Source: Viridibacillus arenosi (GTDB taxonomy: Bacteria; Bacillota; Bacilli; Bacillales_A; Planococcaceae). From it: DNA of 64,000 nt. Below the pieces are notes generated by a model, which saw only the letters and a program-made list of their open reading frames with translations, made no database searches and was not told the origin of the DNA. The stretch is from positions 1 to 64,000 of the forward strand of contig NZ_MSPW01000013.1 in the NCBI RefSeq assembly GCF_001955655.1, written 5' to 3'. The position numbers were made by a program, and so were the translations under genes. Shown piece after piece: positions 1 to 64,000 of this stretch (position 1 is the first letter of the stretch; each line of letters begins with the position of its first letter).

Positions 1-125
1 GATATCTATTTTCGTTTTGATCCACCAACAGAGTTGATGTTCAAAAACATTTATTGATTAACGTCTTGCATGTTCAGTTTTCAAGGTTCATTTTGTTGTT
101 ATTGTAATCGCTTGTTGCAGCGACT
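1..125 (-). promoter_or_regulatory. rRNA operon leader (partial)
   Basis: The transcribed region downstream of P2 contains, on the minus strand, CCTTGAAAACTGAACATG (about 69-86). This kind of sequence recurs in Bacillales rrn leaders and spacers next to the antitermination and processing sites. No gene was found here, and the leader continues off the left edge. Confidence 0.55.
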
Positions 126-130
126 TTAAT

Positions 131-159
131 ATCTTAACATCTTTCATTTTTGATGTCAA
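131..159 (-). promoter_or_regulatory. rRNA operon promoter P2
   Basis: Minus-strand TTGACA (154-159), a 17-base spacer and TAAGAT (131-136) form a near-consensus sigma-A promoter. An AT-rich UP-like stretch lies upstream (about 160-215). With P1 and the leader sequence it predicts a 16S rRNA gene just beyond position 1. Confidence 0.75.
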
Positions 160-228
160 TAACTTTTTTGAAAAAGTTTTTTGAGTGAAAGTTTTAAGTT
201 TTAACAACACGTCTTAGCGACAATTAAT

Positions 229-258
229 ATAATACAATAGTGTCGATACTCATGTCAA
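229..258 (-). promoter_or_regulatory. rRNA operon promoter P1
   Basis: Read on the minus strand, TTGACA (253-258) is followed after 18 bases by TATTAT (229-234). It lies about 98 bp upstream of a second perfect promoter, the tandem P1/P2 layout typical of Bacillales rrn operons. It points out of the left edge of the window, away from ygxA. The rRNA genes themselves are not in the window. Confidence 0.7.
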
Positions 259-267
259 CACTTTTTC

Positions 268-297
268 TAAAAAAATCCGAGGCGTTTTAAACGCCTC
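268..297 (-). terminator. terminator of ygxA
   Basis: A GC-rich palindrome GAGGCGTTT/AAACGCCTC (279-297) is followed on the minus strand by a T-rich tract (268-276). It sits 14 bp after the ygxA stop and separates it from the rRNA promoter. Confidence 0.8.
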
Positions 298-310
298 AAT
301 TAATATACAA

Positions 311-1186
311 CTATTCAGCGATTTCTTCAACCTTATAATCTCTATGATATATGTTATTTCCTTTAGTCTCTACACGCTCTACAGAGATGTAGCCTTTATC
401 TATTAAGTATTCGATGAAAACTTCAAGGTTAACTGAATAGTTTTTCAGCTCCTCTTGTTCATGCAATTCTTGAATTGTCCAAAAGTCTTTCTTAGACATT
501 ACTTCTATTACATGTGTTGCTCCATCTGCAGTACGAGAATGAATAAAGAACTCGCTTGCTAAAAATAATAACTCTAATCGTTTATCCAACGATTCTTCAC
601 TTGTAATAAGTTCTTCATATAATTTATAAATGGCTGGATCAATTTGTTTTACTTGCGACCACACTGTAACCTCAGGGTACATTCCTTTATCCATTACAGC
701 AAGTCGAGCTAAATGATGCAATGATTCAACAACATGATTATAGGCATCTAAGTAATTTTTCTCTTCGAAACATACTTTACCTTCTAAGTATCTTCGTATA
801 AGCTTTGCAAACTCAATACCCATTTTAATTTTCCGACCATAAAAAGGGAACTCCTTCAGTTCCTTTTTTAAATTAAAAAGATACTCATTACGATCGAATA
901 ATACTTTTCCAAAGAATAGCCAGTCGACTATCTTCTTATTAGTTCCTACTAATAACCATTTGTTTAACTGCTTCTCCGTAATAATGTGCATAGCAGCTTT
1001 TTTATCTTTAAATGTATAATGTTTCGTAAAGACTGGTCGGTCACTTTGTTTTGTAATAATAAGAAGTACCGTATCAAATGTATCTGTTATCGGGCTAACT
1101 TCTTCCCTTTTTTCTATTAAAATTACACCTATTGTATTCGGGTGACTTGCTCGTTCTTGGTATATGGGTCGTAGTAGCTGCTCCAT
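311..1186 (-). CDS. ygxA: YgxA-like nucleotidyltransferase-domain protein
   Basis: A 291-residue soluble protein starting MEQLLRPIYQERA. The open frame extends 28 codons upstream, but AGGAGGATC sits six or seven bases before the ATG at 1186, so that start is chosen. It matches the YgxA family, which is predicted to have a nucleotidyltransferase fold and has no established substrate. The position, next to ygzB and perR with an rRNA operon beyond, matches the B. subtilis order as I remember it. It is transcribed alone and ends at its own terminator. Function is unknown; only the family call is firm. Confidence 0.75.
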   Translation of the reverse strand: MEQLLRPIYQERASHPNTIGVILIEKREEVSPITDTFDTVLLIITKQSDRPVFTKHYTFKDKKAAMHIITEKQLNKWLLVGTNKKIVDWLFFGKVLFDRNEYLFNLKKELKEFPFYGRKIKMGIEFAKLIRRYLEGKVCFEEKNYLDAYNHVVESLHHLARLAVMDKGMYPEVTVWSQVKQIDPAIYKLYEELITSEESLDKRLELLFLASEFFIHSRTADGATHVIEVMSKKDFWTIQELHEQEELKNYSVNLEVFIEYLIDKGYISVERVETKGNNIYHRDYKVEEIAE

Positions 1187-1326
1187 AATGATCCTCCTAT
1201 AGTCAATAGTCAATTTACTCTGTCTTAAACGTTCGACAAAAATAATAAGATTCCTGCATAAAATTTTCACTTCATATTACGATATCATTTTGTGTTATAG
1301 TATGTTGTAGATTAGGAGGCTTACAA

Positions 1327-1683
1327 ATGAAACCATATAAAAATAAGATAAATAAAATCCGTTCATTTGCTTTATCTCTCATATTTATAGGCTTTATCAT
1401 CATGTACGGCGCCATTTTCTTCAGAGAACACCAATGGTTAGTTATTATCTTCATGACACTAGGTATCCTCTGTATTCTTGGAAGTACTTTTGTATATGGA
1501 TGGATTGGATTCCTTTCAACCCGAGCAGTATTAGTAGAATGTCCGGGGTGCCATAAACACACAAAAGTGCTTGGACGTGTAGATATGTGTATGTATTGCA
1601 ATGAACCACTTACTTTAGATCCTTCATTAGAAGGACAAGAGTTTGATCAATCATTAAACAATCGCACAAAGCGTAATGATTAA
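1327..1683 (+). CDS. ygzB: YgzB-family membrane protein (DUF2614)
   Basis: A 118-residue protein with two hydrophobic segments (about residues 13-32 and 38-62) followed by a small Cys-rich tail with two CxxC pairs (CPGCHKH and CMYCNEP), which looks like a zinc ribbon. The start has a strong site, TTAGGAGGCTTACAAATG. It is divergent from ygxA and convergent with perR, the same arrangement I recall around perR in Bacillus. No function is established. The CxxC pairs suggest metal or redox binding on the cytoplasmic side, which is inference. Confidence 0.85.
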   Translation: MKPYKNKINKIRSFALSLIFIGFIIMYGAIFFREHQWLVIIFMTLGILCILGSTFVYGWIGFLSTRAVLVECPGCHKHTKVLGRVDMCMYCNEPLTLDPSLEGQEFDQSLNNRTKRND

Positions 1684-1691
1684 TGCCTTCA

Positions 1692-1722
1692 CCCCGTTAC
1701 TAAATTGTAACGGGGGTTTTTT
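1692..1722 (+). terminator. terminator of ygzB
   Basis: Nine-base-pair stem CCCCGTTAC/GTAACGGGG (1692-1700 with 1707-1715) followed by GTTTTTTATT. Confidence 0.9.
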
Positions 1723-1800
1723 ATTGAAAAACCATTAAATAGTTTACCATAAAAAGAAGCTACCTATGTGTCATTCTTGACAGTTAAGTAGCTCCCTTAC

Positions 1801-2244
1801 TTATTGAACTTTCGTAGCTTGCTCAGAACACGTCGGACAAGTTCCGTAAATTTCCATTCTGTGCGAGTTGATTTTGAAGCCAGTGACATGAGCGGCGAAA
1901 TGTTCAACCTCATCAAGTCCTGGGTAATGGAAGTCTACAATCTTCCCACAACCTTCACAAATAATGTGATAGTGCTTATTTGTAACAAAATCAAAACGAC
2001 TTGCGCTATCACCATATGTTAATTCTTTCACTAAACCTGATTCTCGGAATACACGAAGATTATTATAAACCGTTGCTACACTCATATTAGGGAATTTCCC
2101 TTCAAGTGCTTTGTATATTTCATCAGCTGTTGGATGTGACATTGTTTCGATTAAGTACTCTAAAATAGCATGACGTTGGGGGGTGATCCTTACGCCTGTT
2201 GTCTTTAGCGTGTCTAGAGCGCTTTTCAATTGCACTTCAGTCAT
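1801..2244 (-). CDS. perR: Peroxide-responsive repressor PerR (Fur family)
   Basis: A 147-residue Fur-family metalloregulator. The ATG at 2244 (MTEVQLK) is chosen because GAGGTG lies seven bases before it; the frame continues upstream through a second ATG and a TTG. The N-terminal winged helix includes [11 protein letters not shown]. The C-terminal half has both structural zinc pairs, CEGCGK and CPTCS, and the His/Asp-rich regulatory metal region ([12 protein letters not shown]). Position next to bcp and under its own Per box favours PerR over Fur or Zur. Peroxide oxidises regulatory His residues and releases it from DNA, inducing targets. Confidence 0.93.
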
Positions 2245-2277
2245 CGCCATGCACCTCAATTCATAAAAATTATTAGT

Positions 2278-2292
2278 TTATAATTGTTATAA
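2278..2292 (-). promoter_or_regulatory. Per box upstream of perR
   Basis: The sequence TTATAATTGTTATAA (plus strand) matches the Per box TTATAATNATTATAA at every defined position but one. It lies 34-48 bp before the perR start, which implies autoregulation. Confidence 0.8.
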
Positions 2293-2490
2293 TTAGTTTA
2301 CTTAAAAACTAGGGCAAATGTCAACATATCCATCTATGAGTCACCTTTTTGTTCTGGTTTTTAATAAGGATAATTTACTAAGCATCAAAAATTAGCTCTA
2401 ATTATCAAAAATATATCATTTTATTCCTTGTATCATTCTCAATTGCTCCTAGTTAATGATACTTTCACCTACTACTATAAAAGTTCCTGA

Positions 2491-3435
2491 CTAATAACCT
2501 CTGGTAATATCCATTTTGTTAATAAGGTCTGTATCTCCCTCTAGCCACTTTGTTAAGTTAGGTTTGAAAATCTCTAAACTACGCTCCAAATACCTAGAAG
2601 AATGACTTGAGACATGAGGCGAAACAGTAACAGTACTCATCTGCCAAAAAGGATGATCTGCTGGTAACGGTTCTTCTTCATATACATCTAAAACTGCATG
2701 TGCGATTTCTCCTGCATTCAATGCGTTTATCAATACATCTGTGGATACTAAATCGCCGCGGCCAAAGTTCATGAATAATGCACTACCTTTCATCGCTTTG
2801 AAATGTTCACTATTTAATAAATGTTGTGTATCTGGAGTACTTGGTAAGACCGAAATAACTATATCAGCACTTGGTAATTCCTTTAGCAATGCACTAAAAG
2901 AAATCATATCATCCATATAATCTGCCGTATTTCCTGAGCGATTACACCCTATAGTATGTACGCCAAAAGCTTGCAACAATCGGCCAATCTCGGAACCAAT
3001 TGCACCCGGTCCTAAAATAAGAGCGGTAGAACCATGAAGTTCCGTTGCTTTAGACTTACGGTTCCATTCAGCTTTTTGCTCTTGTTCATAGATCCATGCG
3101 AGTCCACGTTTATATGATAGAATGTGGGCAAGTACAGATTCTGCCATCGGGACTTTATGAATGCCACGTACATTAGAAACAACAATACCACGTTCAGCAA
3201 TTTCCTTTTGAGGCATTTTCTCTATCCCTGCCGAAGCAACCATTATCCATTTTAGCTTCTTCGCTAACCTTATTTGCTCCGCTTCAATATCTTCACCATA
3301 AGTAACTATAACTTCTGCCTCTTTTAATACAGTATGATCCATATTGTCATGGAAGATAAAATCAATCGTAGGGAAATCTTGTATTAGTCCCTCTTTTAAA
3401 TCTGGTCTTGGATCAAAAGTAAAATATACTATCAT
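2491..3435 (-). CDS. D-2-hydroxyacid dehydrogenase family protein
   Basis: A 314-residue NAD(P)-dependent oxidoreductase of the phosphoglycerate/D-lactate dehydrogenase family. The Rossmann motif LGPGAIGSEIG is near residue 140. The catalytic residues are in place: Arg in MNFGRGD, Glu in DVYEEEPLP and His in SPHVSSH. Only 2 bp separate it from bcp upstream, so the two are probably co-transcribed. The 2-oxoacid substrate cannot be read from sequence, and it lacks the regulatory ACT domain of SerA. Confidence 0.85.
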   Translation of the reverse strand: MIVYFTFDPRPDLKEGLIQDFPTIDFIFHDNMDHTVLKEAEVIVTYGEDIEAEQIRLAKKLKWIMVASAGIEKMPQKEIAERGIVVSNVRGIHKVPMAESVLAHILSYKRGLAWIYEQEQKAEWNRKSKATELHGSTALILGPGAIGSEIGRLLQAFGVHTIGCNRSGNTADYMDDMISFSALLKELPSADIVISVLPSTPDTQHLLNSEHFKAMKGSALFMNFGRGDLVSTDVLINALNAGEIAHAVLDVYEEEPLPADHPFWQMSTVTVSPHVSSHSSRYLERSLEIFKPNLTKWLEGDTDLINKMDITRGY

Positions 3436-3437
3436 AA

Positions 3438-3911
3438 CTATTCCCCCTTCTCCCGTATATAAGTTAGCACATCTTCAATATGTCCCTTCACCCGGACTTT
3501 GCGCCACTCTTTAATAATTACCCCATTTTCGTCTATCATAAAAGTAGAGCGTTCGATACCCATATATTCACGTCCGTACATTTTCTTCAATTTCCAAACG
3601 CCGTATTTTTCCGCAACTGCATGATCCTCATCTACTAATAGCGAAAATGGTAAACCATGTTTTTCTATAAATTTCTCATGTCTTTTTTCATCATCAGGAC
3701 TTACTCCTAAAATAACAGTATTTAAATCAGAGAAATCACTATGAAAGTCTCTAAATTCACGTGCCTCTGTTGTACAACCAGGTGTCATATCTTTTGGGTA
3801 AAAATAGAGCACTACCGATTTCTTTCCATTATAATCTGCGAGCGATACCAGTTCACCCTGTTCATTTTTCAGAGTGAAATTTGGTGCTTGTTGTCCTTCT
3901 AGTACAGTCAT
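3438..3911 (-). CDS. bcp: Thioredoxin-dependent peroxiredoxin Bcp
   Basis: A 157-residue AhpC/TSA-fold peroxidase of the Bcp/PrxQ type. It reduces peroxides through the peroxidatic cysteine in DMTPGCTTEAREFRD; the Thr and Arg of the active site are present. This is the only cysteine in the protein. The resolving cysteine found five residues downstream in two-cysteine members is absent (Glu-Ala-Arg there), so it must act as a one-Cys enzyme. A ribosome site AGGAGGATTAAAT precedes the start. A degenerate Per box lies upstream. Confidence 0.92.
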   Translation of the reverse strand: MTVLEGQQAPNFTLKNEQGELVSLADYNGKKSVVLYFYPKDMTPGCTTEAREFRDFHSDFSDLNTVILGVSPDDEKRHEKFIEKHGLPFSLLVDEDHAVAEKYGVWKLKKMYGREYMGIERSTFMIDENGVIIKEWRKVRVKGHIEDVLTYIREKGE

Positions 3912-3932
3912 ATTTAATCCTCCTATTCACTT

Positions 3933-3947
3933 TTACAATAATTGTAT
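3933..3947 (-). promoter_or_regulatory. possible degenerate Per box before bcp
   Basis: TTACAATAATTGTAT is a symmetric sequence that agrees with the Per box at 12 of 15 positions, 22 bp before the bcp start. The symmetry of the deviations (C and G) makes it credible, but it is weaker than the perR and zosA boxes. Confidence 0.4.
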
Positions 3948-4100
3948 CAATTTTTTGAAGAAACGTCGTTTTTTTGTCTACACTATAGGTTACTATCATA
4001 AGTTAATTAAGCTCATGAATAATCCGTTGTTGACCATCTTGAGGTAATCGGTTAAAGTAGCGGAATACTAGTATACAGAAAGAGAGGTTACCCATTTCAA

Positions 4101-5192
4101 ATGAAATTAGGTGCCCGTATTTTAAAAACAGGTTTAGCTATTGTATTTGCACTATATATTGCAAATTTGCTTAACTTACCATCACCCGTCTTTGCCGGCA
4201 TTGCTGCTATTTTCGCAATCCAACCATCTATTTATCGCTCTTATTTAACAATTTTAGAACAAGTACAATCGAATCTAATCGGTGCTGCAATAGCTGTTTC
4301 ATTTGGTCTACTATTCGGCCATCAATATGTAGCCGTTGGATTAGCTGCTATCATAACTATTTCTATCGTCATTCGACTTGGTTTGGAAAATTGTATTTCC
4401 TTATCTCTTGTAACCGTCATCGCGATTTTAGAAGTTCAAGGTGATGATTTTCTTACTTTCGGTTTGATTCGATTTGTTACAGTACTCATCGGGGTACTTG
4501 CAGCATTCATCGTCAACCTAGTATTTTTACCACCTCGTTATGAAACAAGATTATTTCAATCCATCAATCTGTTGCAGGATGAAATTATTCGCTGGACTCG
4601 TCTTGCAGTTCGTCAAGCATCTGAACATACATCAACAAAACAGTCTTTGCGGAAATTAAAAGAGCATCATTTGAAACTCAACCAGTTATATTTATTTTAT
4701 AAGGAAGAACGTAGATATATAAAAAATGAAAAGCATGTAAAAGCAAGAAAGCTTGTTGTTTATAGACAAATGATTACAACATCGAAGAAAAGTTTAGAAG
4801 TTTTACAAAGACTACATTTACATGAGAACGAGTTATCAAAACTTCCTGAGCAGTTTCATATTATGATTCAAGAACGTTTAGATTTCCTACTTACTTATCA
4901 CGAACAACTCTTTTTGAAATATTCTGGGAAACTAAAGCCTGATCATAAGGCTTGGATTGGTCAAGAGGAATATTTACAAAGAAACGAAGTAATGGATATT
5001 TTCGCAGAACAAATTGCAATTTCACGCGAAAATGATGAGGACGAAGAATTTTCAAGCTATCATTTACTGCATATACTCTCTCGTATTTTAGATTACGAAG
5101 AAAACTTAGAGCATTTAGATACTCTTATTATGTCATATCAAAATCACCATGGTGATGAAATTAAACTTGAAATTGAAGACAGCATATTCTAA
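4101..5192 (+). CDS. Aromatic-acid-exporter-like (FUSC/ArAE) membrane protein
   Basis: A 363-residue protein with about five or six tightly packed hydrophobic segments in residues 10-150, then a long charged, helical cytoplasmic domain. This is the usual plan of single-pass-bundle ArAE (DUF939-type) proteins in Bacillales. Substrates of these proteins are mostly unknown; efflux of aromatic carboxylates is known only for distant members. It resembles B. subtilis YgaE in type and location. AGAGAGG precedes the start. It converges on the peptide transporter operon. Confidence 0.75.
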   Translation: MKLGARILKTGLAIVFALYIANLLNLPSPVFAGIAAIFAIQPSIYRSYLTILEQVQSNLIGAAIAVSFGLLFGHQYVAVGLAAIITISIVIRLGLENCISLSLVTVIAILEVQGDDFLTFGLIRFVTVLIGVLAAFIVNLVFLPPRYETRLFQSINLLQDEIIRWTRLAVRQASEHTSTKQSLRKLKEHHLKLNQLYLFYKEERRYIKNEKHVKARKLVVYRQMITTSKKSLEVLQRLHLHENELSKLPEQFHIMIQERLDFLLTYHEQLFLKYSGKLKPDHKAWIGQEEYLQRNEVMDIFAEQIAISRENDEDEEFSSYHLLHILSRILDYEENLEHLDTLIMSYQNHHGDEIKLEIEDSIF

Positions 5193-5237
5193 AAAAGCAT
5201 CCAATGTATCGTTTTACTCGATACATTGGATGCTTTT
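5193..5237. terminator. bidirectional terminator
   Basis: A 19-bp stem (AAAAGCATCCAATGTATCG and its complement) with a seven-base loop and T/A tracts on both sides. It serves the + strand exporter and the - strand peptide transporter operon. Confidence 0.92.
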
Positions 5238-5242
5238 ATCAT

Positions 5243-6139
5243 TTAATTTTTCATTTTAGGATCAAGAGCATCTCTTAAACCATCCCCCATTAAGTTAAAC
5301 CCTAGAACAGTTAGCATAATCGCTAAACCTGGGAAAATCATAGTCCAAGGAGCATTGATTAAATAGATACGTGCATCAGCTAGCATTTTACCCCACTCTG
5401 GTGTAGGTGCTTCTGCTCCAAGTCCAAGAAAACCAAGTGCAGCCGCTTCAATAATTGCAGATGCGATGGCAAGTGTTCCTTGCACAATGACCGGTGTCAT
5501 CGAATTCGGTAATATATGCGAAAAAAGAATCCGCGCATCTTTCATACCAATCGCTTTTGCAGAAGTAATATACTCTTCTTGCTTTATACTCAATACCTTT
5601 GAACGAATGAGTCTTCCAAAGTTCGGAACATTAATAATTGCAATAGCAATTAAAGCATTTTGCAAAGATGGACCAAGTATTGATACAACTGCAATCGCAA
5701 GTAATATACTTGGAAATGCTAACATAATATCAAAAATTCGTGAGATGATGGTATCAATCCAGCGACCATAATAACCAGCAATAATCCCCAATATACTTCC
5801 TACTACAACAGAACCAATAACTGAAGAAAAACCAACCCATAGTGATATTCTGGCGCCGTGAACGACCCGTGAAAAAATATCCCGACCAAAATCATCTGTA
5901 CCAAACCAATGATCAGCTGATGGTGGCTGTAAACGGTCCTTTAACACTTGATCATTAATTCCCTCTGTAACTAACAATGGACCAATAATAGCTAGAAGGA
6001 TGAAGAATGCAACAATTACTGCCCCTACAAGCGCAGCTTTACTTTTCTTAAAGCTACGCCATGCTTCTTTCCATGGACCAACCGATTGATTTTGTTTAAT
6101 AACTACATCTATAGTTGCATTCGGTGCCATTTCAGACAT
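5243..6139 (-). CDS. Peptide ABC transporter permease (DppC/AppC type)
   Basis: A 298-residue inner permease with an N-terminal OppC_N segment and six membrane spans. The EAA loop is near SAKAIGMKDARILFSHILPN. It is the last gene of the five-gene operon, 17 bp after the B permease, with a good site GGGGGGAGTCCGAT before ATG. With its partner it forms the membrane channel for oligo- or dipeptides. Confidence 0.93.
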   Translation of the reverse strand: MSEMAPNATIDVVIKQNQSVGPWKEAWRSFKKSKAALVGAVIVAFFILLAIIGPLLVTEGINDQVLKDRLQPPSADHWFGTDDFGRDIFSRVVHGARISLWVGFSSVIGSVVVGSILGIIAGYYGRWIDTIISRIFDIMLAFPSILLAIAVVSILGPSLQNALIAIAIINVPNFGRLIRSKVLSIKQEEYITSAKAIGMKDARILFSHILPNSMTPVIVQGTLAIASAIIEAAALGFLGLGAEAPTPEWGKMLADARIYLINAPWTMIFPGLAIMLTVLGFNLMGDGLRDALDPKMKN

Positions 6140-6156
6140 ATCGGACTCCCCCCTCC

Positions 6157-7161
6157 TTAGTCATATTTAATCCTCGGATCAATAAAACTATATAAAATAT
6201 CTACGATTAAATTGATCATAACAAAAACAAAAGCGATCACTAATATACCAGATTGTATAACCGGATAATCACGGAATCCAATAGCATCGTAAATGTAGCG
6301 ACCAATACCAGGCCAACTAAAGATAGTCTCAGTAAGGATAGCACCACCTAATAATAGTCCCATTTGCAAACCAATTACTGTTAATACAGGAATGATGGCA
6401 TTTTTGAGAGCATGTTTGTAAACAACCCAGAACATATTTTGCCCTTTAGCTCGTGCTGTTCGAACATAATCAGAACGCATCACTTCAAGCATACTCGAAC
6501 GTGTCATTCTCGCAATAATTGCCATCGGGATTGTCGCTAATGCAATTGCTGGTAATATTAAATGTTTTAATACATCCCAAAGCTGATCAAATCGACCATG
6601 AATAATCGTATCTACAACATACAAGTATGTAATAGGATCGACAGGATTCCTGGCATCCTCTCTACCTGATGTAGGGAGTAAATCCATTTGAATACCAAAT
6701 ACCCACTGCCCCATTAAACCTAACCAGAAAATAGGCATAGATACACCGATAAGTGCTAAAATCATTGCAAAATAATCAAACCAAGAATTTTGGAACCATG
6801 CTGAAACAATTCCTGCATTCACACCAATGATTACTGCTAAAATCATTGCAAAAAGAGCCAATTCAAATGTCGCTGCTAAATACGGCCACAATTCACTTGA
6901 TACCGTTGCTTTCGTACGCATCGACTCACCTAAATCACCTGTCAATAGATCACCTAAATAATTAACATACTGAATATACCAAGGGTTATCCAATCCTAGG
7001 CTTGCTCGCAATGCCGCTTTCGCTTCTTTTGTAGCCTGCTGTCCTAAAATTACTTGAGCAGGATCACCTGGAATTGCACGTATTATTAAAAATACAATAA
7101 AGGTCATTCCGAGCAAAACCGGGATTAACTGTAGTAGTCTTTTTCCAATATAGTGAAGCAT
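6157..7161 (-). CDS. Peptide ABC transporter permease (DppB/AppB type)
   Basis: A 334-residue permease beginning MLHYIGKRLLQLIPVLLG. The ATG at 7161 is eight bases after GGAGAGG and is preferred over the in-frame GTG nine bases upstream. The family features are the GDPA segment after the first span and the EAA loop at VRTARAKGQNMFWVVYKHAL. It is separated from the binding-protein gene by a terminator-like hairpin. Confidence 0.92.
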   Translation of the reverse strand: MLHYIGKRLLQLIPVLLGMTFIVFLIIRAIPGDPAQVILGQQATKEAKAALRASLGLDNPWYIQYVNYLGDLLTGDLGESMRTKATVSSELWPYLAATFELALFAMILAVIIGVNAGIVSAWFQNSWFDYFAMILALIGVSMPIFWLGLMGQWVFGIQMDLLPTSGREDARNPVDPITYLYVVDTIIHGRFDQLWDVLKHLILPAIALATIPMAIIARMTRSSMLEVMRSDYVRTARAKGQNMFWVVYKHALKNAIIPVLTVIGLQMGLLLGGAILTETIFSWPGIGRYIYDAIGFRDYPVIQSGILVIAFVFVMINLIVDILYSFIDPRIKYD

Positions 7162-7206
7162 TTTCTTCACCTCTCCATCTCAATCGTGTTGAATAATTCT
7201 CGTTTG

Positions 7207-7245
7207 AAAAAACTCGCCTTCCGCCAAATAAGCGAAAGGCGTAGT
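7207..7245 (-). terminator. intra-operon attenuating hairpin
   Basis: On the minus strand AACTACGCCTTTCGC pairs imperfectly with GCGGAAGGCGAGTT and is followed by TTTTTT. It lies between the binding-protein gene and the permeases. Such partial terminators usually let more binding protein be made than permease; that role is inferred. Confidence 0.65.
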
Positions 7246-7258
7246 TTAGTTGTCTAGC

Positions 7259-8872
7259 TTATTTAAAATCTACTTTTTCTAATCTGTCAGAACCAGTTGG
7301 GTGTGGTAATAAGTTAATGACATCTGATTTACTAGCTAATAGTGGTGTAGAGTGAGCCAGCGGAACCCAAGGTGCTTCTTCATTAAAGATTTCTTGAACT
7401 TCTTTGTATATCGCATTACGCTTCTCTTCATCTACTTCTGTTTGAGCTTCAATTAATAATTTGTGTGTTTTAGAATTTTTGTAGTAAGAGTAGTTGTTAC
7501 TGCCGATGCTATCCTCATCAAGAAGGGCATATAAGAAGTTATCAGCATCTCCGTTATCGCCAGTCCAGCCAAGTAAGAATGCATCTGCTTCCCCTTTTTC
7601 AGCTTTATCTAAATATACGCCCCATTCATATGAAACGATTTTGCTCTTCATACCAACGTCAGCTAGGTTCTTTTGAATTGCTTCAGCAATTTTTTGGCCA
7701 TCTGGCATATACGGACGTGGCACAGGCATAGCCCATAATTCGATTTGTTTACCATCATAGCCAGCTTCTTTTAATAGAGCCTTAGCTTTTTCTGGATCAT
7801 ATTCATAGCCTTTAACATCGTCATTGTAACCACCAATTACTGGCGGCATTTGGTTTTTCGCAACTTCAGCTTGACCTTCGAAGAAAGCATCAACAATCGC
7901 TTGCTTATCAATTGCATAGTTCATCGCTTGACGAACTTTTACATTATCAAAAGGTGGTCTCGTTACAGTTAAACCAAGATAACCAATGTTCATAGATGGA
8001 CGTTTAAGTAATTGTAAATCAGCATTACCTTCAATCGATGCAGCATCCGATGGACTAATACCATCTGCTAAATCGATTTCACCTGTTGTTAAAGCATTTA
8101 AACGAGCAGAGTTATCAGGCATAGAACGGAATACCACTTTATCTAGTTTCGGTAATCCTTCTTGCCAATAATCTGGATTCTTTTCAATTGTAATTGAGTC
8201 ATTACGTTTCCAAGAGACAAATTTGAATGGTCCAGTACCTACTGGATTTTCCCCAAATTTATCACCAAACTTTTCAAATGCTGTCGGACTCGCAATAGCG
8301 AATGGACTCATTGCAAGGTTTTTCAAGAATGGAGCTTGAGGTTGTTTTAAAGTGATAACTACTTTTAAATCACCGTCAGCTTTCACAGATTTGATTACTA
8401 GACTTTTATCATCTTTAAAGCCACCAAATACTGATTTAAAGTAAGGGAATTTCTCTGCATCGCCGTTCATCCAGCGTTCAAAGTTTTTCACTACTGCATC
8501 AGCGTTAAAATCAGTGCCATCATGGAATTTTACGCCTTCTTGTAAGTCAAATGTGTAGCTTAAACCATCTTTAGCAGCCTCCCAAGACTTAGCTAAACCA
8601 GGGTTTAATGTTGTATCTTGTTCACCAAAGTTGATTAGTTTTTCATATAAGTTCTCTGTTACTTTGTAAGTCTCTCCCTCTGTTGTAGCAATAGGATCAA
8701 GTGATACAGAATCTCCCCCACGACCAAAGACTAACGTTTTTTCTTTTTTCTCTCCGCCGCCTTTATCATCGCCCTTAACATCATCCTTTTCATCGGATGA
8801 ACATGCTGCTAATGCTGTAGACAACACTAGTAATAACATCAAGCCTAGCGCTAACCATCTCTTTTTCCTCAT
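7259..8872 (-). CDS. Peptide-binding lipoprotein (ABC transporter, family 5)
   Basis: A 537-residue extracellular solute-binding protein. It begins MRKKRWLALGLMLL, with lipobox STALAAC (Cys about residue 24), then a charged linker and the SBP_bac_5 fold (YTFDLQEGVKFHDGT; NPVGTGPFKFVSW). The start at 8872 is ten bases after GGAGG; an alternative ATG is at 8878. The motif GWTGDNGDADNFLY resembles DppA-type dipeptide/heme binders more than classical OppA. It feeds the permease encoded downstream. Confidence 0.92.
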   Translation of the reverse strand: MRKKRWLALGLMLLLVLSTALAACSSDEKDDVKGDDKGGGEKKEKTLVFGRGGDSVSLDPIATTEGETYKVTENLYEKLINFGEQDTTLNPGLAKSWEAAKDGLSYTFDLQEGVKFHDGTDFNADAVVKNFERWMNGDAEKFPYFKSVFGGFKDDKSLVIKSVKADGDLKVVITLKQPQAPFLKNLAMSPFAIASPTAFEKFGDKFGENPVGTGPFKFVSWKRNDSITIEKNPDYWQEGLPKLDKVVFRSMPDNSARLNALTTGEIDLADGISPSDAASIEGNADLQLLKRPSMNIGYLGLTVTRPPFDNVKVRQAMNYAIDKQAIVDAFFEGQAEVAKNQMPPVIGGYNDDVKGYEYDPEKAKALLKEAGYDGKQIELWAMPVPRPYMPDGQKIAEAIQKNLADVGMKSKIVSYEWGVYLDKAEKGEADAFLLGWTGDNGDADNFLYALLDEDSIGSNNYSYYKNSKTHKLLIEAQTEVDEEKRNAIYKEVQEIFNEEAPWVPLAHSTPLLASKSDVINLLPHPTGSDRLEKVDFK

Positions 8873-8903
8873 ATACATAACCCCTCCACACTTTGCTCTA
8901 TTA

Positions 8904-9887
8904 TCATTGTTGACCTTGCTCATTATATAAATGACAAGCAACAGAATGACCTTTCTCAACTTCCTTTAATACAGGTACTGTTTTCGAACAAATATCCATT
9001 TTAAATGGACATCTTGTATGGAATGTACATCCCGCAGGAGGATTTGAAGGACTTGGAATGTCCCCTGTTATCAATATTTGCTCCCGTGTAAAGTTCGGAT
9101 CTGGTACAGGAACTGCTGATAATAAAGCCTTTGAATAAGGATGCAATGGTTTACTATATAAAGACTCACTATCTGCTAGCTCAACCATCTTCCCTAAATA
9201 CATGACCCCTACACGGTCACTGATGTGACGAACAACACCTAGATCATGCGCTATAAATATATAAGTAAGCTTTAAATCCTTTTGCAAATCTTGCATTAAA
9301 TTTAAAACTTGAGCTTGAATCGAAACGTCTAAAGCTGAAACAGGTTCATCTGCAATAATCAATTTCGGATTTGTCATTAACGCTCTTGCTATACCAATAC
9401 GTTGTCTTTGTCCCCCACTAAATTGATGTGGGTATCGTCTGGCATGATAGCTACTGAGACCAACAATTTCTAGGAGCTCATTGACCCTTTTCTTACGTTC
9501 TTTTGCATCTCCAATACCATGAACAATTAGAGGCTCCTCTAGAATCTTGCCTATTGAATGTCGAGGATTTAGTGAGGCATAAGGATCTTGGAAAACCATT
9601 TGAATTTCACGGCGAGCTTTACGCATTTCCTCTTTTGTTAAATCGGATAGTAATTTACCGTCAAATTCAATGCTTCCTTCTGTTGGCTCTAGCAATCTCA
9701 TAAGCATACGACCCGTAGTAGATTTACCACAGCCGGATTCCCCTACAATCCCAAGCGTTTCACCTTCATTCACATAAAAGGAAACATCATCAACCGCTTT
9801 GACCTGACCTGATACTTTTCCAAGTGTACCTTGGCGAATCGGAAAGTATTTCTTCAACCCTTTAACTTTCAACAACGGCTCTGTCAA
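8904..9887 (-). CDS. Peptide ABC transporter ATP-binding protein (F type)
   Basis: A 327-residue ATPase with Walker [10 protein letters not shown], signature [15 protein letters not shown], Walker [13 protein letters not shown] and H-loop AHDLGV. The C-terminal oligo_HPY extension contains the Cys pattern (CTFHTRC, CSKTVP, CHLYN) that binds an iron-sulfur cluster in some family members. The start is TTG, nine bases after GGAGG, and overlaps the end of the preceding ATPase gene by 26 bp. Confidence 0.92.
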
Positions 9888-10881
9888 CTGCGGACACCTC
9901 CTTTCTTTCGTGCAAGAAGCATCTCGTCTTATGTTCTGGGCTTGTTTGATATAAATTCGGATTTTCTACACGGCATTGTTCGAATGCAAATTCACAACGA
10001 GCAGCAAAACGACAACCAGTACGAACAGATCCCGGTTTTGGCACGTTTCCAGGTATGGAATATAATCGTTGTTTTTTAAAGCGCATATCTGGCACAGATT
10101 GAATAAGTCCTTTTGTATACGGATGTTGTGGGTCGTTGAATAATAATTTGACGGGACCCTCTTCTACTACTTGCCCTCCATACATAACGACAACTCGCTC
10201 ACACGTTTCTGCGACAACGCCTAAATCATGTGTAATCATAATAACTGCTGTATTCAATCTCTCATTTAGGTCTTTCATTAATTGTAAAATTTGTGCTTGA
10301 ATCGTTACGTCTAATGCTGTCGTTGGTTCATCTGCAATAAGTACTTTTGGATCACAGACAAGTGCCATCGCTATCATCACACGTTGGCGCATACCACCAG
10401 ATAATTGATGTGGGTATTCCTTTATTAACTCTTCAGCTCTTGGTAAACCTACTAACTTCATCATTTCAATAGCACGATTTCTAGCCTGTTTTTTTGACCA
10501 ATCTTTATGATGGATTAAAATTGCTTCCATCAATTGATTCCCTATTGTAAATAGCGGATTCAGTGACGTCATTGGTTCTTGGAAAATCATCGCTATATCT
10601 TTCCCTCGTACTTTACGCATTTCTTTTTGAGAAAGCTTAGTTAAATCCTTGCCATCAAATTCTATTTGTCCATCTGTAATTTTACCCGGCGGAGATGGTA
10701 CAAGCCCCATAATTGATAAAGCGCTTACACTCTTACCACAGCCCGACTCACCTACAATGCCAAGTATTTCACCTTCTCTTACCGAAAAATTAATATTATC
10801 TACTGCAGGGATTTCACCATCATCTGTGAAAAATGTCGTCTGAAGTCCTCTCACTCGTAGTAATTCTTTACGATCACTCAT
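9862..10881 (-). CDS. Peptide ABC transporter ATP-binding protein (D type)
   Basis: A 339-residue ATPase and first gene of the operon. It has Walker [10 protein letters not shown], signature [15 protein letters not shown], Walker [13 protein letters not shown] and THDLGV. The oligo_HPY tail has Cys residues ([14 protein letters not shown], then TRCFLH). The start has AAGGAGGGACTAA. The gene order D-F-A-B-C is that of the B. subtilis app operon as I recall, although the binding protein looks more Dpp-like. Confidence 0.92.
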
Positions 10882-11001
10882 TTAGTCCCTCCTTTTTAAT
10901 TCGATAATTCGATATTTTCTAAATATTCAATTCTTTTTATCTATTTTATACTGTTAATTTGAAAAATTGCAATACTTTTCATATTTAAGTATTTTTATAA
11001 C

Positions 11002-11037
11002 AAAAAAAGACTTCCCATAAATGAGAAGTCTTTTTTT
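11002..11037 (-). terminator. terminator of the ygaD-like gene
   Basis: Stem AAAAAAAGACTTC/GAAGTCTTTTTTT with a ten-base loop, 9 bp after the ABC exporter stop codon. Confidence 0.9.
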
Positions 11038-11045
11038 CATCTTCA

Positions 11046-12794
11046 TTATGCATCTAGTCTTTGCATATGGAACAGGTTATGATAAATTCCTTGTTGTTCT
11101 ATCAGTTGCTCATGTGTACCTTGTTCTTTTAGTTCACCATGATCTATAACTAGAATCTGATCGGCATGTGTGATTGTTGATAAGCGGTGAGCTACAACGA
11201 TTGTTGTTCTATCATGAGCTAACTTGTCTAATGATTCTTGAATTAGTGATTCACTTTCTAAATCTAATGCTGATGTTGCTTCATCCAGAATAAGGATCGG
11301 TGGATTTTTCAAAAAGACTCTGGCGATAGCAACTCGTTGTTTTTGTCCACCAGATAATTTAACACCACGTTCTCCAACTTTCGTATCGTACCCTTCTGGT
11401 AGTGACATGATGAAGTCATGAGCATTAGCTGCCTTGGCCGCTGCAATTACTTCCTCATTAGATGCATCTGGACGTCCCATTAAAATATTTGATTTAACAG
11501 AATCGCTAAATAAAATATTATCTTGTAGTACGATTCCAATTTGTGAGCGTAACGAATGGATTGTTGCCTCTCTAATATCAATTCCGTCAACTTTTATAGC
11601 ACCTTCCACCACGTCGTAAAATCGAGGTATTAGTCCGACTATCGTGGATTTACCTCCACCACTCATTCCAACTAGCGCAATTGTTTGACCTGCTTGAATG
11701 TTAAAGCTTACATTGTTCAATACTTTCTGTTCATCTTCAGTATATCGGAATGATACTTTTTCAAATTGTACATCCCCTTTTAGTGGAGGTAGTGCAGCGG
11801 CATTTGGTTGGTTTTCTACATCGTATTTCTCATCTATCAACTCAAATACACGATCCATCGAGGCGATTGATTGAGTTAATGTCGTTGAAGAAGTTACAAG
11901 TCTACGTAATGGTCCATATAGGCGATCGATATAAGCAACAAACGCTACCATCGCACCAACAGAAAGGGGGCCTTGAATAACCATATAACCTGCAAAACCA
12001 ATAACGAGTAACGGAGCTACTTCAGTAATCGTATTAATCACAGCAAAAGCTTTAGCATTCCATTTGGTTTGATCAAGTGCCTTGTCTAAAAACTCCCCGT
12101 TTGTCTCATCGAAAAATTTCTGTTCATGCTTCTCTAATGTGAAGCTTTTTATAATGCTCATTCCTTGAACACGTTCATGTAAATAGCTTTGTACTCCTGC
12201 TAATGCTTGTGAGCGTTTGCGTGTTAAATCACGTAATCTACCGAAAAAATATTTTACACAAAACGCGTAGAATGGAAAGACGATTAACGTTACTAACGTC
12301 AATTTCACATCTAATGTTAGCATAATCCCAATAGCGATTAGAATTGTTGCTAAATCCAGCCAAACATTCATCAGACCAGTCATGATAAAATTCTTAGTTT
12401 GCTCCACATCATTAATGACACGGGAAATAATTTCACCAGCACGTGAATTTGCATAATAGTTCATGCTTAGCTTTTGGAGATGTCCATACAATTCTTTGCG
12501 AATATCATATAATATCTTATTACTCACATGCTGAGCAAAATACTGACGATAATATTCTATCGGTGGTCTTAAAACAAAAAATACAACAGCTGTCCCGCCA
12601 AGCCAATAGAAAAGCTGTAACGTTTTTTCATCGTTTGTTAAATTTTCGGCCATCACAATATCATCAATTACAATTTTGATTAATATCGGAATAAATAATG
12701 GGATTGCGAATTTAACAATTCCTATAACAAGTGTTAATAGAATCTCCCAATTATAAGGCTTTACGAATCGCATATAGCGTTTAATACTGTCCAA
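11046..12794 (-). CDS. ygaD: ABC exporter (membrane-ATPase fusion), YgaD-like
   Basis: A 582-residue half-transporter with an N-terminal six-helix type I exporter domain (residues about 15-310), then an ATPase domain. The ATPase has Walker [10 protein letters not shown], signature [15 protein letters not shown], Walker [13 protein letters not shown] and switch His in VAHRLST. It should work as a homodimer in multidrug, lipid or peptide export; the substrate is unknown. Its place next to ygaC and sspE supports the YgaD assignment. The start has AAGGGAGTGACTTTTTG with ATG at 12794. Confidence 0.9.
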
Positions 12795-12817
12795 AAAGTC
12801 ACTCCCTTTTCAAGCGA

Positions 12818-12844
12818 AAAGCCTGCTGGTTTTCACCAACAGGC
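12818..12844 (-). terminator. terminator of ygaC
   Basis: GCCTGCTGGT (12821-12830) pairs with ACCAACAGGC (12835-12844) with one wobble; CTTTTC follows on the minus strand. Confidence 0.75.
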
Positions 12845-12849
12845 ATTTA

Positions 12850-13395
12850 TTAGTCATTATCATGAAGCTTTCTTTGAAATTGATAACGGCTCGTCCAAGC
12901 CTCTATAAAGTCAGGCGCAAATGGTCCACGTCTTTGGTGAATCCAACTAAGTAACTTATCAACATTTGATTTCAATATTTGATCAATTACAGATGGATAA
13001 CTCATTTCCTTTTTATGTTGTTCATACTCATCTTCATCAAGTAAAGTATAAGACATATCGGGAAACACTTTTACATCTAGGTCATAGTCAATATACTTAA
13101 TAGCGTTATTATCAAAAACAAATGGAGAGCTCATATTACAGTAGTAATATACTCCATCTTCTCTCAACATACAAATAATATTAAACCAGTGCTCTGCATG
13201 AAAGTAACAAATGGACGGTTCACGTGTTAACCATGTTCTACCATCCGCCTCCGTTACGAGTGTACGTTCATTCGCTCCGATGACTATATTTTTTGTGCCT
13301 TTCAATACCATCGTTTCTTGCCAGACACGGTGGATACGGCCATTGTGTTTATAACTATGTATTTGTATTGTTTCACCTTCTAATGGAATCGCCAT
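12850..13395 (-). CDS. ygaC: DUF402 protein YgaC (predicted nucleotide phosphatase)
   Basis: A 181-residue protein beginning [28 protein letters not shown] is six bases before this ATG, so the nine-codon upstream extension is not used. DUF402 proteins (FomD/SA1684/Ntdp family) hydrolyse nucleoside di- or triphosphates with divalent metals. The conserved acidic pattern [12 protein letters not shown] and the downstream [10 protein letters not shown] match that family. The nucleotide preferred in this organism is unknown. Confidence 0.85.
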
Positions 13396-13481
13396 GCTAA
13401 TGCCCACCTTTTCGATAAACACTTATTGGAAAAGCGCTCTTTGCTTAACATTATAACAATCATGAATAAAAACTTGTAGCA

Positions 13482-13511
13482 AAAAATAAGCGAAGGCCAA
13501 AAGCCTTCGCT
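13482..13511 (-). terminator. terminator of sspE
   Basis: AGCGAAGGC/GCCTTCGCT stem (13489-13511) followed on the minus strand by TTATTTTTTG. Confidence 0.88.
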
Positions 13512-13531
13512 CATTAGGGTGTGTCCCATGA

Positions 13532-13720
13532 TTAGTTCGAGTTATTTTGATTATTCTTAGCAAATTTACCCGAAGCTTTTTGCTTGTTTTGCTCAGCTTT
13601 ATTATTTTGCTTTGCTACTTCGCTGAAATCAGTTTCAGCTCCAAACTCCTCAAACATGTTTTGCGCGTTGTTTTGCGCATTATTTTGTGACTTGTTTGCA
13701 CTGTTTTGATTCTTTTTCAT
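13532..13720 (-). CDS. sspE: Gamma-type small acid-soluble spore protein
   Basis: A 62-residue Asn/Gln/Lys-rich protein with no Cys. The core EEFGAETDFSEVAKQNNKAE is the gamma-type SASP pattern. GGAGGTGATTTCC immediately before ATG at 13720 fixes the start; an apparent 34-codon upstream extension is spurious. Gamma SASPs do not bind DNA. They are degraded by Gpr at germination and supply amino acids. Members often carry two repeats of the core; only one full copy is seen here, so it is shorter than the B. subtilis protein. It shows the organism makes endospores. Confidence 0.88.
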   Translation of the reverse strand: MKKNQNSANKSQNNAQNNAQNMFEEFGAETDFSEVAKQNNKAEQNKQKASGKFAKNNQNNSN

Positions 13721-13741
13721 GGAAATCACCTCCGTGCTATC

Positions 13742-13770
13742 TAATTTGCGTAGCTTGGAGATATTTATTC
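13742..13770 (-). promoter_or_regulatory. possible sigma-G promoter of sspE
   Basis: On the minus strand GAATA (13766-13770), a 17-base spacer and CAAATTA (13742-13748) resemble the forespore sigma-G consensus (GHATR, 17-18 bases, CATNHTA). The start point would be about 15-20 nt before the ribosome site. The site was read by eye and the spacing is acceptable. Confidence 0.4.
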
Positions 13771-13785
13771 TTGGTAATATTTCCT

Positions 13786-14859
13786 TTATAAATTTGATAA
13801 TTCGATTTGATATCTTTGCCACACTTTTTGCATTGGTACTGGCATTGGCAAAGCAGCCATCTCTTCAACCGTAAACCATTGACAATTATTAGGTATGATT
13901 TGTTGCTCCTCACAACTAACAAAGTAACTTTCTATATGCCAAGTTAAATGTGAAAAAATATGTTTGAATGAAGTTAATTTTTCGCGTGATAATAAGTTTA
14001 AGCTATATTGTTCTGCTAATGTCGTTTCGTTTGTAGTATCGGTATCATTTTTTTGCTCAATCATTGGAAATTGCCACATATTCGCTAGTAGTCCTTTTTC
14101 AGGACGCTTTTCGATTAAAAATTGGCCTTTAGTATTTCTCACAACATACACGTCATATGGAATGTGCTTCATCTTTATTTTTTTCGTTTTAATAGGTAAC
14201 TTCTCAGGATTGCCCTCATTGAAAGCTGTACAAAATTCTCGTACTGGGCATAATAAACACTTTGGAGAGGTCGGAGTACAAATCATCGCACCTAACTCCA
14301 TTAAGCCTTGATTAAATTCGGATGGATGAATTGGATCAATGAGTTCCATAACAGCATTTTCAAACGTTTTTTTAGTCTTGGGAAGTGCAATATCTTCTTC
14401 AATTAGTAAAACTCTGCTTAGAACACGCATAACATTGCCATCAACAGCATGCTCTGCTTTATTATAGGCAATACTAAGAACCGCTCCTGCAGTATATGGC
14501 CCAACACCTTTTAGTTTAGAAATTTCTGGTCGATTGTCAGGTACTTTGCTGTTATAATTTTCGACTACTTCTCGAACACCAGCTTGTAAATTGCGTGCAC
14601 GTGAATAATATCCTAATCCTTCCCATTGCTTCAACAACTTCTCCTCTGGAGCGTCTGCCAAATGTCGAATTGTTGGAAATTCACTTAAAAATCGTTCATA
14701 ATATGGGATAACCGTGTCGACTCTTGTCTGTTGAAGCATTACTTCTGATACCCAAATTTTATAAGGGTCTGTCGTTTTTCTCCACGGTAAATCCCGTTTT
14801 TCTTTTTTAAACCACTCGACTAATGCTTGTTGGAATTGATGTTTATATTGATAGTACAC
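13786..14859 (-). CDS. mutY: A/G-specific adenine glycosylase MutY
   Basis: A 357-residue base-excision enzyme that removes adenine opposite 8-oxoguanine. The N-terminal helix-hairpin-helix domain has VMLQQTRVDTVIPYYERF and the GVGPYTAGAVLSIAYNKAEHAVDGNV segment (read as GVGPYTAGAV then VDGNV) with the catalytic Asp. The four iron-sulfur cysteines are in C-x6-C-x2-C-x5-C spacing (CTPTSPKCLLCPVREFC). The C-terminal NUDIX-like domain recognises 8-oxoG. The start has TAGGAGGAAAAAG. Confidence 0.95.
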   Translation of the reverse strand: MYYQYKHQFQQALVEWFKKEKRDLPWRKTTDPYKIWVSEVMLQQTRVDTVIPYYERFLSEFPTIRHLADAPEEKLLKQWEGLGYYSRARNLQAGVREVVENYNSKVPDNRPEISKLKGVGPYTAGAVLSIAYNKAEHAVDGNVMRVLSRVLLIEEDIALPKTKKTFENAVMELIDPIHPSEFNQGLMELGAMICTPTSPKCLLCPVREFCTAFNEGNPEKLPIKTKKIKMKHIPYDVYVVRNTKGQFLIEKRPEKGLLANMWQFPMIEQKNDTDTTNETTLAEQYSLNLLSREKLTSFKHIFSHLTWHIESYFVSCEEQQIIPNNCQWFTVEEMAALPMPVPMQKVWQRYQIELSNL

Positions 14860-14987
14860 TTTTTCCTCCTAGGTATTTTCGATTTATTTTAAAAATGCAT
14901 AAAGCTATAAAATGTAAACCAACTGATAATTTTTATCTAATAAAATTGAAACAATTTCTCTCCCAATATTTAAGGAGCTGATTATTT

Positions 14988-15965
14988 TTGGATTCAGGTA
15001 CACATTTAGTAATGGGTATTGCACTAGGTGGTTTAGCATTGGCTGACCCAGTAGTAGCAGGTAGTTCCATGACAACAGCTGCAGTTATTACAGCAACAAT
15101 CATTGGATCACAAGCACCCGATATCGATACAGTTTTAAAACTGCGTAATAATGCTGTCTATATTCGGAACCATCGAGGGATTACACATTCAATTCCCGCT
15201 GTTATATTATGGCCTATTCTAATCACAGGCGTGTTATCTTTGTTATTTCAAGGTGCTAATATATTACATCTATGGCTTTGGACATTTTTGGCTGTTTTTC
15301 TTCACGTTTTTGTTGATATTTTTAACGCTTATGGAACACAAGCATTTCGGCCACTATCAAAGAAATGGATTGCGCTCGGTGTTATTAATACATTCGATCC
15401 TATAATTTTTGGATTACATGTAATAGCGCTAATGCTATGGGCGTTTGGCTCTGATCCCGTTTGGACAATAACCAGTTTGTATTGCATTATTGTGATTTAC
15501 TATTTAATCCGCTTTACCTTACAGCAAGCAGTTAAGCATGCTGTTAAAAATACCATTCCAGATGCCGAGAAAATAATACTTTCACCAACAATGCGCTTTT
15601 TCCAATGGCGTGTTGCAGTAAACTCAAGCTCCACTCACTATGTCGGACGAGCTTATGGGCGATCTATCACCGTATATGATAAATTCCCAATAGAACCACT
15701 ACCAGACACTCCATTATTCCACGCAGCGTTAGAAGATTCCAATTTAGCTGCATTCGTATCATTCTCTCCGTTATATCGTTGGGAAGTAAGTGAGCTTGAA
15801 AATAATTACCATGAAGTACGGTTAATCGATCTACGTTATCGAAGCGAAAATCATTATCCATTCGTAGCCGTCGCACTACTAAACGACAATCATGATGTTA
15901 TCCAATCATACACAGGCTGGATATTTAGCGAAGACAAACTACGGAAAAAACTGGTTGTGGATTAA
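14988..15965 (+). CDS. yfhP: YfhP/YdjM-type membrane metal-dependent hydrolase
   Basis: A 325-residue protein with a TTG start ten bases after AAGGAG. The N-terminal half has several membrane segments and His-containing motifs typical of DUF457/YdjM proteins (GTHLVMGIALGG, PDIDTVLKLR, HRGITHS, LHVFVDIFNAYGTQ). The C-terminal part (about 185-325) is soluble and includes VNSSSTHYVGRAYG. Placement next to mutY (yfhQ) matches Bacillus. The family is predicted to bind metal; the molecular role is not known. Confidence 0.85.
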   Translation: MDSGTHLVMGIALGGLALADPVVAGSSMTTAAVITATIIGSQAPDIDTVLKLRNNAVYIRNHRGITHSIPAVILWPILITGVLSLLFQGANILHLWLWTFLAVFLHVFVDIFNAYGTQAFRPLSKKWIALGVINTFDPIIFGLHVIALMLWAFGSDPVWTITSLYCIIVIYYLIRFTLQQAVKHAVKNTIPDAEKIILSPTMRFFQWRVAVNSSSTHYVGRAYGRSITVYDKFPIEPLPDTPLFHAALEDSNLAAFVSFSPLYRWEVSELENNYHEVRLIDLRYRSENHYPFVAVALLNDNHDVIQSYTGWIFSEDKLRKKLVVD

Positions 15966-16028
15966 CTTAAATGCTGAAGCGGCCAATTCAGCAATCCAAC
16001 TGTTGCACTAACTTATCAAACCTTTAGA

Positions 16029-16056
16029 AAAGCTGCCGAAATCGGCAGCTTTTATT
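16029..16056 (+). terminator. terminator of yfhP
   Basis: AAAGCTGCCGA/TCGGCAGCTTT stem followed by TATTGTTT. Confidence 0.85.
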
Positions 16057-16155
16057 GTTTCTAATGAAATTGCTTGATGAGCATTATAAATATAAGCTTA
16101 TCAATTTTCAATCAAGCATCTCATTTTAAAAATGCTATCAACTAATAAACACCCT

Positions 16156-16199
16156 CAATAAACTGACCGCTACATAATAACGTAGCGGTCAGTTTATTG
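16156..16199 (-). terminator. terminator of recX-yfhH-yfhJ
   Basis: A 17-bp stem AATAAACTGACCGCTAC with its complement around an eight-base loop, ending four bases before the yfhJ stop. It can act in both directions. Confidence 0.85.
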
Positions 16200-16202
16200 T
16201 AA

Positions 16203-16463
16203 TCAGTTGTCAGTTGCGTCTAGTAAGTGAGCGTATTTTGGATTACGTCCTGCGAATTCATGTAGTTGATGACCATAGCCTTGAATCCATTGGCGAATAA
16301 TTTTCTCCGTCATTTCAGCACCTTGATAATCATAACCTGCTTTTGCATATGTCGCTTCAAAATCAGACCATAATAATTCAATCCACACGCGTGCACGTTC
16401 TTCTGTTAATAATTCATTACTATCTTTTAGTTCCAATACAAGTTGATCTACTATTGATTCCAA
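16203..16463 (-). CDS. yfhJ: YfhJ-like WVELL-domain small protein
   Basis: An 86-residue acidic protein with the WVELL-family core RVWIELLWSDFEATYAKAGY. It starts with TTG eight bases after AAGGAAGG, within the end of yfhH. The third gene of the recX operon, as in Bacillus. Function unknown. Confidence 0.85.
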   Translation of the reverse strand: MESIVDQLVLELKDSNELLTEERARVWIELLWSDFEATYAKAGYDYQGAEMTEKIIRQWIQGYGHQLHEFAGRNPKYAHLLDATDN

Positions 16464-16464
16464 T

Positions 16465-16791
16465 TTACATACCTTCCTTTACTGGTGTTAACATTGAGAT
16501 TGGTAATGCTTCTTCATAATGATCACCACCAAGTCGATATCCCCATCCAAAGCGTCCTTTTAAGTATTCCAATTGGAAGAACACACCTGGATCACCTTCA
16601 ATACGATACATTTCGCCTGGTTTGAAATCATCTGGGTTCAATAAAAATGCTTGCGCCATCAATGCTTTTCGTTCATAAACGGCAAATTCATTGAGAATGC
16701 CTAGTTGCTCTGCTTTTCTCGCCTTTTCTTTTAATGTTGCGATTTCTGTTCGTAATTCTGATGGTGTCATATCGCTATATTTTTTATCCAT
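16465..16791 (-). CDS. yfhH: YfhH-family protein (DUF1811)
   Basis: A 108-residue soluble protein: an N-terminal helical hairpin (YSDMTPSELRTEIATLKEKA) and a small beta-barrel-like second half (DFKPGEMYRIEGDPGVFFQ, RFGWGYRLGG). It overlaps the end of recX by 8 bp and has GAAGGAGCAAGAAA before ATG. Structures exist for the family but no function is established. Confidence 0.85.
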   Translation of the reverse strand: MDKKYSDMTPSELRTEIATLKEKARKAEQLGILNEFAVYERKALMAQAFLLNPDDFKPGEMYRIEGDPGVFFQLEYLKGRFGWGYRLGGDHYEEALPISMLTPVKEGM

Positions 16792-17593
16792 TTTCTTGCT
16801 CCTTCTCTTCTATGAAAGTTTCTATAATATTAGCAGGAAAGCCTTTTTGATATAGAGTTTGCTTTACACGCATATGCAGATCATATCCGCTATATTTCGT
16901 AGCATATTTACGCCATGCTTTGTCACCTTGTACTTGAATCATTTGTTGCCATTCATCATCTTCTCGTGAAAATTCAATTTGTTCAAGCACTTGCTCTATT
17001 ATCGCAAAGGAATAGCCTTTTCGCATTAAGTTATCTTGAATTTTCTGTTTTACTTGAGTCGGTGTTTTACGTCGTTCAGAAAAAGCTACCTTCTCTCCTA
17101 GCTTCAAGGCAATGCTAAGCTGCTCTTCCTCAGAAAAGGTTTCAAGTACTTCTTCCTGTAACTTTTTATCTATACCTTTTTTCTGCATATCTTGTCTAAT
17201 TGCACGAGGACCTTTTTTTGCAGTCTTCTTCTTCGTTTCAAGAAGTGCTTTTGTATATGTGGCATCATTTAAGAAGCCATGTTTATTTAATTTTTGAATT
17301 GCCTCTTGAATAACAGCCTCTCCAAATTCTAAGTCAAGAAGCTTCTTTCTTACTTCATATTCACTGCGCATTTGATAACTCAAAAAGCCCAGTGCACGAT
17401 TATATGCTCTTTGAATTTCATCATCAAAGGCAATCTCATCTAGCTCGAGCCCTTCAATCACTTTTCCTTTTGTCAGGCCAAACTGAATTAAAATGGTTTC
17501 ATCAACACTAAAAGCGTATTCTTCATTTAAAAAGATATTATAGCGCTCTTGATTTTTCTTTTGGCGCGTAATTTTTGTGATTACTCGAGTCAT
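16784..17593 (-). CDS. recX: RecX, modulator of RecA
   Basis: A 269-residue all-helical protein of tandem three-helix repeats, for example LGFLSYQMRSEYEVRKKLLD, HGFLNDATYTKALL and QKGFPANIIETFIEE. RecX binds along RecA filaments and limits strand exchange. The length is normal for Bacillales RecX, which has an extra repeat relative to E. coli. First gene of a three-gene operon; GAAGGAGTGTTTCG precedes ATG. Confidence 0.92.
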   Translation of the reverse strand: MTRVITKITRQKKNQERYNIFLNEEYAFSVDETILIQFGLTKGKVIEGLELDEIAFDDEIQRAYNRALGFLSYQMRSEYEVRKKLLDLEFGEAVIQEAIQKLNKHGFLNDATYTKALLETKKKTAKKGPRAIRQDMQKKGIDKKLQEEVLETFSEEEQLSIALKLGEKVAFSERRKTPTQVKQKIQDNLMRKGYSFAIIEQVLEQIEFSREDDEWQQMIQVQGDKAWRKYATKYSGYDLHMRVKQTLYQKGFPANIIETFIEEKEQENG

Positions 17594-17774
17594 CGAAACA
17601 CTCCTTCACTTAAATATAGTATACATCTTTTCTAAGTTACCTTCATTTCATCTATACTTACATATAATGAAAGCATACATATGTATGGAAAGCTAATACA
17701 CTTGATCTGATTAGAGCATTCAAATAGTTCATGTTTTTTCACTGACTAATCATACATGGAGGGACGACAAAATT

Positions 17775-18674
17775 ATGAAAATTGCAATTGCAGGTGGCAC
17801 AGGTTTTGTAGGTCGTGAGCTTACAAAACTTTTACAACAACAAGGTCATGACGTTTTTATCTTAACGCGAAAAAAAAGCTATGAAGCAAATGGTATTCAC
17901 TATATACAATGGCTAACAGAAAATGCAATGCCTGAAGAACATTTACAAAGTATAGATGCCTTTATTAATCTAGCTGGTACTTCATTAAATGAAGGTCGTT
18001 GGACAGATAAGCGTAAAAAGGACATTTACGACAGTCGCATCTCTGCTACAAAAGAAGTTCTACGTATTATTGAAACACTTGATGTGAAACCTAAAGTACT
18101 GATTAATGCTAGTGCAATTGGCATCTATCCATCTTCAAAAGCTGCAACCTACACAGAAGGCTCATCTCAAGTCGCAAAAGACTTTTTAGGTAAAACAGTC
18201 AAACACTGGGAGCAAGAAGCAAAAAAAGCCGAAAACTTTGGAGTCCGTGTAGCAATGGCACGTTTCGGTGTCATCTTAGGTAAAGATTCTAGTGCACTTT
18301 CTCTAATGGTTTTACCTTATAAACTTTATGTAGGTGGTACAGTTGGTTCTGGCTCACAATGGGTATCTTGGGTTCATGTCAAAGATGTTGCATCTGCATT
18401 ATGTTTTGCATTAGAAAATGACCAAATTGTTGGCCCATTTAACATAACATCACCTAATCCAATTCGGATGAAGCAAGTAGGAGAAATGATAGCCTCTATT
18501 CTAAGTAGACCACATTGGTTTCCTACTCCGTCATTTTTACTAAAAATTGCATTAGGGGAAAAAAGTAATCTCGTTTTAGAAGGACAGCAGGTTTTACCGA
18601 AAGTTTTACTAACAGAAAACTTTCATTTTGAATACCCAACACTTGAAGCGGCCTTAGAAAATTTGTACGCATAA
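17775..18674 (+). CDS. yfhF: TIGR01777-type NAD-dependent epimerase/dehydratase family protein
   Basis: A 299-residue short-chain-dehydrogenase-like protein with Rossmann motif GGTGFVGRELTKLL at the start and a DUF1731 C-terminal end (SFLLKIALGEKSNLVLEGQQVLP). Known in Bacillus as YfhF and related to plant/cyanobacterial SulA-like proteins. The substrate is unknown. It diverges from recX, as expected from the conserved neighbourhood. Confidence 0.85.
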   Translation: MKIAIAGGTGFVGRELTKLLQQQGHDVFILTRKKSYEANGIHYIQWLTENAMPEEHLQSIDAFINLAGTSLNEGRWTDKRKKDIYDSRISATKEVLRIIETLDVKPKVLINASAIGIYPSSKAATYTEGSSQVAKDFLGKTVKHWEQEAKKAENFGVRVAMARFGVILGKDSSALSLMVLPYKLYVGGTVGSGSQWVSWVHVKDVASALCFALENDQIVGPFNITSPNPIRMKQVGEMIASILSRPHWFPTPSFLLKIALGEKSNLVLEGQQVLPKVLLTENFHFEYPTLEAALENLYA

Positions 18675-18688
18675 AGAACGTTCCTTGG

Positions 18689-18719
18689 CGCAACCTACCT
18701 TAAAAATAGAAAGGTTGCG
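18689..18719 (+). promoter_or_regulatory. hairpin covering the pdaA ribosome site
   Basis: CGCAACCT (18689-18696) pairs with AGGTTGCG (18712-18719). The second arm contains part of the only Shine-Dalgarno sequence (AAAGG, 18710-18714) of pdaA. There is no T tract, so it is not a convincing terminator. It could lower translation from read-through mRNA; this is inference. Confidence 0.45.
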
Positions 18720-18725
18720 TTAAAT

Positions 18726-19547
18726 ATGTGGAAAAACCATTTGCTCGGAGTCGTCATTGCAAGTGCTATTGTTTTTATTGGTGCCACCGTCAATCCATTT
18801 AGCGCTTTTGCAGATGAACTTCATTGGGGTTTTAAAAAAGCTCAAAACGAACAACCAGCAGAAGCTGGAGCAGCATTTGATCAAACCTTAGAGAAATACG
18901 GCGCCCTTTATAAAGGAAGTCCTGATGAAAAGGTTATTTATCTAACTTTCGATAACGGCTATGAAAATGGCTATACAGCAAGCATACTGGACACTTTAAA
19001 AAAGGAAAAAATTCAAGCGACATTTTTCCTGACAGGTCATTATTTAACGAGTGCTACCCCACTTGTTAAGCGCATGATTGAAGAAGGTCATGATATTGGT
19101 AACCACTCATATGGGCACCCAAATATGGCCAGAATAAGTGAAGAAGAAATATTAAAGGAATGGAAGAAATTCGATGATAAGCTAAGAGAGATTACAAAAG
19201 TTGAACGAACTATTTTTGCAAGACCACCTGAAGGCTCATTTAACGAAAAACTACTTCAAGTAGGAAATGATGCTGGCTACCGACACATTTTCTGGTCAGT
19301 TGCCTTTAAAGACTGGCTTGCTGACAAACCTCAAGGCTGGAAATATTCATATGATAACCTTATGTCACAGCTACATCCTGGTGCCATCGTCCTCATGCAT
19401 ACAGTGTCGCCTGATAATGCGGAAGCTTTACCAAAATTCATCGAAGCTGCACGCAAGAAAGGCTATCGATTTGATTCCATTAATAATCTTGTAAACAAAG
19501 AAGCTGGTTTAGCTGGTTCTTTCAAAACACACGACCGTTCGTTATAA
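18726..19547 (+). CDS. pdaA: Delta-lactam-forming N-acetylmuramic acid deacetylase PdaA
   Basis: A 273-residue secreted polysaccharide deacetylase with an N-terminal signal/anchor (about residues 7-30). The NodB domain has the PdaA-characteristic motif TFDNGYENGY, metal-binding HSYGHP, ARPPEGSFNE and the C-terminal HTVSPDNAEALP. It removes the acetyl group from MurNAc so that muramic-delta-lactam can form in spore cortex, which is needed for germination. Lies between yfhF and rlmCD. Confidence 0.92.
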   Translation: MWKNHLLGVVIASAIVFIGATVNPFSAFADELHWGFKKAQNEQPAEAGAAFDQTLEKYGALYKGSPDEKVIYLTFDNGYENGYTASILDTLKKEKIQATFFLTGHYLTSATPLVKRMIEEGHDIGNHSYGHPNMARISEEEILKEWKKFDDKLREITKVERTIFARPPEGSFNEKLLQVGNDAGYRHIFWSVAFKDWLADKPQGWKYSYDNLMSQLHPGAIVLMHTVSPDNAEALPKFIEAARKKGYRFDSINNLVNKEAGLAGSFKTHDRSL

Positions 19548-19580
19548 TGAATGGACATAGCGAAAAAGGACGTGTAATTT

Positions 19581-20951
19581 TTGACGCAACAATCAATTAT
19601 GGAAATGGGACAAAAACTTAATATAACAATTAAAAGGCTCGGCATTAATGGTGAAGGAATCGGCTATTATAAGCGGAACGTAGTTTTCGTCAAAGGCGCT
19701 CTTCCTGGTGAGGACGTCATTGCACAAGTGACAAAAGTAAATCGAAACTTTGCAGAAGCGGAAGTTGTGAAAATTCACAAAAAATCACCGATACGCCAAA
19801 CACCACCATGTCCAGTTTATGAGGAATGTGGCGGTTGCCAATTACAACATATAACATACAAAGGACAGTTAGCAGCAAAACGAGATGTCATCGTTCAAGC
19901 TCTAACAAAGTATGTAAAATCACAAGCAAACAAAATCAATGTGCGTCCTACAATGGGCATGGAAGATCCTTGGCATTACCGAAATAAAAGCCAATTCCAA
20001 GTACGGAAGCCTGGAAATAAAGTACTAGCTGGTTTGTATTCTGCCAATAGCCATAAACTATTGAACATAGAAGAGTGCGTTGTACAACATCCTGCAACAA
20101 CGAAAGTCACAACGGCTACAAAACGTATTTTAGATGAACTTAACATCCCCATTTACGATGGTCGCTCAAAAGGAATTGTACGTACAATTGTTGTTCGTAC
20201 TGGAATAAAGACCGGTGAAGTTCAACTCGTGCTTATTACGACGCGAAAAAACTTCCCTAAAAAAGAAGTGCTTGTTGAACGATTAAAACAAATTGATCCA
20301 GCTGTCGTATCCATCGTACAAAATATTAATGCTGAAAAAACTTCATTAATATTCGGTGACGAGACATATACACTAACTGGAAAAGATACAATTCATGAAG
20401 AACTTGGTGAACTTGCTTTTGATTTATCAGCACGTGCATTCTTCCAACTTAACCCTACACAAACTGTTCATCTCTATAATGAGATTAAAAAAGCAGCTGC
20501 TTTAACAGGCAAAGAAACTGTTGTTGACGCTTATTGCGGCGTTGGTACAATCGGCCTTTGGTTGGCAAAGGACGCAAAAGAAGTACGTGGGATGGATATT
20601 ATTCCTGAAAGTATTCAAGATGCTAAGCTGAACGCGAAAAAGCATGGTTTTGACCATGTTAAATATGTGACAGGCTCTGCTGAAGAATGGTTAGCCAAAT
20701 GGCGCAAAGAAAAGTTCGTGCCAGATGTACTGACAGTAGATCCTCCAAGAACAGGTCTAGCACCAAGCCTTCTAAATACAATTTTACAAGTTAAACCAAA
20801 ACGATTTGTATATACTTCTTGTAATCCATCGACTTTAGCAAAGGACTTACAGGAGCTTACAAAAGTATATGACATTCAATATATTCAACCGATTGACATG
20901 TTTCCCCAAACAGCGCATGTTGAATCAGTCACATTATTAACATTGAAATAA
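19581..20951 (+). CDS. rlmCD: 23S rRNA uracil-C5 methyltransferase RlmCD (RumA family)
   Basis: A 456-residue methyltransferase that starts with TTG (MTQQSIMEMG). The N-terminal TRAM domain (about 15-75) is followed by an iron-sulfur motif CPVYEECGGCQLQH, SAM motif VVDAYCGVGTIGLWLA and the catalytic Cys in YTSCNPSTLAKDL. In Bacillus one enzyme makes m5U747 and m5U1939. The gene begins 34 bp after pdaA with no terminator between, so the two may be co-transcribed. Confidence 0.92.
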   Translation: MTQQSIMEMGQKLNITIKRLGINGEGIGYYKRNVVFVKGALPGEDVIAQVTKVNRNFAEAEVVKIHKKSPIRQTPPCPVYEECGGCQLQHITYKGQLAAKRDVIVQALTKYVKSQANKINVRPTMGMEDPWHYRNKSQFQVRKPGNKVLAGLYSANSHKLLNIEECVVQHPATTKVTTATKRILDELNIPIYDGRSKGIVRTIVVRTGIKTGEVQLVLITTRKNFPKKEVLVERLKQIDPAVVSIVQNINAEKTSLIFGDETYTLTGKDTIHEELGELAFDLSARAFFQLNPTQTVHLYNEIKKAAALTGKETVVDAYCGVGTIGLWLAKDAKEVRGMDIIPESIQDAKLNAKKHGFDHVKYVTGSAEEWLAKWRKEKFVPDVLTVDPPRTGLAPSLLNTILQVKPKRFVYTSCNPSTLAKDLQELTKVYDIQYIQPIDMFPQTAHVESVTLLTLK

Positions 20952-20962
20952 TCCATTAAAAA

Positions 20963-20994
20963 GATTGAAGTTCTTATGAGCTTCAATCTTTTTT
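20963..20994 (+). terminator. terminator of rlmCD
   Basis: GATTGAAG/CTTCAATC stem followed by TTTTTTA. Confidence 0.9.
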
Positions 20995-21217
20995 ATCATT
21001 ACTTATTACCCCCTTCCATAGATTTAAACTCCTAAATCATTTTAATAAAAAAAGTCCATTTCCCTACTTACAACACAGTACAATTTACTAAAATAACACA
21101 TTTATATCTACTTTTCGACAAATTATTACATTTTTCTGCATTTTTTCTCATTGATTATCATAGTTTACGAATCCATAATAGTATTAACAGATTTTTTACA
21201 ATGCAGGAGGGTTCTCA

Positions 21218-22966
21218 ATGCAAAGGATACGTAACTCTATTCAATGGAAGCTCATGTTAAATTCGTTACTTCTTGTCGCAATACCATGTATTATTATTGG
21301 TTTTTTCAGTTATCAAAGCGCAAAATCTAATATGGATAAATTAGGTGAAACGATTGTTAAAAACAGTGTCCAATCGACGATGCAGTTAATTGCTTCACTA
21401 GATGCTGAAGTACAAAAAGGAAACTTGTCCCTAGAGGATGCGCAAGAAGCTGTTAAGGTTCAAATCATCGGTAAAAAGACAGCGGATGGACATAGAGAGA
21501 TTACATATCCTGGTAACTTAGGAGAAAGTGGTTATAATTTCATTTTGCAAGAAGATGGCTTAATGCTTGCCCATCCTAATATTGAAAATCAACAATCGTG
21601 GGAGTTAAAAGATAGTAGTGGACAATATTTTATTCAAAAAATCATTAAAAATGCAAAAGACGGTGGTGGTTTTGTAGAATATCCATTCCATCTACCTGAT
21701 GATGAAAAAAAGCTTGCTGAAAAAATTACATATGCTGATATCGACCCACACTGGGGTTGGGTTGTAAGTGCCGGAAGCTACAAAAAAGACTTTAACTCAT
21801 CCGCACAAAATTTACTTGTCGTCATGGGTGTATCCTTTGCGGTGTCACTTATCATCGCGACTATTATTATGTACTTATTAGCTAAACATTTTGGTACTCC
21901 CATTTTAAGACTAACAAATAAGGTAAAGAAAATTTCTACTGGTGACTTAACTGTCCAATTACATGAAGTAAATCGCGGAGATGAGTTAGGGCAATTGAAT
22001 ACTCATTTTGATGTGATGGTAACACAACTAAAAACATTAATAAGTGAAGTAAATACCACAACAAATGATATACAAGATGCCTCATCAACATTAACCGCTG
22101 TATCCGAAGAGGCAACTGCCTCTACAACAGAAATTACACGTGCTGTATCGGATGTCTCAGCTGGATCATTACAGCAAGCAAGAGACGCAGAGGAAACAAA
22201 ACGAGTCATTATTGGTATCTCAGAACAAATAAAAAATCTATATCAAAAAAACGAGTTTATGCAGCAATCTTCAGAACAGATGCAACACTCCAATGAGCAA
22301 GGGCTTAATAATTTATCATTATTAAAAGAGAAATCGACAAAATCAGCTGACCTAGTAGAACATGTACAAAAAGTATTCCAATCCCTATCTTCTAAAATGA
22401 AGGATATTGAAAATATTATACAAACGATTAATCAAATCTCTGCTCAAACAAATTTACTAGCTCTTAATGCAAGCATTGAAGCTGCTAGAGCTGGTGAACA
22501 TGGTAAAGGGTTTGCTGTTGTAGCAAACGAAGTCAGAAAACTAGCTGAACAGACTGCAGCATCCACGGAAAGTGTTCAACAAACGTTACGTGGTATTGAA
22601 CAGGAAACCTTACTTGCAAACCAAGAAATTGACAAAACATCTTTGATTGTCAAAGAACAAAATGTAGCTGTTTCAAATACAGAAATGTCATTTGAAGATA
22701 TTAAATCGAATGTAGGTACTATCATTACATCCATCGAAAACGTCACAGAGAGCGTCAATATATTAATGGCTTCTACTGAGATGTTCACTTTTGCAATTGA
22801 AAGCATTGCTGAAATAAGTGATCAAAATGCCAAAGCTTCTACAGAGGTATTTGCTTCAGTTGATGAACAGCAACATGTCATGGATATTGTAGCTAAATCT
22901 GCAGCGCAGTTATCGAATGAAATTAATTCATTAAAATCATCGATTGCACAATTCAAGCTAAAATAA
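21218..22966 (+). CDS. Methyl-accepting chemotaxis protein with single Cache domain
   Basis: A 582-residue receptor. TM1 is about residues 11-30, the extracellular single-Cache domain about 35-200 ([35 protein letters not shown]) and TM2 about 203-223. A HAMP domain ([20 protein letters not shown]) and the signalling hairpin tip [16 protein letters not shown] follow. Cache domains of this type often bind small carboxylates, but the ligand cannot be told. AGGAGGGTTCTCA precedes ATG. It has its own terminator. Confidence 0.93.
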
Positions 22967-22972
22967 ACAGAC

Positions 22973-23006
22973 AAAAGCCGTCCTCAATTTAATGAGGACG
23001 GCTTTC
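22973..23006 (+). terminator. terminator of the chemoreceptor gene
   Basis: AAAGCCGTCCTCA/TGAGGACGGCTTT stem with a six-base loop. A short T-rich tail follows on the plus strand; it could also stop the convergent methyltransferase gene. Confidence 0.85.
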
Positions 23007-23010
23007 TTCT

Positions 23011-23853
23011 TTATAGACTACTAGGACTCCAATATAAAAGAGCAGCTTTAAATTGATGCTTATAAATATATTTACCTTTATTGTATTCAACATACTTCTG
23101 CACAGCTTCCTCAACTTGCGACCGCCCAACATTTGGCGTCAATAACTTTACACTGTTGGCATCAATCATCTCGTCATAAGAATTATACGTATACGTTTTC
23201 TCCAAATCTACTATTTGACAATTTGCATGAATATCCAATTCATAAAGAATATTCATCAAATCTATATAGTCTCTTCTTGGATACTTCAGCGAATAACCAA
23301 AGTTATTTTGTAAATCTATATAATGCGGCCGCATCGGTGCAAAAGTCACACCAATGATGGCTAACTTCTTGGCACTATTATGTATTTGTTGTAGCGCTCT
23401 CTTTATTTCATATATGCGATAAAAACAATTCATTCCAAAAACAATATCATATTGCTCAGTTCTATTATAATCCTCCCACTTCTCATGAATAAAGGAAATA
23501 TTGTTATAATTATCGGAATCACATTTGTTTTGCAAATAATGAATCATACTTGCAGAACTATCTACACAAGTAAGCTTCTCAACGTGGTTAGCAAGTGGAA
23601 ATGTATAATTCCCCCATCCAGGTCCAATTTCTAGAACCGTATCAGTTTGCTCAATGAACTTTGCAATGGTTTGAAAGATACCCTCTGCATAAGGATCTGT
23701 CTCTTTACCAGCATTTTTTTCAATATATTGAGCCCAAAACTGCTCTTCTAAAGCATCATTGACCATGCGCTCTGGCATCTTCCCTGACCAATCTTTCATC
23801 CCTTCTTGCCAAACTTTTTCGAAATCAACTTTTTCTCTTGTCTCAATAATCAT
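23011..23853 (-). CDS. Class I SAM-dependent methyltransferase
   Basis: A 280-residue protein with SAM motif I VLEIGPGWGNYTFPLA at about residue 95, then the acidic motif II (KLTCVDSSASMIHYL) and YDIVFGMNCFYRIYE. The N-terminal 70 residues are helical. The acceptor substrate is unknown and the neighbours give no pathway hint. AGGAAGTGTGTA precedes the ATG. Confidence 0.75.
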   Translation of the reverse strand: MIIETREKVDFEKVWQEGMKDWSGKMPERMVNDALEEQFWAQYIEKNAGKETDPYAEGIFQTIAKFIEQTDTVLEIGPGWGNYTFPLANHVEKLTCVDSSASMIHYLQNKCDSDNYNNISFIHEKWEDYNRTEQYDIVFGMNCFYRIYEIKRALQQIHNSAKKLAIIGVTFAPMRPHYIDLQNNFGYSLKYPRRDYIDLMNILYELDIHANCQIVDLEKTYTYNSYDEMIDANSVKLLTPNVGRSQVEEAVQKYVEYNKGKYIYKHQFKAALLYWSPSSL

Positions 23854-23964
23854 TACACACTTCCTATTCCACTATATTCAAATTATTCACTATCTTCATC
23901 ATATAGTGACAACATCACTGCCGCAACGAAAAAAGGATCGCACTCACAAGTACAATCCGAATCA

Positions 23965-24855
23965 TTAGAATATTTGATTATAAACTGATAGAGCATCCGT
24001 CATATGAAACTGCTCCGTATTATGATCTCCAGGTGCTCCCGTAGTAATGAATATATACTGCTTACCATCTTTCTCAGCTAAACTCGCCAAACAAAGCCCT
24101 GCTTTATCTGTATAGCCTGTTTTGCCACCTAAAATCGTTCCACCTTCAATAGTGGTGGAGGGTAGCTTTTCAAACATTGAGCTATTAAAAGTAATGCCAT
24201 CTGGATGTACATTTGTTGCCGAAGTAGTATAATGCTTTGCCGTAAACACCTTATAGAATGTTTCATCCTGTAAAGCATAACGTAGTAATTTCGATAAATC
24301 CTTAACAGTCGAAAAGTGCTTATTATCTTGTAAACCTGTTGCATTCATAAAGTGCGTATCATTCATTCCAAGTTTATTTGCCTTGTCATTCATTAACTTT
24401 ACAAAGCCTTTCTCTGAACCTGAAACAGCAATAGCTAAGCTAATCGACGCATCTGCTCCAGAAGGTAACAAATTACCGTATAATAAATCACGTACTGTAA
24501 CCTGTTCTTGTGCAACAAACCCTGCTACAGAGGCATTTTCAGCACGAATCTTATCGAACATCGCACTCGGAATGGTAATCCGTTGTTCTAAATCAGGTAA
24601 GTTCTCTATTGCTACAATGGCGGTCATCATTTTCGTTAAAGATGCAGGATAAATTTCCATTTCACTTTGTTTATCAAGCAAAACCTTTCCACTATTTAAA
24701 TCAACTAAAATGGCATTTTCACTAAATAGCCCCGGTTCTGCCTGTGTTACTTGTTGCCTATCATCATTTATAAATAAATTAGCAATCCATAATAAACATA
24801 ATACTAATAGAGCCATCACTAATTTAACTCTTAAATTCAACTTTCTTTTCTTCAC
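23965..24855 (-). CDS. D-alanyl-D-alanine carboxypeptidase (penicillin-binding, S11)
   Basis: A 296-residue membrane-anchored serine DD-peptidase that trims peptidoglycan pentapeptides. It has an N-terminal membrane segment (about residues 12-30), active-site SLTK, second motif SGADAS and KTG box GGKTGYT. The GTG at 24855 is nine bases after AGGAG; the ATG nine bases upstream is too close to the ribosome site. The short C-terminus lacks the PBP5_C domain of DacA, so it is closer to small DacF- or PbpX-like proteins. Confidence 0.85.
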   Translation of the reverse strand: MKKRKLNLRVKLVMALLVLCLLWIANLFINDDRQQVTQAEPGLFSENAILVDLNSGKVLLDKQSEMEIYPASLTKMMTAIVAIENLPDLEQRITIPSAMFDKIRAENASVAGFVAQEQVTVRDLLYGNLLPSGADASISLAIAVSGSEKGFVKLMNDKANKLGMNDTHFMNATGLQDNKHFSTVKDLSKLLRYALQDETFYKVFTAKHYTTSATNVHPDGITFNSSMFEKLPSTTIEGGTILGGKTGYTDKAGLCLASLAEKDGKQYIFITTGAPGDHNTEQFHMTDALSVYNQIF

Positions 24856-24942
24856 ATGCAACATCTCCTTTCACTTCTATTAAACCAAATAGAAATGAAG
24901 GAAGCATAAAGGAATTCTGATTTTTTTCTTAATTTTTCAAGC

Positions 24943-24976
24943 AAAAAGTCTTTGTTACATAAAAAATAACAAAGAC
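24943..24976 (-). terminator. terminator of the MFS gene
   Basis: GTCTTTGTTA (24948-24957) pairs with TAACAAAGAC (24967-24976); TTTTTGC follows on the minus strand. Confidence 0.88.
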
Positions 24977-24991
24977 CCGCAACTATATAAC

Positions 24992-26158
24992 TCACTTTAC
25001 AGTTCTTCCACCAATTAAAGAAATGAAAAACACACTGAGTAACATGATTGATACAAGTAAAAGGAAGCTATATTGCGTTACAAATTGTAAATAAAGTCCG
25101 CCTAAAAATGGCCCACTCAAGCTACCTAAGCTAAAAAATATACCACATAGTAAATTGCCAGTTGGCAACAATTCTTTTGGAGTTAAATCTGTCATATATG
25201 TAATTCCTAATGAGAATAATGACCCTGCAAATAACCCTGCACATAAAAAGACAACAGCTACCAAAATTTCAGATCCCTCAAGAAAGCTGCCGATTCCGAA
25301 AATCATTCCCCCACCCGCTAAGGCAATTAATAGGATTCTACGACGTCCAATCTTATCTCCAAGCATACCTAATGGGACTTGAGAAATAATCCCCCCCGCT
25401 GAGAAAGCTGCTAAAATAAAAGATAACATTGATACATCAAATGATAGTCGTAGTGCATAAACCGGGAACAATGCATTTAATGATGATTCTAAAAAGCCAT
25501 AACAAAATGGTGGTAAAAATGCTACCCAAGCATATCTCATGGTCGATACATAACGTCCCCATGCTTTTTCATCTACATTTGTCATTTGAATTGACTCTGG
25601 ACGCTCATTTTTCAATAAGAAAATAAGTGACCATGCTACTAAACAAAGAGCCGATGACACGATAAATGGTAGTGCCTCGAAAACGTTCATCAATGGTACA
25701 AATAAAGGTCCGACTGCAAAACCTAGACCAAAAGATAAGCCATAAATAGCGATGCTTTTACCAAGTCGATTTGCTGGTGCCGTACTTGTAATCCACGTTT
25801 GTGTTGCATAATGCAATGCGTGATCCCCAATACCGATCAGCAATCGTAATATAAACCAGAACGTTATACTTTTCCATAACGGAAACATGAGTAAAGATAA
25901 AAAGACAAGTGCTCCACCTATCACAATAATTGGTTTATACCCAAACTTGCGTAACGGTTGTTCGATAAAAGGAGCTATTAATAATGTTCCGATATATAAA
26001 CCTGTTGCATTCAAACCATTCAAAGCAGAAGAAACACCATCCTGCTCAAAAATTACCGACACAAGCGGCAATAACATACCTTGAGAGAAGCCCGAAATGG
26101 AGACCATAATTACCAAAATCCAAAATCTTCTCTTTTCAAAATTAATACTATGCTCCAT
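24992..26158 (-). CDS. MFS transporter, 12 membrane spans
   Basis: A 388-residue major facilitator protein with about 12 hydrophobic spans. The MFS motif after span 2 is changed to EQPLRKFGYKP, while the equivalent in the second half is canonical, GMLGDKIGRRRILL. It is of the drug/sugar-efflux-like group (YfkF-type by general appearance). The substrate is unknown. GGAGGAAGAA precedes ATG. About 95 bp upstream ends a structured terminated RNA that may control it. Confidence 0.8.
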   Translation of the reverse strand: MEHSINFEKRRFWILVIMVSISGFSQGMLLPLVSVIFEQDGVSSALNGLNATGLYIGTLLIAPFIEQPLRKFGYKPIIVIGGALVFLSLLMFPLWKSITFWFILRLLIGIGDHALHYATQTWITSTAPANRLGKSIAIYGLSFGLGFAVGPLFVPLMNVFEALPFIVSSALCLVAWSLIFLLKNERPESIQMTNVDEKAWGRYVSTMRYAWVAFLPPFCYGFLESSLNALFPVYALRLSFDVSMLSFILAAFSAGGIISQVPLGMLGDKIGRRRILLIALAGGGMIFGIGSFLEGSEILVAVVFLCAGLFAGSLFSLGITYMTDLTPKELLPTGNLLCGIFFSLGSLSGPFLGGLYLQFVTQYSFLLLVSIMLLSVFFISLIGGRTVK

Positions 26159-26253
26159 TTCTTCCTCCTTGCGAATTTATATCAATTTAAGTACTACTTA
26201 ATTCTTGTACAATATTATCATAATTCAGTTGGAAGCTGATATGATTTTTTCCA

Positions 26254-26385
26254 TAAAAAATGAAGGCCCAGTTCACATTGATAACATGTGTACTGAGCCC
26301 TCTAACAATGACTAATATTCATTTAATTTGCAGTTGCCTTTAAATCCTTAGCGGTAGTTCGCCGTTAACTGCTATCTCCCTCCCT
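26254..26385 (-). ncRNA. unidentified structured, terminated RNA before the MFS gene
   Basis: On the minus strand GCAGTT (26367-26372) pairs with AACTGC (26330-26335) around an inner CGG-7-CCG hairpin. About 30 nt further on is a strong 14-position stem (26265-26299; GGCTCAG.../...CTGGGCC) followed by TTCATTTTTT. The whole lies in the 424-bp gap before the MFS gene start. It matches none of the common riboswitch or T-box consensus sequences I know. It could be a riboswitch with terminator platform or a small RNA. Nothing coding was found; the rest of the gap is AT-rich. Confidence 0.4.
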
Positions 26386-26582
26386 CTACTACAAGATTTT
26401 CAATTTGCTTTACTAATTATTCTCCTTTCCTATTCTTATATTCACTTTATCATAATACTTAAATAATGTAAATTTTCTAAATACAAATAACATTAAAACA
26501 TTTAATAAGTCCTAGTATTTCCGTAATTCAATTGAAAAAACTATACAAATCAGCTACTATTGGGTAGAAGAAATGAGGTGTA

Positions 26583-26774
26583 ATGATGGGTAAATCAATT
26601 ACAGATAAAGATCAGCAAGTGACCTACCTAAAAGAACGTCTTCAAATCTTTTTAGAAGTTCTAGACGCAATTGACCCTGAAACTACTGAATTAGAAGATA
26701 TCGATCGCCTTATTCAGATGATGGACGATTTAGAAGAAAAAATGGATCAATTCAATGACAGACCTGAAAACTAA
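26583..26774 (+). CDS. SE1561-family small protein
   Basis: A 63-residue acidic, fully helical protein (LKERLQIFLEVLDAIDPETT; RLIQMMDDLEEKMDQF). It resembles the SE1561 family of Bacillales small proteins. GAGGTG is just before tandem ATGs at 26583 and 26586; the second has the better spacing. No function known. Confidence 0.7.
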   Translation: MMGKSITDKDQQVTYLKERLQIFLEVLDAIDPETTELEDIDRLIQMMDDLEEKMDQFNDRPEN

Positions 26775-26813
26775 TCAGTGAAAACGAATAATTTCTATCA
26801 TTTTTATCAGTTT

Positions 26814-26843
26814 AAAAAAGAGCGTGAATTCACGCTCTTTTTT
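26814..26843. terminator. terminator after the SE1561-type gene
   Basis: Perfect palindrome AAAAAAGAGCGTGAA/TTCACGCTCTTTTTT. Confidence 0.92.
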
Positions 26844-26910
26844 TCATATTTTGAAAAGGGTATAATGAGTATGGAATTAAAACATTTCCTTATTTGAGGG
26901 GGCAATTCAC

Positions 26911-28446
26911 ATGAATTTAGAAAAGCTTGAACAAAGCATTTATGATTTAGTAACTGAAACATCTACAAACTTACCAAAAGATGTACGCCGCGCAATAAAA
27001 AAAGCGAAAGATGCTGAAAATGCTGGTACTCGCGCTGCTATGAGTTTAGATACAATCGCTACTAACATTCATATGGCTGACGATAATATTTCACCTATCT
27101 GTCAAGATACTGGACTTCCAACATTCAAGATAAAAACTCCTGTTGGTGTAAACCAAATTGAAATTAAAAAGGTCATCAAAAAAGCAATCGCTAGTGCTAC
27201 TGCTGATGCTAAACTTCGTCCAAACTCAGTAGACTCATTAACTGGCGCAAACAGTGGTGATAACTTAGGTGAAGGTCTTCCTGTTATGAAATTTGAACAA
27301 TGGGAAAATGACTTCATCGAAATTAAGTTAATCTTAAAAGGTGGCGGCTGTGAAAACAAAAATATTCAATACAGCTTACCAACTGAATTAGAAGGACTTG
27401 GACGCGCTGGTCGTGACTTAGATGGTATCCGTAAATGTGTTCTTCACTCTGTATACCAAGCACAAGGACAAGGCTGTTCAGCTGGATTCATCGGTGTTGG
27501 GATTGGTGGAGACCGCTCATCTGGATATGATTTAGCAAAAGAACAACTATTCCGTCATGTTGATGATACAAATCCAAATCCTGATTTAGCTAAATTAGAA
27601 GATTACATACTTGAAAAAGCTAATACATTAGGTATCGGTACAATGGGCTTCGGTGGTGAAGCAACATTACTTGGCTGTAAAGTTGGCGTTATGAACCGTA
27701 TCCCAGCATCATTCTACGTATCTGTAGCTTATAACTGTTGGGCTTACCGTCGTATGGCAATCGATGTTGATGCTACTACTGGTGAAATCAAAAACTGGCA
27801 TTACCAAGACGGCGAGAAAATCTCGTTCAAAGAAGAACCACAAACAGAAGAACCAAAATCGGAGAAAAAAGTTGTTGAATTAACAGCACCAATCTCTGAA
27901 GAACAAATTCGTTCATTAAACGTTGGTGATGTAGTTAAAATCACTGGTCGTATGTATACTGGCCGTGACGCTATCCACCATCACTTAATGAGTCATGACG
28001 CTCCAGTCGATTTAAACGGACAAATCGTATATCACTGTGGTCCTGTAATGGCAAAAGATGAAAATGATCACTGGACAGTAAAAGCTGCTGGTCCAACAAC
28101 TTCTATCCGTGAAGAACCTTACCAAGGCGATATTATGAAAAAATTCGGTATCCGCGCAGTTATGGGTAAAGGCGGTATGGGACCAAAAACACTTGCTGCT
28201 TTAGCTGAACACGGTGGCGTTTACTTAAATGCAATCGGTGGTGCTGCACAATACTATGCTGACTGTATCAAATCAGTCGATGGTGTAGACTTAATGGAGT
28301 TCGGTATTCCAGAAGCAATGTGGCACTTATCAGTTGAAGGTTTCACAGCTGTCGTAACAATGGATTCTCACGGTAACTCATTACACGCAGATGTTCAAAA
28401 ATCATCTCTTGATAAATTAGCACTACACGCTGAACGCGTATTTTAA
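26911..28446 (+). CDS. Class I (iron-sulfur) fumarate hydratase
   Basis: A 511-residue fused alpha-beta fumarase (fumarate to malate, TCA cycle). The N-terminal domain has CQDTGLPTF with a cluster Cys, plus GGGCENKN and CVLHSVYQAQGQGCSAGF (later cluster Cys residues). The C-terminal domain (about 325-511) includes TGRMYTGRDAIHHHL and GGMGPKTLAALAEHGGVYL. This is the oxygen-sensitive [4Fe-4S] type, unlike the class II FumC-type of B. subtilis. A charged linker rich in Glu/Pro/Lys joins the domains. It is monocistronic with its own terminator. Confidence 0.93.
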   Translation: MNLEKLEQSIYDLVTETSTNLPKDVRRAIKKAKDAENAGTRAAMSLDTIATNIHMADDNISPICQDTGLPTFKIKTPVGVNQIEIKKVIKKAIASATADAKLRPNSVDSLTGANSGDNLGEGLPVMKFEQWENDFIEIKLILKGGGCENKNIQYSLPTELEGLGRAGRDLDGIRKCVLHSVYQAQGQGCSAGFIGVGIGGDRSSGYDLAKEQLFRHVDDTNPNPDLAKLEDYILEKANTLGIGTMGFGGEATLLGCKVGVMNRIPASFYVSVAYNCWAYRRMAIDVDATTGEIKNWHYQDGEKISFKEEPQTEEPKSEKKVVELTAPISEEQIRSLNVGDVVKITGRMYTGRDAIHHHLMSHDAPVDLNGQIVYHCGPVMAKDENDHWTVKAAGPTTSIREEPYQGDIMKKFGIRAVMGKGGMGPKTLAALAEHGGVYLNAIGGAAQYYADCIKSVDGVDLMEFGIPEAMWHLSVEGFTAVVTMDSHGNSLHADVQKSSLDKLALHAERVF

Positions 28447-28460
28447 TAGAATCTTTATGA

Positions 28461-28500
28461 AACTCTCGAAGACTATTTATAGTTTTCGAGAGTTTTTTTA
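28461..28500 (+). terminator. terminator of the fumarase gene
   Basis: A 14-bp stem (AACTCTCGAAGACT with one wobble) followed by TTTTTTTA. Confidence 0.92.
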
Positions 28501-28572
28501 TTTTCTACATGTACATTTTCTCTTAAACTAACATTTATTAAACAATCCACTTCCCCAATTATCATCTCTATG

Positions 28573-28587
28573 TTATAATAATTCTAA
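28573..28587 (+). promoter_or_regulatory. Per box upstream of zosA-like gene
   Basis: TTATAATAATTCTAA matches the Per box TTATAATNATTATAA at 14 of 15 positions. It includes a TATAAT (28574-28579) that could be the -10 element, so PerR bound here would block transcription. It lies 104 bp before the ATPase start. Confidence 0.75.
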
Positions 28588-28690
28588 ATTAAAAATGATT
28601 GTAAAAGTAACTGGTAATCCCTTGTGGTAAGCCAGTTTTGTTGATTAATAAAGGTTTTGATATTGATATTCATTATCAGGAGGTATAACA

Positions 28691-30595
28691 ATGGAATCTA
28701 TAAAACAACAAAAGTACCCGCTAATTGAGAATACGAAAGAACACGCTGAACTAATCGCAGCTCTAGCTTCAGGAGTCTTCATTTTAATTGCTTGGCTACT
28801 AGGTAAAAATGATCTGAACACTTTATCCATACTTGTTTATGTTCTTGCATTTATAATTGGTGGCTTCGCAAAAGCAAAAGAAGGTGTTGAAGAAACAATT
28901 GCTAATAAGGAACTAAATGTAGAATTCCTTATGATTTTAGCAGCAATCGGTTCAGCAATTATTGGTTATTGGACTGAAGGCGCAATTTTAATCTTTATAT
29001 TCGCAGTAAGTGGTGCACTTGAAACATACGCAATGAATAAAAGTCATAAGGAAATTTCAGCACTTATGAATTTACAACCTGAAGAAGCATGGTTAGTAAA
29101 TGAACAAGGAGAACTAACTCGCGTCTCTGTTTCTACTTTAAAAAAAGGTGACCATCTCTTTATTAAACCAGGTGAAAGAGTTCCAGCTGATGGAGTGATT
29201 TTTGAAGGTACTACCGCAATTGATGAGGCTGCTATTAGCGGCGAAGCAATACCTGTTACAAAGCTTGAAGGTGACGAAGTATTTGCAGGGACTGTCAATA
29301 TGAGTGGTGCAGTGACTATGGAAATGACGAAACCAAACTCCGAATCACTATTCCAGAAAATCATTGACCTTGTACAATCTGCTCAAGATGAAAAATCTCC
29401 CTCTCAGCAATTTATTGAACGATTTGAAGGTACTTATGTAAAATTTGTATTAATCGCTGTTTTGCTAATGATGTTCATCCCCCACTTCTTACTTGATTGG
29501 GATTGGACAACTACTTTTTATCGCGCAATGGTATTACTAGTTGTTGCATCACCTTGTGCTCTTGTGGCATCAATAATGCCAGCTACACTTTCGGCCATTT
29601 CTAATGGTGCAAAAAGCGGTATTCTATTTAAAGGTGGCGTTCACTTAGAAAATTTAAGTGTATTAAACGCTATCGCATTTGATAAAACAGGAACACTTAC
29701 ACGAGGTAAACCAATTGTCACTGAGTTTATAGTTCGTGAAGGTATTGATCAACAACACATGCTCTCTATAGTCGCTGGTATTGAATCACAATCCAATCAC
29801 CCACTTGCTCAATCGATTACAGCTTATGCGAAACAACAAGGACTGACATCCTTCCATAAAGCTCAAATTGAAGATGTTCCTGGTTGGGGTATGAAAGCAA
29901 TTGTAGATAACACTTCTTATAAAGTAGGGAAAACTGATTTCGTAGGTCGTGAAGACGCAATGCGTTTTGCTAATGGGGTTGCACTTACATTAGCGGATGA
30001 AGGCAAAACGGTTATTTTCGTACGTGATGAAGAAGGAATTGTTGCCATCGCTGCGATGAAAGATACAGTTCGTGAAGAAGCAAAACGCGCAATTGCTCTT
30101 CTAAAAGAGCTAGGTATTCACACAATTATGTTAACTGGGGATAATGAGAATACCGCTAAAGTAATCGCTAAAGAAGCAGGTGTTGATGCTTATATTGCAG
30201 AGTGTTTGCCTGAAACAAAAGTACAACATATGAAGGATTTAATGGCTAAGTACAAACATGTTGGAATGGTTGGTGACGGTATTAATGATGCACCTGCACT
30301 AGCAACAGCTACTACAGGGATTGCGATGGGTGAAGGAACAGATGTTGCATTAGAGACAGCTGATGTTGTATTAATGAAAAATGACCTTTCTAAAATTGCT
30401 TATGCAATTAAACTGTCGCGTAAAATGCAGAAAACTGTTAAGCAGAATATTGCATTTTCTATTTCAGTCATTGCCTTACTTATTATCTCAAACTTCCTAC
30501 AAGCAGTAGATTTACCTTTAGGTGTTATTGGGCATGAAGGTAGTACAATTCTAGTGATTTTAAACGGTTTGAGACTATTAAATAAAAACATATAA
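28691..30595 (+). CDS. zosA: ZosA-like P1B-type metal-transporting ATPase
   Basis: A 634-residue heavy-metal ATPase. There is no N-terminal CxxC metal-binding domain. The metal-site helix has SPCALVASIMP, which together with the missing N-terminal domain is typical of the Zn/Cd branch. DKTGTLTRGKP carries the phosphorylated Asp, with SNHPLAQSI (HP motif), TGDNENTA and MVGDGINDAPAL. Length and Per-box control match B. subtilis ZosA, a PerR-regulated zinc uptake ATPase for peroxide resistance. Direction of transport cannot be read from sequence; a CadA-like exporter is the alternative. Confidence 0.85.
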   Translation: MESIKQQKYPLIENTKEHAELIAALASGVFILIAWLLGKNDLNTLSILVYVLAFIIGGFAKAKEGVEETIANKELNVEFLMILAAIGSAIIGYWTEGAILIFIFAVSGALETYAMNKSHKEISALMNLQPEEAWLVNEQGELTRVSVSTLKKGDHLFIKPGERVPADGVIFEGTTAIDEAAISGEAIPVTKLEGDEVFAGTVNMSGAVTMEMTKPNSESLFQKIIDLVQSAQDEKSPSQQFIERFEGTYVKFVLIAVLLMMFIPHFLLDWDWTTTFYRAMVLLVVASPCALVASIMPATLSAISNGAKSGILFKGGVHLENLSVLNAIAFDKTGTLTRGKPIVTEFIVREGIDQQHMLSIVAGIESQSNHPLAQSITAYAKQQGLTSFHKAQIEDVPGWGMKAIVDNTSYKVGKTDFVGREDAMRFANGVALTLADEGKTVIFVRDEEGIVAIAAMKDTVREEAKRAIALLKELGIHTIMLTGDNENTAKVIAKEAGVDAYIAECLPETKVQHMKDLMAKYKHVGMVGDGINDAPALATATTGIAMGEGTDVALETADVVLMKNDLSKIAYAIKLSRKMQKTVKQNIAFSISVIALLIISNFLQAVDLPLGVIGHEGSTILVILNGLRLLNKNI

Positions 30596-30632
30596 AAAAA
30601 GAGAGTGACCATTTAAGGTCACTCTTTTTTTC
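30594..30632. terminator. bidirectional terminator
   Basis: AGAGTGACC/GGTCACTCT stem (30602-30625) with A and T tracts on both sides, shared by the convergent zosA-like and BrkB-like genes. Confidence 0.92.
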
Positions 30633-31560
30633 GTACTTCCAATATTTCTAGTCTATTTTGCATAATGGCATTAATTTGTCCACTGGCCATTAAAATCATG
30701 CCTGTGAAATATAACCATAACATTAATATGATAATTCCCCCGATACTACCATACGTTGCAGAGTAATTCGCAAAATTACTAATATAGTAAGAAAATCCGT
30801 AAGATAATACTATCCATGCAACCGTCGCAACAGCCGAACCGAGTAATACACTGCGTAAATACAACTTTATATTAGGTACAATCCAATACATTGTCGTTAA
30901 TACTGTGAAAATCAATAGTGGCGGTATGATCGAACGAATGCTATTCCATATCTTTAAGAAATCTACTGCTAATCCAAAGTAAGAGAATAGTATAACACCG
31001 ATTTGTCTACCAAAGACCGATAGTAGCAATGCCACAATGATTAATCCAACTAATAAAAATGTGAAAATAACAGACACAAATCTCGCTATGATGAAGGGCC
31101 TTGTTTCGTTTTTATCATATGAACGGTTTATAGATTTGATCAACGCATCTACACCTTTAGATGCTGACCAAATCGTACCAATGATACCTATCGACAATAA
31201 TCCACCATTCCTATTTTCTAAAACTTCACTAATTGTCCCATTTATCAATGAGTACACTTGATCAGGTAAAATGGCATTCAAAAACAAATAAATTTGATCT
31301 GGATCAATATTTAAAAACGGCAGTAATGTCACTAAAAAAATGAGTAATGGGAAAAAAGATAATAGGAAGAAATACGCTAATTGCGCACTAAAGCCTGAAA
31401 TGTCTCCATCTTTTATCCTTTGTATAAACTCCATCATAAAACCTTTAGATGTCGTTATATCATTAACTCTCCCATCCTTACCCTTTTTCTCTATTTGCAT
31501 CATCTTCATCTTATCAAATACTGTTGAAGACTTTAAATCATCACGATTGTTTCTACTCAT
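30619..31560 (-). CDS. YihY/BrkB-family membrane protein
   Basis: A 313-residue protein with six hydrophobic spans after a 40-residue charged N-terminus. The family core is GFSAQLAYFFLLSFFPLLIF and YGSIGGIIILMLWLYFTGMI. Once misnamed RNase BN; members are integral membrane proteins of unsettled function. GGGGGAGAGATCA precedes ATG. The YtxH-like gene lies 23 bp upstream in the same direction, so an operon is likely. Confidence 0.88.
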   Translation of the reverse strand: MSRNNRDDLKSSTVFDKMKMMQIEKKGKDGRVNDITTSKGFMMEFIQRIKDGDISGFSAQLAYFFLLSFFPLLIFLVTLLPFLNIDPDQIYLFLNAILPDQVYSLINGTISEVLENRNGGLLSIGIIGTIWSASKGVDALIKSINRSYDKNETRPFIIARFVSVIFTFLLVGLIIVALLLSVFGRQIGVILFSYFGLAVDFLKIWNSIRSIIPPLLIFTVLTTMYWIVPNIKLYLRSVLLGSAVATVAWIVLSYGFSYYISNFANYSATYGSIGGIIILMLWLYFTGMILMASGQINAIMQNRLEILEVRKKE

Positions 31561-31583
31561 TGATCTCTCCCCCTTTGTTCAGA

Positions 31584-31940
31584 TCAAAGATGAATTATGT
31601 TAGGATCTTCCTCTTCCTCTTTTTCTGTTGAAGATACAAATGCATTTTTAGTATCCGCTAGTAGATTTTTCACTTGTGGTGTATATGTTCTAATCTCATC
31701 AACTTTTTCCATTAAATAATCTTTTTCTGTTGAAAATGAATCGTATAAAGTTTGATACTTTTCCACTTTATTTTGTACTTTTTCCACGAATTCATCGCGA
31801 TTCTTTGCATAGTATTTAACATCACTTGAAATACTTTTCGCTTTTCTACACGTGCTCTCACGAGTACTCCTATCCAACATACTAATTGCTGCTCCAGCAA
31901 TTGCACCAATTGCGATTCCTACAAATAACTTATTCGACAT
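31584..31940 (-). CDS. YtxH-domain protein
   Basis: A 118-residue protein with one N-terminal membrane segment containing small residues (LFVGIAIGAIAGAAISML) and a long coiled, charged tail. YtxH-type proteins are small general-stress-associated membrane proteins of unknown function. AAGGAGGAATTTATA precedes ATG. Probably first gene of a unit with the BrkB-like gene. Confidence 0.75.
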   Translation of the reverse strand: MSNKLFVGIAIGAIAGAAISMLDRSTRESTCRKAKSISSDVKYYAKNRDEFVEKVQNKVEKYQTLYDSFSTEKDYLMEKVDEIRTYTPQVKNLLADTKNAFVSSTEKEEEEDPNIIHL

Positions 31941-32148
31941 TATAAATTCCTCCTTGCATTTAATCCCTTTGAAATAGTATGCCCTTATACTTTAACAATA
32001 AAACTAAAGTGATGGCTATACAATGTAATCTCTTTAAAAAATATTTCTTGACTTATAGACAGAAAATTAAGAATAATAGTATGTAGTAGGGAAATTAATA
32101 GAAATAGGAGGAATGTTTTACAAAAAGTGGATGAGGAGGAATTGTTGA

Positions 32149-33488
32149 ATGGATAAGTTAAATGAGATTTTAGGATCAATATCAGGCGTACTATGGGGAA
32201 TCCCCTTAATCGTCCTAATTGTCGGTTCAGGGATTTATCTCACTATTCGAGTGGGTGTGTTACAACTTAGACTATTACCAACAGCTCTTAGACTCGTATT
32301 CTCTAAAAAACATGCAACAGATGCTGAAGGCGATATTTCACAATTCCAAGCTTTAACAACAGCACTTGCTGCTACAGTTGGTACCGGTAATATCGTTGGT
32401 GGATGTGGTTCTCTGCATTCTTTGGTATGGCAACCAAGTATAGTGAGGCTATTTTAGCAGTTCGCTTCCGCGTAAAAGATTCCAAGGGGCAAATGGCTGG
32501 TGGACCGATGTACTATCTTGAGCATGGTCTTAAACAGAAATGGCTAGCTGTATTATTCGCATTATTTGGTGTTTTAGCTTCATTTGGTATCGGAAATGGT
32601 ACACAATCTAACTCAGTTGCCGGGGTTGTAAATTCTACTTTTAAAATTGATCCATGGATTACTGGTATTATTTTAACTATTTTTGTTGGCCTTGTTATTT
32701 TAGGTGGAATTCAATCTATTGGTAAAGTAACTGCAGTTTTTGTTCCAGTTATGGCTATTTTTTATTTAGCTTCTGGGTTAATCATTATTATTATGAATAT
32801 TACTGCTGTACCTGAAGCATTTATGACAATTATTAAAATGGCATTCTCTGGAGAAGCTGCTGCAGGTGGAGCAATTGGTGCAGCAATTCGCTATGGTGTT
32901 GCTCGAGGAGTATTCTCTAATGAAGCTGGTCTAGGCTCTGCTCCAATAGCTGCTGCTGCTGCGAAAACAGATTTACCTGGACGACAAGCACTTATTTCAA
33001 TGACACAAGTTTTCTTTGATACATTCTTAATCTGCTCAATTACTGGCTTAACTATCGTTATGTCCGGTGTTTATACAAATCCAAAACTAGAAGCAAATGC
33101 ACTAACAACTCAAGCATTTGGTCACTTCTTAGGTAGTTGGGGACCAATTGTTGTAGCAATCGGGTTAATTTTCTTTGCTTCTTCAACTATTTTAGGATGG
33201 GCATATTATGGTGAAAAATGCTTCCAGTACTTATTTAAAAATCCGTTTGCTCTTTTAGTTTATCGTATTATTTTCGTAGCTTTCGTATTTATCGGTGCAA
33301 CTATTCCACTTAATATCGTTTGGACATTCTCTGATGTTGCAAATGGCTTAATGGCCATTCCAAACTTAATCGGTCTTATTGGCCTATCAGGGATAGTTGT
33401 TTTTGAAACAAAACGTATTAAAGAAAAGCTAAAAGAAGAGAAAAAAGAAAAATTAAATAACAAAGCTGAGCAATCTGCAAAAGCTTAA
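32149..33488 (+). pseudogene. sodium:alanine symporter (AGCS), disrupted by internal deletion
   Basis: Residues 1-95 of an AGCS amino-acid/Na+ symporter are read in one frame to ATVGTGNIVG, after which the frame runs out of homology and stops at 32457. The rest resumes in another frame at MWFSAFFGMATKY (32403) and continues to the normal C-terminus. Between them roughly 15 codons are replaced by two bases near 32400. The lost piece is the glycine-rich segment ending in FWMW that defines the family. The loss is not a multiple of three, so no full transporter is made. The second part has no ribosome site. Confidence 0.88.
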
Positions 33489-33559
33489 TCAATTTTTAAT
33501 TGACATTCAATACATTGCATGAAATGATACTATGTATGTAACGAAAGGTAGGGAATCCT

Positions 33560-33784
33560 ATGAATTTAACTGAACCCTCTACTGAGAATGTCATCTATAT
33601 GATTGATATGATCAAAGATAAACTTCGTATGGTTAATGCCGACGCAATGAAACCAGAGCATTTTGATACCGAGCAATACGAGGACCTTGTCTATCTTTAT
33701 GAAATGGTAATGAAACGTGATGCATTTAGCCCAAGTGAAATGCAAGCAATTGTAAGTGAGTTAGGCTCACTCCGAAAATCATAA
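33560..33784 (+). CDS. DUF1128 (UPF0435, YfkK-like) small protein
   Basis: A 74-residue helical acidic protein with the family core [20 protein letters not shown] and [31 protein letters not shown] precedes the ATG. Widely conserved in Bacillales; no known function. Confidence 0.85.
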
Positions 33785-33832
33785 AAAAGCTAGGAACAGC
33801 CATAATGTAACGGCTATGTTCCTAGCTTTTTT
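33783..33832. terminator. bidirectional terminator
   Basis: Long stem AAAAAGCTAGGAACA...TGTTCCTAGCTTTTTT with an inner GCC/GGC pair, between the DUF1128 gene and psuG. Confidence 0.92.
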
Positions 33833-33839
33833 CATCCAA

Positions 33840-34748
33840 TTATTTATTTAAAGCTACAGCAATTTTAGAACCTATTACAGCATTATGTTTTACTAATGCG
33901 ATATTAGCTACTAAGCTCTTGCCCTCTGTTAATTCTTTCACTTTACCTAATAAGAATGGAGTTACTTTTTTACCACTAATACCATTTTCTTTAGCTTCTT
34001 GCAATGCTGTTTCAATGATGTTAGTGATGAATTCATGATCCATTGCATCAGCTTCTGGAATTGGATTAGCAATTACTGCTCCACCCTTAAGTCCAAGATC
34101 CCATTTTGCACGTAATGTTTCTGCTACCGTTTCAGGGTTATCTGCACGGAAGTTTACAGCGAAATCACTTTCACGTGTATAGAATGCTGGTACTAAGTCT
34201 GTTTCATAACCGATTACTGGAACACCCTTTGTTTCAAGGTACTCTAATGTCAATCCGATATCTAGAATAGATTTTGCACCCGCACATACTACAGCTACAT
34301 TTGTTTGTGAAAGTTCTTCTAAGTCAGCTGAAATATCCATTGTTGTTTCAGCGCCACGGTGAACACCACCGATACCACCTGTTACGAACATTTCGATGCC
34401 AGCTAATTCTGCACAGATCATTGTTGCAGCCACTGTAGTAGCACCTTTTTGTTTTGTTGCTAGTAAATAAGCAAGGTCACGACGAGATGTTTTTGCAACG
34501 TCTGGTGAGTTACCTAGTACTTCTAACTCTTCATCAGAAAGACCGATTTTGATTTTACCATCTAAAATAGCAATTGTTGCTGGTACTGCACCGTTATCGC
34601 GGATGATTTGTTCTACTTCACGTGCTGTAACAACGTTTTGTGGATATGGCATACCATGTGAAATGATTGTAGATTCTAACGCTACGATTGGTAGCCCTTT
34701 TTCTTGTGCAGCTTTTACTTCTTCTGAGAATGATAAATATTGTTTCAT
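33840..34748 (-). CDS. psuG: Pseudouridine-5'-phosphate glycosidase PsuG
   Basis: A 302-residue enzyme that reversibly splits pseudouridine 5'-phosphate into uracil and ribose 5-phosphate. Typical features are [20 protein letters not shown] near the start, [29 protein letters not shown] (split here as TTVAATMI and [10 protein letters not shown]) and [27 protein letters not shown] precedes ATG. It lies 3 bp after the kinase gene, forming the two-step pathway. Confidence 0.94.
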
Positions 34749-34751
34749 GAA

Positions 34752-35843
34752 TTATTCCTCCAGCTCATTTTTTAGTTTATTTGCAGATAACTCTGGTCTT
34801 ACTGTAAATGCACTTTGTAAAGTTTTTGCTGCGTTCATCAAACCATTTTGAATATTTTCAGCGAAAGGTTCTTGTAGAATCCAACTATGTAGCAATGCTC
34901 CTACAAAAGCATCTCCAGCACCAGTCACATCTTCAACATGATCAATTTGAATTGCAGCATAGCTCTTCACAGGCAAATCTTTAGACGCTGCGTAGACGCC
35001 TTTACTGCCTGCTGTAATAACAACATTTTCTGCACCTTTTTCCAATAAAGCTTGTACTGCTTTTTTCCAGTCTTCCTCTGAGGTAATCGTACTATCCAAA
35101 TACGTTTCTGCTTCATCGCGATTACAGATAAACCATGTTACGCCATTTAAATCTTTTGGCATACGATCCATCTTCGGTGACGATACTGGAATTAATACAA
35201 ATGGAATTTGTCTAACCAATGCAAGTTCTTTAATACTCTCGATTGTTTCTTTAGGACAATTCAAATCCATAACGATACATGCTGCATTTGACATCGTTGC
35301 CTCGTGCTTCATCAGCAACTCTGGTACTAATAGATCATACACATCCATATTCGCTACAGCTAAAAGCATTTCTCCTTGCTCATCTAAAACTGCCGTATAA
35401 GAGCCAGTTGAAGCGCTTTGGAATTGTTCTACGTTAGAAACATTCATATAGCTTGCTGAAGCTTCTTTAATAGCATTCCAATCTGAATCCTTGCCTGCAC
35501 CTGTTAAAAGTGAAACATGGTGTCCTAGGCGCCCTAAATTTTCAGCAATGTTTCGAGTTACACCACCGATACTTTGTGTAACGGCAGCTGGATTAGAGGT
35601 TCCCAACTGAGCTTTACCTTTAATATGAAACTTACGGTCCATATTAGCTCCACCGATACAAATTACTTCATTTTCTTCCGGCAATATATACGCCCTCCCG
35701 ACAATTTTACCTTGACGTGTTAACCCTGAGATAATATTCGCTAAAGCGGGTCTAGACATATTTAACTCTTCGGCCATTTCTTGTTGGGACAAAAAAGGGT
35801 TTTGGCGAATAAGCTTTAGGATCATTAACTCTTTTTCATTCAT
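34752..35843 (-). CDS. psuK: PfkB-family pseudouridine kinase with N-terminal winged-helix domain
   Basis: A 363-residue fusion. Residues 1-60 are a winged helix (FLSQQEMAEELNMSRPALAN) and 65-360 a PfkB sugar/nucleoside kinase with ICIGGANMDRKF and the catalytic GAGDAF (VTGAGDAFVGALL). It phosphorylates pseudouridine for PsuG. The ATG at 35843 follows AAGGGTGATGAC; a 29-codon upstream extension through poly-Phe is spurious. The DNA-binding part suggests the kinase may regulate its own operon, which is inference. No nucleoside transporter is adjacent. Confidence 0.9.
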   Translation of the reverse strand: MNEKELMILKLIRQNPFLSQQEMAEELNMSRPALANIISGLTRQGKIVGRAYILPEENEVICIGGANMDRKFHIKGKAQLGTSNPAAVTQSIGGVTRNIAENLGRLGHHVSLLTGAGKDSDWNAIKEASASYMNVSNVEQFQSASTGSYTAVLDEQGEMLLAVANMDVYDLLVPELLMKHEATMSNAACIVMDLNCPKETIESIKELALVRQIPFVLIPVSSPKMDRMPKDLNGVTWFICNRDEAETYLDSTITSEEDWKKAVQALLEKGAENVVITAGSKGVYAASKDLPVKSYAAIQIDHVEDVTGAGDAFVGALLHSWILQEPFAENIQNGLMNAAKTLQSAFTVRPELSANKLKNELEE

Positions 35844-35897
35844 GTCATCACCCTTATTACTTTTGTTTAGATTATAAACTTTTGTTTTTATAATGTC

Positions 35898-35940
35898 AAA
35901 AAAAAAAAAAAAACGATATGTAAAATACATATCGTTTTTT
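35898..35940. terminator. bidirectional terminator with a 16-A tract
   Basis: AAAACGATATGTA/TACATATCGTTTT stem flanked by 16 consecutive A on one side and TTTTTT on the other. It ends motB on the minus strand and lies in the psuK upstream region. The homopolymer may vary in length. Confidence 0.85.
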
Positions 35941-35941
35941 C

Positions 35942-36733
35942 TTATTCTGATTTTGCTGATGTTTCTTTTTCGTTTGTATTTGTATCTTCTTTTTTCACTA
36001 AAGGCTGAATAAGTACTTCTACACGTCTATTTTTCGCACGACCTTCATCTGTCTTATTAGATGCAACAGGTTCATTTTCCCCATATCCTTTTGCACTAAA
36101 AAATGCTGGATCAAGTTTAACATTTTCATCTACAACTAATTTCAAGAAATTAACTGCACGCATAACACTTAGCTCCCAATTCGAAGCAAATTCTGCATTG
36201 TTCATTGGTACATCATCTGTATAACCTGTAATAATTACATGACGTGGTGGATCGAATACAAGTAACTTGGATAATTCTTTCGCAATATTTTGATATTCAT
36301 CTTTTACATTAGCTTTACCTGGATCAAAGAGAATACTATCACGAATTGTTACGAGTAATCCTTCATCTGTCAGCTTTGTTGCGAATTGCTTTTCAAGCTC
36401 ATTCACAGCAATAAATTCATCTACATTCCCTTTTATCTGTGATAAGGCTTCTTGATCTTCTAAATATGCTGAGTTGCTATCTTTTTCAGTACTTTCTGGT
36501 TTTTGTGGTTCAACTGGTGAGGGCTGCTCAAATACGCCCTCACCTGAATCGAAAATAGAGCTAAAAACTGTAGAAAGCTGTTGCATTTTTTGTACATCGA
36601 CAGTACTAGAAGCAAATAAGACAATAAAGAGCGCTAATAATAATGTTAGGATATCGGCATATGGAATTAGCCAAGATTCATCTGTATGTTCTTCATGCTT
36701 TTTTCTTCTTTTAGATCTCTTTGCCAAGGCCAC
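35942..36733 (-). CDS. motB: Flagellar motor stator protein MotB
   Basis: A 263-residue stator subunit with a basic N-terminus, one membrane span carrying the ion-binding Asp (SWLIPYADILTLLLALFIVL), a Ser/Pro/Glu linker and an OmpA-like peptidoglycan-binding domain (about 130-245; SNWELSVMRAVNFLKL and GYGENEPVASNKTDEGRAKNRR in part). It starts with GTG and overlaps motA by 23 bp. Works with MotA to drive the flagellum. Confidence 0.92.
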   Translation of the reverse strand: MALAKRSKRRKKHEEHTDESWLIPYADILTLLLALFIVLFASSTVDVQKMQQLSTVFSSIFDSGEGVFEQPSPVEPQKPESTEKDSNSAYLEDQEALSQIKGNVDEFIAVNELEKQFATKLTDEGLLVTIRDSILFDPGKANVKDEYQNIAKELSKLLVFDPPRHVIITGYTDDVPMNNAEFASNWELSVMRAVNFLKLVVDENVKLDPAFFSAKGYGENEPVASNKTDEGRAKNRRVEVLIQPLVKKEDTNTNEKETSAKSE

Positions 36734-37514
36734 TCGCCCCGCTTTCGTCCATTATTTGAGAGCGATCTTCTTTGGTTAAATAAGATGCCAATTTCTGTTC
36801 GATTACGCGAGGAGCTTCACCTTCTAGAACCGATAAAATACCTTCAATCATCATTGTTTTTTGACGAATTTCTTGGCTAGATTTACGTTTTAACTTATTT
36901 GCAAATGGATGCCATAATACATATCCTGTGAAGATACCTAGAAGTGTCGCTACGAACGCTGCTGAAATAGCATGTCCCAATTTTTCAATATCGTTTAAAT
37001 CTCTTAGTGCTGCGATAAGACCAATTACTGCACCAAGTACCCCTAAAGTTGGGGCATATGTACCTGCTTGTGAGAAAATCAAAGCTCCACTTGCATGGCG
37101 ATCTTCCATCGCTTCCACTTCTTCATTTAAGACGTCGCGGATATAATCTGCATTTTGACCATCAATAGCCAAAGTCAATCCATTTTTCAAAAATGGATCA
37201 TCAATTTCCGATACTTTACTTTCAAGTGCAAGTAGCCCTTCACGACGAGCTAAATCTGCCCATTGCGAAAACATTTTAATAATCTCTACATCACTTACTA
37301 ACTTTTGCTCCTTGAAGATAAGACCAAACAGCTTAGGTATACGTTTTAGTTCATTCTTAGGAAATGCGATCGTAATCGCTGCGATCGTACCGAAGATGAT
37401 AATAAGTATCGCTGCTGGATTCAGTAATGCATCAGGAGTAACACCTTTAAAATACATTCCTGCTAATAGCGAAACAAAAGCTATTATTAAACCAATAATC
37501 GATGATAAATCCAT
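36711..37514 (-). CDS. motA: Flagellar motor stator protein MotA
   Basis: A 267-residue stator protein with four membrane spans and a large cytoplasmic loop that includes the charged rotor-contact residues (RREGLLALESKVSEI). The proline-containing GTYAPTLGVLGAVIGLIAAL is the third span. GGGGGTACTAAA precedes ATG. MotAB is encoded alone, away from other flagellar genes, as in B. subtilis. H+ rather than Na+ coupling is likely from MotB-type sequence, but not proven. Confidence 0.92.
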   Translation of the reverse strand: MDLSSIIGLIIAFVSLLAGMYFKGVTPDALLNPAAILIIIFGTIAAITIAFPKNELKRIPKLFGLIFKEQKLVSDVEIIKMFSQWADLARREGLLALESKVSEIDDPFLKNGLTLAIDGQNADYIRDVLNEEVEAMEDRHASGALIFSQAGTYAPTLGVLGAVIGLIAALRDLNDIEKLGHAISAAFVATLLGIFTGYVLWHPFANKLKRKSSQEIRQKTMMIEGILSVLEGEAPRVIEQKLASYLTKEDRSQIMDESGASGLGKEI

Positions 37515-37705
37515 TTTAGTACCCCCAAAATCGTCATTCTTTTTTTTATTTCGGTTTATATTTCATTATTTTAATAATCTATTGTAAACAATAGAAGATA
37601 TTTGCTGAAATTTCGTGAAAAGGACAAAATTATGGTCCTTCACTTTTTCTTTTATAATCTTTCAAAAATTGTTACAATTAACTTAAATTAAGGAGGAATG
37701 TCGTC

Positions 37706-38938
37706 ATGATTTCATTCAATGAGAAATTAGATCGTTATGCTGAACTTGCTGTTAAAATAGGTGTCAACATCCAACCCAATCAATTTCTTTACATCAGCAC
37801 TTCTACTGATAATGTAGAGTTAGTCCGCTTAATTACTAAAAAAGCTTATGAAGCTGGCGCTAAACAAGTATTTGTTGATTTCGCAGATGATCAAATTAAC
37901 CGTTTACGTTATGAGTTAGCTCCCGCAGACTCTTTTGACTTTTACCCACATTGGAAAACGGAAGAACGCAATTGGTTAGCAGAACAAGGTGCTGCTTTCA
38001 TAAGCATTGTTTCCCAAAGTCCAGATTTACTAGCGGGGATTGAATCTAGCCGTATCTCTGCATTCCAAAAAGCTACCGGTAAAGCCTTGAGTAAATATAG
38101 AGAATATGCACAATCTGATAAAATTAGTTGGAATGTTATTGCAGCATCTTCTAAAGATTGGGCTGCCAAAGTTTTCCCTGAACTACCTCAAGACCAACAA
38201 GTTGAGCAACTTTGGAACGCAATTTTCAAAGCTGTAAGAGTCGATGTAGCAGATCCAATCCAAGCCTGGAAAACACTTGATGAATCACTACACGATAAAG
38301 TATCCTATTTAAACGAAAAAAAATACCATAAATTGCATTACCGTGCACCTGGAACAGACCTTACAATCGAGCTTCCTAAAAACCATTTATGGTGTGGTGG
38401 CGGAAGTGTCAATGTGAATGGTAAAGAGTTTATGGCTAACATGCCTACAGAAGAAGTCTTTACTGCACCTTTTAAAACCGGCGTTAACGGTTTTGTTTCT
38501 AGTACTAAACCATTAAGCTATGGTGGCAATATTATTGATCAATTTAAAATTACCTTTGAAAATGGTCGAATCGTGGACGTATCTGCTGAGCAAGGTGAGG
38601 AAGTACTTAAACAACTTGTAGCTACTGACGAAGGTTCACATTATTTAGGTGAAGTTGCTTTAGTTCCACACAATTCACCTATTTCGCAATCGGGTCTATT
38701 ATTCTATAACACACTGTTTGACGAAAATGCTTCCAACCATTTAGCTATTGGTAGTGCTTACGCATTCAACATAGAAGGTGGTAAAACCATGTCCCGTGAA
38801 GATATTGCCGAGAACGGCTTAAACCAAAGTCTAACACATGTAGATTTTATGATTGGTTCTGACAAGATGGATATAGACGGTATTACAGAAGATAACAACG
38901 TAGAACCAATATTCCGCCAAGGAAGCTGGGCATTTTAA
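37706..38938 (+). CDS. M29-family aminopeptidase (AmpS/PepS type), copy 1
   Basis: A 410-residue metallo-aminopeptidase. Conserved metal-site elements are visible: NMPTEEVFTAPFK (Glu), AEQGEEVLKQLVATDEG, YLGEVALVP (Glu), FYNTLFDENASNHLAIGSAY (Glu and His) and VDFMIGSDKMDIDG (Asp). It removes N-terminal residues from peptides in the cytoplasm. AAGGAGGAATGTCGTC precedes ATG. A second copy is at 49267-50496, clearly related but divergent. Confidence 0.92.
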   Translation: MISFNEKLDRYAELAVKIGVNIQPNQFLYISTSTDNVELVRLITKKAYEAGAKQVFVDFADDQINRLRYELAPADSFDFYPHWKTEERNWLAEQGAAFISIVSQSPDLLAGIESSRISAFQKATGKALSKYREYAQSDKISWNVIAASSKDWAAKVFPELPQDQQVEQLWNAIFKAVRVDVADPIQAWKTLDESLHDKVSYLNEKKYHKLHYRAPGTDLTIELPKNHLWCGGGSVNVNGKEFMANMPTEEVFTAPFKTGVNGFVSSTKPLSYGGNIIDQFKITFENGRIVDVSAEQGEEVLKQLVATDEGSHYLGEVALVPHNSPISQSGLLFYNTLFDENASNHLAIGSAYAFNIEGGKTMSREDIAENGLNQSLTHVDFMIGSDKMDIDGITEDNNVEPIFRQGSWAF

Positions 38939-39130
38939 TATTCCAGCAAGTTTTCTACAAATAATAATGTAACTATTATTTTGCACTCTAAATCCTACTG
39001 AAGTGTACAACTTACGTACATATAATGCATTGGTAAAATGGTAATCCATAAATTAGACTTATGTTGAAGCAAAATATCATGTATACTGGTAGTTAATGAA
39101 TCTTTAATAATGGTAGAGAGGAGTTTTATC

Positions 39131-39265
39131 ATGGGTACATTTATAGTAACAGTATTAGGATTTTCAGCACTTATCCTAATCACTGGTGGAATCCTTATTC
39201 ACTATTTACTAGTAGGATTAGATACTTCAACTGCAACTCTTGTTGATCCAAAACCAAAAAACTAA
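39131..39265 (+). CDS. 44-residue single-span membrane protein
   Basis: Starts MGTFIVTVLGFSALI, has one hydrophobic span (residues 3-28) and a polar C-terminal tail ending DPKPKN. GAGAGGAG is ten bases before ATG, and a terminator follows 11 bp after the stop, so it is a real monocistronic gene. I do not recognise a family. Small proteins of this form often modulate membrane complexes; the mreBH neighbour is divergent in function and gives no proof. Confidence 0.75.
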   Translation: MGTFIVTVLGFSALILITGGILIHYLLVGLDTSTATLVDPKPKN

Positions 39266-39275
39266 CTTTTAATCC

Positions 39276-39307
39276 AAAACAGTTACTAATAAGTAACTGT
39301 TTTTTTA
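39276..39307 (+). terminator. terminator of the 44-residue protein gene
   Basis: AAACAGTTAC/GTAACTGTTT stem followed by a T run. Confidence 0.9.
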
Positions 39308-39505
39308 TATTTTCCTCACAATTTTGTAACAAACTTGTGACATAATGAAACTAATTACCTATATTTTTACCAAAAAATGATTATCAAAAAATACTAATTT
39401 CACATATTTCCTTAATACGATTTACAACTTCCAAAATGTAACATATGTGTTTTATCGTTTTTCCTCTATACTTATGAGGCAATGTTATAAGGGAGGAAGT
39501 ATACA

Positions 39506-40513
39506 ATGTTTTCAACAACTGCAATTGGAATCGATCTTGGCACAGCCAATACGTTAGTATATACAAAAAACAAAGGAATTTTATTAAATGAACCATCAGT
39601 TATTTCAGTAAATACAACTACAAATGAAGTTATCGCAATCGGTACTGAAGCGAAGAATATGATCGGTAAAACGCCCGCGAATATTCAAGCAATCCGTCCC
39701 CTTCGCGATGGTGTCATTGCCGACTTTGATATGACTACCGAAATGATTAAAGTCATTATGCAAAAGGTCGGAAAAATTATAGGTGGCTCAATCCGTAAAC
39801 CAAGTGTAATTGTCTGCACTCCCTCAGGAGCTACTTCAGTTGAGCGCTTAGCTATAAAAGATGCTGTTAAACAATGTGGAGCTAAAGAAGTCTTCTTAAT
39901 CGAGGAACCAGTTGCTGCTGCAATTGGTGCTGATCTTCCCGTTAGTGAACCTATCGCAAGTGTCATCGTTGATATCGGTGGAGGAACAACAGAGGTCGGA
40001 ATCATTTCATTTGGTGGTGTTGTTACTTCAAACACTATGAAACTAGGTGGCGACCGAATGAATGATGAGATTATTCATTTTGCACGTAAGGAATATAGCG
40101 TGCTAATCGGTGAACATACTGCTGAGAATATTAAGAAAGAAATTGGTTATGCTTTAATTCAACATGATAAAGAGTTCATGGAAGTACGTGGTAGAGATAT
40201 AGTAACTGGTTTACCAAAAACGATCACTTTAAATTCAGAAGAAATTCAAGGTTGCCTTAAAGAATCTCTTCTTTCAATCTTAGAGGTTATTCGTAGAACA
40301 TTAGAAAGCTGCCCACCAGAGTTATCCGGAGATATTGTAGACCGAGGTGTTGTGTTAACAGGTGGCGGTTCTCTATTAAAAGGTATGCCTGAATGGCTTT
40401 CAGATGAACTACTTGTTCCTGTTATTCTAGCTCCATCACCATTAGAATCTGTTGCAATTGGTACTGGACGTTCTCTAGATACAATGAACCTTTTACAAAA
40501 ATTGAATTCTTAA
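39506..40513 (+). CDS. mreBH: MreBH-like bacterial actin
   Basis: A 335-residue actin-fold ATPase. Phosphate and nucleotide motifs are [48 protein letters not shown] and [11 protein letters not shown]. The length equals that of B. subtilis MreBH and the N-terminus resembles it more than Mbl or MreB; there are no mreC/mreD genes next to it. It positions cell-wall synthesis and lytic enzymes along the cell cylinder. GGGAGGAAGTATACA precedes ATG. Confidence 0.85.
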
Positions 40514-40585
40514 ATTCGTGAAAACTTATTCTCTTTTCTGAATAGTTATTCTAAAATAAGTATGTAAGGAAAGGGGAACTTTTTA

Positions 40586-41146
40586 ATGTCTATAATAAAT
40601 GAGATTCTTACATTCAATGAAGCCTTTGTAGAAGAAAAGCAATATGAGCCTTTTATTACAAGTAAATTTCCAGATAAGCATTTTGTTATTTTAACATGCA
40701 TGGATACTCGCCTTGTGGAACTATTACCAAAAGCAATGAATTTACGTAATGGCGATGTCAAAATCGTTAAAAGTGCAGGTGCAACATTAAACCATCCATT
40801 TGGTGGTATTATGCGCAGTCTACTTGTTGCAATTTATGAGTTACAAGCAGATGAGATTTTTGTCATTGGGCACTACGATTGTGGTATGAGTGCAGTTAAC
40901 CCTGACAACATGTTAGCTAAAATGGTTGATCGTGGTGTTTCTCAAGATACCATTGATCTTCTAAATTACTCTGGTGCAAACTTACATGACTGGTTAAGAG
41001 GCTTTGATGATGTAACTGAAAACGTACGAAATAGTGTTGAGATGATTCGAAGTCATCCTTTAGTTATCGACTCTATTCCCGTTCACGGTTTAGTAATTGA
41101 CCCAAGTACAGGACGTCTTGATGTAGTTGAAGACGGTTCAAAATAA
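40586..41146 (+). CDS. Beta-type carbonic anhydrase
   Basis: A 186-residue CO2/bicarbonate-converting enzyme. Zinc ligands and the Asp-Arg dyad are in TCMDTRLVELLPKAM (Cys, Asp, Arg) and VIGHYDCGMSA (His, Cys). Size and motif spacing match the YtiB-like clade of Firmicutes. AAGGAAAGGGG precedes ATG. It follows mreBH by 72 bp and ends at its own terminator. Confidence 0.92.
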   Translation: MSIINEILTFNEAFVEEKQYEPFITSKFPDKHFVILTCMDTRLVELLPKAMNLRNGDVKIVKSAGATLNHPFGGIMRSLLVAIYELQADEIFVIGHYDCGMSAVNPDNMLAKMVDRGVSQDTIDLLNYSGANLHDWLRGFDDVTENVRNSVEMIRSHPLVIDSIPVHGLVIDPSTGRLDVVEDGSK

Positions 41147-41159
41147 TTGATATGACAAA

Positions 41160-41192
41160 AAGCGAGAGTCACCTGTTAAGTGACCCTCGCTT
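41160..41192 (+). terminator. terminator of the carbonic anhydrase gene
   Basis: AAGCGAGAGTCAC pairs with GTGACCCTCGCTT (one mismatch) and is followed by CTTCTTTTTC. Confidence 0.82.
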
Positions 41193-41308
41193 CTTCTTTT
41201 TCGAACAGAAATCGACGTATTTCCCAGGAAATGATTCGCTAATTATTTCATTCCGTACAGCATCCCTCTGACAGTACTTTTCCATCTCCGCCAGACGGCC
41301 TTACCCTT

Positions 41309-41854
41309 TCAAAATTCATCATCTATATAAGAATACAAATAATGATCTTCCCAGTTTCCGTTAATGTACAGTAGCTTTCTTAATAATCCTTCTCGCTGGA
41401 ATCCTGTTTTCTCTAAAACGCGGACAGAGCCAATGTTCTTAGGCGATACGTAAGCTTCTACTCGATGTAGCGACAAATCTTCAAAGCCAAATTTAACTAC
41501 TAGCTCTAGCGCCTCAGATGCAATTCCTTGTCCAATATAACGTTTATCTACTGAATAACCGACAAAAGCACTTGCAAATGGTAATCTCTTGATAGAATAA
41601 ATCGATATATGTCCTACAAGATCCGACGTTCCCATTGCAAATATTGCAAAACTATACTCACGGTTGAGTCTCATACGCTGAATAGACTCAATAATCTTCT
41701 TTCTTTGAGTGTGTTCTGTATAAAACTCATCCTCATGTAATGGCTCATAGATCGACCAATAGCGCTTATTACGCTTAACTAGATTTGTGAATGCCGAAAC
41801 ATCGGCTTCCTCTAATGTTCGTAAATAGCAGCGATTTCCTTCAAGAAACACCAT
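41309..41854 (-). CDS. GNAT N-acetyltransferase, RimJ/RimL-like
   Basis: A 181-residue acetyltransferase. Acetyl-CoA motif VDKRYIGQGIASEALEL, then HRVEAYVSPKNIGSVRVLEKTGF typical of the RimJ/RimL/YjcK group that acetylates protein N-termini or small amines. The gene begins 6 bp after the oligoendopeptidase stop, so the two are co-transcribed. Substrate unknown. Confidence 0.88.
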   Translation of the reverse strand: MVFLEGNRCYLRTLEEADVSAFTNLVKRNKRYWSIYEPLHEDEFYTEHTQRKKIIESIQRMRLNREYSFAIFAMGTSDLVGHISIYSIKRLPFASAFVGYSVDKRYIGQGIASEALELVVKFGFEDLSLHRVEAYVSPKNIGSVRVLEKTGFQREGLLRKLLYINGNWEDHYLYSYIDDEF

Positions 41855-41860
41855 GTCAGA

Positions 41861-43651
41861 TCACCCTTTTTGAGTGGTTAATTCTAAAAACTGTTCAACA
41901 TCCTGTTCACATATACGAATTCCCTTTTCCCAGAATGCCTTTTCTGTAATATCCTCACCTAAATGTTTCATCGCTAAATCTTCTACAGACATAACAGCTG
42001 TATCTTGTAATAAAGCGATATATTTATCTTCAAAACTACTACCTTCTTCTTTCGCCTTAGCATAAATACTTAATGAGAATAAATAGCCAAATGTATATGG
42101 GAAATTATAAAATGGCACGCTTGTCATATAGAAGTGCAATTTTGAAGCCCAGAAATGGGGATGAGCAACATTTAGCGCACCTGCATAAGCTTCTTTTTGT
42201 GCTTCTTCCATTATTTCATTCAAGCGTTGAGCTGGTACAATTCCTTCTTTACGTTCTTCATAAAAACGTGTTTCGAATAAGAATCGAGCATGAATATTCA
42301 TGAAGAATGCGACACTGCGCTGAATTTTATCTTCAAGTAATGCTATTTTTTCATCTACCGAGTTTGCTTCTTGAACAGCTGCATCTGCAACAATCATTTC
42401 AGCAAATGTAGAAGCTGTTTCTGCTACACCCATTGCATAGCCAGTATTCAAAGTATGAATCGGACGTAATGCATACGAATGGAATGCATGACCTAATTCA
42501 TGTGCTAATGTTGCAACATTAGACATAGTACCACTATAAGTCATGAAAATTCGTGATTCTTTCGTTAATGGTAAACCAGTACAAAATCCACCTGGACGTT
42601 TATTTGGGCGATTTTCTGCTTCAATCCATCCGTTTTCAATTGCATTTGTAGCGAAGGTTTCTAGCTTCTTGCCGAAACGTCCGAAATTTTTAATGACAAA
42701 TGCTGCGCCTTCTTGATAAGAAATCGTCTCAGTTGATGCAGTAATTGGGGCATCTAAGTTAAACCAATCCATTGTACTTGTATTTAACAGCTCTGCCTTA
42801 CGCTTTAAATATTCAACGAAAGGTGCTTTATGATCTGTAATTGCACCCCACATTGCATCAATCGTTTCAGGTTGCATACGGTTAGTTTGAAGTGGCTCTT
42901 GTAATACCGAATCCCAACCTCTTTTTTTGTATGTAGCTAATCGGAACCCTGCTATATGATTCAACGTTTTTGCAAAGAATTCCTCTTTTTCAGTCCATGT
43001 TTTTTCAAGCGCTTCATAAGCAGCTTGACGCACTGTAGCATCTGGATGTGAACTTAAGTTATTCGCTTGGCCTACCGAAAGCTCTTTTTCCTCACCATCA
43101 ATTGTAAAAGGAATTTTAATATCGCTAATCAATAGATCATACATTTCTCCCCAAGCATTATAACCATCTACTTTTAATGCAGAAATAATATTCTCTTCCT
43201 GCTCAGAAAGTTTTAATTTAGTTTCATCTCGCCATTCATTTAAAGTGAAATTGAATTGTGATAACTCCTCAGTAGTTAGTAAATCTGTCCACTTTTCTTC
43301 TTCTATGCCACTTAATACTTGTTGAAATTGCAATTTAATCGGTGCAAAATTCGCAGCTAATGATGAAATTTCACCACGTAGTAAAGATGCTTTTTTATCA
43401 GTCATATCTTGCGCTTGTAAACAAGATACAAATGAACCTGCTTGCCCCATATTAATATATACTTCTTTCATTAGTTCTAGAACATTTAAAATGGATTTTG
43501 CATCTTCTGCCACAATACTTGAAACTGCATTTTGAAGTTCTTCTAATTCAACTTGGATTCTGTCTAATTGGATTCTTAATTCTTCTGAATTGCTACCTCC
43601 TGTAAATACGGACTCTAAATCCCATACTTCTGGGAATTTTTTGTTTGTCAT
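41861..43651 (-). CDS. pepF: Oligoendopeptidase F-type M3 metallopeptidase
   Basis: A 596-residue cytoplasmic zinc peptidase. The active site is HELGHAFHSYAL, with a further Glu ligand in GVAETASTFAEMIV. The long N-terminal helical part (about 1-200) closes over the substrate cleft. It degrades peptides of roughly 7-17 residues. It fits the peptide uptake and aminopeptidase genes elsewhere in the window. GGAGGTCGGAAT precedes ATG. Confidence 0.93.
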   Translation of the reverse strand: MTNKKFPEVWDLESVFTGGSNSEELRIQLDRIQVELEELQNAVSSIVAEDAKSILNVLELMKEVYINMGQAGSFVSCLQAQDMTDKKASLLRGEISSLAANFAPIKLQFQQVLSGIEEEKWTDLLTTEELSQFNFTLNEWRDETKLKLSEQEENIISALKVDGYNAWGEMYDLLISDIKIPFTIDGEEKELSVGQANNLSSHPDATVRQAAYEALEKTWTEKEEFFAKTLNHIAGFRLATYKKRGWDSVLQEPLQTNRMQPETIDAMWGAITDHKAPFVEYLKRKAELLNTSTMDWFNLDAPITASTETISYQEGAAFVIKNFGRFGKKLETFATNAIENGWIEAENRPNKRPGGFCTGLPLTKESRIFMTYSGTMSNVATLAHELGHAFHSYALRPIHTLNTGYAMGVAETASTFAEMIVADAAVQEANSVDEKIALLEDKIQRSVAFFMNIHARFLFETRFYEERKEGIVPAQRLNEIMEEAQKEAYAGALNVAHPHFWASKLHFYMTSVPFYNFPYTFGYLFSLSIYAKAKEEGSSFEDKYIALLQDTAVMSVEDLAMKHLGEDITEKAFWEKGIRICEQDVEQFLELTTQKG

Positions 43652-43714
43652 ATTCCGACCTCCATTACTAAATTATCTTACATATTCAGTATAATACTTC
43701 TGGACACGAAATAG

Positions 43715-44485
43715 TTAGACTTCTTCGCTAATAGTTTCCGAGGGATCAGTAATTTTTAATCCTCTAAGTTCACATTCTCTTGTAACATGTGCGATTATTT
43801 CTTTTAACACTTGAATTCGTGCGTAATTTTTATCATCACCTGATATTAAAATCCATGGTGCATGAGGTTTATCGGTCTTCTTGAACATATCATTTGCTGC
43901 TTCAACATAAAGTGGCCACTTGTCACGATTGCGCCAATCTTCATCTGTAAGCTTCCATTTTTTATAGGGATCTTCTTGTCGTTCTTTAAATCGATTTAAT
44001 TGTTCTTCATTTGACACTTGAATCCAGAATTTCGCTACGATATAGTTATCATCTGTAAGTAGTTTTTCAAATCGGTTAATTTCTTCGTAGGCACGTTGCC
44101 ATTCTTCTTGTTTAGCAAAGCCTTCAATACGTTCTACTAGTACTCGTCCATACCATGAACGATCGAAAATGCCGATTTGCCCTTTGTAAGGTAGGCGCGT
44201 CCAAAAGCGATGTAGATAGTTATATTTTAGTTCGAAGGGTTGCGGTGCGGCAATTGGATGTACGATATATCCACGAGGATCCAGTCGTTGTGTTAAACGT
44301 TTAATCGCTCCACCTTTACCAGCTGCGTCCATCCCTTCAAAGGCTAACACAAGCCCTATATTATGATTGAACAAGAACTGTTGAATATTTAATAGTTCAA
44401 ATTGTAATTTTTTTAGTTCCTTTTTGTAGGAAGGTTTATCGTTTAGATGTTTGTCTAATTTTATATCTTCAATGCGTTTACTCAC
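43715..44485 (-). CDS. Polyphosphate kinase 2 family protein
   Basis: A 256-residue PPK2 enzyme, transferring phosphate between polyphosphate and nucleotides. Walker A FEGMDAAGKGGAIKRL and Walker B/lid GIFDRSWYGRVLVERIE are present; the tail includes RIQVLKEIIAHV. GTG at 44485 lies eight bases after AGGAG and is preferred over the in-frame GTG nine bases upstream. The single domain length fits class I/III PPK2; nucleotide preference (AMP, ADP or GDP) cannot be told. Confidence 0.92.
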   Translation of the reverse strand: MSKRIEDIKLDKHLNDKPSYKKELKKLQFELLNIQQFLFNHNIGLVLAFEGMDAAGKGGAIKRLTQRLDPRGYIVHPIAAPQPFELKYNYLHRFWTRLPYKGQIGIFDRSWYGRVLVERIEGFAKQEEWQRAYEEINRFEKLLTDDNYIVAKFWIQVSNEEQLNRFKERQEDPYKKWKLTDEDWRNRDKWPLYVEAANDMFKKTDKPHAPWILISGDDKNYARIQVLKEIIAHVTRECELRGLKITDPSETISEEV

Positions 44486-44705
44486 TTTAACCACTCCTTT
44501 TACTTTTATACTATTATTTTACAGCAAATTGTACTGAAATGATATTTGTTGTTCTAACTAATCGAATGTATACTTTATACATATACATTAAAATCGGAAG
44601 ATATTGTTTGTATATATACGCAATTTTATCGAGATTCTTTTCTACTTCAGAGTGCAACAACATTCAGATTTTTATACTATTCCCAACATGAAGGAGGAGA
44701 TTTTA

Positions 44706-45434
44706 TTGGGGAGATTGATTATTATTACCATCGCTTATATTGCAATGGTAACCGTAAACTTAGCTGCTAATATTCTTCCACTAAATGGTCAAACTACTGG
44801 CGAAATCTCCGACAGTTATACGGTTCTTTTCACTCCAGCACGATATGTTTTTACTATTTGGGGCTTTATATACATAACTTTAGCTTACTGGATTTATAAA
44901 CATTGGTTCAATCATCAGATAAAGAACACGATTTCTATTCAACAAACATTGTTATTTACAGCCAGTTCACTACTTAATGTTTTGTGGATTTTCCTGTGGC
45001 ATTATAATTACTTCCAACTTACTGTTGTTGTAATGCTACTATTATTATCTTGTTTAGCACTTCTATATTTCTCATATAGTAATGATGAACAAACATGGTC
45101 AAAGCGCATACCCATTTCCATTTACTTTGCTTGGATTTGCGTAGCAACAATAACAAATATCTCTTTCGTTTTAACGTCTAATCATTGGAATGGCTTAGGT
45201 TTAAGTAATCCTTTGTGGGCTGTTATTATGCTTACTCTAGGTACCGCTATTGCACTTCATATTCGTTTCCACCATTATGATATTTATTTTCCTATCGTCT
45301 TCATTTGGGCTTATATAGGGATTGCGATAAAAAATGGCTTTGAGGAATTACTAGTAACGACCGCAGCACTTTTTTTAAGTGGCGTCTTATTGGCAGGAAT
45401 CTTATTTATAAAAAAACAAAAGCCTTCTAAATAA
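44706..45434 (+). CDS. TspO/MBR-related membrane protein (YtaB-like)
   Basis: A 242-residue polytopic protein with about seven hydrophobic segments. The TTG at 44706 follows AAGGAGGAG by six bases; the longer frame from 44604 lacks a ribosome site. The segment FTPARYVFTIWGFIYITLAY and the NVLWIFLWHYNYF stretch match the tryptophan-rich sensory/TspO-related group found in Bacillus. Tetrapyrrole binding is known for true TspO proteins, but this enlarged relative is less certain. Confidence 0.75.
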   Translation: MGRLIIITIAYIAMVTVNLAANILPLNGQTTGEISDSYTVLFTPARYVFTIWGFIYITLAYWIYKHWFNHQIKNTISIQQTLLFTASSLLNVLWIFLWHYNYFQLTVVVMLLLLSCLALLYFSYSNDEQTWSKRIPISIYFAWICVATITNISFVLTSNHWNGLGLSNPLWAVIMLTLGTAIALHIRFHHYDIYFPIVFIWAYIGIAIKNGFEELLVTTAALFLSGVLLAGILFIKKQKPSK

Positions 45435-45445
45435 CTGTAGAAAAC

Positions 45446-45486
45446 AAAAAAAGCCTCCCTTGAAGAAAATTCAAGGGAGGCTTTTT
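45446..45486. terminator. bidirectional terminator
   Basis: AAAAAGCCTCCCTTGAA/TTCAAGGGAGGCTTTTT stem between the convergent TspO-like and methionine aminopeptidase genes. Confidence 0.93.
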
Positions 45487-45493
45487 CATTATT

Positions 45494-46246
45494 TTAGTCT
45501 AATTTAGTTGTAATAATAGGTTCACCATCTGTTACGATGATTGTATGTTCATATTGAGCAACTAGTGATTTGTCAGGCGTTATAAATGTCCAACCATCAC
45601 CTGCTTCAACGATATGTTCTGCTTTTTGAGAGATGAACGGTTCAACAGCTAAAACCATACCTTCTTTTAAAATGGTGCGATCCCATGCATCAAAATAATT
45701 TAATACATGTTGTGGATCTTCATGAAGTGAACGGCCAATGCCATGACCTGTTAAGTTCATAATAACTGCTAAACCGTTTGCCTTCGCTTCACGTTCGACC
45801 GCTTTACCAATTTGGTTTAAACGTGCACCTGGTTTTACTTTCGTCATCGCACGATCAAATGCGCTTTCTGCAACTTGACAAAGTTTATCGATTTCTGGGT
45901 AAGATCCTTCACCTACAACAAATGACACGCCAGTATCTGCAAAATAGCCATTAACATGACCTGAAACGTCAATATTAATAAGGTCTCCCTCTTTTAGAGT
46001 AAGGTTCCCTGGAATGCCGTGTGCAACTTGTTCGTTCACACTTATGCATGTATATCCTGGAAAATCATATTCACTTTTAGGTCCTGAAACGGCTCCATTT
46101 TCTTCAAATAAACGGCCACCAATTTCATCTAATTCTTTAGTTGTAATTCCTGGTTTTGTTGCTGCCTTCATCGCTTCACGGATTTGGGCCATCACACGTC
46201 CAGCTTTTTTCAATCCTGCAATATCCTCTTGAGTTATAGCTATCAT
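45494..46246 (-). CDS. map: Methionine aminopeptidase type I (MapB-like)
   Basis: A 250-residue enzyme that removes the initiator Met. Metal ligands are visible: Asp in INIDVSGHVNGYFADTG, His in LTGHGIGRSLHEDP, Glu in VLAVEPF and EHTIIV. There is no N-terminal zinc finger. The sequence resembles the second Bacillus enzyme (MapB/YflG) rather than the ribosomal-operon copy, so a paralogue probably exists elsewhere. AAGGGATCGTATAAA precedes ATG. Confidence 0.93.
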   Translation of the reverse strand: MIAITQEDIAGLKKAGRVMAQIREAMKAATKPGITTKELDEIGGRLFEENGAVSGPKSEYDFPGYTCISVNEQVAHGIPGNLTLKEGDLINIDVSGHVNGYFADTGVSFVVGEGSYPEIDKLCQVAESAFDRAMTKVKPGARLNQIGKAVEREAKANGLAVIMNLTGHGIGRSLHEDPQHVLNYFDAWDRTILKEGMVLAVEPFISQKAEHIVEAGDGWTFITPDKSLVAQYEHTIIVTDGEPIITTKLD

Positions 46247-46416
46247 TTTATACGATCCCTTCTTCTCATATGTCTACTCTCTACTATAACACTTTTTTCG
46301 CAAAATGAAGAACATGAAAATCGCGTATATAGCTATTTCAAATGTCTATATATTTAGAATAATTTTATTTAGTTCTTATGTTTAACATATGAAATTACAT
46401 AACTGAAAGTACTAAA

Positions 46417-46447
46417 AGAGGACTCCATCTATAAGGAATCCTCTTTT
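46417..46447 (-). terminator. terminator of thiT
   Basis: GAGGATTCC/GGAGTCCTC stem with one wobble, followed on the minus strand by TTTTAG and lying next to the thiT stop. Confidence 0.8.
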
Positions 46448-46449
46448 TT

Positions 46450-47010
46450 TTAATTTTTTTGTTGTAATAATCGCGGTGCTGAAGTAAATAAAAGTACAGC
46501 TACAACCGCTGTTAGTATAGTAGCTGGCAACATATACGTACCATTATAAATTATAGAATACAAATAAACATTTTGGTCACCTGCATATTCGCTAAAGAAG
46601 ACAATCCCTGCTGTAGTATGAGCAATATACCTCAATAAACCACCTAGAGTTGTACCGAGCACAATATACAAAGTCATTGCTTTTTTGTTTAATTGCTTAC
46701 TCGCTGCAAAAACTAGATGTCTCACAACACCAGCTAGACCGACTACAGTAAATGCTATAAAGTAATCGATAAATCCCTGAACAGGTGTGAAAATTGAAGC
46801 ACCCATCGCCACTTGCAATAAACCAATTAAAAACCCGGTAATTAAACCACCCGATACACCCCATCGGAATGCCATTAATACAATTGGTACCATAACAAGA
46901 CTAATAGAACCACCTTGAGCCCATAGCTTAAATGATAACTGATCCAAAATTAAGCCGATTGCAGAAAAAATTGCAATCTCGATTAAAAACAACAATCTCT
47001 TTTTGTTCAA
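46450..47010 (-). CDS. thiT: ThiT, thiamine-binding subunit of an ECF transporter
   Basis: A 186-residue membrane protein with six spans. The family residues are in FKLWAQGGSISLVMVPIVLMAF-like segment (SFKLWAQGGSISLVMVP), GFLIGLLQVAMG and LRYIAHTTAGIVFF. The start is TTG at 47010, nine bases after GGGAGG; upstream codons lie in the riboswitch leader. It binds thiamine with high affinity and uses the shared EcfAA'T module encoded elsewhere. Controlled by the TPP riboswitch just upstream. Confidence 0.93.
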   Translation of the reverse strand: MNKKRLLFLIEIAIFSAIGLILDQLSFKLWAQGGSISLVMVPIVLMAFRWGVSGGLITGFLIGLLQVAMGASIFTPVQGFIDYFIAFTVVGLAGVVRHLVFAASKQLNKKAMTLYIVLGTTLGGLLRYIAHTTAGIVFFSEYAGDQNVYLYSIIYNGTYMLPATILTAVVAVLLFTSAPRLLQQKN

Positions 47011-47104
47011 AATAAATATCCTCCCGTAGTTCTGATGTAGAACACACAAGACCTAAACGTATCCCATTTGTAAATGGGCTCTAGATAGTAAAACTTTTGG
47101 CAAC

Positions 47105-47137
47105 AAAAAAACGACATCAGGACAGGTCCTGACATCG
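47105..47137 (-). terminator. riboswitch-controlled terminator before thiT
   Basis: A 12-bp hairpin (47112-47123 with 47126-47137, two GU wobbles) followed on the minus strand by seven T. An alternative hairpin can form with the preceding CCGACAT. This is the expression platform of the TPP riboswitch. Confidence 0.88.
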
Positions 47138-47156
47138 GTTATATGTCGGTTTCTAT

Positions 47157-47246
47157 CCACATTCCTACGCAAGCATTAACTTACAGGTTCAAAGGGTTAG
47201 AACTTTGGGTTCACTCTCAGCCGACCATTTCGGCTCCCCTTGTGGT
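47157..47246 (-). promoter_or_regulatory. TPP (thi-box) riboswitch
   Basis: The minus strand carries the TPP aptamer pieces in order: ACAAGGGGAGCC, GGCTGAGAGTGAACC, ACCCTTTGAACCTG, GTTAATGC and GCGTAGGAATGTGG, with closing CCAC/GTGG pairing. Thiamine pyrophosphate binding should favour the downstream terminator and shut off thiT. Confidence 0.96.
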
Positions 47247-47396
47247 AAATACATCATTTAATTGTAATTGTAGAACACCCCTATTGTACTCAAACAATTC
47301 TTTTATTTCAATAGATTACTCTGAAATGAATGAGAGATTTCTTTCAAAACGTATATAATAAACAAAATGGAATTTAATTGAAGTGATTACAATTAG

Positions 47397-48458
47397 ATGA
47401 TTAGTTTACTTAAAAAGCTAATCATATATAAAAGTGATACTCCTACTGGCGCAAATGAAGCATTACAATTTTGTGCTAATTGGCTTGAGAAACAAGGTAT
47501 AGATGTTAACCTACATCAAAATAATGGATTTGATATTTTAACAGCTGAAATTGGACAAGGTGCAGATTGTCTTATCTGGAACGGCCATGTTGATGTCGTC
47601 CCAGCAGCAATTGAACAATATACCCCCTTTGTAGATGGTGATCTTTTATACGGACGTGGAGCTGCTGAAATGAAAGCCGGAGTTGCGGCGATGATGTTCA
47701 GCTTTGTAGAGTTATCTAATCAGCTGACAAGCTGCCTAGACGCCTTCAACTTCATCTGGTGACAGACGAAGAAATTGGCGGTGAAAATACCTCTGGTACG
47801 CTTGCTCGTAATGGCTACAATGGCCAATTTGTGGTGTACCTACACAAATGCAGATTGGTTTACAAGCAAAAGGCATTCTTCAATTCGAACTTCAATTTAA
47901 AGGTAAAGCATCACATGGTAGTCTTCCTTGGGAGGGGTTAAATGCCGTTTTACAAGCCCTGCAATTCCACTCAAACTGTTAGAATCACCAATAACAAATG
48001 CTCGTAATGTATTTTATGATTCTCCATCAATTAATTTGGCAACAATACAAGCAGGTGAACGTTTTAATGTCGTCCCAGATCAGTGCAATGTACGCTATTA
48101 TATTCGATACGTCCGAGGACAATCAGCAGAAGATATTCTAAATGAAATTCAAAAAATTCTCGATGATGAAAAAATATCAGCTGAAATAATTATTCACAGT
48201 ATTGCTCCTGCAGTTAAAACAGATGCTGATGATCCATTTGTTTTATCATTAATAAAAACAATGACAACAGTTTGCGACAAACAGGACATGCTATTTGGAC
48301 AACATGGATCTGCTGATACTCGATTTTATGCTGCAGATGGTGTAGGAGCCATCGAATTCGGACCGACTGGAGCAGATTGGCATGGTCCCACTGAATATGT
48401 CAGTATTTCATCTGTATACCGTTACGCAGATATAATAAAAGTACATGCATTGAGTTGA
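47397..48458 (+). pseudogene. M20-family peptidase/deacylase, decayed by frameshifts
   Basis: Homology to ArgE/DapE-type M20 metallopeptidases runs through three reading frames. Frame one has WNGHVDVVPA and YGRGAAEMKAGVAAMM (metal ligands His, Asp). After a shift near 47700-47740 comes HLVTDEEIGGENTSG; a second shift near 47840 leads to MQIGLQAKGILQFELQFKGK and ASHGSLPWEGLNAVLQ, and a third near 47965-47985 leads to NLATIQAGERFNVVPDQCNV. At least three indels are needed, so no active enzyme can be made. The ribosome site is weak. Sequencing error is less likely for three separate events but should be excluded. Confidence 0.88.
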
Positions 48459-48509
48459 ATCTTTTTGGGCTTTGTAGCGTAGATAATAATATGACTGGAG
48501 GTGCTTGGG

Positions 48510-48842
48510 CTGGATAACAATCGAGTATTGTCTGCATTGTGTTACTTTAGTATATTTTTTGCCGGATTTATTTTGCCAGTGATTGTTTATTTTGTCAGTG
48601 CTGATTCGAATGTAAAAAACCATGCGAAACGAGCATTCATATCACATCTTTTACTCATTATCCCATCCATTATCGGTTTCATTATTTTCTTTGTCGTGTT
48701 TGGATTTTATGGCAGTGGTTCTGATAATTTTATAAGTACAGGGCCAATTTTAATTATCTCGTTTATCATTTTAGAAATTCTAATATCTGTAGCAGTAATC
48801 ATTTGGAATATCATCCAAGGTGTTCGTGTACTACGCGTTTAA
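48510..48842 (+). CDS. DUF4870-like membrane protein
   Basis: A 110-residue protein with three hydrophobic segments (about residues 8-26, 45-66 and 78-100) and the DUF4870 pattern LSALCYFSIFF and HAKRAFISHLLL. The open frame starts at GTG 48501, but that codon lies inside the ribosome site GGAGGTG. The next usable codon is CTG at 48510, eight bases after GGAGG and aligned with the usual N-terminus, so a rare CTG start is proposed. Function unknown. Confidence 0.7.
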   Translation: MDNNRVLSALCYFSIFFAGFILPVIVYFVSADSNVKNHAKRAFISHLLLIIPSIIGFIIFFVVFGFYGSGSDNFISTGPILIISFIILEILISVAVIIWNIIQGVRVLRV

Positions 48843-48900
48843 GATGAAGCATCAATGGGAATAAATTATTATTAGCTTATAAGAAATGGAGTGCGACTAA

Positions 48901-49035
48901 ATGAAGGTAAGAAACGTAGTAAAAACTGCAATTAAATTAGCACCAATTGTTTATCCAATCGTTATTAAAGTTATTGATTCTCGTAAAGCAAAATCAAAAG
49001 CAAAACAAGCACCCACAACAAGATATAAACCATAG
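48901..49035 (+). CDS. 44-residue basic amphipathic protein
   Basis: Begins MKVRNVVKTAIKLAPIVYPI and ends in a Lys-rich tail. GGAG lies nine bases before ATG, and a terminator follows 8 bp after the stop. A short hydrophobic stretch (residues 9-24) could lie at the membrane surface. No family recognised. Confidence 0.65.
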   Translation: MKVRNVVKTAIKLAPIVYPIVIKVIDSRKAKSKAKQAPTTRYKP

Positions 49036-49043
49036 TATTAATT

Positions 49044-49081
49044 ACTCCTATGCGGATAAATCCATGCATAGGGGTTTTTTT
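49044..49081 (+). terminator. terminator of the 44-residue basic protein gene
   Basis: CCTATGC/GCATAGG stem followed by TTTTTTT. Confidence 0.85.
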
Positions 49082-49216
49082 ATGGAATTGTGATTGTTGC
49101 TTTAACTTTAGGATTTGTTGCACTAAGTCATCTGTTTGTAATTCAGCAGAATATTCACGTCCTTTTCATTCCAAATAAAAGCTAAACATCACCCAGTTAT
49201 ATTCTTCTATAACAAT

Positions 49217-49256
49217 AAAAAAACTGGAACGCCCTCCAAGGAGACGTACCAGTTTT
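49217..49256 (-). terminator. terminator of the helicase-aminopeptidase operon
   Basis: AAAACTGG/CCAGTTTT with inner CG pairs; TTTTTTATTG follows on the minus strand. Confidence 0.85.
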
Positions 49257-49266
49257 ACTCAATTAA

Positions 49267-50496
49267 TTAAAATGCCCAACTACCATTACGGAAGATCGGT
49301 TCTATTGTACCATCTTCTAAAACACCGTCAATATTCATGTCGGCACTACCAATCATGAAATCCTCATGTGTAATAGAAGTATTAATACCGTGCTCTTCTA
49401 GTTGTTCGGGAGATAACTCACTACCATCTTCATAGCACGTTGGATATGCTTCACCGATAGCTAAGTGATTAGAAGCATTTTCATCAAATAATGTGTTGTA
49501 GTAAAGAATATTTGATGCAGAAATTGGTGATTCATGTGGCACTAATGCTACTTCACCAAGGTATTTTGAACCTTCATCAGCTTTGATCAATTCTTGTAAT
49601 AAATCATTGCCCACGCCAGCTTCAGCTTTGACGATTTTACCATTTTCAAACGTTAATTTGAAATCATCAATGATATTGCCTTGGAAGACAAGAGGTTTTG
49701 TATTTGATACAAATCCGTCTACTCCATATTTTGATGGCATTGTATATACTTCTTCCGTCGGCATATTAGCCACAAATGAAGTATTCTCTGGTGTTTTACT
49801 AGCACCAGTTTGCCAAATATGTTTGTCAGGCAATTCGATTGTCAAATCAGTTCCTGGAGCTGTGTAGTGAAGTTTTACAAAGCGTTTAGCATTCAGTATA
49901 GCCGCACGAGTATCTAGGTTTTCTAAATGACCTTGCCAGTTTTCAACTGCATTTCCTTCGCCAATACGAACTGTTTTGAAAATCGCTTCCCATAAGGCTT
50001 CCACTTGTTTGTCAGCTTCTAAATTTGGGAATACTTTCGCTGCCCATTGCTTCGACGGAACAGCAATGATTGCCCATGCAACTTTATCGTTCATAACAGC
50101 ATTACGGTAATTCGCTAATGCTTTACCCGCTGCTTTTTGTTGTGCAGATAACTTAGACACAGGGACACCTGATAGTAAATCTGGATCTGCGGCATCAATC
50201 CATAATAAGGCACCTTTTCGTTCGATTAGTTCGTCACGCTGTTCACTAATCCAACGGGGGTATTTTGCAAATTCATCCTCAGGAGCATTATCAAAAAAAG
50301 CGCGGTCAATCTCTCCATCAGAAAAATTGACAGTAACGCGACCTGCTCCTGCTGCATATGCTTCTTTTACAACTAAACGTGTAAACTCAATTGTATCTGT
50401 AGTTGTGTTAATTAGAAGTGTTTGACCTTTTTGAATATTAACGCCTACTTTTACAGCAAGCTCAGCAAATTGTGCTAATTTCTCCTGGAATGTCAT
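49267..50496 (-). CDS. M29-family aminopeptidase (AmpS/PepS type), copy 2
   Basis: A 409-residue paralogue of the enzyme at 37706, sharing NMPTEEVYTMPSK, YLGEVALVPHESPIS, YYNTLFDENASNHLAIGEAY and DFMIGSADMNIDG with all expected metal-binding Glu, His and Asp residues. The ATG at 50496 follows AAGGGGC by eight or nine bases; 21 upstream codons overlap the helicase gene and are rejected. It begins 2 bp after the helicase stop, so the two are co-transcribed. Confidence 0.92.
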   Translation of the reverse strand: MTFQEKLAQFAELAVKVGVNIQKGQTLLINTTTDTIEFTRLVVKEAYAAGAGRVTVNFSDGEIDRAFFDNAPEDEFAKYPRWISEQRDELIERKGALLWIDAADPDLLSGVPVSKLSAQQKAAGKALANYRNAVMNDKVAWAIIAVPSKQWAAKVFPNLEADKQVEALWEAIFKTVRIGEGNAVENWQGHLENLDTRAAILNAKRFVKLHYTAPGTDLTIELPDKHIWQTGASKTPENTSFVANMPTEEVYTMPSKYGVDGFVSNTKPLVFQGNIIDDFKLTFENGKIVKAEAGVGNDLLQELIKADEGSKYLGEVALVPHESPISASNILYYNTLFDENASNHLAIGEAYPTCYEDGSELSPEQLEEHGINTSITHEDFMIGSADMNIDGVLEDGTIEPIFRNGSWAF

Positions 50497-50498
50497 TC

Positions 50499-51644
50499 TT
50501 ATTTGCCCCTTTTCACAGTAGGTTTTGTTGTTCCTTCGATTAATTTTCCAGCTGTCCACGTTTTTTCAACGGGTTTTGATGGCAGCTCACGAGTCCATTT
50601 ACGATACGTATGCTCTTCATGGTGTGCAAGTAATGTTAATACTTCACCATCTGCTCCTGCGCGTCCTGTACGGCCTGAACGATGTAAGTATTGCTCCATT
50701 GTATGTGGTACATCTACATGTATTACATGTGTTAGACCTTCAATATCTAATCCACGTGCAGCTACATCTGTCGCAATTAAAATACGTGCTTCGCCTTTAC
50801 GGAACGAATCTAGTGCCTTTTTACGCTCTTCTTTTTTCATTTCTGAGTGTAAAACAACAATTGGTGCAGCACGGTATGATAATTTTGTTTCTTTCATCAA
50901 TAATTGATCTAAATTATTTACAAATGCTAAACCACGTAAACCTTCTACATTTGAAAGCTTACGTAACATTTCTGTTTTATTTCTCTCTTCGATTTTCATA
51001 AATGAATGCGTTACCTTTCCTTGGTTTGGCATTTCATCTAAGCTAACTTTGAAGCGTACAGGCTCATTCATCATACGTGCAGCGACTAGCTCGATTTCCT
51101 CAGTAATTGTTGCAGAAACAACAGCTACTTGGCGACCATGACTTGCTCCATCGATAAATGATTTTACTAATACGCGATAGTCACGACTAAGAAGTTGGTC
51201 CCCTTCATCAAGGACAATTTTCGTTAGTTCATGAAGCTTTAGTTTTTTTGCTTTTACTAATTCGTTTAGACGTCCAGGTGTGCCGACAACGATTGTTGGT
51301 TTTTTCTTTAGTTTATCAATTTGACGTTGTGGATTCGCGCCACCTATTAATGGAACGACTGTAATGTTCGTTCCTGCAACCCACGTACGGATAACTTCAA
51401 CAATTTGCATACATAACTCTTGTGATGGAGCGATAATTAATGCTTGTGTTGCTTTTTTAGTACCGTCAACTGATTGTAAAATTGGTAAAAGATACGCAAG
51501 TGTTTTACCCGTTCCTGTCGGAGATTCTGCTACGACGTCTTTGCCCTCAAGTAATGCGGGAATCATTTCATCTTGGATTGGCATTGTATGTTCAAAAGTC
51601 CATTTTTTTTGTAAATCTTCGTTTAATAAAGTTAAAAAAGACAT
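50499..51644 (-). CDS. DEAD-box RNA helicase (YfmL-like) with DEGD motif
   Basis: A 381-residue helicase core with no long C-terminal tail. Motif Q PIQDEMIPALL, motif I SPTGTGKTLAYLLP, motif Ib TPGRL, motif II VLDEGDQLL (DEGD rather than DEAD), motif III SAT, and motif VI HRSGRTGRAG. The short form resembles B. subtilis YfmL, which helps 50S ribosome assembly and cold growth. AAGGTGG lies seven bases before ATG at 51644. Confidence 0.85.
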   Translation of the reverse strand: MSFLTLLNEDLQKKWTFEHTMPIQDEMIPALLEGKDVVAESPTGTGKTLAYLLPILQSVDGTKKATQALIIAPSQELCMQIVEVIRTWVAGTNITVVPLIGGANPQRQIDKLKKKPTIVVGTPGRLNELVKAKKLKLHELTKIVLDEGDQLLSRDYRVLVKSFIDGASHGRQVAVVSATITEEIELVAARMMNEPVRFKVSLDEMPNQGKVTHSFMKIEERNKTEMLRKLSNVEGLRGLAFVNNLDQLLMKETKLSYRAAPIVVLHSEMKKEERKKALDSFRKGEARILIATDVAARGLDIEGLTHVIHVDVPHTMEQYLHRSGRTGRAGADGEVLTLLAHHEEHTYRKWTRELPSKPVEKTWTAGKLIEGTTKPTVKRGK

Positions 51645-51698
51645 TGCTGTTCCACCTTCTCCCATTCACATATATGTAATGTGAAATATAGTTTTTAT

Positions 51699-51738
51699 AT
51701 AAAAACCTGCCCTTTAATTGAGATGAAGGACAGGTTTT
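51699..51738 (-). terminator. terminator after the racemase gene
   Basis: AAAACCTGCCCTT pairs with GAAGGACAGGTTTT (mismatches in the middle); TTTTTATATAAAAAC follows on the minus strand. Confidence 0.85.
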
Positions 51739-51744
51739 TGCGCT

Positions 51745-52446
51745 CTAATCTAGTAATTCATATCCACAACTAACAATAGCACAATCAGCAAGTACAAGTA
51801 ACGAATCAATATAAGAATCATCAAGAGCAAGCTCACGATTTACAATTGAGAGCTCTGTACATCCTAAAATAATACGATCACAGCCTTCAGCTTTTATCGC
51901 TTCTTCAATCATATTCCATTCGTTATGTGTAACGGCTTTTCCTGCTTTCACATAGTCATAAATGATTGACATGACTTGCTTTTGCAGTTGTTCATTTGGG
52001 ATAACTGGTTCTAACCCAACCTCTTCCAATGCATGTTGATATACACCTGAGGTAAGGGTACCGGTTGTTGCTAATACTCCTACTCGTTTTGCACCGAGTT
52101 GTTTTGCTTTATTAGCTGTTTCTCGAATCATATGCAGTACTGGTACCGGTGAGTTTTCTTGTAGCTCATCATAAAATGTATGTGCTGTGTTACAAGGAAT
52201 TGCAATTAGCTCTGCTCCAGCAGTCGCTAGCTTATGCGTATCCTCAACCATTAAAGGTACCGGACTTGGTTCAGATGGATTCAGAATATGAGCTGTTCTG
52301 TCAGGAATACGCGTATCATTATCTATAATGAAATGCACATGTTCCTGATCTTTGAAAGCTTTCGTTCTACGGACAATCATTTCTCCTACAAGCATTGTTG
52401 CAAGTGGTCCTACTCCACCAATAATACCTAATGTTTTTTTATTCAT
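51745..52446 (-). CDS. Aspartate/glutamate racemase family protein
   Basis: A 233-residue PLP-independent racemase. N-terminal GIIGGVGPLATMLVGE and both catalytic cysteines, IPCNTAHTF and LGCTELSIV, are present. The GGVGPLAT start is typical of aspartate racemases rather than MurI glutamate racemases. It begins 3 bp after the ATP-grasp ligase stop with no good ribosome site of its own, so its translation is probably coupled. It would supply D-Asp (or D-Glu) to that ligase. Confidence 0.88.
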   Translation of the reverse strand: MNKKTLGIIGGVGPLATMLVGEMIVRRTKAFKDQEHVHFIIDNDTRIPDRTAHILNPSEPSPVPLMVEDTHKLATAGAELIAIPCNTAHTFYDELQENSPVPVLHMIRETANKAKQLGAKRVGVLATTGTLTSGVYQHALEEVGLEPVIPNEQLQKQVMSIIYDYVKAGKAVTHNEWNMIEEAIKAEGCDRIILGCTELSIVNRELALDDSYIDSLLVLADCAIVSCGYELLD

Positions 52447-52449
52447 GAC

Positions 52450-53670
52450 TTAAGACAAACCTTTGTTATTAAAATATTTTTTATATTTACGGTAGTAGTT
52501 TAAATTGTTAAGCGTTAATTTAAACCAACGTTTAATGTTAAAATCCTTTTTATAAAATAACGAATTCGTCATTTTACCCGCTCTGATTAAACGTTTGGCT
52601 TCTGCTTTAAGTTCCTCATTTTGAGCATATTTGAATAGAACGCCTTTGGGGATAATCATCCATAAATGCTTTTCCTTCGCATACGTTAATCCTAAATCTT
52701 TACCTAACATACGATCATCTGCTACATACTTCATCAAGTTATGTCCGCTTGCTGTTACGTAGTAGCTACTACGACCGTTACGTAAATTGATTTCGAATAA
52801 TTTATATTCACCATCACGAGAATCGTACTTCATATCGAAGTTAGCAAAACCTGTATAACCGATATCCTCTAGGAAGATACGTACTCGGTCCATAATTTCT
52901 TTATCATATGTGTTAATGATAGCTGCATAGCTACCAATTCCTTCTGGTGAATGCTCTTCAAGGATTGGATTACCAAGAGACATCAATTTCACTTTACCAT
53001 CTTGTCCAACATAAGCATTCAATACTCGCATATACGAATCATCACCAGGGATGAATTCTTGGATGATTAGATGGTCTTTATATGTTGAGCTATAAATAGC
53101 TTTTAATATTGCAGTTTTCTCAGCTTCATCATGTGCAACGAATACTTTTTTCTTACCTGGGAAACTACATGCCCAGTATTCAACTGAGTTAGACGCTTTA
53201 ATAATAATAGGGTATTTAAATTTCACATCAAAGCTTTCATATGTTTCATACGTGCAAGTATCAGTTTTTGGATAGCTGAAATTATATTTCTCACACATTT
53301 TGTAAAAGTTTTCTTTCAACAAAATTTGATCCATTAATGATTCATCGATATATGGCACTGTGAAATATTTGATTAGCTCTGGTTTGTTTTTAATAATTAG
53401 TTTCGCATAATCATCGCCACAAGCTAGTAGCAATAATTTTTTATGAGAATATTTCTTTGCTACTTTCACCATTTCATCTACGAAAGTTTCTTGCTCGTTT
53501 AAATTGGGTACTTGTTCAAAGTGTAGAATACTACTATTTTGCGTTGCAGTTAAATGTGAACGACCGATAACGATTGGTTTAATGCCGTATGCTTCATAAA
53601 ATGAACGAGCCATTCCGTATGCATTCATATCTGATCCGATTAATATTGGTAAAAATGGTTGTTCTGCCAT
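52450..53670 (-). CDS. ATP-grasp carboxylate-amine ligase, candidate D-aspartate ligase
   Basis: A 406-residue ATP-grasp enzyme. An N-terminal Rossmann-like part (ILIGSDMNAYGMARSFYEAY) is followed by the ATP-binding core: KYPIIIKASNSVEYWA, LIIQEFIPGDDSYMRVLNAY, NFDMKYDSRDGEYKLFEINL with metal-binding Asp/Glu, and NGRSSYYVTASGHN. This architecture is that of peptidoglycan D-aspartate ligases (Aslfm/AslA) and related ligases. Its racemase partner directly downstream strengthens that call. A different amino acid (D-Glu) is possible; no substrate can be proven from sequence. Confidence 0.75.
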   Translation of the reverse strand: MAEQPFLPILIGSDMNAYGMARSFYEAYGIKPIVIGRSHLTATQNSSILHFEQVPNLNEQETFVDEMVKVAKKYSHKKLLLLACGDDYAKLIIKNKPELIKYFTVPYIDESLMDQILLKENFYKMCEKYNFSYPKTDTCTYETYESFDVKFKYPIIIKASNSVEYWACSFPGKKKVFVAHDEAEKTAILKAIYSSTYKDHLIIQEFIPGDDSYMRVLNAYVGQDGKVKLMSLGNPILEEHSPEGIGSYAAIINTYDKEIMDRVRIFLEDIGYTGFANFDMKYDSRDGEYKLFEINLRNGRSSYYVTASGHNLMKYVADDRMLGKDLGLTYAKEKHLWMIIPKGVLFKYAQNEELKAEAKRLIRAGKMTNSLFYKKDFNIKRWFKLTLNNLNYYRKYKKYFNNKGLS

Positions 53671-53768
53671 TGTATATCATCTCACTTATAGTCTATTGTT
53701 TTGCCATTAGTGTAACATATTTCGTAAATTCTTTTTGAATGTTCATATACGACTTGTATACCCTTATC

Positions 53769-53799
53769 AAAAAATCACAGAGGTTAATCCCCCTGTGAT
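53769..53799 (-). terminator. terminator of the C39-like lipoprotein gene
   Basis: ATCACAG (53774-53780) pairs with CTGTGAT (53793-53799) and is followed on the minus strand by TTTTTTGATAAG. Confidence 0.85.
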
Positions 53800-53801
53800 G
53801 A

Positions 53802-54779
53802 TTACTTCCAAATTGCAACAGCTTGTGATCCGAGTTTCTTATAACTTTTGAAAAAGCTAGTTTCGTCGTGAGAAACATAGCCGTGTAACGGATCCATTAC
53901 AATTACTTTATCATCCATATGCCCAGTTAGAACAACAGCATGAAGATTACGATACATATCCAGTTTTCTATTTGTTCCCTTAACCCACCAGCCTTCTTTA
54001 AAAGTAGGCTTAGATAGATCAAGTGTAACCCAAACTACAACAGGTACTCCCTCTTGAACAAGCGAGACTATTTCCTCTGCACTTTGACCACTTACATTTT
54101 CTACTTTCAACGATACGTCCTTGTCTTTTGCTATTTTCTTTGCTACCTTTTCAATCACTGGCGCAAAGACATAGGTACCTGTAAGTTTGTTAAATGGATC
54201 ACCCGCATACGCTTTTGCTGGATCAGGACCTATGCGTTTATTCCCTTTTTCAACAATCTCTTGTTTTGGTAAATAGTTTTTAGCCATATCTGTTTTTGAT
54301 AAATTTAACCCGTAATAATTAAGTGCTGCAGTTAAAGCTGTGATTTCACAGCCATGGGGTAGTTCAGGATTTTGCATTATGATCGGCACATCTAATTGCT
54401 GTTCCTCACGTTCAAAATACGTCTCCAACACTACATAGCCCATATCTTCTTGAATCGTCACAACTTTACCGACACTTTTTTCCTGTTCACTATCATCTGT
54501 ATAAATTGATGAAGGGACAAACAAATATTGATGCCCTTCTTGTAAGTCAGTAATGATAGCTTCTCCTTCTATATCCCCAGTCGCTGTCGTTACATCCTCA
54601 TTCGTCTCCATATCTCGGACGGTCACTTTCATATCAGGTATCGGCGTGCGGCTACCGAATTCAACAATGAGTACTTTTATGCCCTCATCTAGCTGCTTTT
54701 CTTTTGCTGGGGAAATGCTGCTGCAACCGCTCACTGCTACCAGCAGTACAAAGCAAAAGAGGAGCAGCCTCATTGGCAT
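53802..54779 (-). CDS. C39-like cysteine peptidase lipoprotein
   Basis: A 325-residue secreted lipoprotein with signal peptide MPMRLLLFCFVLLVAVSGC. A beta-rich domain (about 25-125) precedes a papain-like C39_2 domain with catalytic Cys in LPHGCEITALTAALNYYG, His in RNLHAVVLTGH and Asp in VMDPLHGYVS. YvpB of B. subtilis is similar. Starts at 54779 or 54773 both fit AGAGG; 54797 is a TTG without a site. Lies 51 bp after asnB and is probably in the same transcript. An extracellular peptide or wall substrate is likely. Confidence 0.82.
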   Translation of the reverse strand: MPMRLLLFCFVLLVAVSGCSSISPAKEKQLDEGIKVLIVEFGSRTPIPDMKVTVRDMETNEDVTTATGDIEGEAIITDLQEGHQYLFVPSSIYTDDSEQEKSVGKVVTIQEDMGYVVLETYFEREEQQLDVPIIMQNPELPHGCEITALTAALNYYGLNLSKTDMAKNYLPKQEIVEKGNKRIGPDPAKAYAGDPFNKLTGTYVFAPVIEKVAKKIAKDKDVSLKVENVSGQSAEEIVSLVQEGVPVVVWVTLDLSKPTFKEGWWVKGTNRKLDMYRNLHAVVLTGHMDDKVIVMDPLHGYVSHDETSFFKSYKKLGSQAVAIWK

Positions 54780-54829
54780 TTTACCTCTCATATCCAATGC
54801 TGATGATCCCTTCTACTTATCACTTGTTT

Positions 54830-56650
54830 TTAGCTGAAATATTTTTTGTACCAAACTAAGAACATATAAATTGTCCAGATTTTACGTTGATTTTTCGCTT
54901 TGCCTTCGTAATGGTCTGTTAATAATTTAACAATTGCTTGTTGGTCAAAGAATTGTGCTGCTTCTGGAGATTCAAATGATTCTTTAATCTTGTTGAAGTA
55001 TTTTTCTTCTTGTATCCATAAACGAATTGGTACTGGGAAACCGATTTTTTTACGATTTGCCCATGCTTCAGGCAATGCGCGTTTAGAAGCTACACGGAAT
55101 GCATATTTCGTATCAACATCATTAACTCGGTAGCGAGTCGGTACTTTCGAAGCCACTTTCATTACTTCTTTATCAAGGAATGGTACGCGCAATTCAATTG
55201 AGTGCGCCATACTCATTTTATCTGCTTTTAATAAAATATCGTCGACTAACCATAAGTTTAAGTCTAAGATTTGTTTTTTCGTTAAATCGTCTTCGCCTGC
55301 AGCCTTTTTATAAACAGGCATTACGATATCTTTGACAGATGGTGCATCGTTATATTTTGCTGTTAAAATATTAGCTGCTTCTTGCTCTTCGAAGATGTGT
55401 GCTTGTCCAATAAATGTTTCCTCTACTGGTAAGCCACCTTTCATCAAGAAGTGTTTACCTCTTACTTCTGGAAGCATTTTGGCAACTTCAGATACTGGAC
55501 GACGGATGAAGCCCGGTACTTTTTTATATTTTTTCATAGACGATGATTCGTCGTATTCTTCATAACCACCAAATAATTCATCGGCACCTTCACCAGATAA
55601 CACTACTGTTACATGTTTGCGTGCAAGCTCAGCTAAGAAGTAAAGTGGTACGATTGATGGGTTTGAATGTGGTTCATCCATAATATATTGAATCTCATCG
55701 ATTTTGTTAAAGCATTCTTCTGGATCAAGTACTTCATTGACATTTTCAATACCGAGCTCTTTAGATAACTCTTTTGCAGTGTCAATTTCAGAGAAGTTTT
55801 GAGCGCTAAAACCTACCGTGAAAGTTTTATCTGGTTTTAAAACAGAGGCTACATAGCTTGAGTCAACACCACTTGATAGGAATGAACCAACTTTAACATC
55901 TGAGATTTGGTGTGCTTTAATTGAGTCACGCACGACACTATCGATCTCTTCAACGATTTCATCAAGTGGACGCTCTTCAGGATTAAATTTTGGTTCCCAG
56001 TAGCGAGTAGTTGTCACTTTGCCATTTTCGTACGTCATATAGTGAGCTGCTGGCAATTTGAAAACACCCTTAAAGAATGTCTCGTTTAACACTGGGAATT
56101 GGAATGTTAAATAAGGCTTTAACGCTTTTTCATTTAATACTTTATCGAAATGTGGATGTGGCAAGAAGGTTTTAATTTCTGAACCGAACATTAAAGTACC
56201 ATTCATATGGGCATAATAAAATGGTTTAATACCGAACATATCACGTGCAGCAAATGCTCGTTTTTTGTTACGATCCCAAATAACGAATGCGAACATACCA
56301 CGTAATTTAGTTACTAATTTAGTACCGTATTCTTCATAACCATGAATTAAAACTTCACTATCTGTTTCAGTTGTAAATGTATGCCCTTTTTCTATTAGGT
56401 CTTTACGGATATCTTGATAGTTATAAATTTCACCATTGAAAATTAATACTAAAGATTGGTCTTCATTATACAAAGGTTGGCTACCATTTTCTAAGTCAAT
56501 AATACTTAAACGACGGAAACCAAGTGCAGCTTCACCATCTGTAAAAGTACCTGCAGAGTCTGGTCCACGGTGAATAATTTGATTCATCATATTCTCTAAC
56601 ACTACGTCAGGGTTTGAAACCTCACCTATAAATCCTGTAAATCCACACAT
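54830..56650 (-). CDS. asnB: Asparagine synthetase (glutamine-hydrolysing) or AsnH-like amidotransferase
   Basis: A 606-residue enzyme. Glutaminase with nucleophile Cys at residue 2 (MCGFTGFIGE), HRGPDSAGT and FNGEIYNYQDI; the synthetase half has SFLSSGVDSSYVASVL (PP-loop) and LSGEGADELFGGYEEY. The ATG at 56650 is needed to expose Cys after Met removal, so 16 upstream codons are rejected. It converts Asp to Asn. Lactococcus AsnH, of the same family, instead amidates D-Asp in peptidoglycan, and the neighbours here make that worth testing. Confidence 0.93.
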   Translation of the reverse strand: MCGFTGFIGEVSNPDVVLENMMNQIIHRGPDSAGTFTDGEAALGFRRLSIIDLENGSQPLYNEDQSLVLIFNGEIYNYQDIRKDLIEKGHTFTTETDSEVLIHGYEEYGTKLVTKLRGMFAFVIWDRNKKRAFAARDMFGIKPFYYAHMNGTLMFGSEIKTFLPHPHFDKVLNEKALKPYLTFQFPVLNETFFKGVFKLPAAHYMTYENGKVTTTRYWEPKFNPEERPLDEIVEEIDSVVRDSIKAHQISDVKVGSFLSSGVDSSYVASVLKPDKTFTVGFSAQNFSEIDTAKELSKELGIENVNEVLDPEECFNKIDEIQYIMDEPHSNPSIVPLYFLAELARKHVTVVLSGEGADELFGGYEEYDESSSMKKYKKVPGFIRRPVSEVAKMLPEVRGKHFLMKGGLPVEETFIGQAHIFEEQEAANILTAKYNDAPSVKDIVMPVYKKAAGEDDLTKKQILDLNLWLVDDILLKADKMSMAHSIELRVPFLDKEVMKVASKVPTRYRVNDVDTKYAFRVASKRALPEAWANRKKIGFPVPIRLWIQEEKYFNKIKESFESPEAAQFFDQQAIVKLLTDHYEGKAKNQRKIWTIYMFLVWYKKYFS

Positions 56651-56734
56651 ATATTTAAATTCTCCTATCTTGTTACATTCAGTCATATATTTTAACACGC
56701 ACTAGTTTGCTTTATAATAAAAAATCACATAGTA

Positions 56735-56763
56735 ATTATACGCTATTTTCTCTATTTCTCCAA
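56735..56763 (-). promoter_or_regulatory. sigma-A promoter of asnB
   Basis: Minus-strand TTGGAG (56758-56763), 17-base spacer, TATAAT (56735-56740). It leaves a leader of about 77 nt before the asnB start. Confidence 0.65.
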
Positions 56764-56837
56764 TGTTTGTCTATGATAACAAAGTCATTTTATCGCCTAG
56801 TATCCACGATTATTATACTATTTCCTCGCAAAATCGA

Positions 56838-56866
56838 AAAAGATTGCCACCAAGTAGCAATCTTTT
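56838..56866 (-). terminator. terminator of the FbpA-like gene
   Basis: AAAGATTGC/GCAATCTTT stem with a nine-base loop, followed on the minus strand by TTTTTCG. It overlaps the stop of the small gene. Confidence 0.8.
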
Positions 56867-57017
56867 ATTGACAATGCTTTTGATATTCTTCCACAAGCTC
56901 CTCTATAGATACTTGATAAAGCTGTTGATCATTAACTTTAAAAACACCTAACGCCATTAAATCATCTATAATATGCATCTTTTTATTTTCTTCTAATTGT
57001 TCTCGTTGTTCAATCAT
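56865..57017 (-). CDS. FbpA-like small protein
   Basis: A 50-residue protein below the usual ORF length cut-off, starting MIEQREQLEENKKMHIIDDL. The core IIDDLMALGVFKVNDQQLYQ followed by VSIEELVEEY matches the Fur-regulated basic protein (FbpA) family pattern. AAAGGG lies eight bases before ATG and a terminator sits at the end. B. subtilis FbpA is basic and helps the iron-sparing response with a small RNA; this protein is acidic and no clear Fur box was found, so only family-level similarity is claimed. Confidence 0.7.
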   Translation of the reverse strand: MIEQREQLEENKKMHIIDDLMALGVFKVNDQQLYQVSIEELVEEYQKHCQ

Positions 57018-57074
57018 TTAAAAAACCCTTTCTTACATAAATTGCTCCATTATCCATACCCGAAAGTTCGTAAA

Positions 57075-57680
57075 TTAAACAATTTGCTTACATTTTGACC
57101 CGATACTTGGCAACCCCTTTTTCATCCCTTTGTATACAAGATAGCCTAATATCGCACCCAATGTATTTAACCAAAGATCATCTACATCAGTACTACGCAT
57201 TTGTGGTAGTTGCATTGTTTCGATAAAGAAAGATAAACTCAAAGCTGTAATAAAAACATAAGGAAACATCTCCATCTTGCGCCATAACAGTGGTAGTAAA
57301 AAACCAATTGGCATGAAAATGGCTATATTACCAAGAAAGTTAATGAAAAATGGCTGCCATAAATCTAAATAATGAATAGCGTTATACACATCCGTGAACA
57401 CTTGGAACAATTTTAAATTCACACCTAAAATCATATCCTCTTGGAAGCGCATTTGAAGATGCTGTAGACTCATGCCATTTCTAGGTACGATTGTTTCATA
57501 GAACAAACCAATTACATACACAGAAAAGAACAATAACCCTATTTCATGCCACCTATTAGTCGGAGGATTCCCTTTTCTTTTGCGAGACTTGAATCGTAAA
57601 TAAACGACAAAAGGAATCGCCACAATCATAACAGGGATCATTTCAAGTAGGTAATACAGTATATCTGACAACCTTTTCAC
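57075..57680 (-). CDS. VanZ-family membrane protein
   Basis: A 201-residue protein with four or five membrane spans. The VanZ pattern is visible in NFLGNIAIFMPIGFLLPLLW and SFFIETMQLPQMRSTDVDDLWLN. VanZ relatives give low-level glycopeptide tolerance by an unknown mechanism and are common in Bacillales. The start is GTG with only a weak ribosome site. Isolated gene. Confidence 0.82.
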   Translation of the reverse strand: MKRLSDILYYLLEMIPVMIVAIPFVVYLRFKSRKRKGNPPTNRWHEIGLLFFSVYVIGLFYETIVPRNGMSLQHLQMRFQEDMILGVNLKLFQVFTDVYNAIHYLDLWQPFFINFLGNIAIFMPIGFLLPLLWRKMEMFPYVFITALSLSFFIETMQLPQMRSTDVDDLWLNTLGAILGYLVYKGMKKGLPSIGSKCKQIV

Positions 57681-58237
57681 TCATTTCATACTTTCTATTT
57701 AACAGGACAAATTATATAGGATTTAGTTGCAAGAAAATATTAAAATTCAATTACAATCTTATATCGAAATAGTTTAATATTAATTTGCTCACCTTTAGAC
57801 AGGGGTATCGCCTTATACAAATACCATATTTAAACAATATCAATTAACTTAACTATAGCATAATATTCTTTTTCTTGTGTGCAATAAACGTTAAATTCAA
57901 AAGTCTTTTATCTCTTTGTTAATTCAGTGCTGACAAGGATATGTAAGATTCGATCTTATAAAAACTGTATACTTTCATCTATAAAATGTTCAAATTTTTT
58001 ATAAGTTATTTATCTCATTATTATTCAATTAATTAAGTCCATTCACCATGACTTAATGTAATTATATGCCATAATAATTTGCTATCTCTCCCTCTATATT
58101 TCTCTAATGTAGTATCCGATTAGTTTTACTAACAGGAAAATATCCCCTAGATTAATTTTACTGAGTAAGTTAGAAAGTAAAAAAGCCAATTAAATTAACT
58201 CTTCAATAGAGAATAATTTAATCAGCCTACATACTTA
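57681..58237. other. 557-bp AT-rich intergenic region
   Basis: Between the VanZ and HemAT genes. No open frame with a ribosome site and no recognised RNA was found. The right end (58177-58228) holds the HemAT terminator, a long AT-rich stem (AGCCAATTAAATTA with its imperfect complement) followed on the minus strand by TTTTTTAC. The remainder (57700-58170) shows nothing that I can identify. Confidence 0.6.
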
Positions 58238-59983
58238 TTAATGAGTATATTGTTTTTTACTATTCACTATTATTTGTTTTAAAATTGTTAGTTTACCAAT
58301 GACGATTTGTGATATATCTGCAAGCTCCACTAAGTACTCTTCAGCAAGAGCTTGATTACCAGCGTTATACGCATGTACAGCTTTTTTGGCAACTTCATGT
58401 ACTAGCGCATGAGGCTTTTCTAACTCTTTATAAGCAGGCTCTGTACCTAACAATTCTCTTCCTTTTCCGTAGTACCAGACTCCAAGACGAGAATCTTTGT
58501 GAGAAGAAATATCATGTTCACTCATCTGTTCAAAACCGAGCATTAAATTATAAATTCTCCAACGCCATAATAAATGATCTGTAATAGTTAATTCTATAAT
58601 ATCTTCTTGACTAATTATAAAGTTTTTCGAAATAGTTTCTGTACGATAATGATTAATCATTTTACTTAATTCATAAATTTCTTCACCTGTTTTATAGGAA
58701 ATATCTTTACTACGACTTGAATTTTCGGCAATGTTTTTATTACGGATTGTAATTTCATTTGCAGCTGCTGCTTGTTGATGCGTAGTACTAGCGATTTCTT
58801 TAAAATGCATACCCTGCTGTTGTAAAGCAATGTTAAGATCTGCTAAAGCACTTGAGATATTCGCAGTTTCATTTACACCTCGATGCAAATCCTCTGCTGA
58901 CTTCTTCGTAAGCGCATCAATATTATTTGTGATTTCTAAGAGCTTCTTAATATCATTATGAATGGATTGTACCGAGGATTTCGTATTATCCGCTAGTTTA
59001 CGAACCTCTTCCGCAACAACAGCAAAACCTTTACCGGCTTCGCCAGCACGTGCCGCTTCAATTGAAGCATTTAACGCTAACAGATTTGTTTGTTCTGCGA
59101 TCCCCTTTATGAATTCCATTAATTGCGAAACACTTTTCACACGCTCAACTAACTCTGTTACATTATCCTGTACTTGATGATGCCCCCCATCAGTAGATTT
59201 CAATAATTGCGTTACATTTTGCAAGGCATCTATACCATTATGTAATTCTTTCAATGAAGATTGTGTATGCTGTGAGACTTCCCCCACAGATGCGGCAATT
59301 TCATCGACACTTTCATCTAGTTGTTCCATAGATGATTTCACAGACAAAACGTCTTGCTCTTGTCTTTCTTGGAATTGAATTAGATTTTTAATCTGATCTA
59401 GTTGCACATTATATTTAATAATTTCACCCAATCCATTTATAATTGATCCTGCTTGAATTTCTATATAAGTTTCAACAATTAGCTGTTGATCAATCGTAAC
59501 AATACTATCGTAAGCAAGTAACACATCCATCATTTTCTTACGGTCTTTAGGAAAAGCTTCAACGATTAAAGGAATTATAAATTGGTTGATAAGCGTGTAT
59601 GCTGAAATCATCCAGTTTGGTAGTACACCTATTTTGGCATGGGTATAAGCAATTTTCCTTCTACGGAAAATATAATTTAAATCTAACTCATCTTGGAAAA
59701 TACTCATAAAATGCTTATGAATTAACTTTTTCAGTTTAACTACAGATGAATGTTGATCGATTACTTCTTTAAATTCATCAATTTGCATTAAACGATCGTA
59801 AAACTTGTCTAAAATCATTTCGTGGTTTTTCTCATAAATCTCCTTTAACTCCGCGACAGATCCCCGACCCACTTGTGATAATCCTAAAAAATTCAATTTT
59901 TCCTGAAAACGTTCATTGGAAGTAATATCTGAACCAGGTGTAGTTGAAAAATATTGATAATGACCTTTCGTTTTACCAAACAT
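58238..59983 (-). CDS. hemAT: HemAT-type globin-coupled chemoreceptor with C-terminal CZB domain
   Basis: A 581-residue soluble receptor, about 150 residues longer than B. subtilis HemAT. Residues 1-190 form a protoglobin with proximal His115 in [14 protein letters not shown]. Residues about 200-440 are the methyl-accepting signalling domain ([20 protein letters not shown]). Residues about 465-575 match a chemoreceptor zinc-binding (CZB) domain: DHLLWRWR (His470), [11 protein letters not shown] and HALVH (His525, His529). The usual zinc-ligand Cys of the CxLGxW motif is Ser498 here. It should sense oxygen by haem. Start follows AAGGGGATATGT. Confidence 0.9.
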
Positions 59984-60088
59984 ACATATCCCCTTAGTAC
60001 TTTATTTTTTTCATAATCTACAACGACATTTCGACTAATAAAACCTTCTTTTGTACATGATGTTAAGTTTTCACTATTTCCACGAGTT

Positions 60089-60118
60089 AAATAAGCAGTA
60101 TATTAATACTACTTATTT
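60089..60118. repeat. palindrome upstream of hemAT
   Basis: AAATAAGCAGTAT and ATACTACTTATTT form 13-base arms with one mismatch around ATTA, 106 bp before the hemAT start. No T tract follows in either direction, other than the AT-rich surroundings. It could be an operator; no regulator is recognised. Confidence 0.4.
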
Positions 60119-60244
60119 TTAAAAATATAGGCTATACAACCCATGATTAACATATAGAAAAAACTACCAATTAATCAATGATTCATTGAAATGTTCACAA
60201 ATTATTCTTTTCTCGAGGTAATTAGTCCACCTTTTTCATAAGAA

Positions 60245-60273
60245 AAATCGAGCATCTGAGAGATGCTCGATTT
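60245..60273 (-). terminator. orphan terminator-like hairpin
   Basis: AAATCGAGCATCT/AGATGCTCGATTT 13-bp stem with three-base loop, followed on the minus strand by TTCTT after the T-rich arm. No minus-strand gene ends nearby; the closest is the four-repeat protein gene 300 bp away, with the degenerate toxin locus between. Confidence 0.7.
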
Positions 60274-60330
60274 AATATGTAAGTTCACTATTGTTATCAA
60301 TTTATATAATCTACTTTCAATTAGATAAAT

Positions 60331-60469
60331 TAGATTTTATTTTATTTTTTTCAAAAAAAATAAAAATAACCGTCCCCTCCACAAAAGGTTTGACGGTTAT
60401 TCTTGACCTCGGACCAACAACTTTTCTGAGGTGCCTAGTCACTAGACTGAACGTTCGCAGCGTTCGGTC
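60331..60469 (+). pseudogene. remnant of a holin-like type I toxin-antitoxin locus
   Basis: The 3' part is nearly identical to the intact locus at 62156-62370: ATAACCGTC...GACGGTTAT hairpin (60366-60400), TTGACCTCGGACCAAC, CTAG-CACTAGACTGAACG and the terminator stem GACTGAACG/CGTTCGGTC (60445-60469). The toxin frame upstream is gone except for a possible C-terminal scrap ending FFQKK and stop at 60361; an upstream stop (60331) interrupts it. A minus-strand TTGTAT remains at the antitoxin promoter position. Confidence 0.75.
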
Positions 60470-60571
60470 TTATTATGGTATGCTTTTCTACCCCTATTAT
60501 ACAATTCTAGTAGGGAATTTTCAATAAATGGATTGTATTCCCTTATTTTATATAATCGACATACTCAATTA

Positions 60572-61795
60572 TTAAGGAGTTACTACTTTGTCATCAAAAG
60601 TTACAATCACAATCTCAGCATTCGTGATGCCGGGCAATGATTTCGTCATCATTGGGGAATGGTATGCCGTAATTTTCATACCTGCTCGTAATTCCGTTCC
60701 CAATCCTAGTAATGAGACTACTTTTGTGTCCTTCAAGATGTTCAGAATTACATCATTGTTTGCATTTTGGTCAGAGCTGACATTGATATACAACTGATCT
60801 TTCTTCGTACTATTCAATGAAACAATTGTACCTTCAACTTTATTGTGTTCTGTTTCTTTCACAATAATTTTCTCTGCATGTGTTTGAGCTGGATATATCA
60901 TGGTCATCATTTCACCGTAGTATGCCTCAACGCGAACATCAGACTTTAAAGATTCTAACGATAATGATTTTCCTGCTTGATCAACTATTTGAGTGTTCTC
61001 ATCTACCGATAGAATAACATAATCCACTCCGCCTTTTTTCATCGAATTTCCAATCACGGTGAACTTTTTATCTGCTACATTTGTAATAATACCGTTTGTA
61101 CCTACAGCCTCTTCTTGAACCACCTCTTTTGTTGCCAAATTAACAACGACATAATTCGTTGTCGATTGAGCTGGAATACTCATCGTAACAGCAGGTCCAT
61201 AGAAAGCTTTGACCGTCATGCCTGGTTTGATAGCACTTACCTTTATCGCATTTCCATTTTGGTCTAATATCTGTGCTTTATCAGCGAAATGCAAAACAAT
61301 CTTATCCTTATGCGTTGTGTAGATATCTGTACCTTCTACGACAATTCCACTTTCATTCACTTCTGATATTGTGCCATTAATTCCTGTAAAGTCCTGTTTT
61401 TGAACAACTAGCTTTAGTGCTTCACCATGCGCAGGAAGGCTCTTCGTAATTTTAGGATCATAGAATGCCTTAACAGTCTTCTTGTCTTCGATAATTTTTT
61501 TCAACGACACTTTTTTACCTTTGGAATCAATAATTTTAGTACTTTTGGTAATGGATAGAATTATTTCACTTTGATCTGTTTTAGCAAGCCCATGTCCTGT
61601 TACAGTAATGAATTTGCCAGTCTTATCGTTTAAGTAATTTGTAATTTGACCGATTGTACCTGGAGAAGTTTTCACTTTATTCTGAGCAAGCTCTTGGCCA
61701 TTATAAATTGGCTTAGCTTGAACGCTCTGTGCATTTGCTGTTGCCGGGAGCGCTGTTATCAATAGAATAGATGCTGTTAATAACACTTTTTTCAT
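60572..61795 (-). CDS. Secreted protein with four tandem beta-rich repeats
   Basis: A 407-residue exported protein with signal peptide MKKVLLTASILLITALPATANA. Four repeats of about 80-95 residues follow (near residues 45-130, 135-220, 230-315 and 320-400). Each has a GxI turn, an ILSxxxxTxIxDxxG strand pair and a closing segment such as VKAFYGPAVTMSIPAQ or ITAYHSPMMTKSLPG. The shape suggests small OB-like barrels (DUF5666-like). No catalytic motif, anchor or known family is evident. GGAGG lies eight bases before ATG at 61795. Unknown envelope role. Confidence 0.75.
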   Translation of the reverse strand: MKKVLLTASILLITALPATANAQSVQAKPIYNGQELAQNKVKTSPGTIGQITNYLNDKTGKFITVTGHGLAKTDQSEIILSITKSTKIIDSKGKKVSLKKIIEDKKTVKAFYDPKITKSLPAHGEALKLVVQKQDFTGINGTISEVNESGIVVEGTDIYTTHKDKIVLHFADKAQILDQNGNAIKVSAIKPGMTVKAFYGPAVTMSIPAQSTTNYVVVNLATKEVVQEEAVGTNGIITNVADKKFTVIGNSMKKGGVDYVILSVDENTQIVDQAGKSLSLESLKSDVRVEAYYGEMMTMIYPAQTHAEKIIVKETEHNKVEGTIVSLNSTKKDQLYINVSSDQNANNDVILNILKDTKVVSLLGLGTELRAGMKITAYHSPMMTKSLPGITNAEIVIVTFDDKVVTP

Positions 61796-62155
61796 TTTAT
61801 ATTCCTCCAATTAAAGAAATAGTATTTTTACTCCGTACATTTAAAGCCTATCTTCATTCACTACACAATTTGCAACAAATTGACCTGATTGGATTAACTC
61901 GCAGTACGTATAAAGAGTATTAAATATTAAATTTATTCACATCATTTAAATCCACTTGTAATTTCATTTCTATTTCAAGGAAACCTTATATCACAATAAT
62001 AATGTTCATTTACCACACCTATACACCTAAATTATACCATTATATATATATTCAGGGGAAATAATAGAATACGAATTCCTAATCTGGTAAAATAATGATA
62101 ACTAGTTGTGCAGGTTGGGCGGTTGGTCACTTCCAAGGGATTGGGGGTGATACTA

Positions 62156-62263
62156 TTGACAACTTACGAAATAATAAGCTTATTGATTCAACTCTCAGTT
62201 GGATGGATAGCATTCCTTTCAGTTTTGTTGTCGGTACTCTTTTTTCTATTAAAAAAGAAATAA
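62156..62263 (+). CDS. Putative holin-like type I toxin (Hol_Tox family)
   Basis: A 35-residue membrane peptide, too short for normal ORF calling: begins MTTYEIISLLIQLSVGWIAF, has one hydrophobic span and ends LLKKK. The MTTYE start and triple-Lys end are typical of the TxpA/BsrG-like holin-like toxins. Start is TTG seven bases after GGGGGTGA. An extended -10 (TGGTAAAAT, 62085-62093) lies about 65 bp upstream. A convergent antisense RNA overlaps its 3' end. Such toxins damage the membrane when the RNA antitoxin is lost. Confidence 0.82.
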   Translation: MTTYEIISLLIQLSVGWIAFLSVLLSVLFFLLKKK

Positions 62264-62375
62264 CCGTCCCCTCCACATAAGGTTTGACGGTTATTATTGA
62301 CCTCGGACCAACCGCTTCATCTGCGGTTACTAGCCACTAGACTGAACGTTCGCAGCGTTCAGTCTTTTTATATTA
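62250..62375 (-). ncRNA. antisense RNA antitoxin of the type I locus, with promoter
   Basis: On the minus strand TTGTAT (62394-62399), an 18-base spacer and TAATAT (62370-62375) form a promoter. The RNA would start near 62363, contain the GACTGAACG hairpin (the toxin terminator read backwards), and end at the stem AATAACCGTC/GACGGTTATT (62259-62295) followed by TCTTTTTTAAT. It overlaps the toxin mRNA 3' end by about 100 nt, the RatA/SR4-like arrangement. Confidence 0.75.
62340..62370 (+). terminator. terminator of toxin mRNA
   Basis: GACTGAACG/CGTTCAGTC stem (62340-62364) followed by TTTTTA. Confidence 0.88.
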
Positions 62376-62459
62376 TGTTTTACTATCGTAATAATACAAT
62401 TCTGTAGTTTAAATCTCTACAAATGCCATTCCATACTTTATTTCTATAAAGCTGTACAT

Positions 62460-63722
62460 CTACTTCTGTATAAATTCTGTAATCGCCTCAACTAATTCTG
62501 TAGATAGCGGAAGTGTTGGATCTGAATAAGTAGCCAAATTTCCCTTTATCTCCTCTGGTGCATCTTTTAGAATATGATTCATCTTGTTTACAATCATTAG
62601 TTTAGCTTCTTCTTTATTCGCCTTTAATATTTTTGCATCACTTACTGGAACTTGAATATCGTGTGCTCCTTGAATGATTAAGACAGGTGCTGTTACTTTT
62701 TGAATGCTCTTAGCTGGATCATACTTTAGCCAAGACATAAGATATGGCTGTACAGACGGTCTAAATAATGTTTGTAATTCTGTTGTTATGGTTGCAACAG
62801 ATTTACCTTCTTTTAATGATGCTAAGATTCCAGTAGTTTCTTTCGTAAGATCCGGTGTTAATTTGCCTTCTAATTGCTCAAGTAATATCTCATCTGCTGG
62901 ACGCCCTGCTCCTGCTAGTGAAGTAAACGAAGCAATGTCGCTATTCTGTGCTGCTAACATGCCAATTAAAGACCCTTCACTATGACCAATAATATGAATG
63001 CTTTTAAATTTATTTTCTGATATTGCGTATTTAATAACTTGATTAACGTCTTCTACATATTGTTCTATTGATAAATCTTCTTCTTTTGTTATTAATGGCG
63101 CATTATCGCCAATTCCTCTTTTATCATAACGAATAGATGCAATCCCTTGTTTAGCTAAGTCTTCAGCTAGCATTTTCAAGCTATTATTTTTGCCAGCACC
63201 TATAGTATTTCCATCTTTGTCGGTCGGACCAGACCCTGCTATTATAATCGCCAGCGGATATGAACCTCCCTTTTCAGGATGTTGTAAAGCTACCTTTAGA
63301 TTCCCTTCATTAACTGGGATCTTAATGGATTCATAATTTGCCTTCTCTTCTTCATAGGGAGTTAATTTAAATGATAGTACATTACCATTCTGCTTAAATG
63401 TTCCTGTTATTAAATTATCTTGTAACTTACCTTCTATTACGACATTCGAACCTTGTAAATCGATTGTAATCGAAACTTTATTGCCATCATATGAGACTTC
63501 TTTAAATGGATAGTCCTTTAACCCTTGAGCCGGTACTGATAAAGTGCCACTTTTTTCTGTAAGCGATAAAATAATTTCTAATTGTGATTGCGGAAGCTCA
63601 ATATTCCCTTGCCATTGTCCTAACATATCATCATTCACACCTTTCTTAACCTCTGGACTTTCTTCCTTAGAACAAGCTACTAAAAACATTAGCACGCAAA
63701 GCCACATTACATATTTCTTCAT
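62460..63722 (-). CDS. Alpha/beta-hydrolase lipoprotein
   Basis: A 420-residue lipoprotein with signal peptide and lipobox VMWLCVLMFLVACS. A beta-rich N-terminal domain (about 30-125; LGQWQGNIELPQSQLEI) precedes an alpha/beta hydrolase: nucleophile Ser in IIGHSEGSLIG, acid Asp in GAHDIQVPVSD, His in MNHILKDAP, and oxyanion region AGSGPTDKDG. Related proteins are annotated as serine aminopeptidase S33 or esterases. GAAAAGGGGTTTTAAA precedes ATG. The substrate is unknown, probably in the wall-membrane space. Confidence 0.85.
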   Translation of the reverse strand: MKKYVMWLCVLMFLVACSKEESPEVKKGVNDDMLGQWQGNIELPQSQLEIILSLTEKSGTLSVPAQGLKDYPFKEVSYDGNKVSITIDLQGSNVVIEGKLQDNLITGTFKQNGNVLSFKLTPYEEEKANYESIKIPVNEGNLKVALQHPEKGGSYPLAIIIAGSGPTDKDGNTIGAGKNNSLKMLAEDLAKQGIASIRYDKRGIGDNAPLITKEEDLSIEQYVEDVNQVIKYAISENKFKSIHIIGHSEGSLIGMLAAQNSDIASFTSLAGAGRPADEILLEQLEGKLTPDLTKETTGILASLKEGKSVATITTELQTLFRPSVQPYLMSWLKYDPAKSIQKVTAPVLIIQGAHDIQVPVSDAKILKANKEEAKLMIVNKMNHILKDAPEEIKGNLATYSDPTLPLSTELVEAITEFIQK

Positions 63723-64000
63723 TTTAAAACCCCTTTTCTGCGTAGTTCAAATAAAAAATACACAACCTAAACCTTCGTTCAATCTGTTCTATCTTTAGTA
63801 TCACAAATTAAACCGGTAATTTCAAATAAAATATGGAAATATTATGTAATATTTTTCCGCGAGTGTAGTTAGATTGATAAGATTATCCGAGGTCCCTATA
63901 TGTTAAGTGAATTTTTACTACAAGGTGAAAACATAAATAAATCCTTGTTTACAGAAGAACAACTATGTATGCAATGAACAGAGATTTTAATAATGAAAAG
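63723..64000. other. right-edge intergenic sequence
   Basis: AT-rich sequence upstream of the lipoprotein gene. I see no complete gene, terminator or RNA in it. Confidence 0.5.

Follow-up and report, generated by a model that had tools for sequence, protein, structure and literature searches.

What does a chemoreceptor sense when it joins a haem globin to a CZB domain that has lost its zinc-ligand cysteine? Such a receptor is encoded in a 64,000-nucleotide stretch of Viridibacillus arenosi DNA (the window). Its ORF (P0001; 58238..59983, minus strand, as are all of its parts given below) has an ATG start and a TAA stop and encodes 581 amino acids. The gene runs from 59983 to 58238, a strand assignment absent from an earlier sequence-only reading of the locus. 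The plus strand of the same interval has stops throughout.

Domains and ligand residues of the receptor

The sequence-only reading described a HemAT-like sensor fused to a CZB domain and proposed an HMM search as a check. All three domains exceed their Pfam cut-offs. The protein carries a Protoglobin domain at residues 23-175 (59459..59917; PF11563, 5.5e-31, 108 bits) that also matches Bacillus subtilis HemAT (1or4, E 1.2e-15), and an MCP signalling domain at residues 269-417 (58733..59179; PF00015, MCPsignal, 5.5e-33). The CZB domain at residues 470-536 (58376..58576; PF13682, 1.8e-14) is a strong match (54.3 bits; cut-off 29.4). The tail beyond the signalling domain is present as described, but its length is nearer 125 than the 115 residues first estimated.

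His115 (59639..59641) occupies the position of the proximal haem ligand and Tyr62 (59798..59800) that of the distal haem pocket. Both align ungapped with residues 123 and 70 of B. subtilis HemAT (1or4), which we take to be its proximal and distal haem residues. The protein thus has the Protoglobin domain, proximal His and distal Tyr of a HemAT-type sequence, as well as the HemAT-type architecture of an MCP domain without a membrane segment. Hydropathy identified no such segment anywhere in the protein: the highest 19-residue value is 1.51, and the usual threshold is about 1.6. A CheA match was found in the same genome. HemAT of B. subtilis is alike in all these features and differs in having no CZB domain; indeed, among 14 control genomes, B. 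subtilis matches Protoglobin and not CZB, as the earlier reading had said. TlpD of Helicobacter pylori, McpA of Salmonella and DgcZ of Escherichia coli have the CZB domain in common with the window protein by Pfam, and weakly by fold.

The CZB residues stand exactly where they had been placed. Three zinc-ligand histidines, His470 (58574..58576), His525 (58409..58411) and His529 (58397..58399), are kept and Ser498 (58490..58492) replaces the ligand Cys; the codons in sequence order are CAT, TCT, CAT and CAT. The possibility that a Cys lies a few residues away falls, as the whole 581-residue protein contains none. A thiol switch is therefore not possible in this protein. A passage of the CZB survey PMC8262984 lists globin as one of the domains linked to CZB receptors. 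The survey also describes CZB position 1 as 'approximately 100% conserved as a Cys' and regards the 3His/1Cys motif as ubiquitous; globin-CZB receptors and the near-universal Cys are thus already in print. The window protein instead has the set HSHH, and judged by these aligned ligands it is a CZB-fold protein and not a CZB zinc sensor as defined.

Our preferred reading, which we hold at a probability of about 70%, is that the window protein is a haem oxygen receptor whose CZB domain is zinc-silent and has been kept for coupling or dimerisation. It would act as a cytoplasmic HemAT-like receptor for oxygen or another haem ligand, and its CZB would hold no regulatory zinc and have a structural role. 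The earlier reading had offered three outcomes of the Cys loss: altered metal binding, insensitivity to oxidants or a purely structural role. The loss itself is confirmed, and the second and third of these are the best supported.

A group of receptors with Ser or Thr at the zinc-Cys column

The altered ligand was first seen as a property of a single copy, which proved too narrow. Among 182 distinct globin-CZB proteins, 48 have Ser or Thr at the zinc-Cys column and the other 134 have Cys. Cys is present in 52/52 non-globin CZB domains, 44 of which are HCHH; the other eight appear as '-CHH', being short profile matches that begin after the first His and do not cover its column. On these alignments the sharing of Ser/Thr is not due to chance. 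The nearest named relative, Viridibacillus soli, has an ortholog with 86% identity over the full length that shares the gene neighbours and the Ser. The dN/dS against this ortholog is 0.077 for the ORF and 0.06 for the CZB domain, the latter a rough value as dS is 1.35. A one-off sequencing error or pseudogene is ruled out by the same Ser in V. soli and by Ser or Thr in 48 distinct proteins. The relatives examined with 52-64% identity have Ser at the Cys column, or Thr in three of them; the exception is a pair, L056 and L057 (53% identity), that has Cys. In the host family, 61 of 261 genomes have a match with an E value of 1e-70 or lower, a count that includes the distant sister type described below.

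His115 is kept in all 48 full-length Ser/Thr proteins. The zinc histidines are not: 39 of the 48 have also lost His525 and/or His529, mainly to Phe or Tyr. Among 41 dereplicated Ser/Thr rows, His470 is kept in 41/41, His525 is replaced by Phe or Tyr in 26/41 and His529 by Tyr or Gln in 16/41. The three histidines remain (HSHH) in nine of the 48 proteins, namely the window protein, its 86% ortholog and seven others.

These nine proteins bear on a second reading, in which the window protein remains a sensor of both inputs, with haem for oxygen and a lower-affinity site of three His (plus Ser or water) that detects labile zinc and has ceased to react with oxidants. That the window protein itself retains the three His counts against our preferred reading, and several of the HSHH relatives lie on early branches. 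Substitution of the CZB Cys elsewhere lowers zinc affinity only about tenfold and leaves femtomolar binding, and McpA with Cys changed to Ala still responds to zinc depletion and O2, according to passages of the 2026 preprint PMC13370339. Since Cys-substituted CZBs can bind and answer zinc, zinc sensing by the window copy is possible. The effect on structure can be larger: an excerpt of PMC6715182 reports local unfolding over 22 residues in the Cys-to-Ala CZB of TlpD, which means that a Ser CZB may retain only part of its fold, and the portion of PMC8262984 on DgcZ C52A describes lost coordination and zinc held less firmly in simulations. Against a dual sensor, two of the three His decay repeatedly in close relatives without loss of the gene, and zinc is thus not essential to what these relatives share. 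We consider the dual sensor rather unlikely, and favour a zinc-silent CZB in the window protein.

The replacements are not random, with Ser/Thr at 498, Phe/Tyr at 525 and Tyr/Gln at 529, and CZB positions I467, R474 and F484 are fixed in the Ser/Thr rows and different in the other rows. The Ser/Thr CZB could for these reasons be imagined to have gained a new ligand or partner, be it another metal, a small molecule or a protein. It is simpler, however, to suppose that aromatic residues fill a core position left empty, and there is no candidate ligand. We regard such a gain as improbable and retain the zinc-silent domain as the better explanation.

Genomes of the host family also encode CZB proteins of about 420-450 amino acids (L216-L225) with CxFGxW motifs, a short CZB match and no globin match.

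Reciprocal loss of haem and zinc sites

The V. arenosi genome encodes a sister receptor (P0002/L001; G000:C1:64348-66072, plus strand) with the same three domains. It has Phe at the haem-His column, has lost the distal Tyr as well and keeps all four zinc ligands (HCHH); this copy was not visible to the sequence-only reading. Haemless paralogues of this type often share a genome with the window protein's relatives and differ from the window protein in their identity to it (about 31%), the missing haem His and the intact HCHH. The sister is most likely a zinc/redox receptor.

This reciprocity holds across the sample, which was drawn from the host family and other Bacilli. Of 192 distinct Bacilli globin-MCP-CZB receptors, 42 have both sites, 50 have the haem His and an incomplete zinc site, 100 are haemless with HCHH and none lacks both. 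The 182 aligned proteins, window protein included, divide into 42, 50, 90 and 0; the ten additional haemless relatives, none identical to the 182, are all HCHH. The 50 with an incomplete zinc site are the 48 Ser/Thr proteins, one with Pro470 and one with Asp525. The distal Tyr tracks the haem His, being present in 91/92 proteins with His115 and 5/90 without it. In the 71 dereplicated haemless rows the haem-His column holds Phe, Leu or Ile, and all 71 are HCHH. The idea of a two-input sensor, raised earlier for the window protein, fits the 42 of 192 dual relatives and fits the window protein itself less well.

The globin profile was made with haemless rows included, and eleven haemless proteins were therefore tested independently against Pfam. 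All 11 exceed the Protoglobin cut-off of 25 bits (34.5 bits for the sister, 30-99 bits for the other ten), which rules out a circular globin call for this group. Misalignment of the haem His was rejected too: the haemless proteins share no His in that helix (none in 23 residues of L069) and have lost Tyr62 as well. A shifted haem ligand may exist in single members, for example the sister, which has His-His four and five residues before a Pro. An extract of PMC7542364 reports that ethanol binds the HemAT globin without haem, so that haemless globins could have some other ligand.

Among the family matches listed, some of about 430 amino acids were left out, as were eight matches from outside the family (two of G607 and one each of G328, G329, G363, G578, G586 and G290). 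The 182 also leave out L002, L003, L213 (the window itself), identical copies, L116, in which there is no CZB frame, and five truncated proteins. Of the truncated proteins, L058, L060 and L061 have Ser and L136 is HCHH, with the haem column missing in all four; L209 has Phe at the haem column and HC before its end is cut off. The alignment is uncertain for three counted proteins that share 21-24% identity with the window protein: L161 with Pro470, L165 with Asp525 and L164, whose haem column holds Gln. Of 28 loci from outside the class that were examined from a phylum search, none has a globin. Ascertainment by the CZB profile was rejected as the cause of the empty class, as all 89 genomes found by a whole-protein P0002 query are also in the CZB list. 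Each of these genomes has one relative at E 1e-90 or better. The search scored five candidates per genome, and a double mutant that is badly degraded could escape it.

The sister type occurs in 89 of the 261 family genomes overall and in 40 of the 46 genomes with a Ser/Thr copy. This co-occurrence is an enrichment, part of which motile genomes alone could explain. It appears that a receptor which once took two inputs has given rise to copies that each specialise in one kind of sensing. In the mechanism that we propose, the ancestor would have been a haem-plus-zinc receptor. The line leading to the window protein may have given up the zinc-thiolate switch, first by change of the Cys to Ser or Thr and then, in most descendants, by loss of His525 and/or His529, a site often refilled by Phe or Tyr. 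The sister would have done the reverse, with the zinc ligands retained and the haem site lost.

Other globins are found in the genome. Two HemAT-sized protoglobin frames of 441 and 436 amino acids (G000:C42:136666-137127 and C39:229652-230092) have no CZB match and are therefore further candidate haem receptors in the cell. A Protoglobin match in a frame of only 93 amino acids (L214; G000:C41:53359-53604, minus strand) is perhaps a HemAT remnant or a truncated gene.

Probable order of losses and the retained CZB domain

A tree was made from the MCP domain alone, with both sensor domains omitted, for 156 dereplicated rows. The 41 Ser/Thr rows form one group together with L056 and L057 (SH-aLRT 99), and the 71 haemless rows form another (SH-aLRT 99). 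Five rows of dual or near-dual type adjoin the Ser/Thr group (L059, L117, L122, L128 and L120, the last with Tyr at the haem column). The whole tree requires five haem and four zinc changes, a small number of independent events, and the independent-pairs sign test has no power (median p 1). Members with all three His, the window protein among them, branch early at several points in the Ser/Thr group and occur deeper inside it too. From these positions we infer that the Cys was probably lost before His525 or His529.

The two groups differ in where ligands have changed. Positions 470, 525 and 529 require at least 0, 5 and 6 changes in the 41 Ser/Thr rows (tree length 9.18, L056 and L057 pruned) versus 0, 0 and 0 in the 71 haemless rows, with none at the Cys (tree length 11.87). 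At equal rates, and with tree lengths taken from the MCP domain only, the chance of all 11 of 11 ligand changes falling in the Ser/Thr rows is 1.1e-4. His115 and Tyr62 show no changes among the Ser/Thr rows, and at least 8 and at least 34 changes, respectively, among the haemless rows. Mean pairwise identity is 70% for the globin, 61% for the MCP domain with its linker and 60% for the CZB in the Ser/Thr rows, compared with 46, 64 and 57% in the haemless rows. The globin is thus the conserved sensor in the former and the drifting one in the latter.

These values also speak to neutral decay, under which the CZB would be a mere passenger on its way out. Ligand losses are recurrent, and the searches required a CZB or a strong whole-protein match, so that CZB-less copies could escape. 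In the Ser/Thr rows, however, the CZB shows no general decay: its mean identity is about the same as across the linker and MCP region (60 versus 61%), and its dN/dS is 0.06. We find neutral decay alone hardly credible. A CZB under purifying selection beside the signalling hairpin would probably still serve dimerisation or signal coupling, as our preferred reading holds.

L056 and L057 depart from the pattern of their group. Both have lost the haem His and are HCHH, and both source genomes (G040 and G038) also carry a Ser copy. The large MCP tree nests the pair within the Ser/Thr group, as do smaller globin, CZB and full-length trees without the site columns; in a smaller MCP tree it joins 17 Ser/Thr rows in a starred set. 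AU tests that held the pair outside the group do not reject this placement for single domains (CZB p 0.63, globin 0.26, MCP 0.08). The full length without six site columns does reject it (p 0.013), for a group named after the tree had been seen. The zinc site may have been regained after haem loss, by mutation or recombination; alternatively, the pair may descend from a branch that predates the loss of the Cys. With the pair inside the group, the Ser/Thr state may not be irreversible.

A wider proposal is that, in Bacilli, haem-oxygen and zinc-redox inputs are interchangeable on one scaffold, with one repeatedly lost and never both in the sample, and that L056 and L057 represent a re-evolved or recombined-in zinc sensor. 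We offer this tentatively, as a possibility that we would not yet favour. Literature text searches found, among the matches listed, no report of a Ser/Thr CZB clade or of reciprocal haem and zinc loss. The Ser/Thr proteins offer a naturally occurring collection of CZB domains that lack the ligand Cys, a residue described as universal for the family in passages of PMC8262984 and PMC13370339. Together with the haemless receptors they also offer pairs encoded by the same genome in which a different sensor appears to be active. An excerpt of PMC13370339 proposes that CZBs guide bacteria to oxygen via labile zinc. Whether the two inputs carry the same information could be tested in receptors that combine a haem globin with a CZB and retain one site or both.

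An AlphaFold2 model of residues 435-581, built from two sequences, is a helical bundle with a mean pLDDT of 81. Its top three Foldseek hits are the DgcZ CZB (3t9o, E 0.17) and two DosC middle-domain chains (the first at E 0.2), with a probability of 0.99-1.00 and E 0.17-0.23 over the three; the DgcZ and DosC matches overall span E 0.17-0.48, which is weak for a helical bundle. VIA-align gives DgcZ and DosC Z scores of 11.2 and 10.7, and other four-helix sensor domains reach 12.5. Since four-helix sensors of other kinds match or exceed these two, the fold comparison agrees with the Pfam call and strengthens it little. Searching PDB sequences with the CZB profile retrieved neither DgcZ nor DosC and only designed or unrelated proteins. 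The same was true of a single-sequence search, where the best hit was Ika8 (E 4.1e-7) through a repeated 24-residue stretch.

DosC (EcGReg, 4zvc), a haem-globin diguanylate cyclase, resembles the window protein in its haem globin and CZB-like bundle. It differs in its GGDEF rather than MCP output and in the place of the bundle, which lies between globin and output in DosC and at the C-terminus in the window protein. The Pfam profile DosC_2nd (PF21118) scores 21.8 bits on the window protein and 20.6 bits on the domain alone, below its cut-off of 31. Passages of PMC5549716 name His98 and Tyr43 as the proximal and distal haem residues of DosC and describe middle-domain mutants of His223 and Lys224 as inactive in Salmonella; an E. 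coli study cited there found H223A normal. DosC is a possible precedent for a CZB-like domain that couples a haem globin to its output.

Downstream of the receptor gene, the interval 53802-57680 (minus strand) encodes a VanZ-like protein, an asparagine synthase and a C39-peptidase-like lipoprotein, as identified by eye from translations. The order of these three genes is conserved in V. soli (L008).
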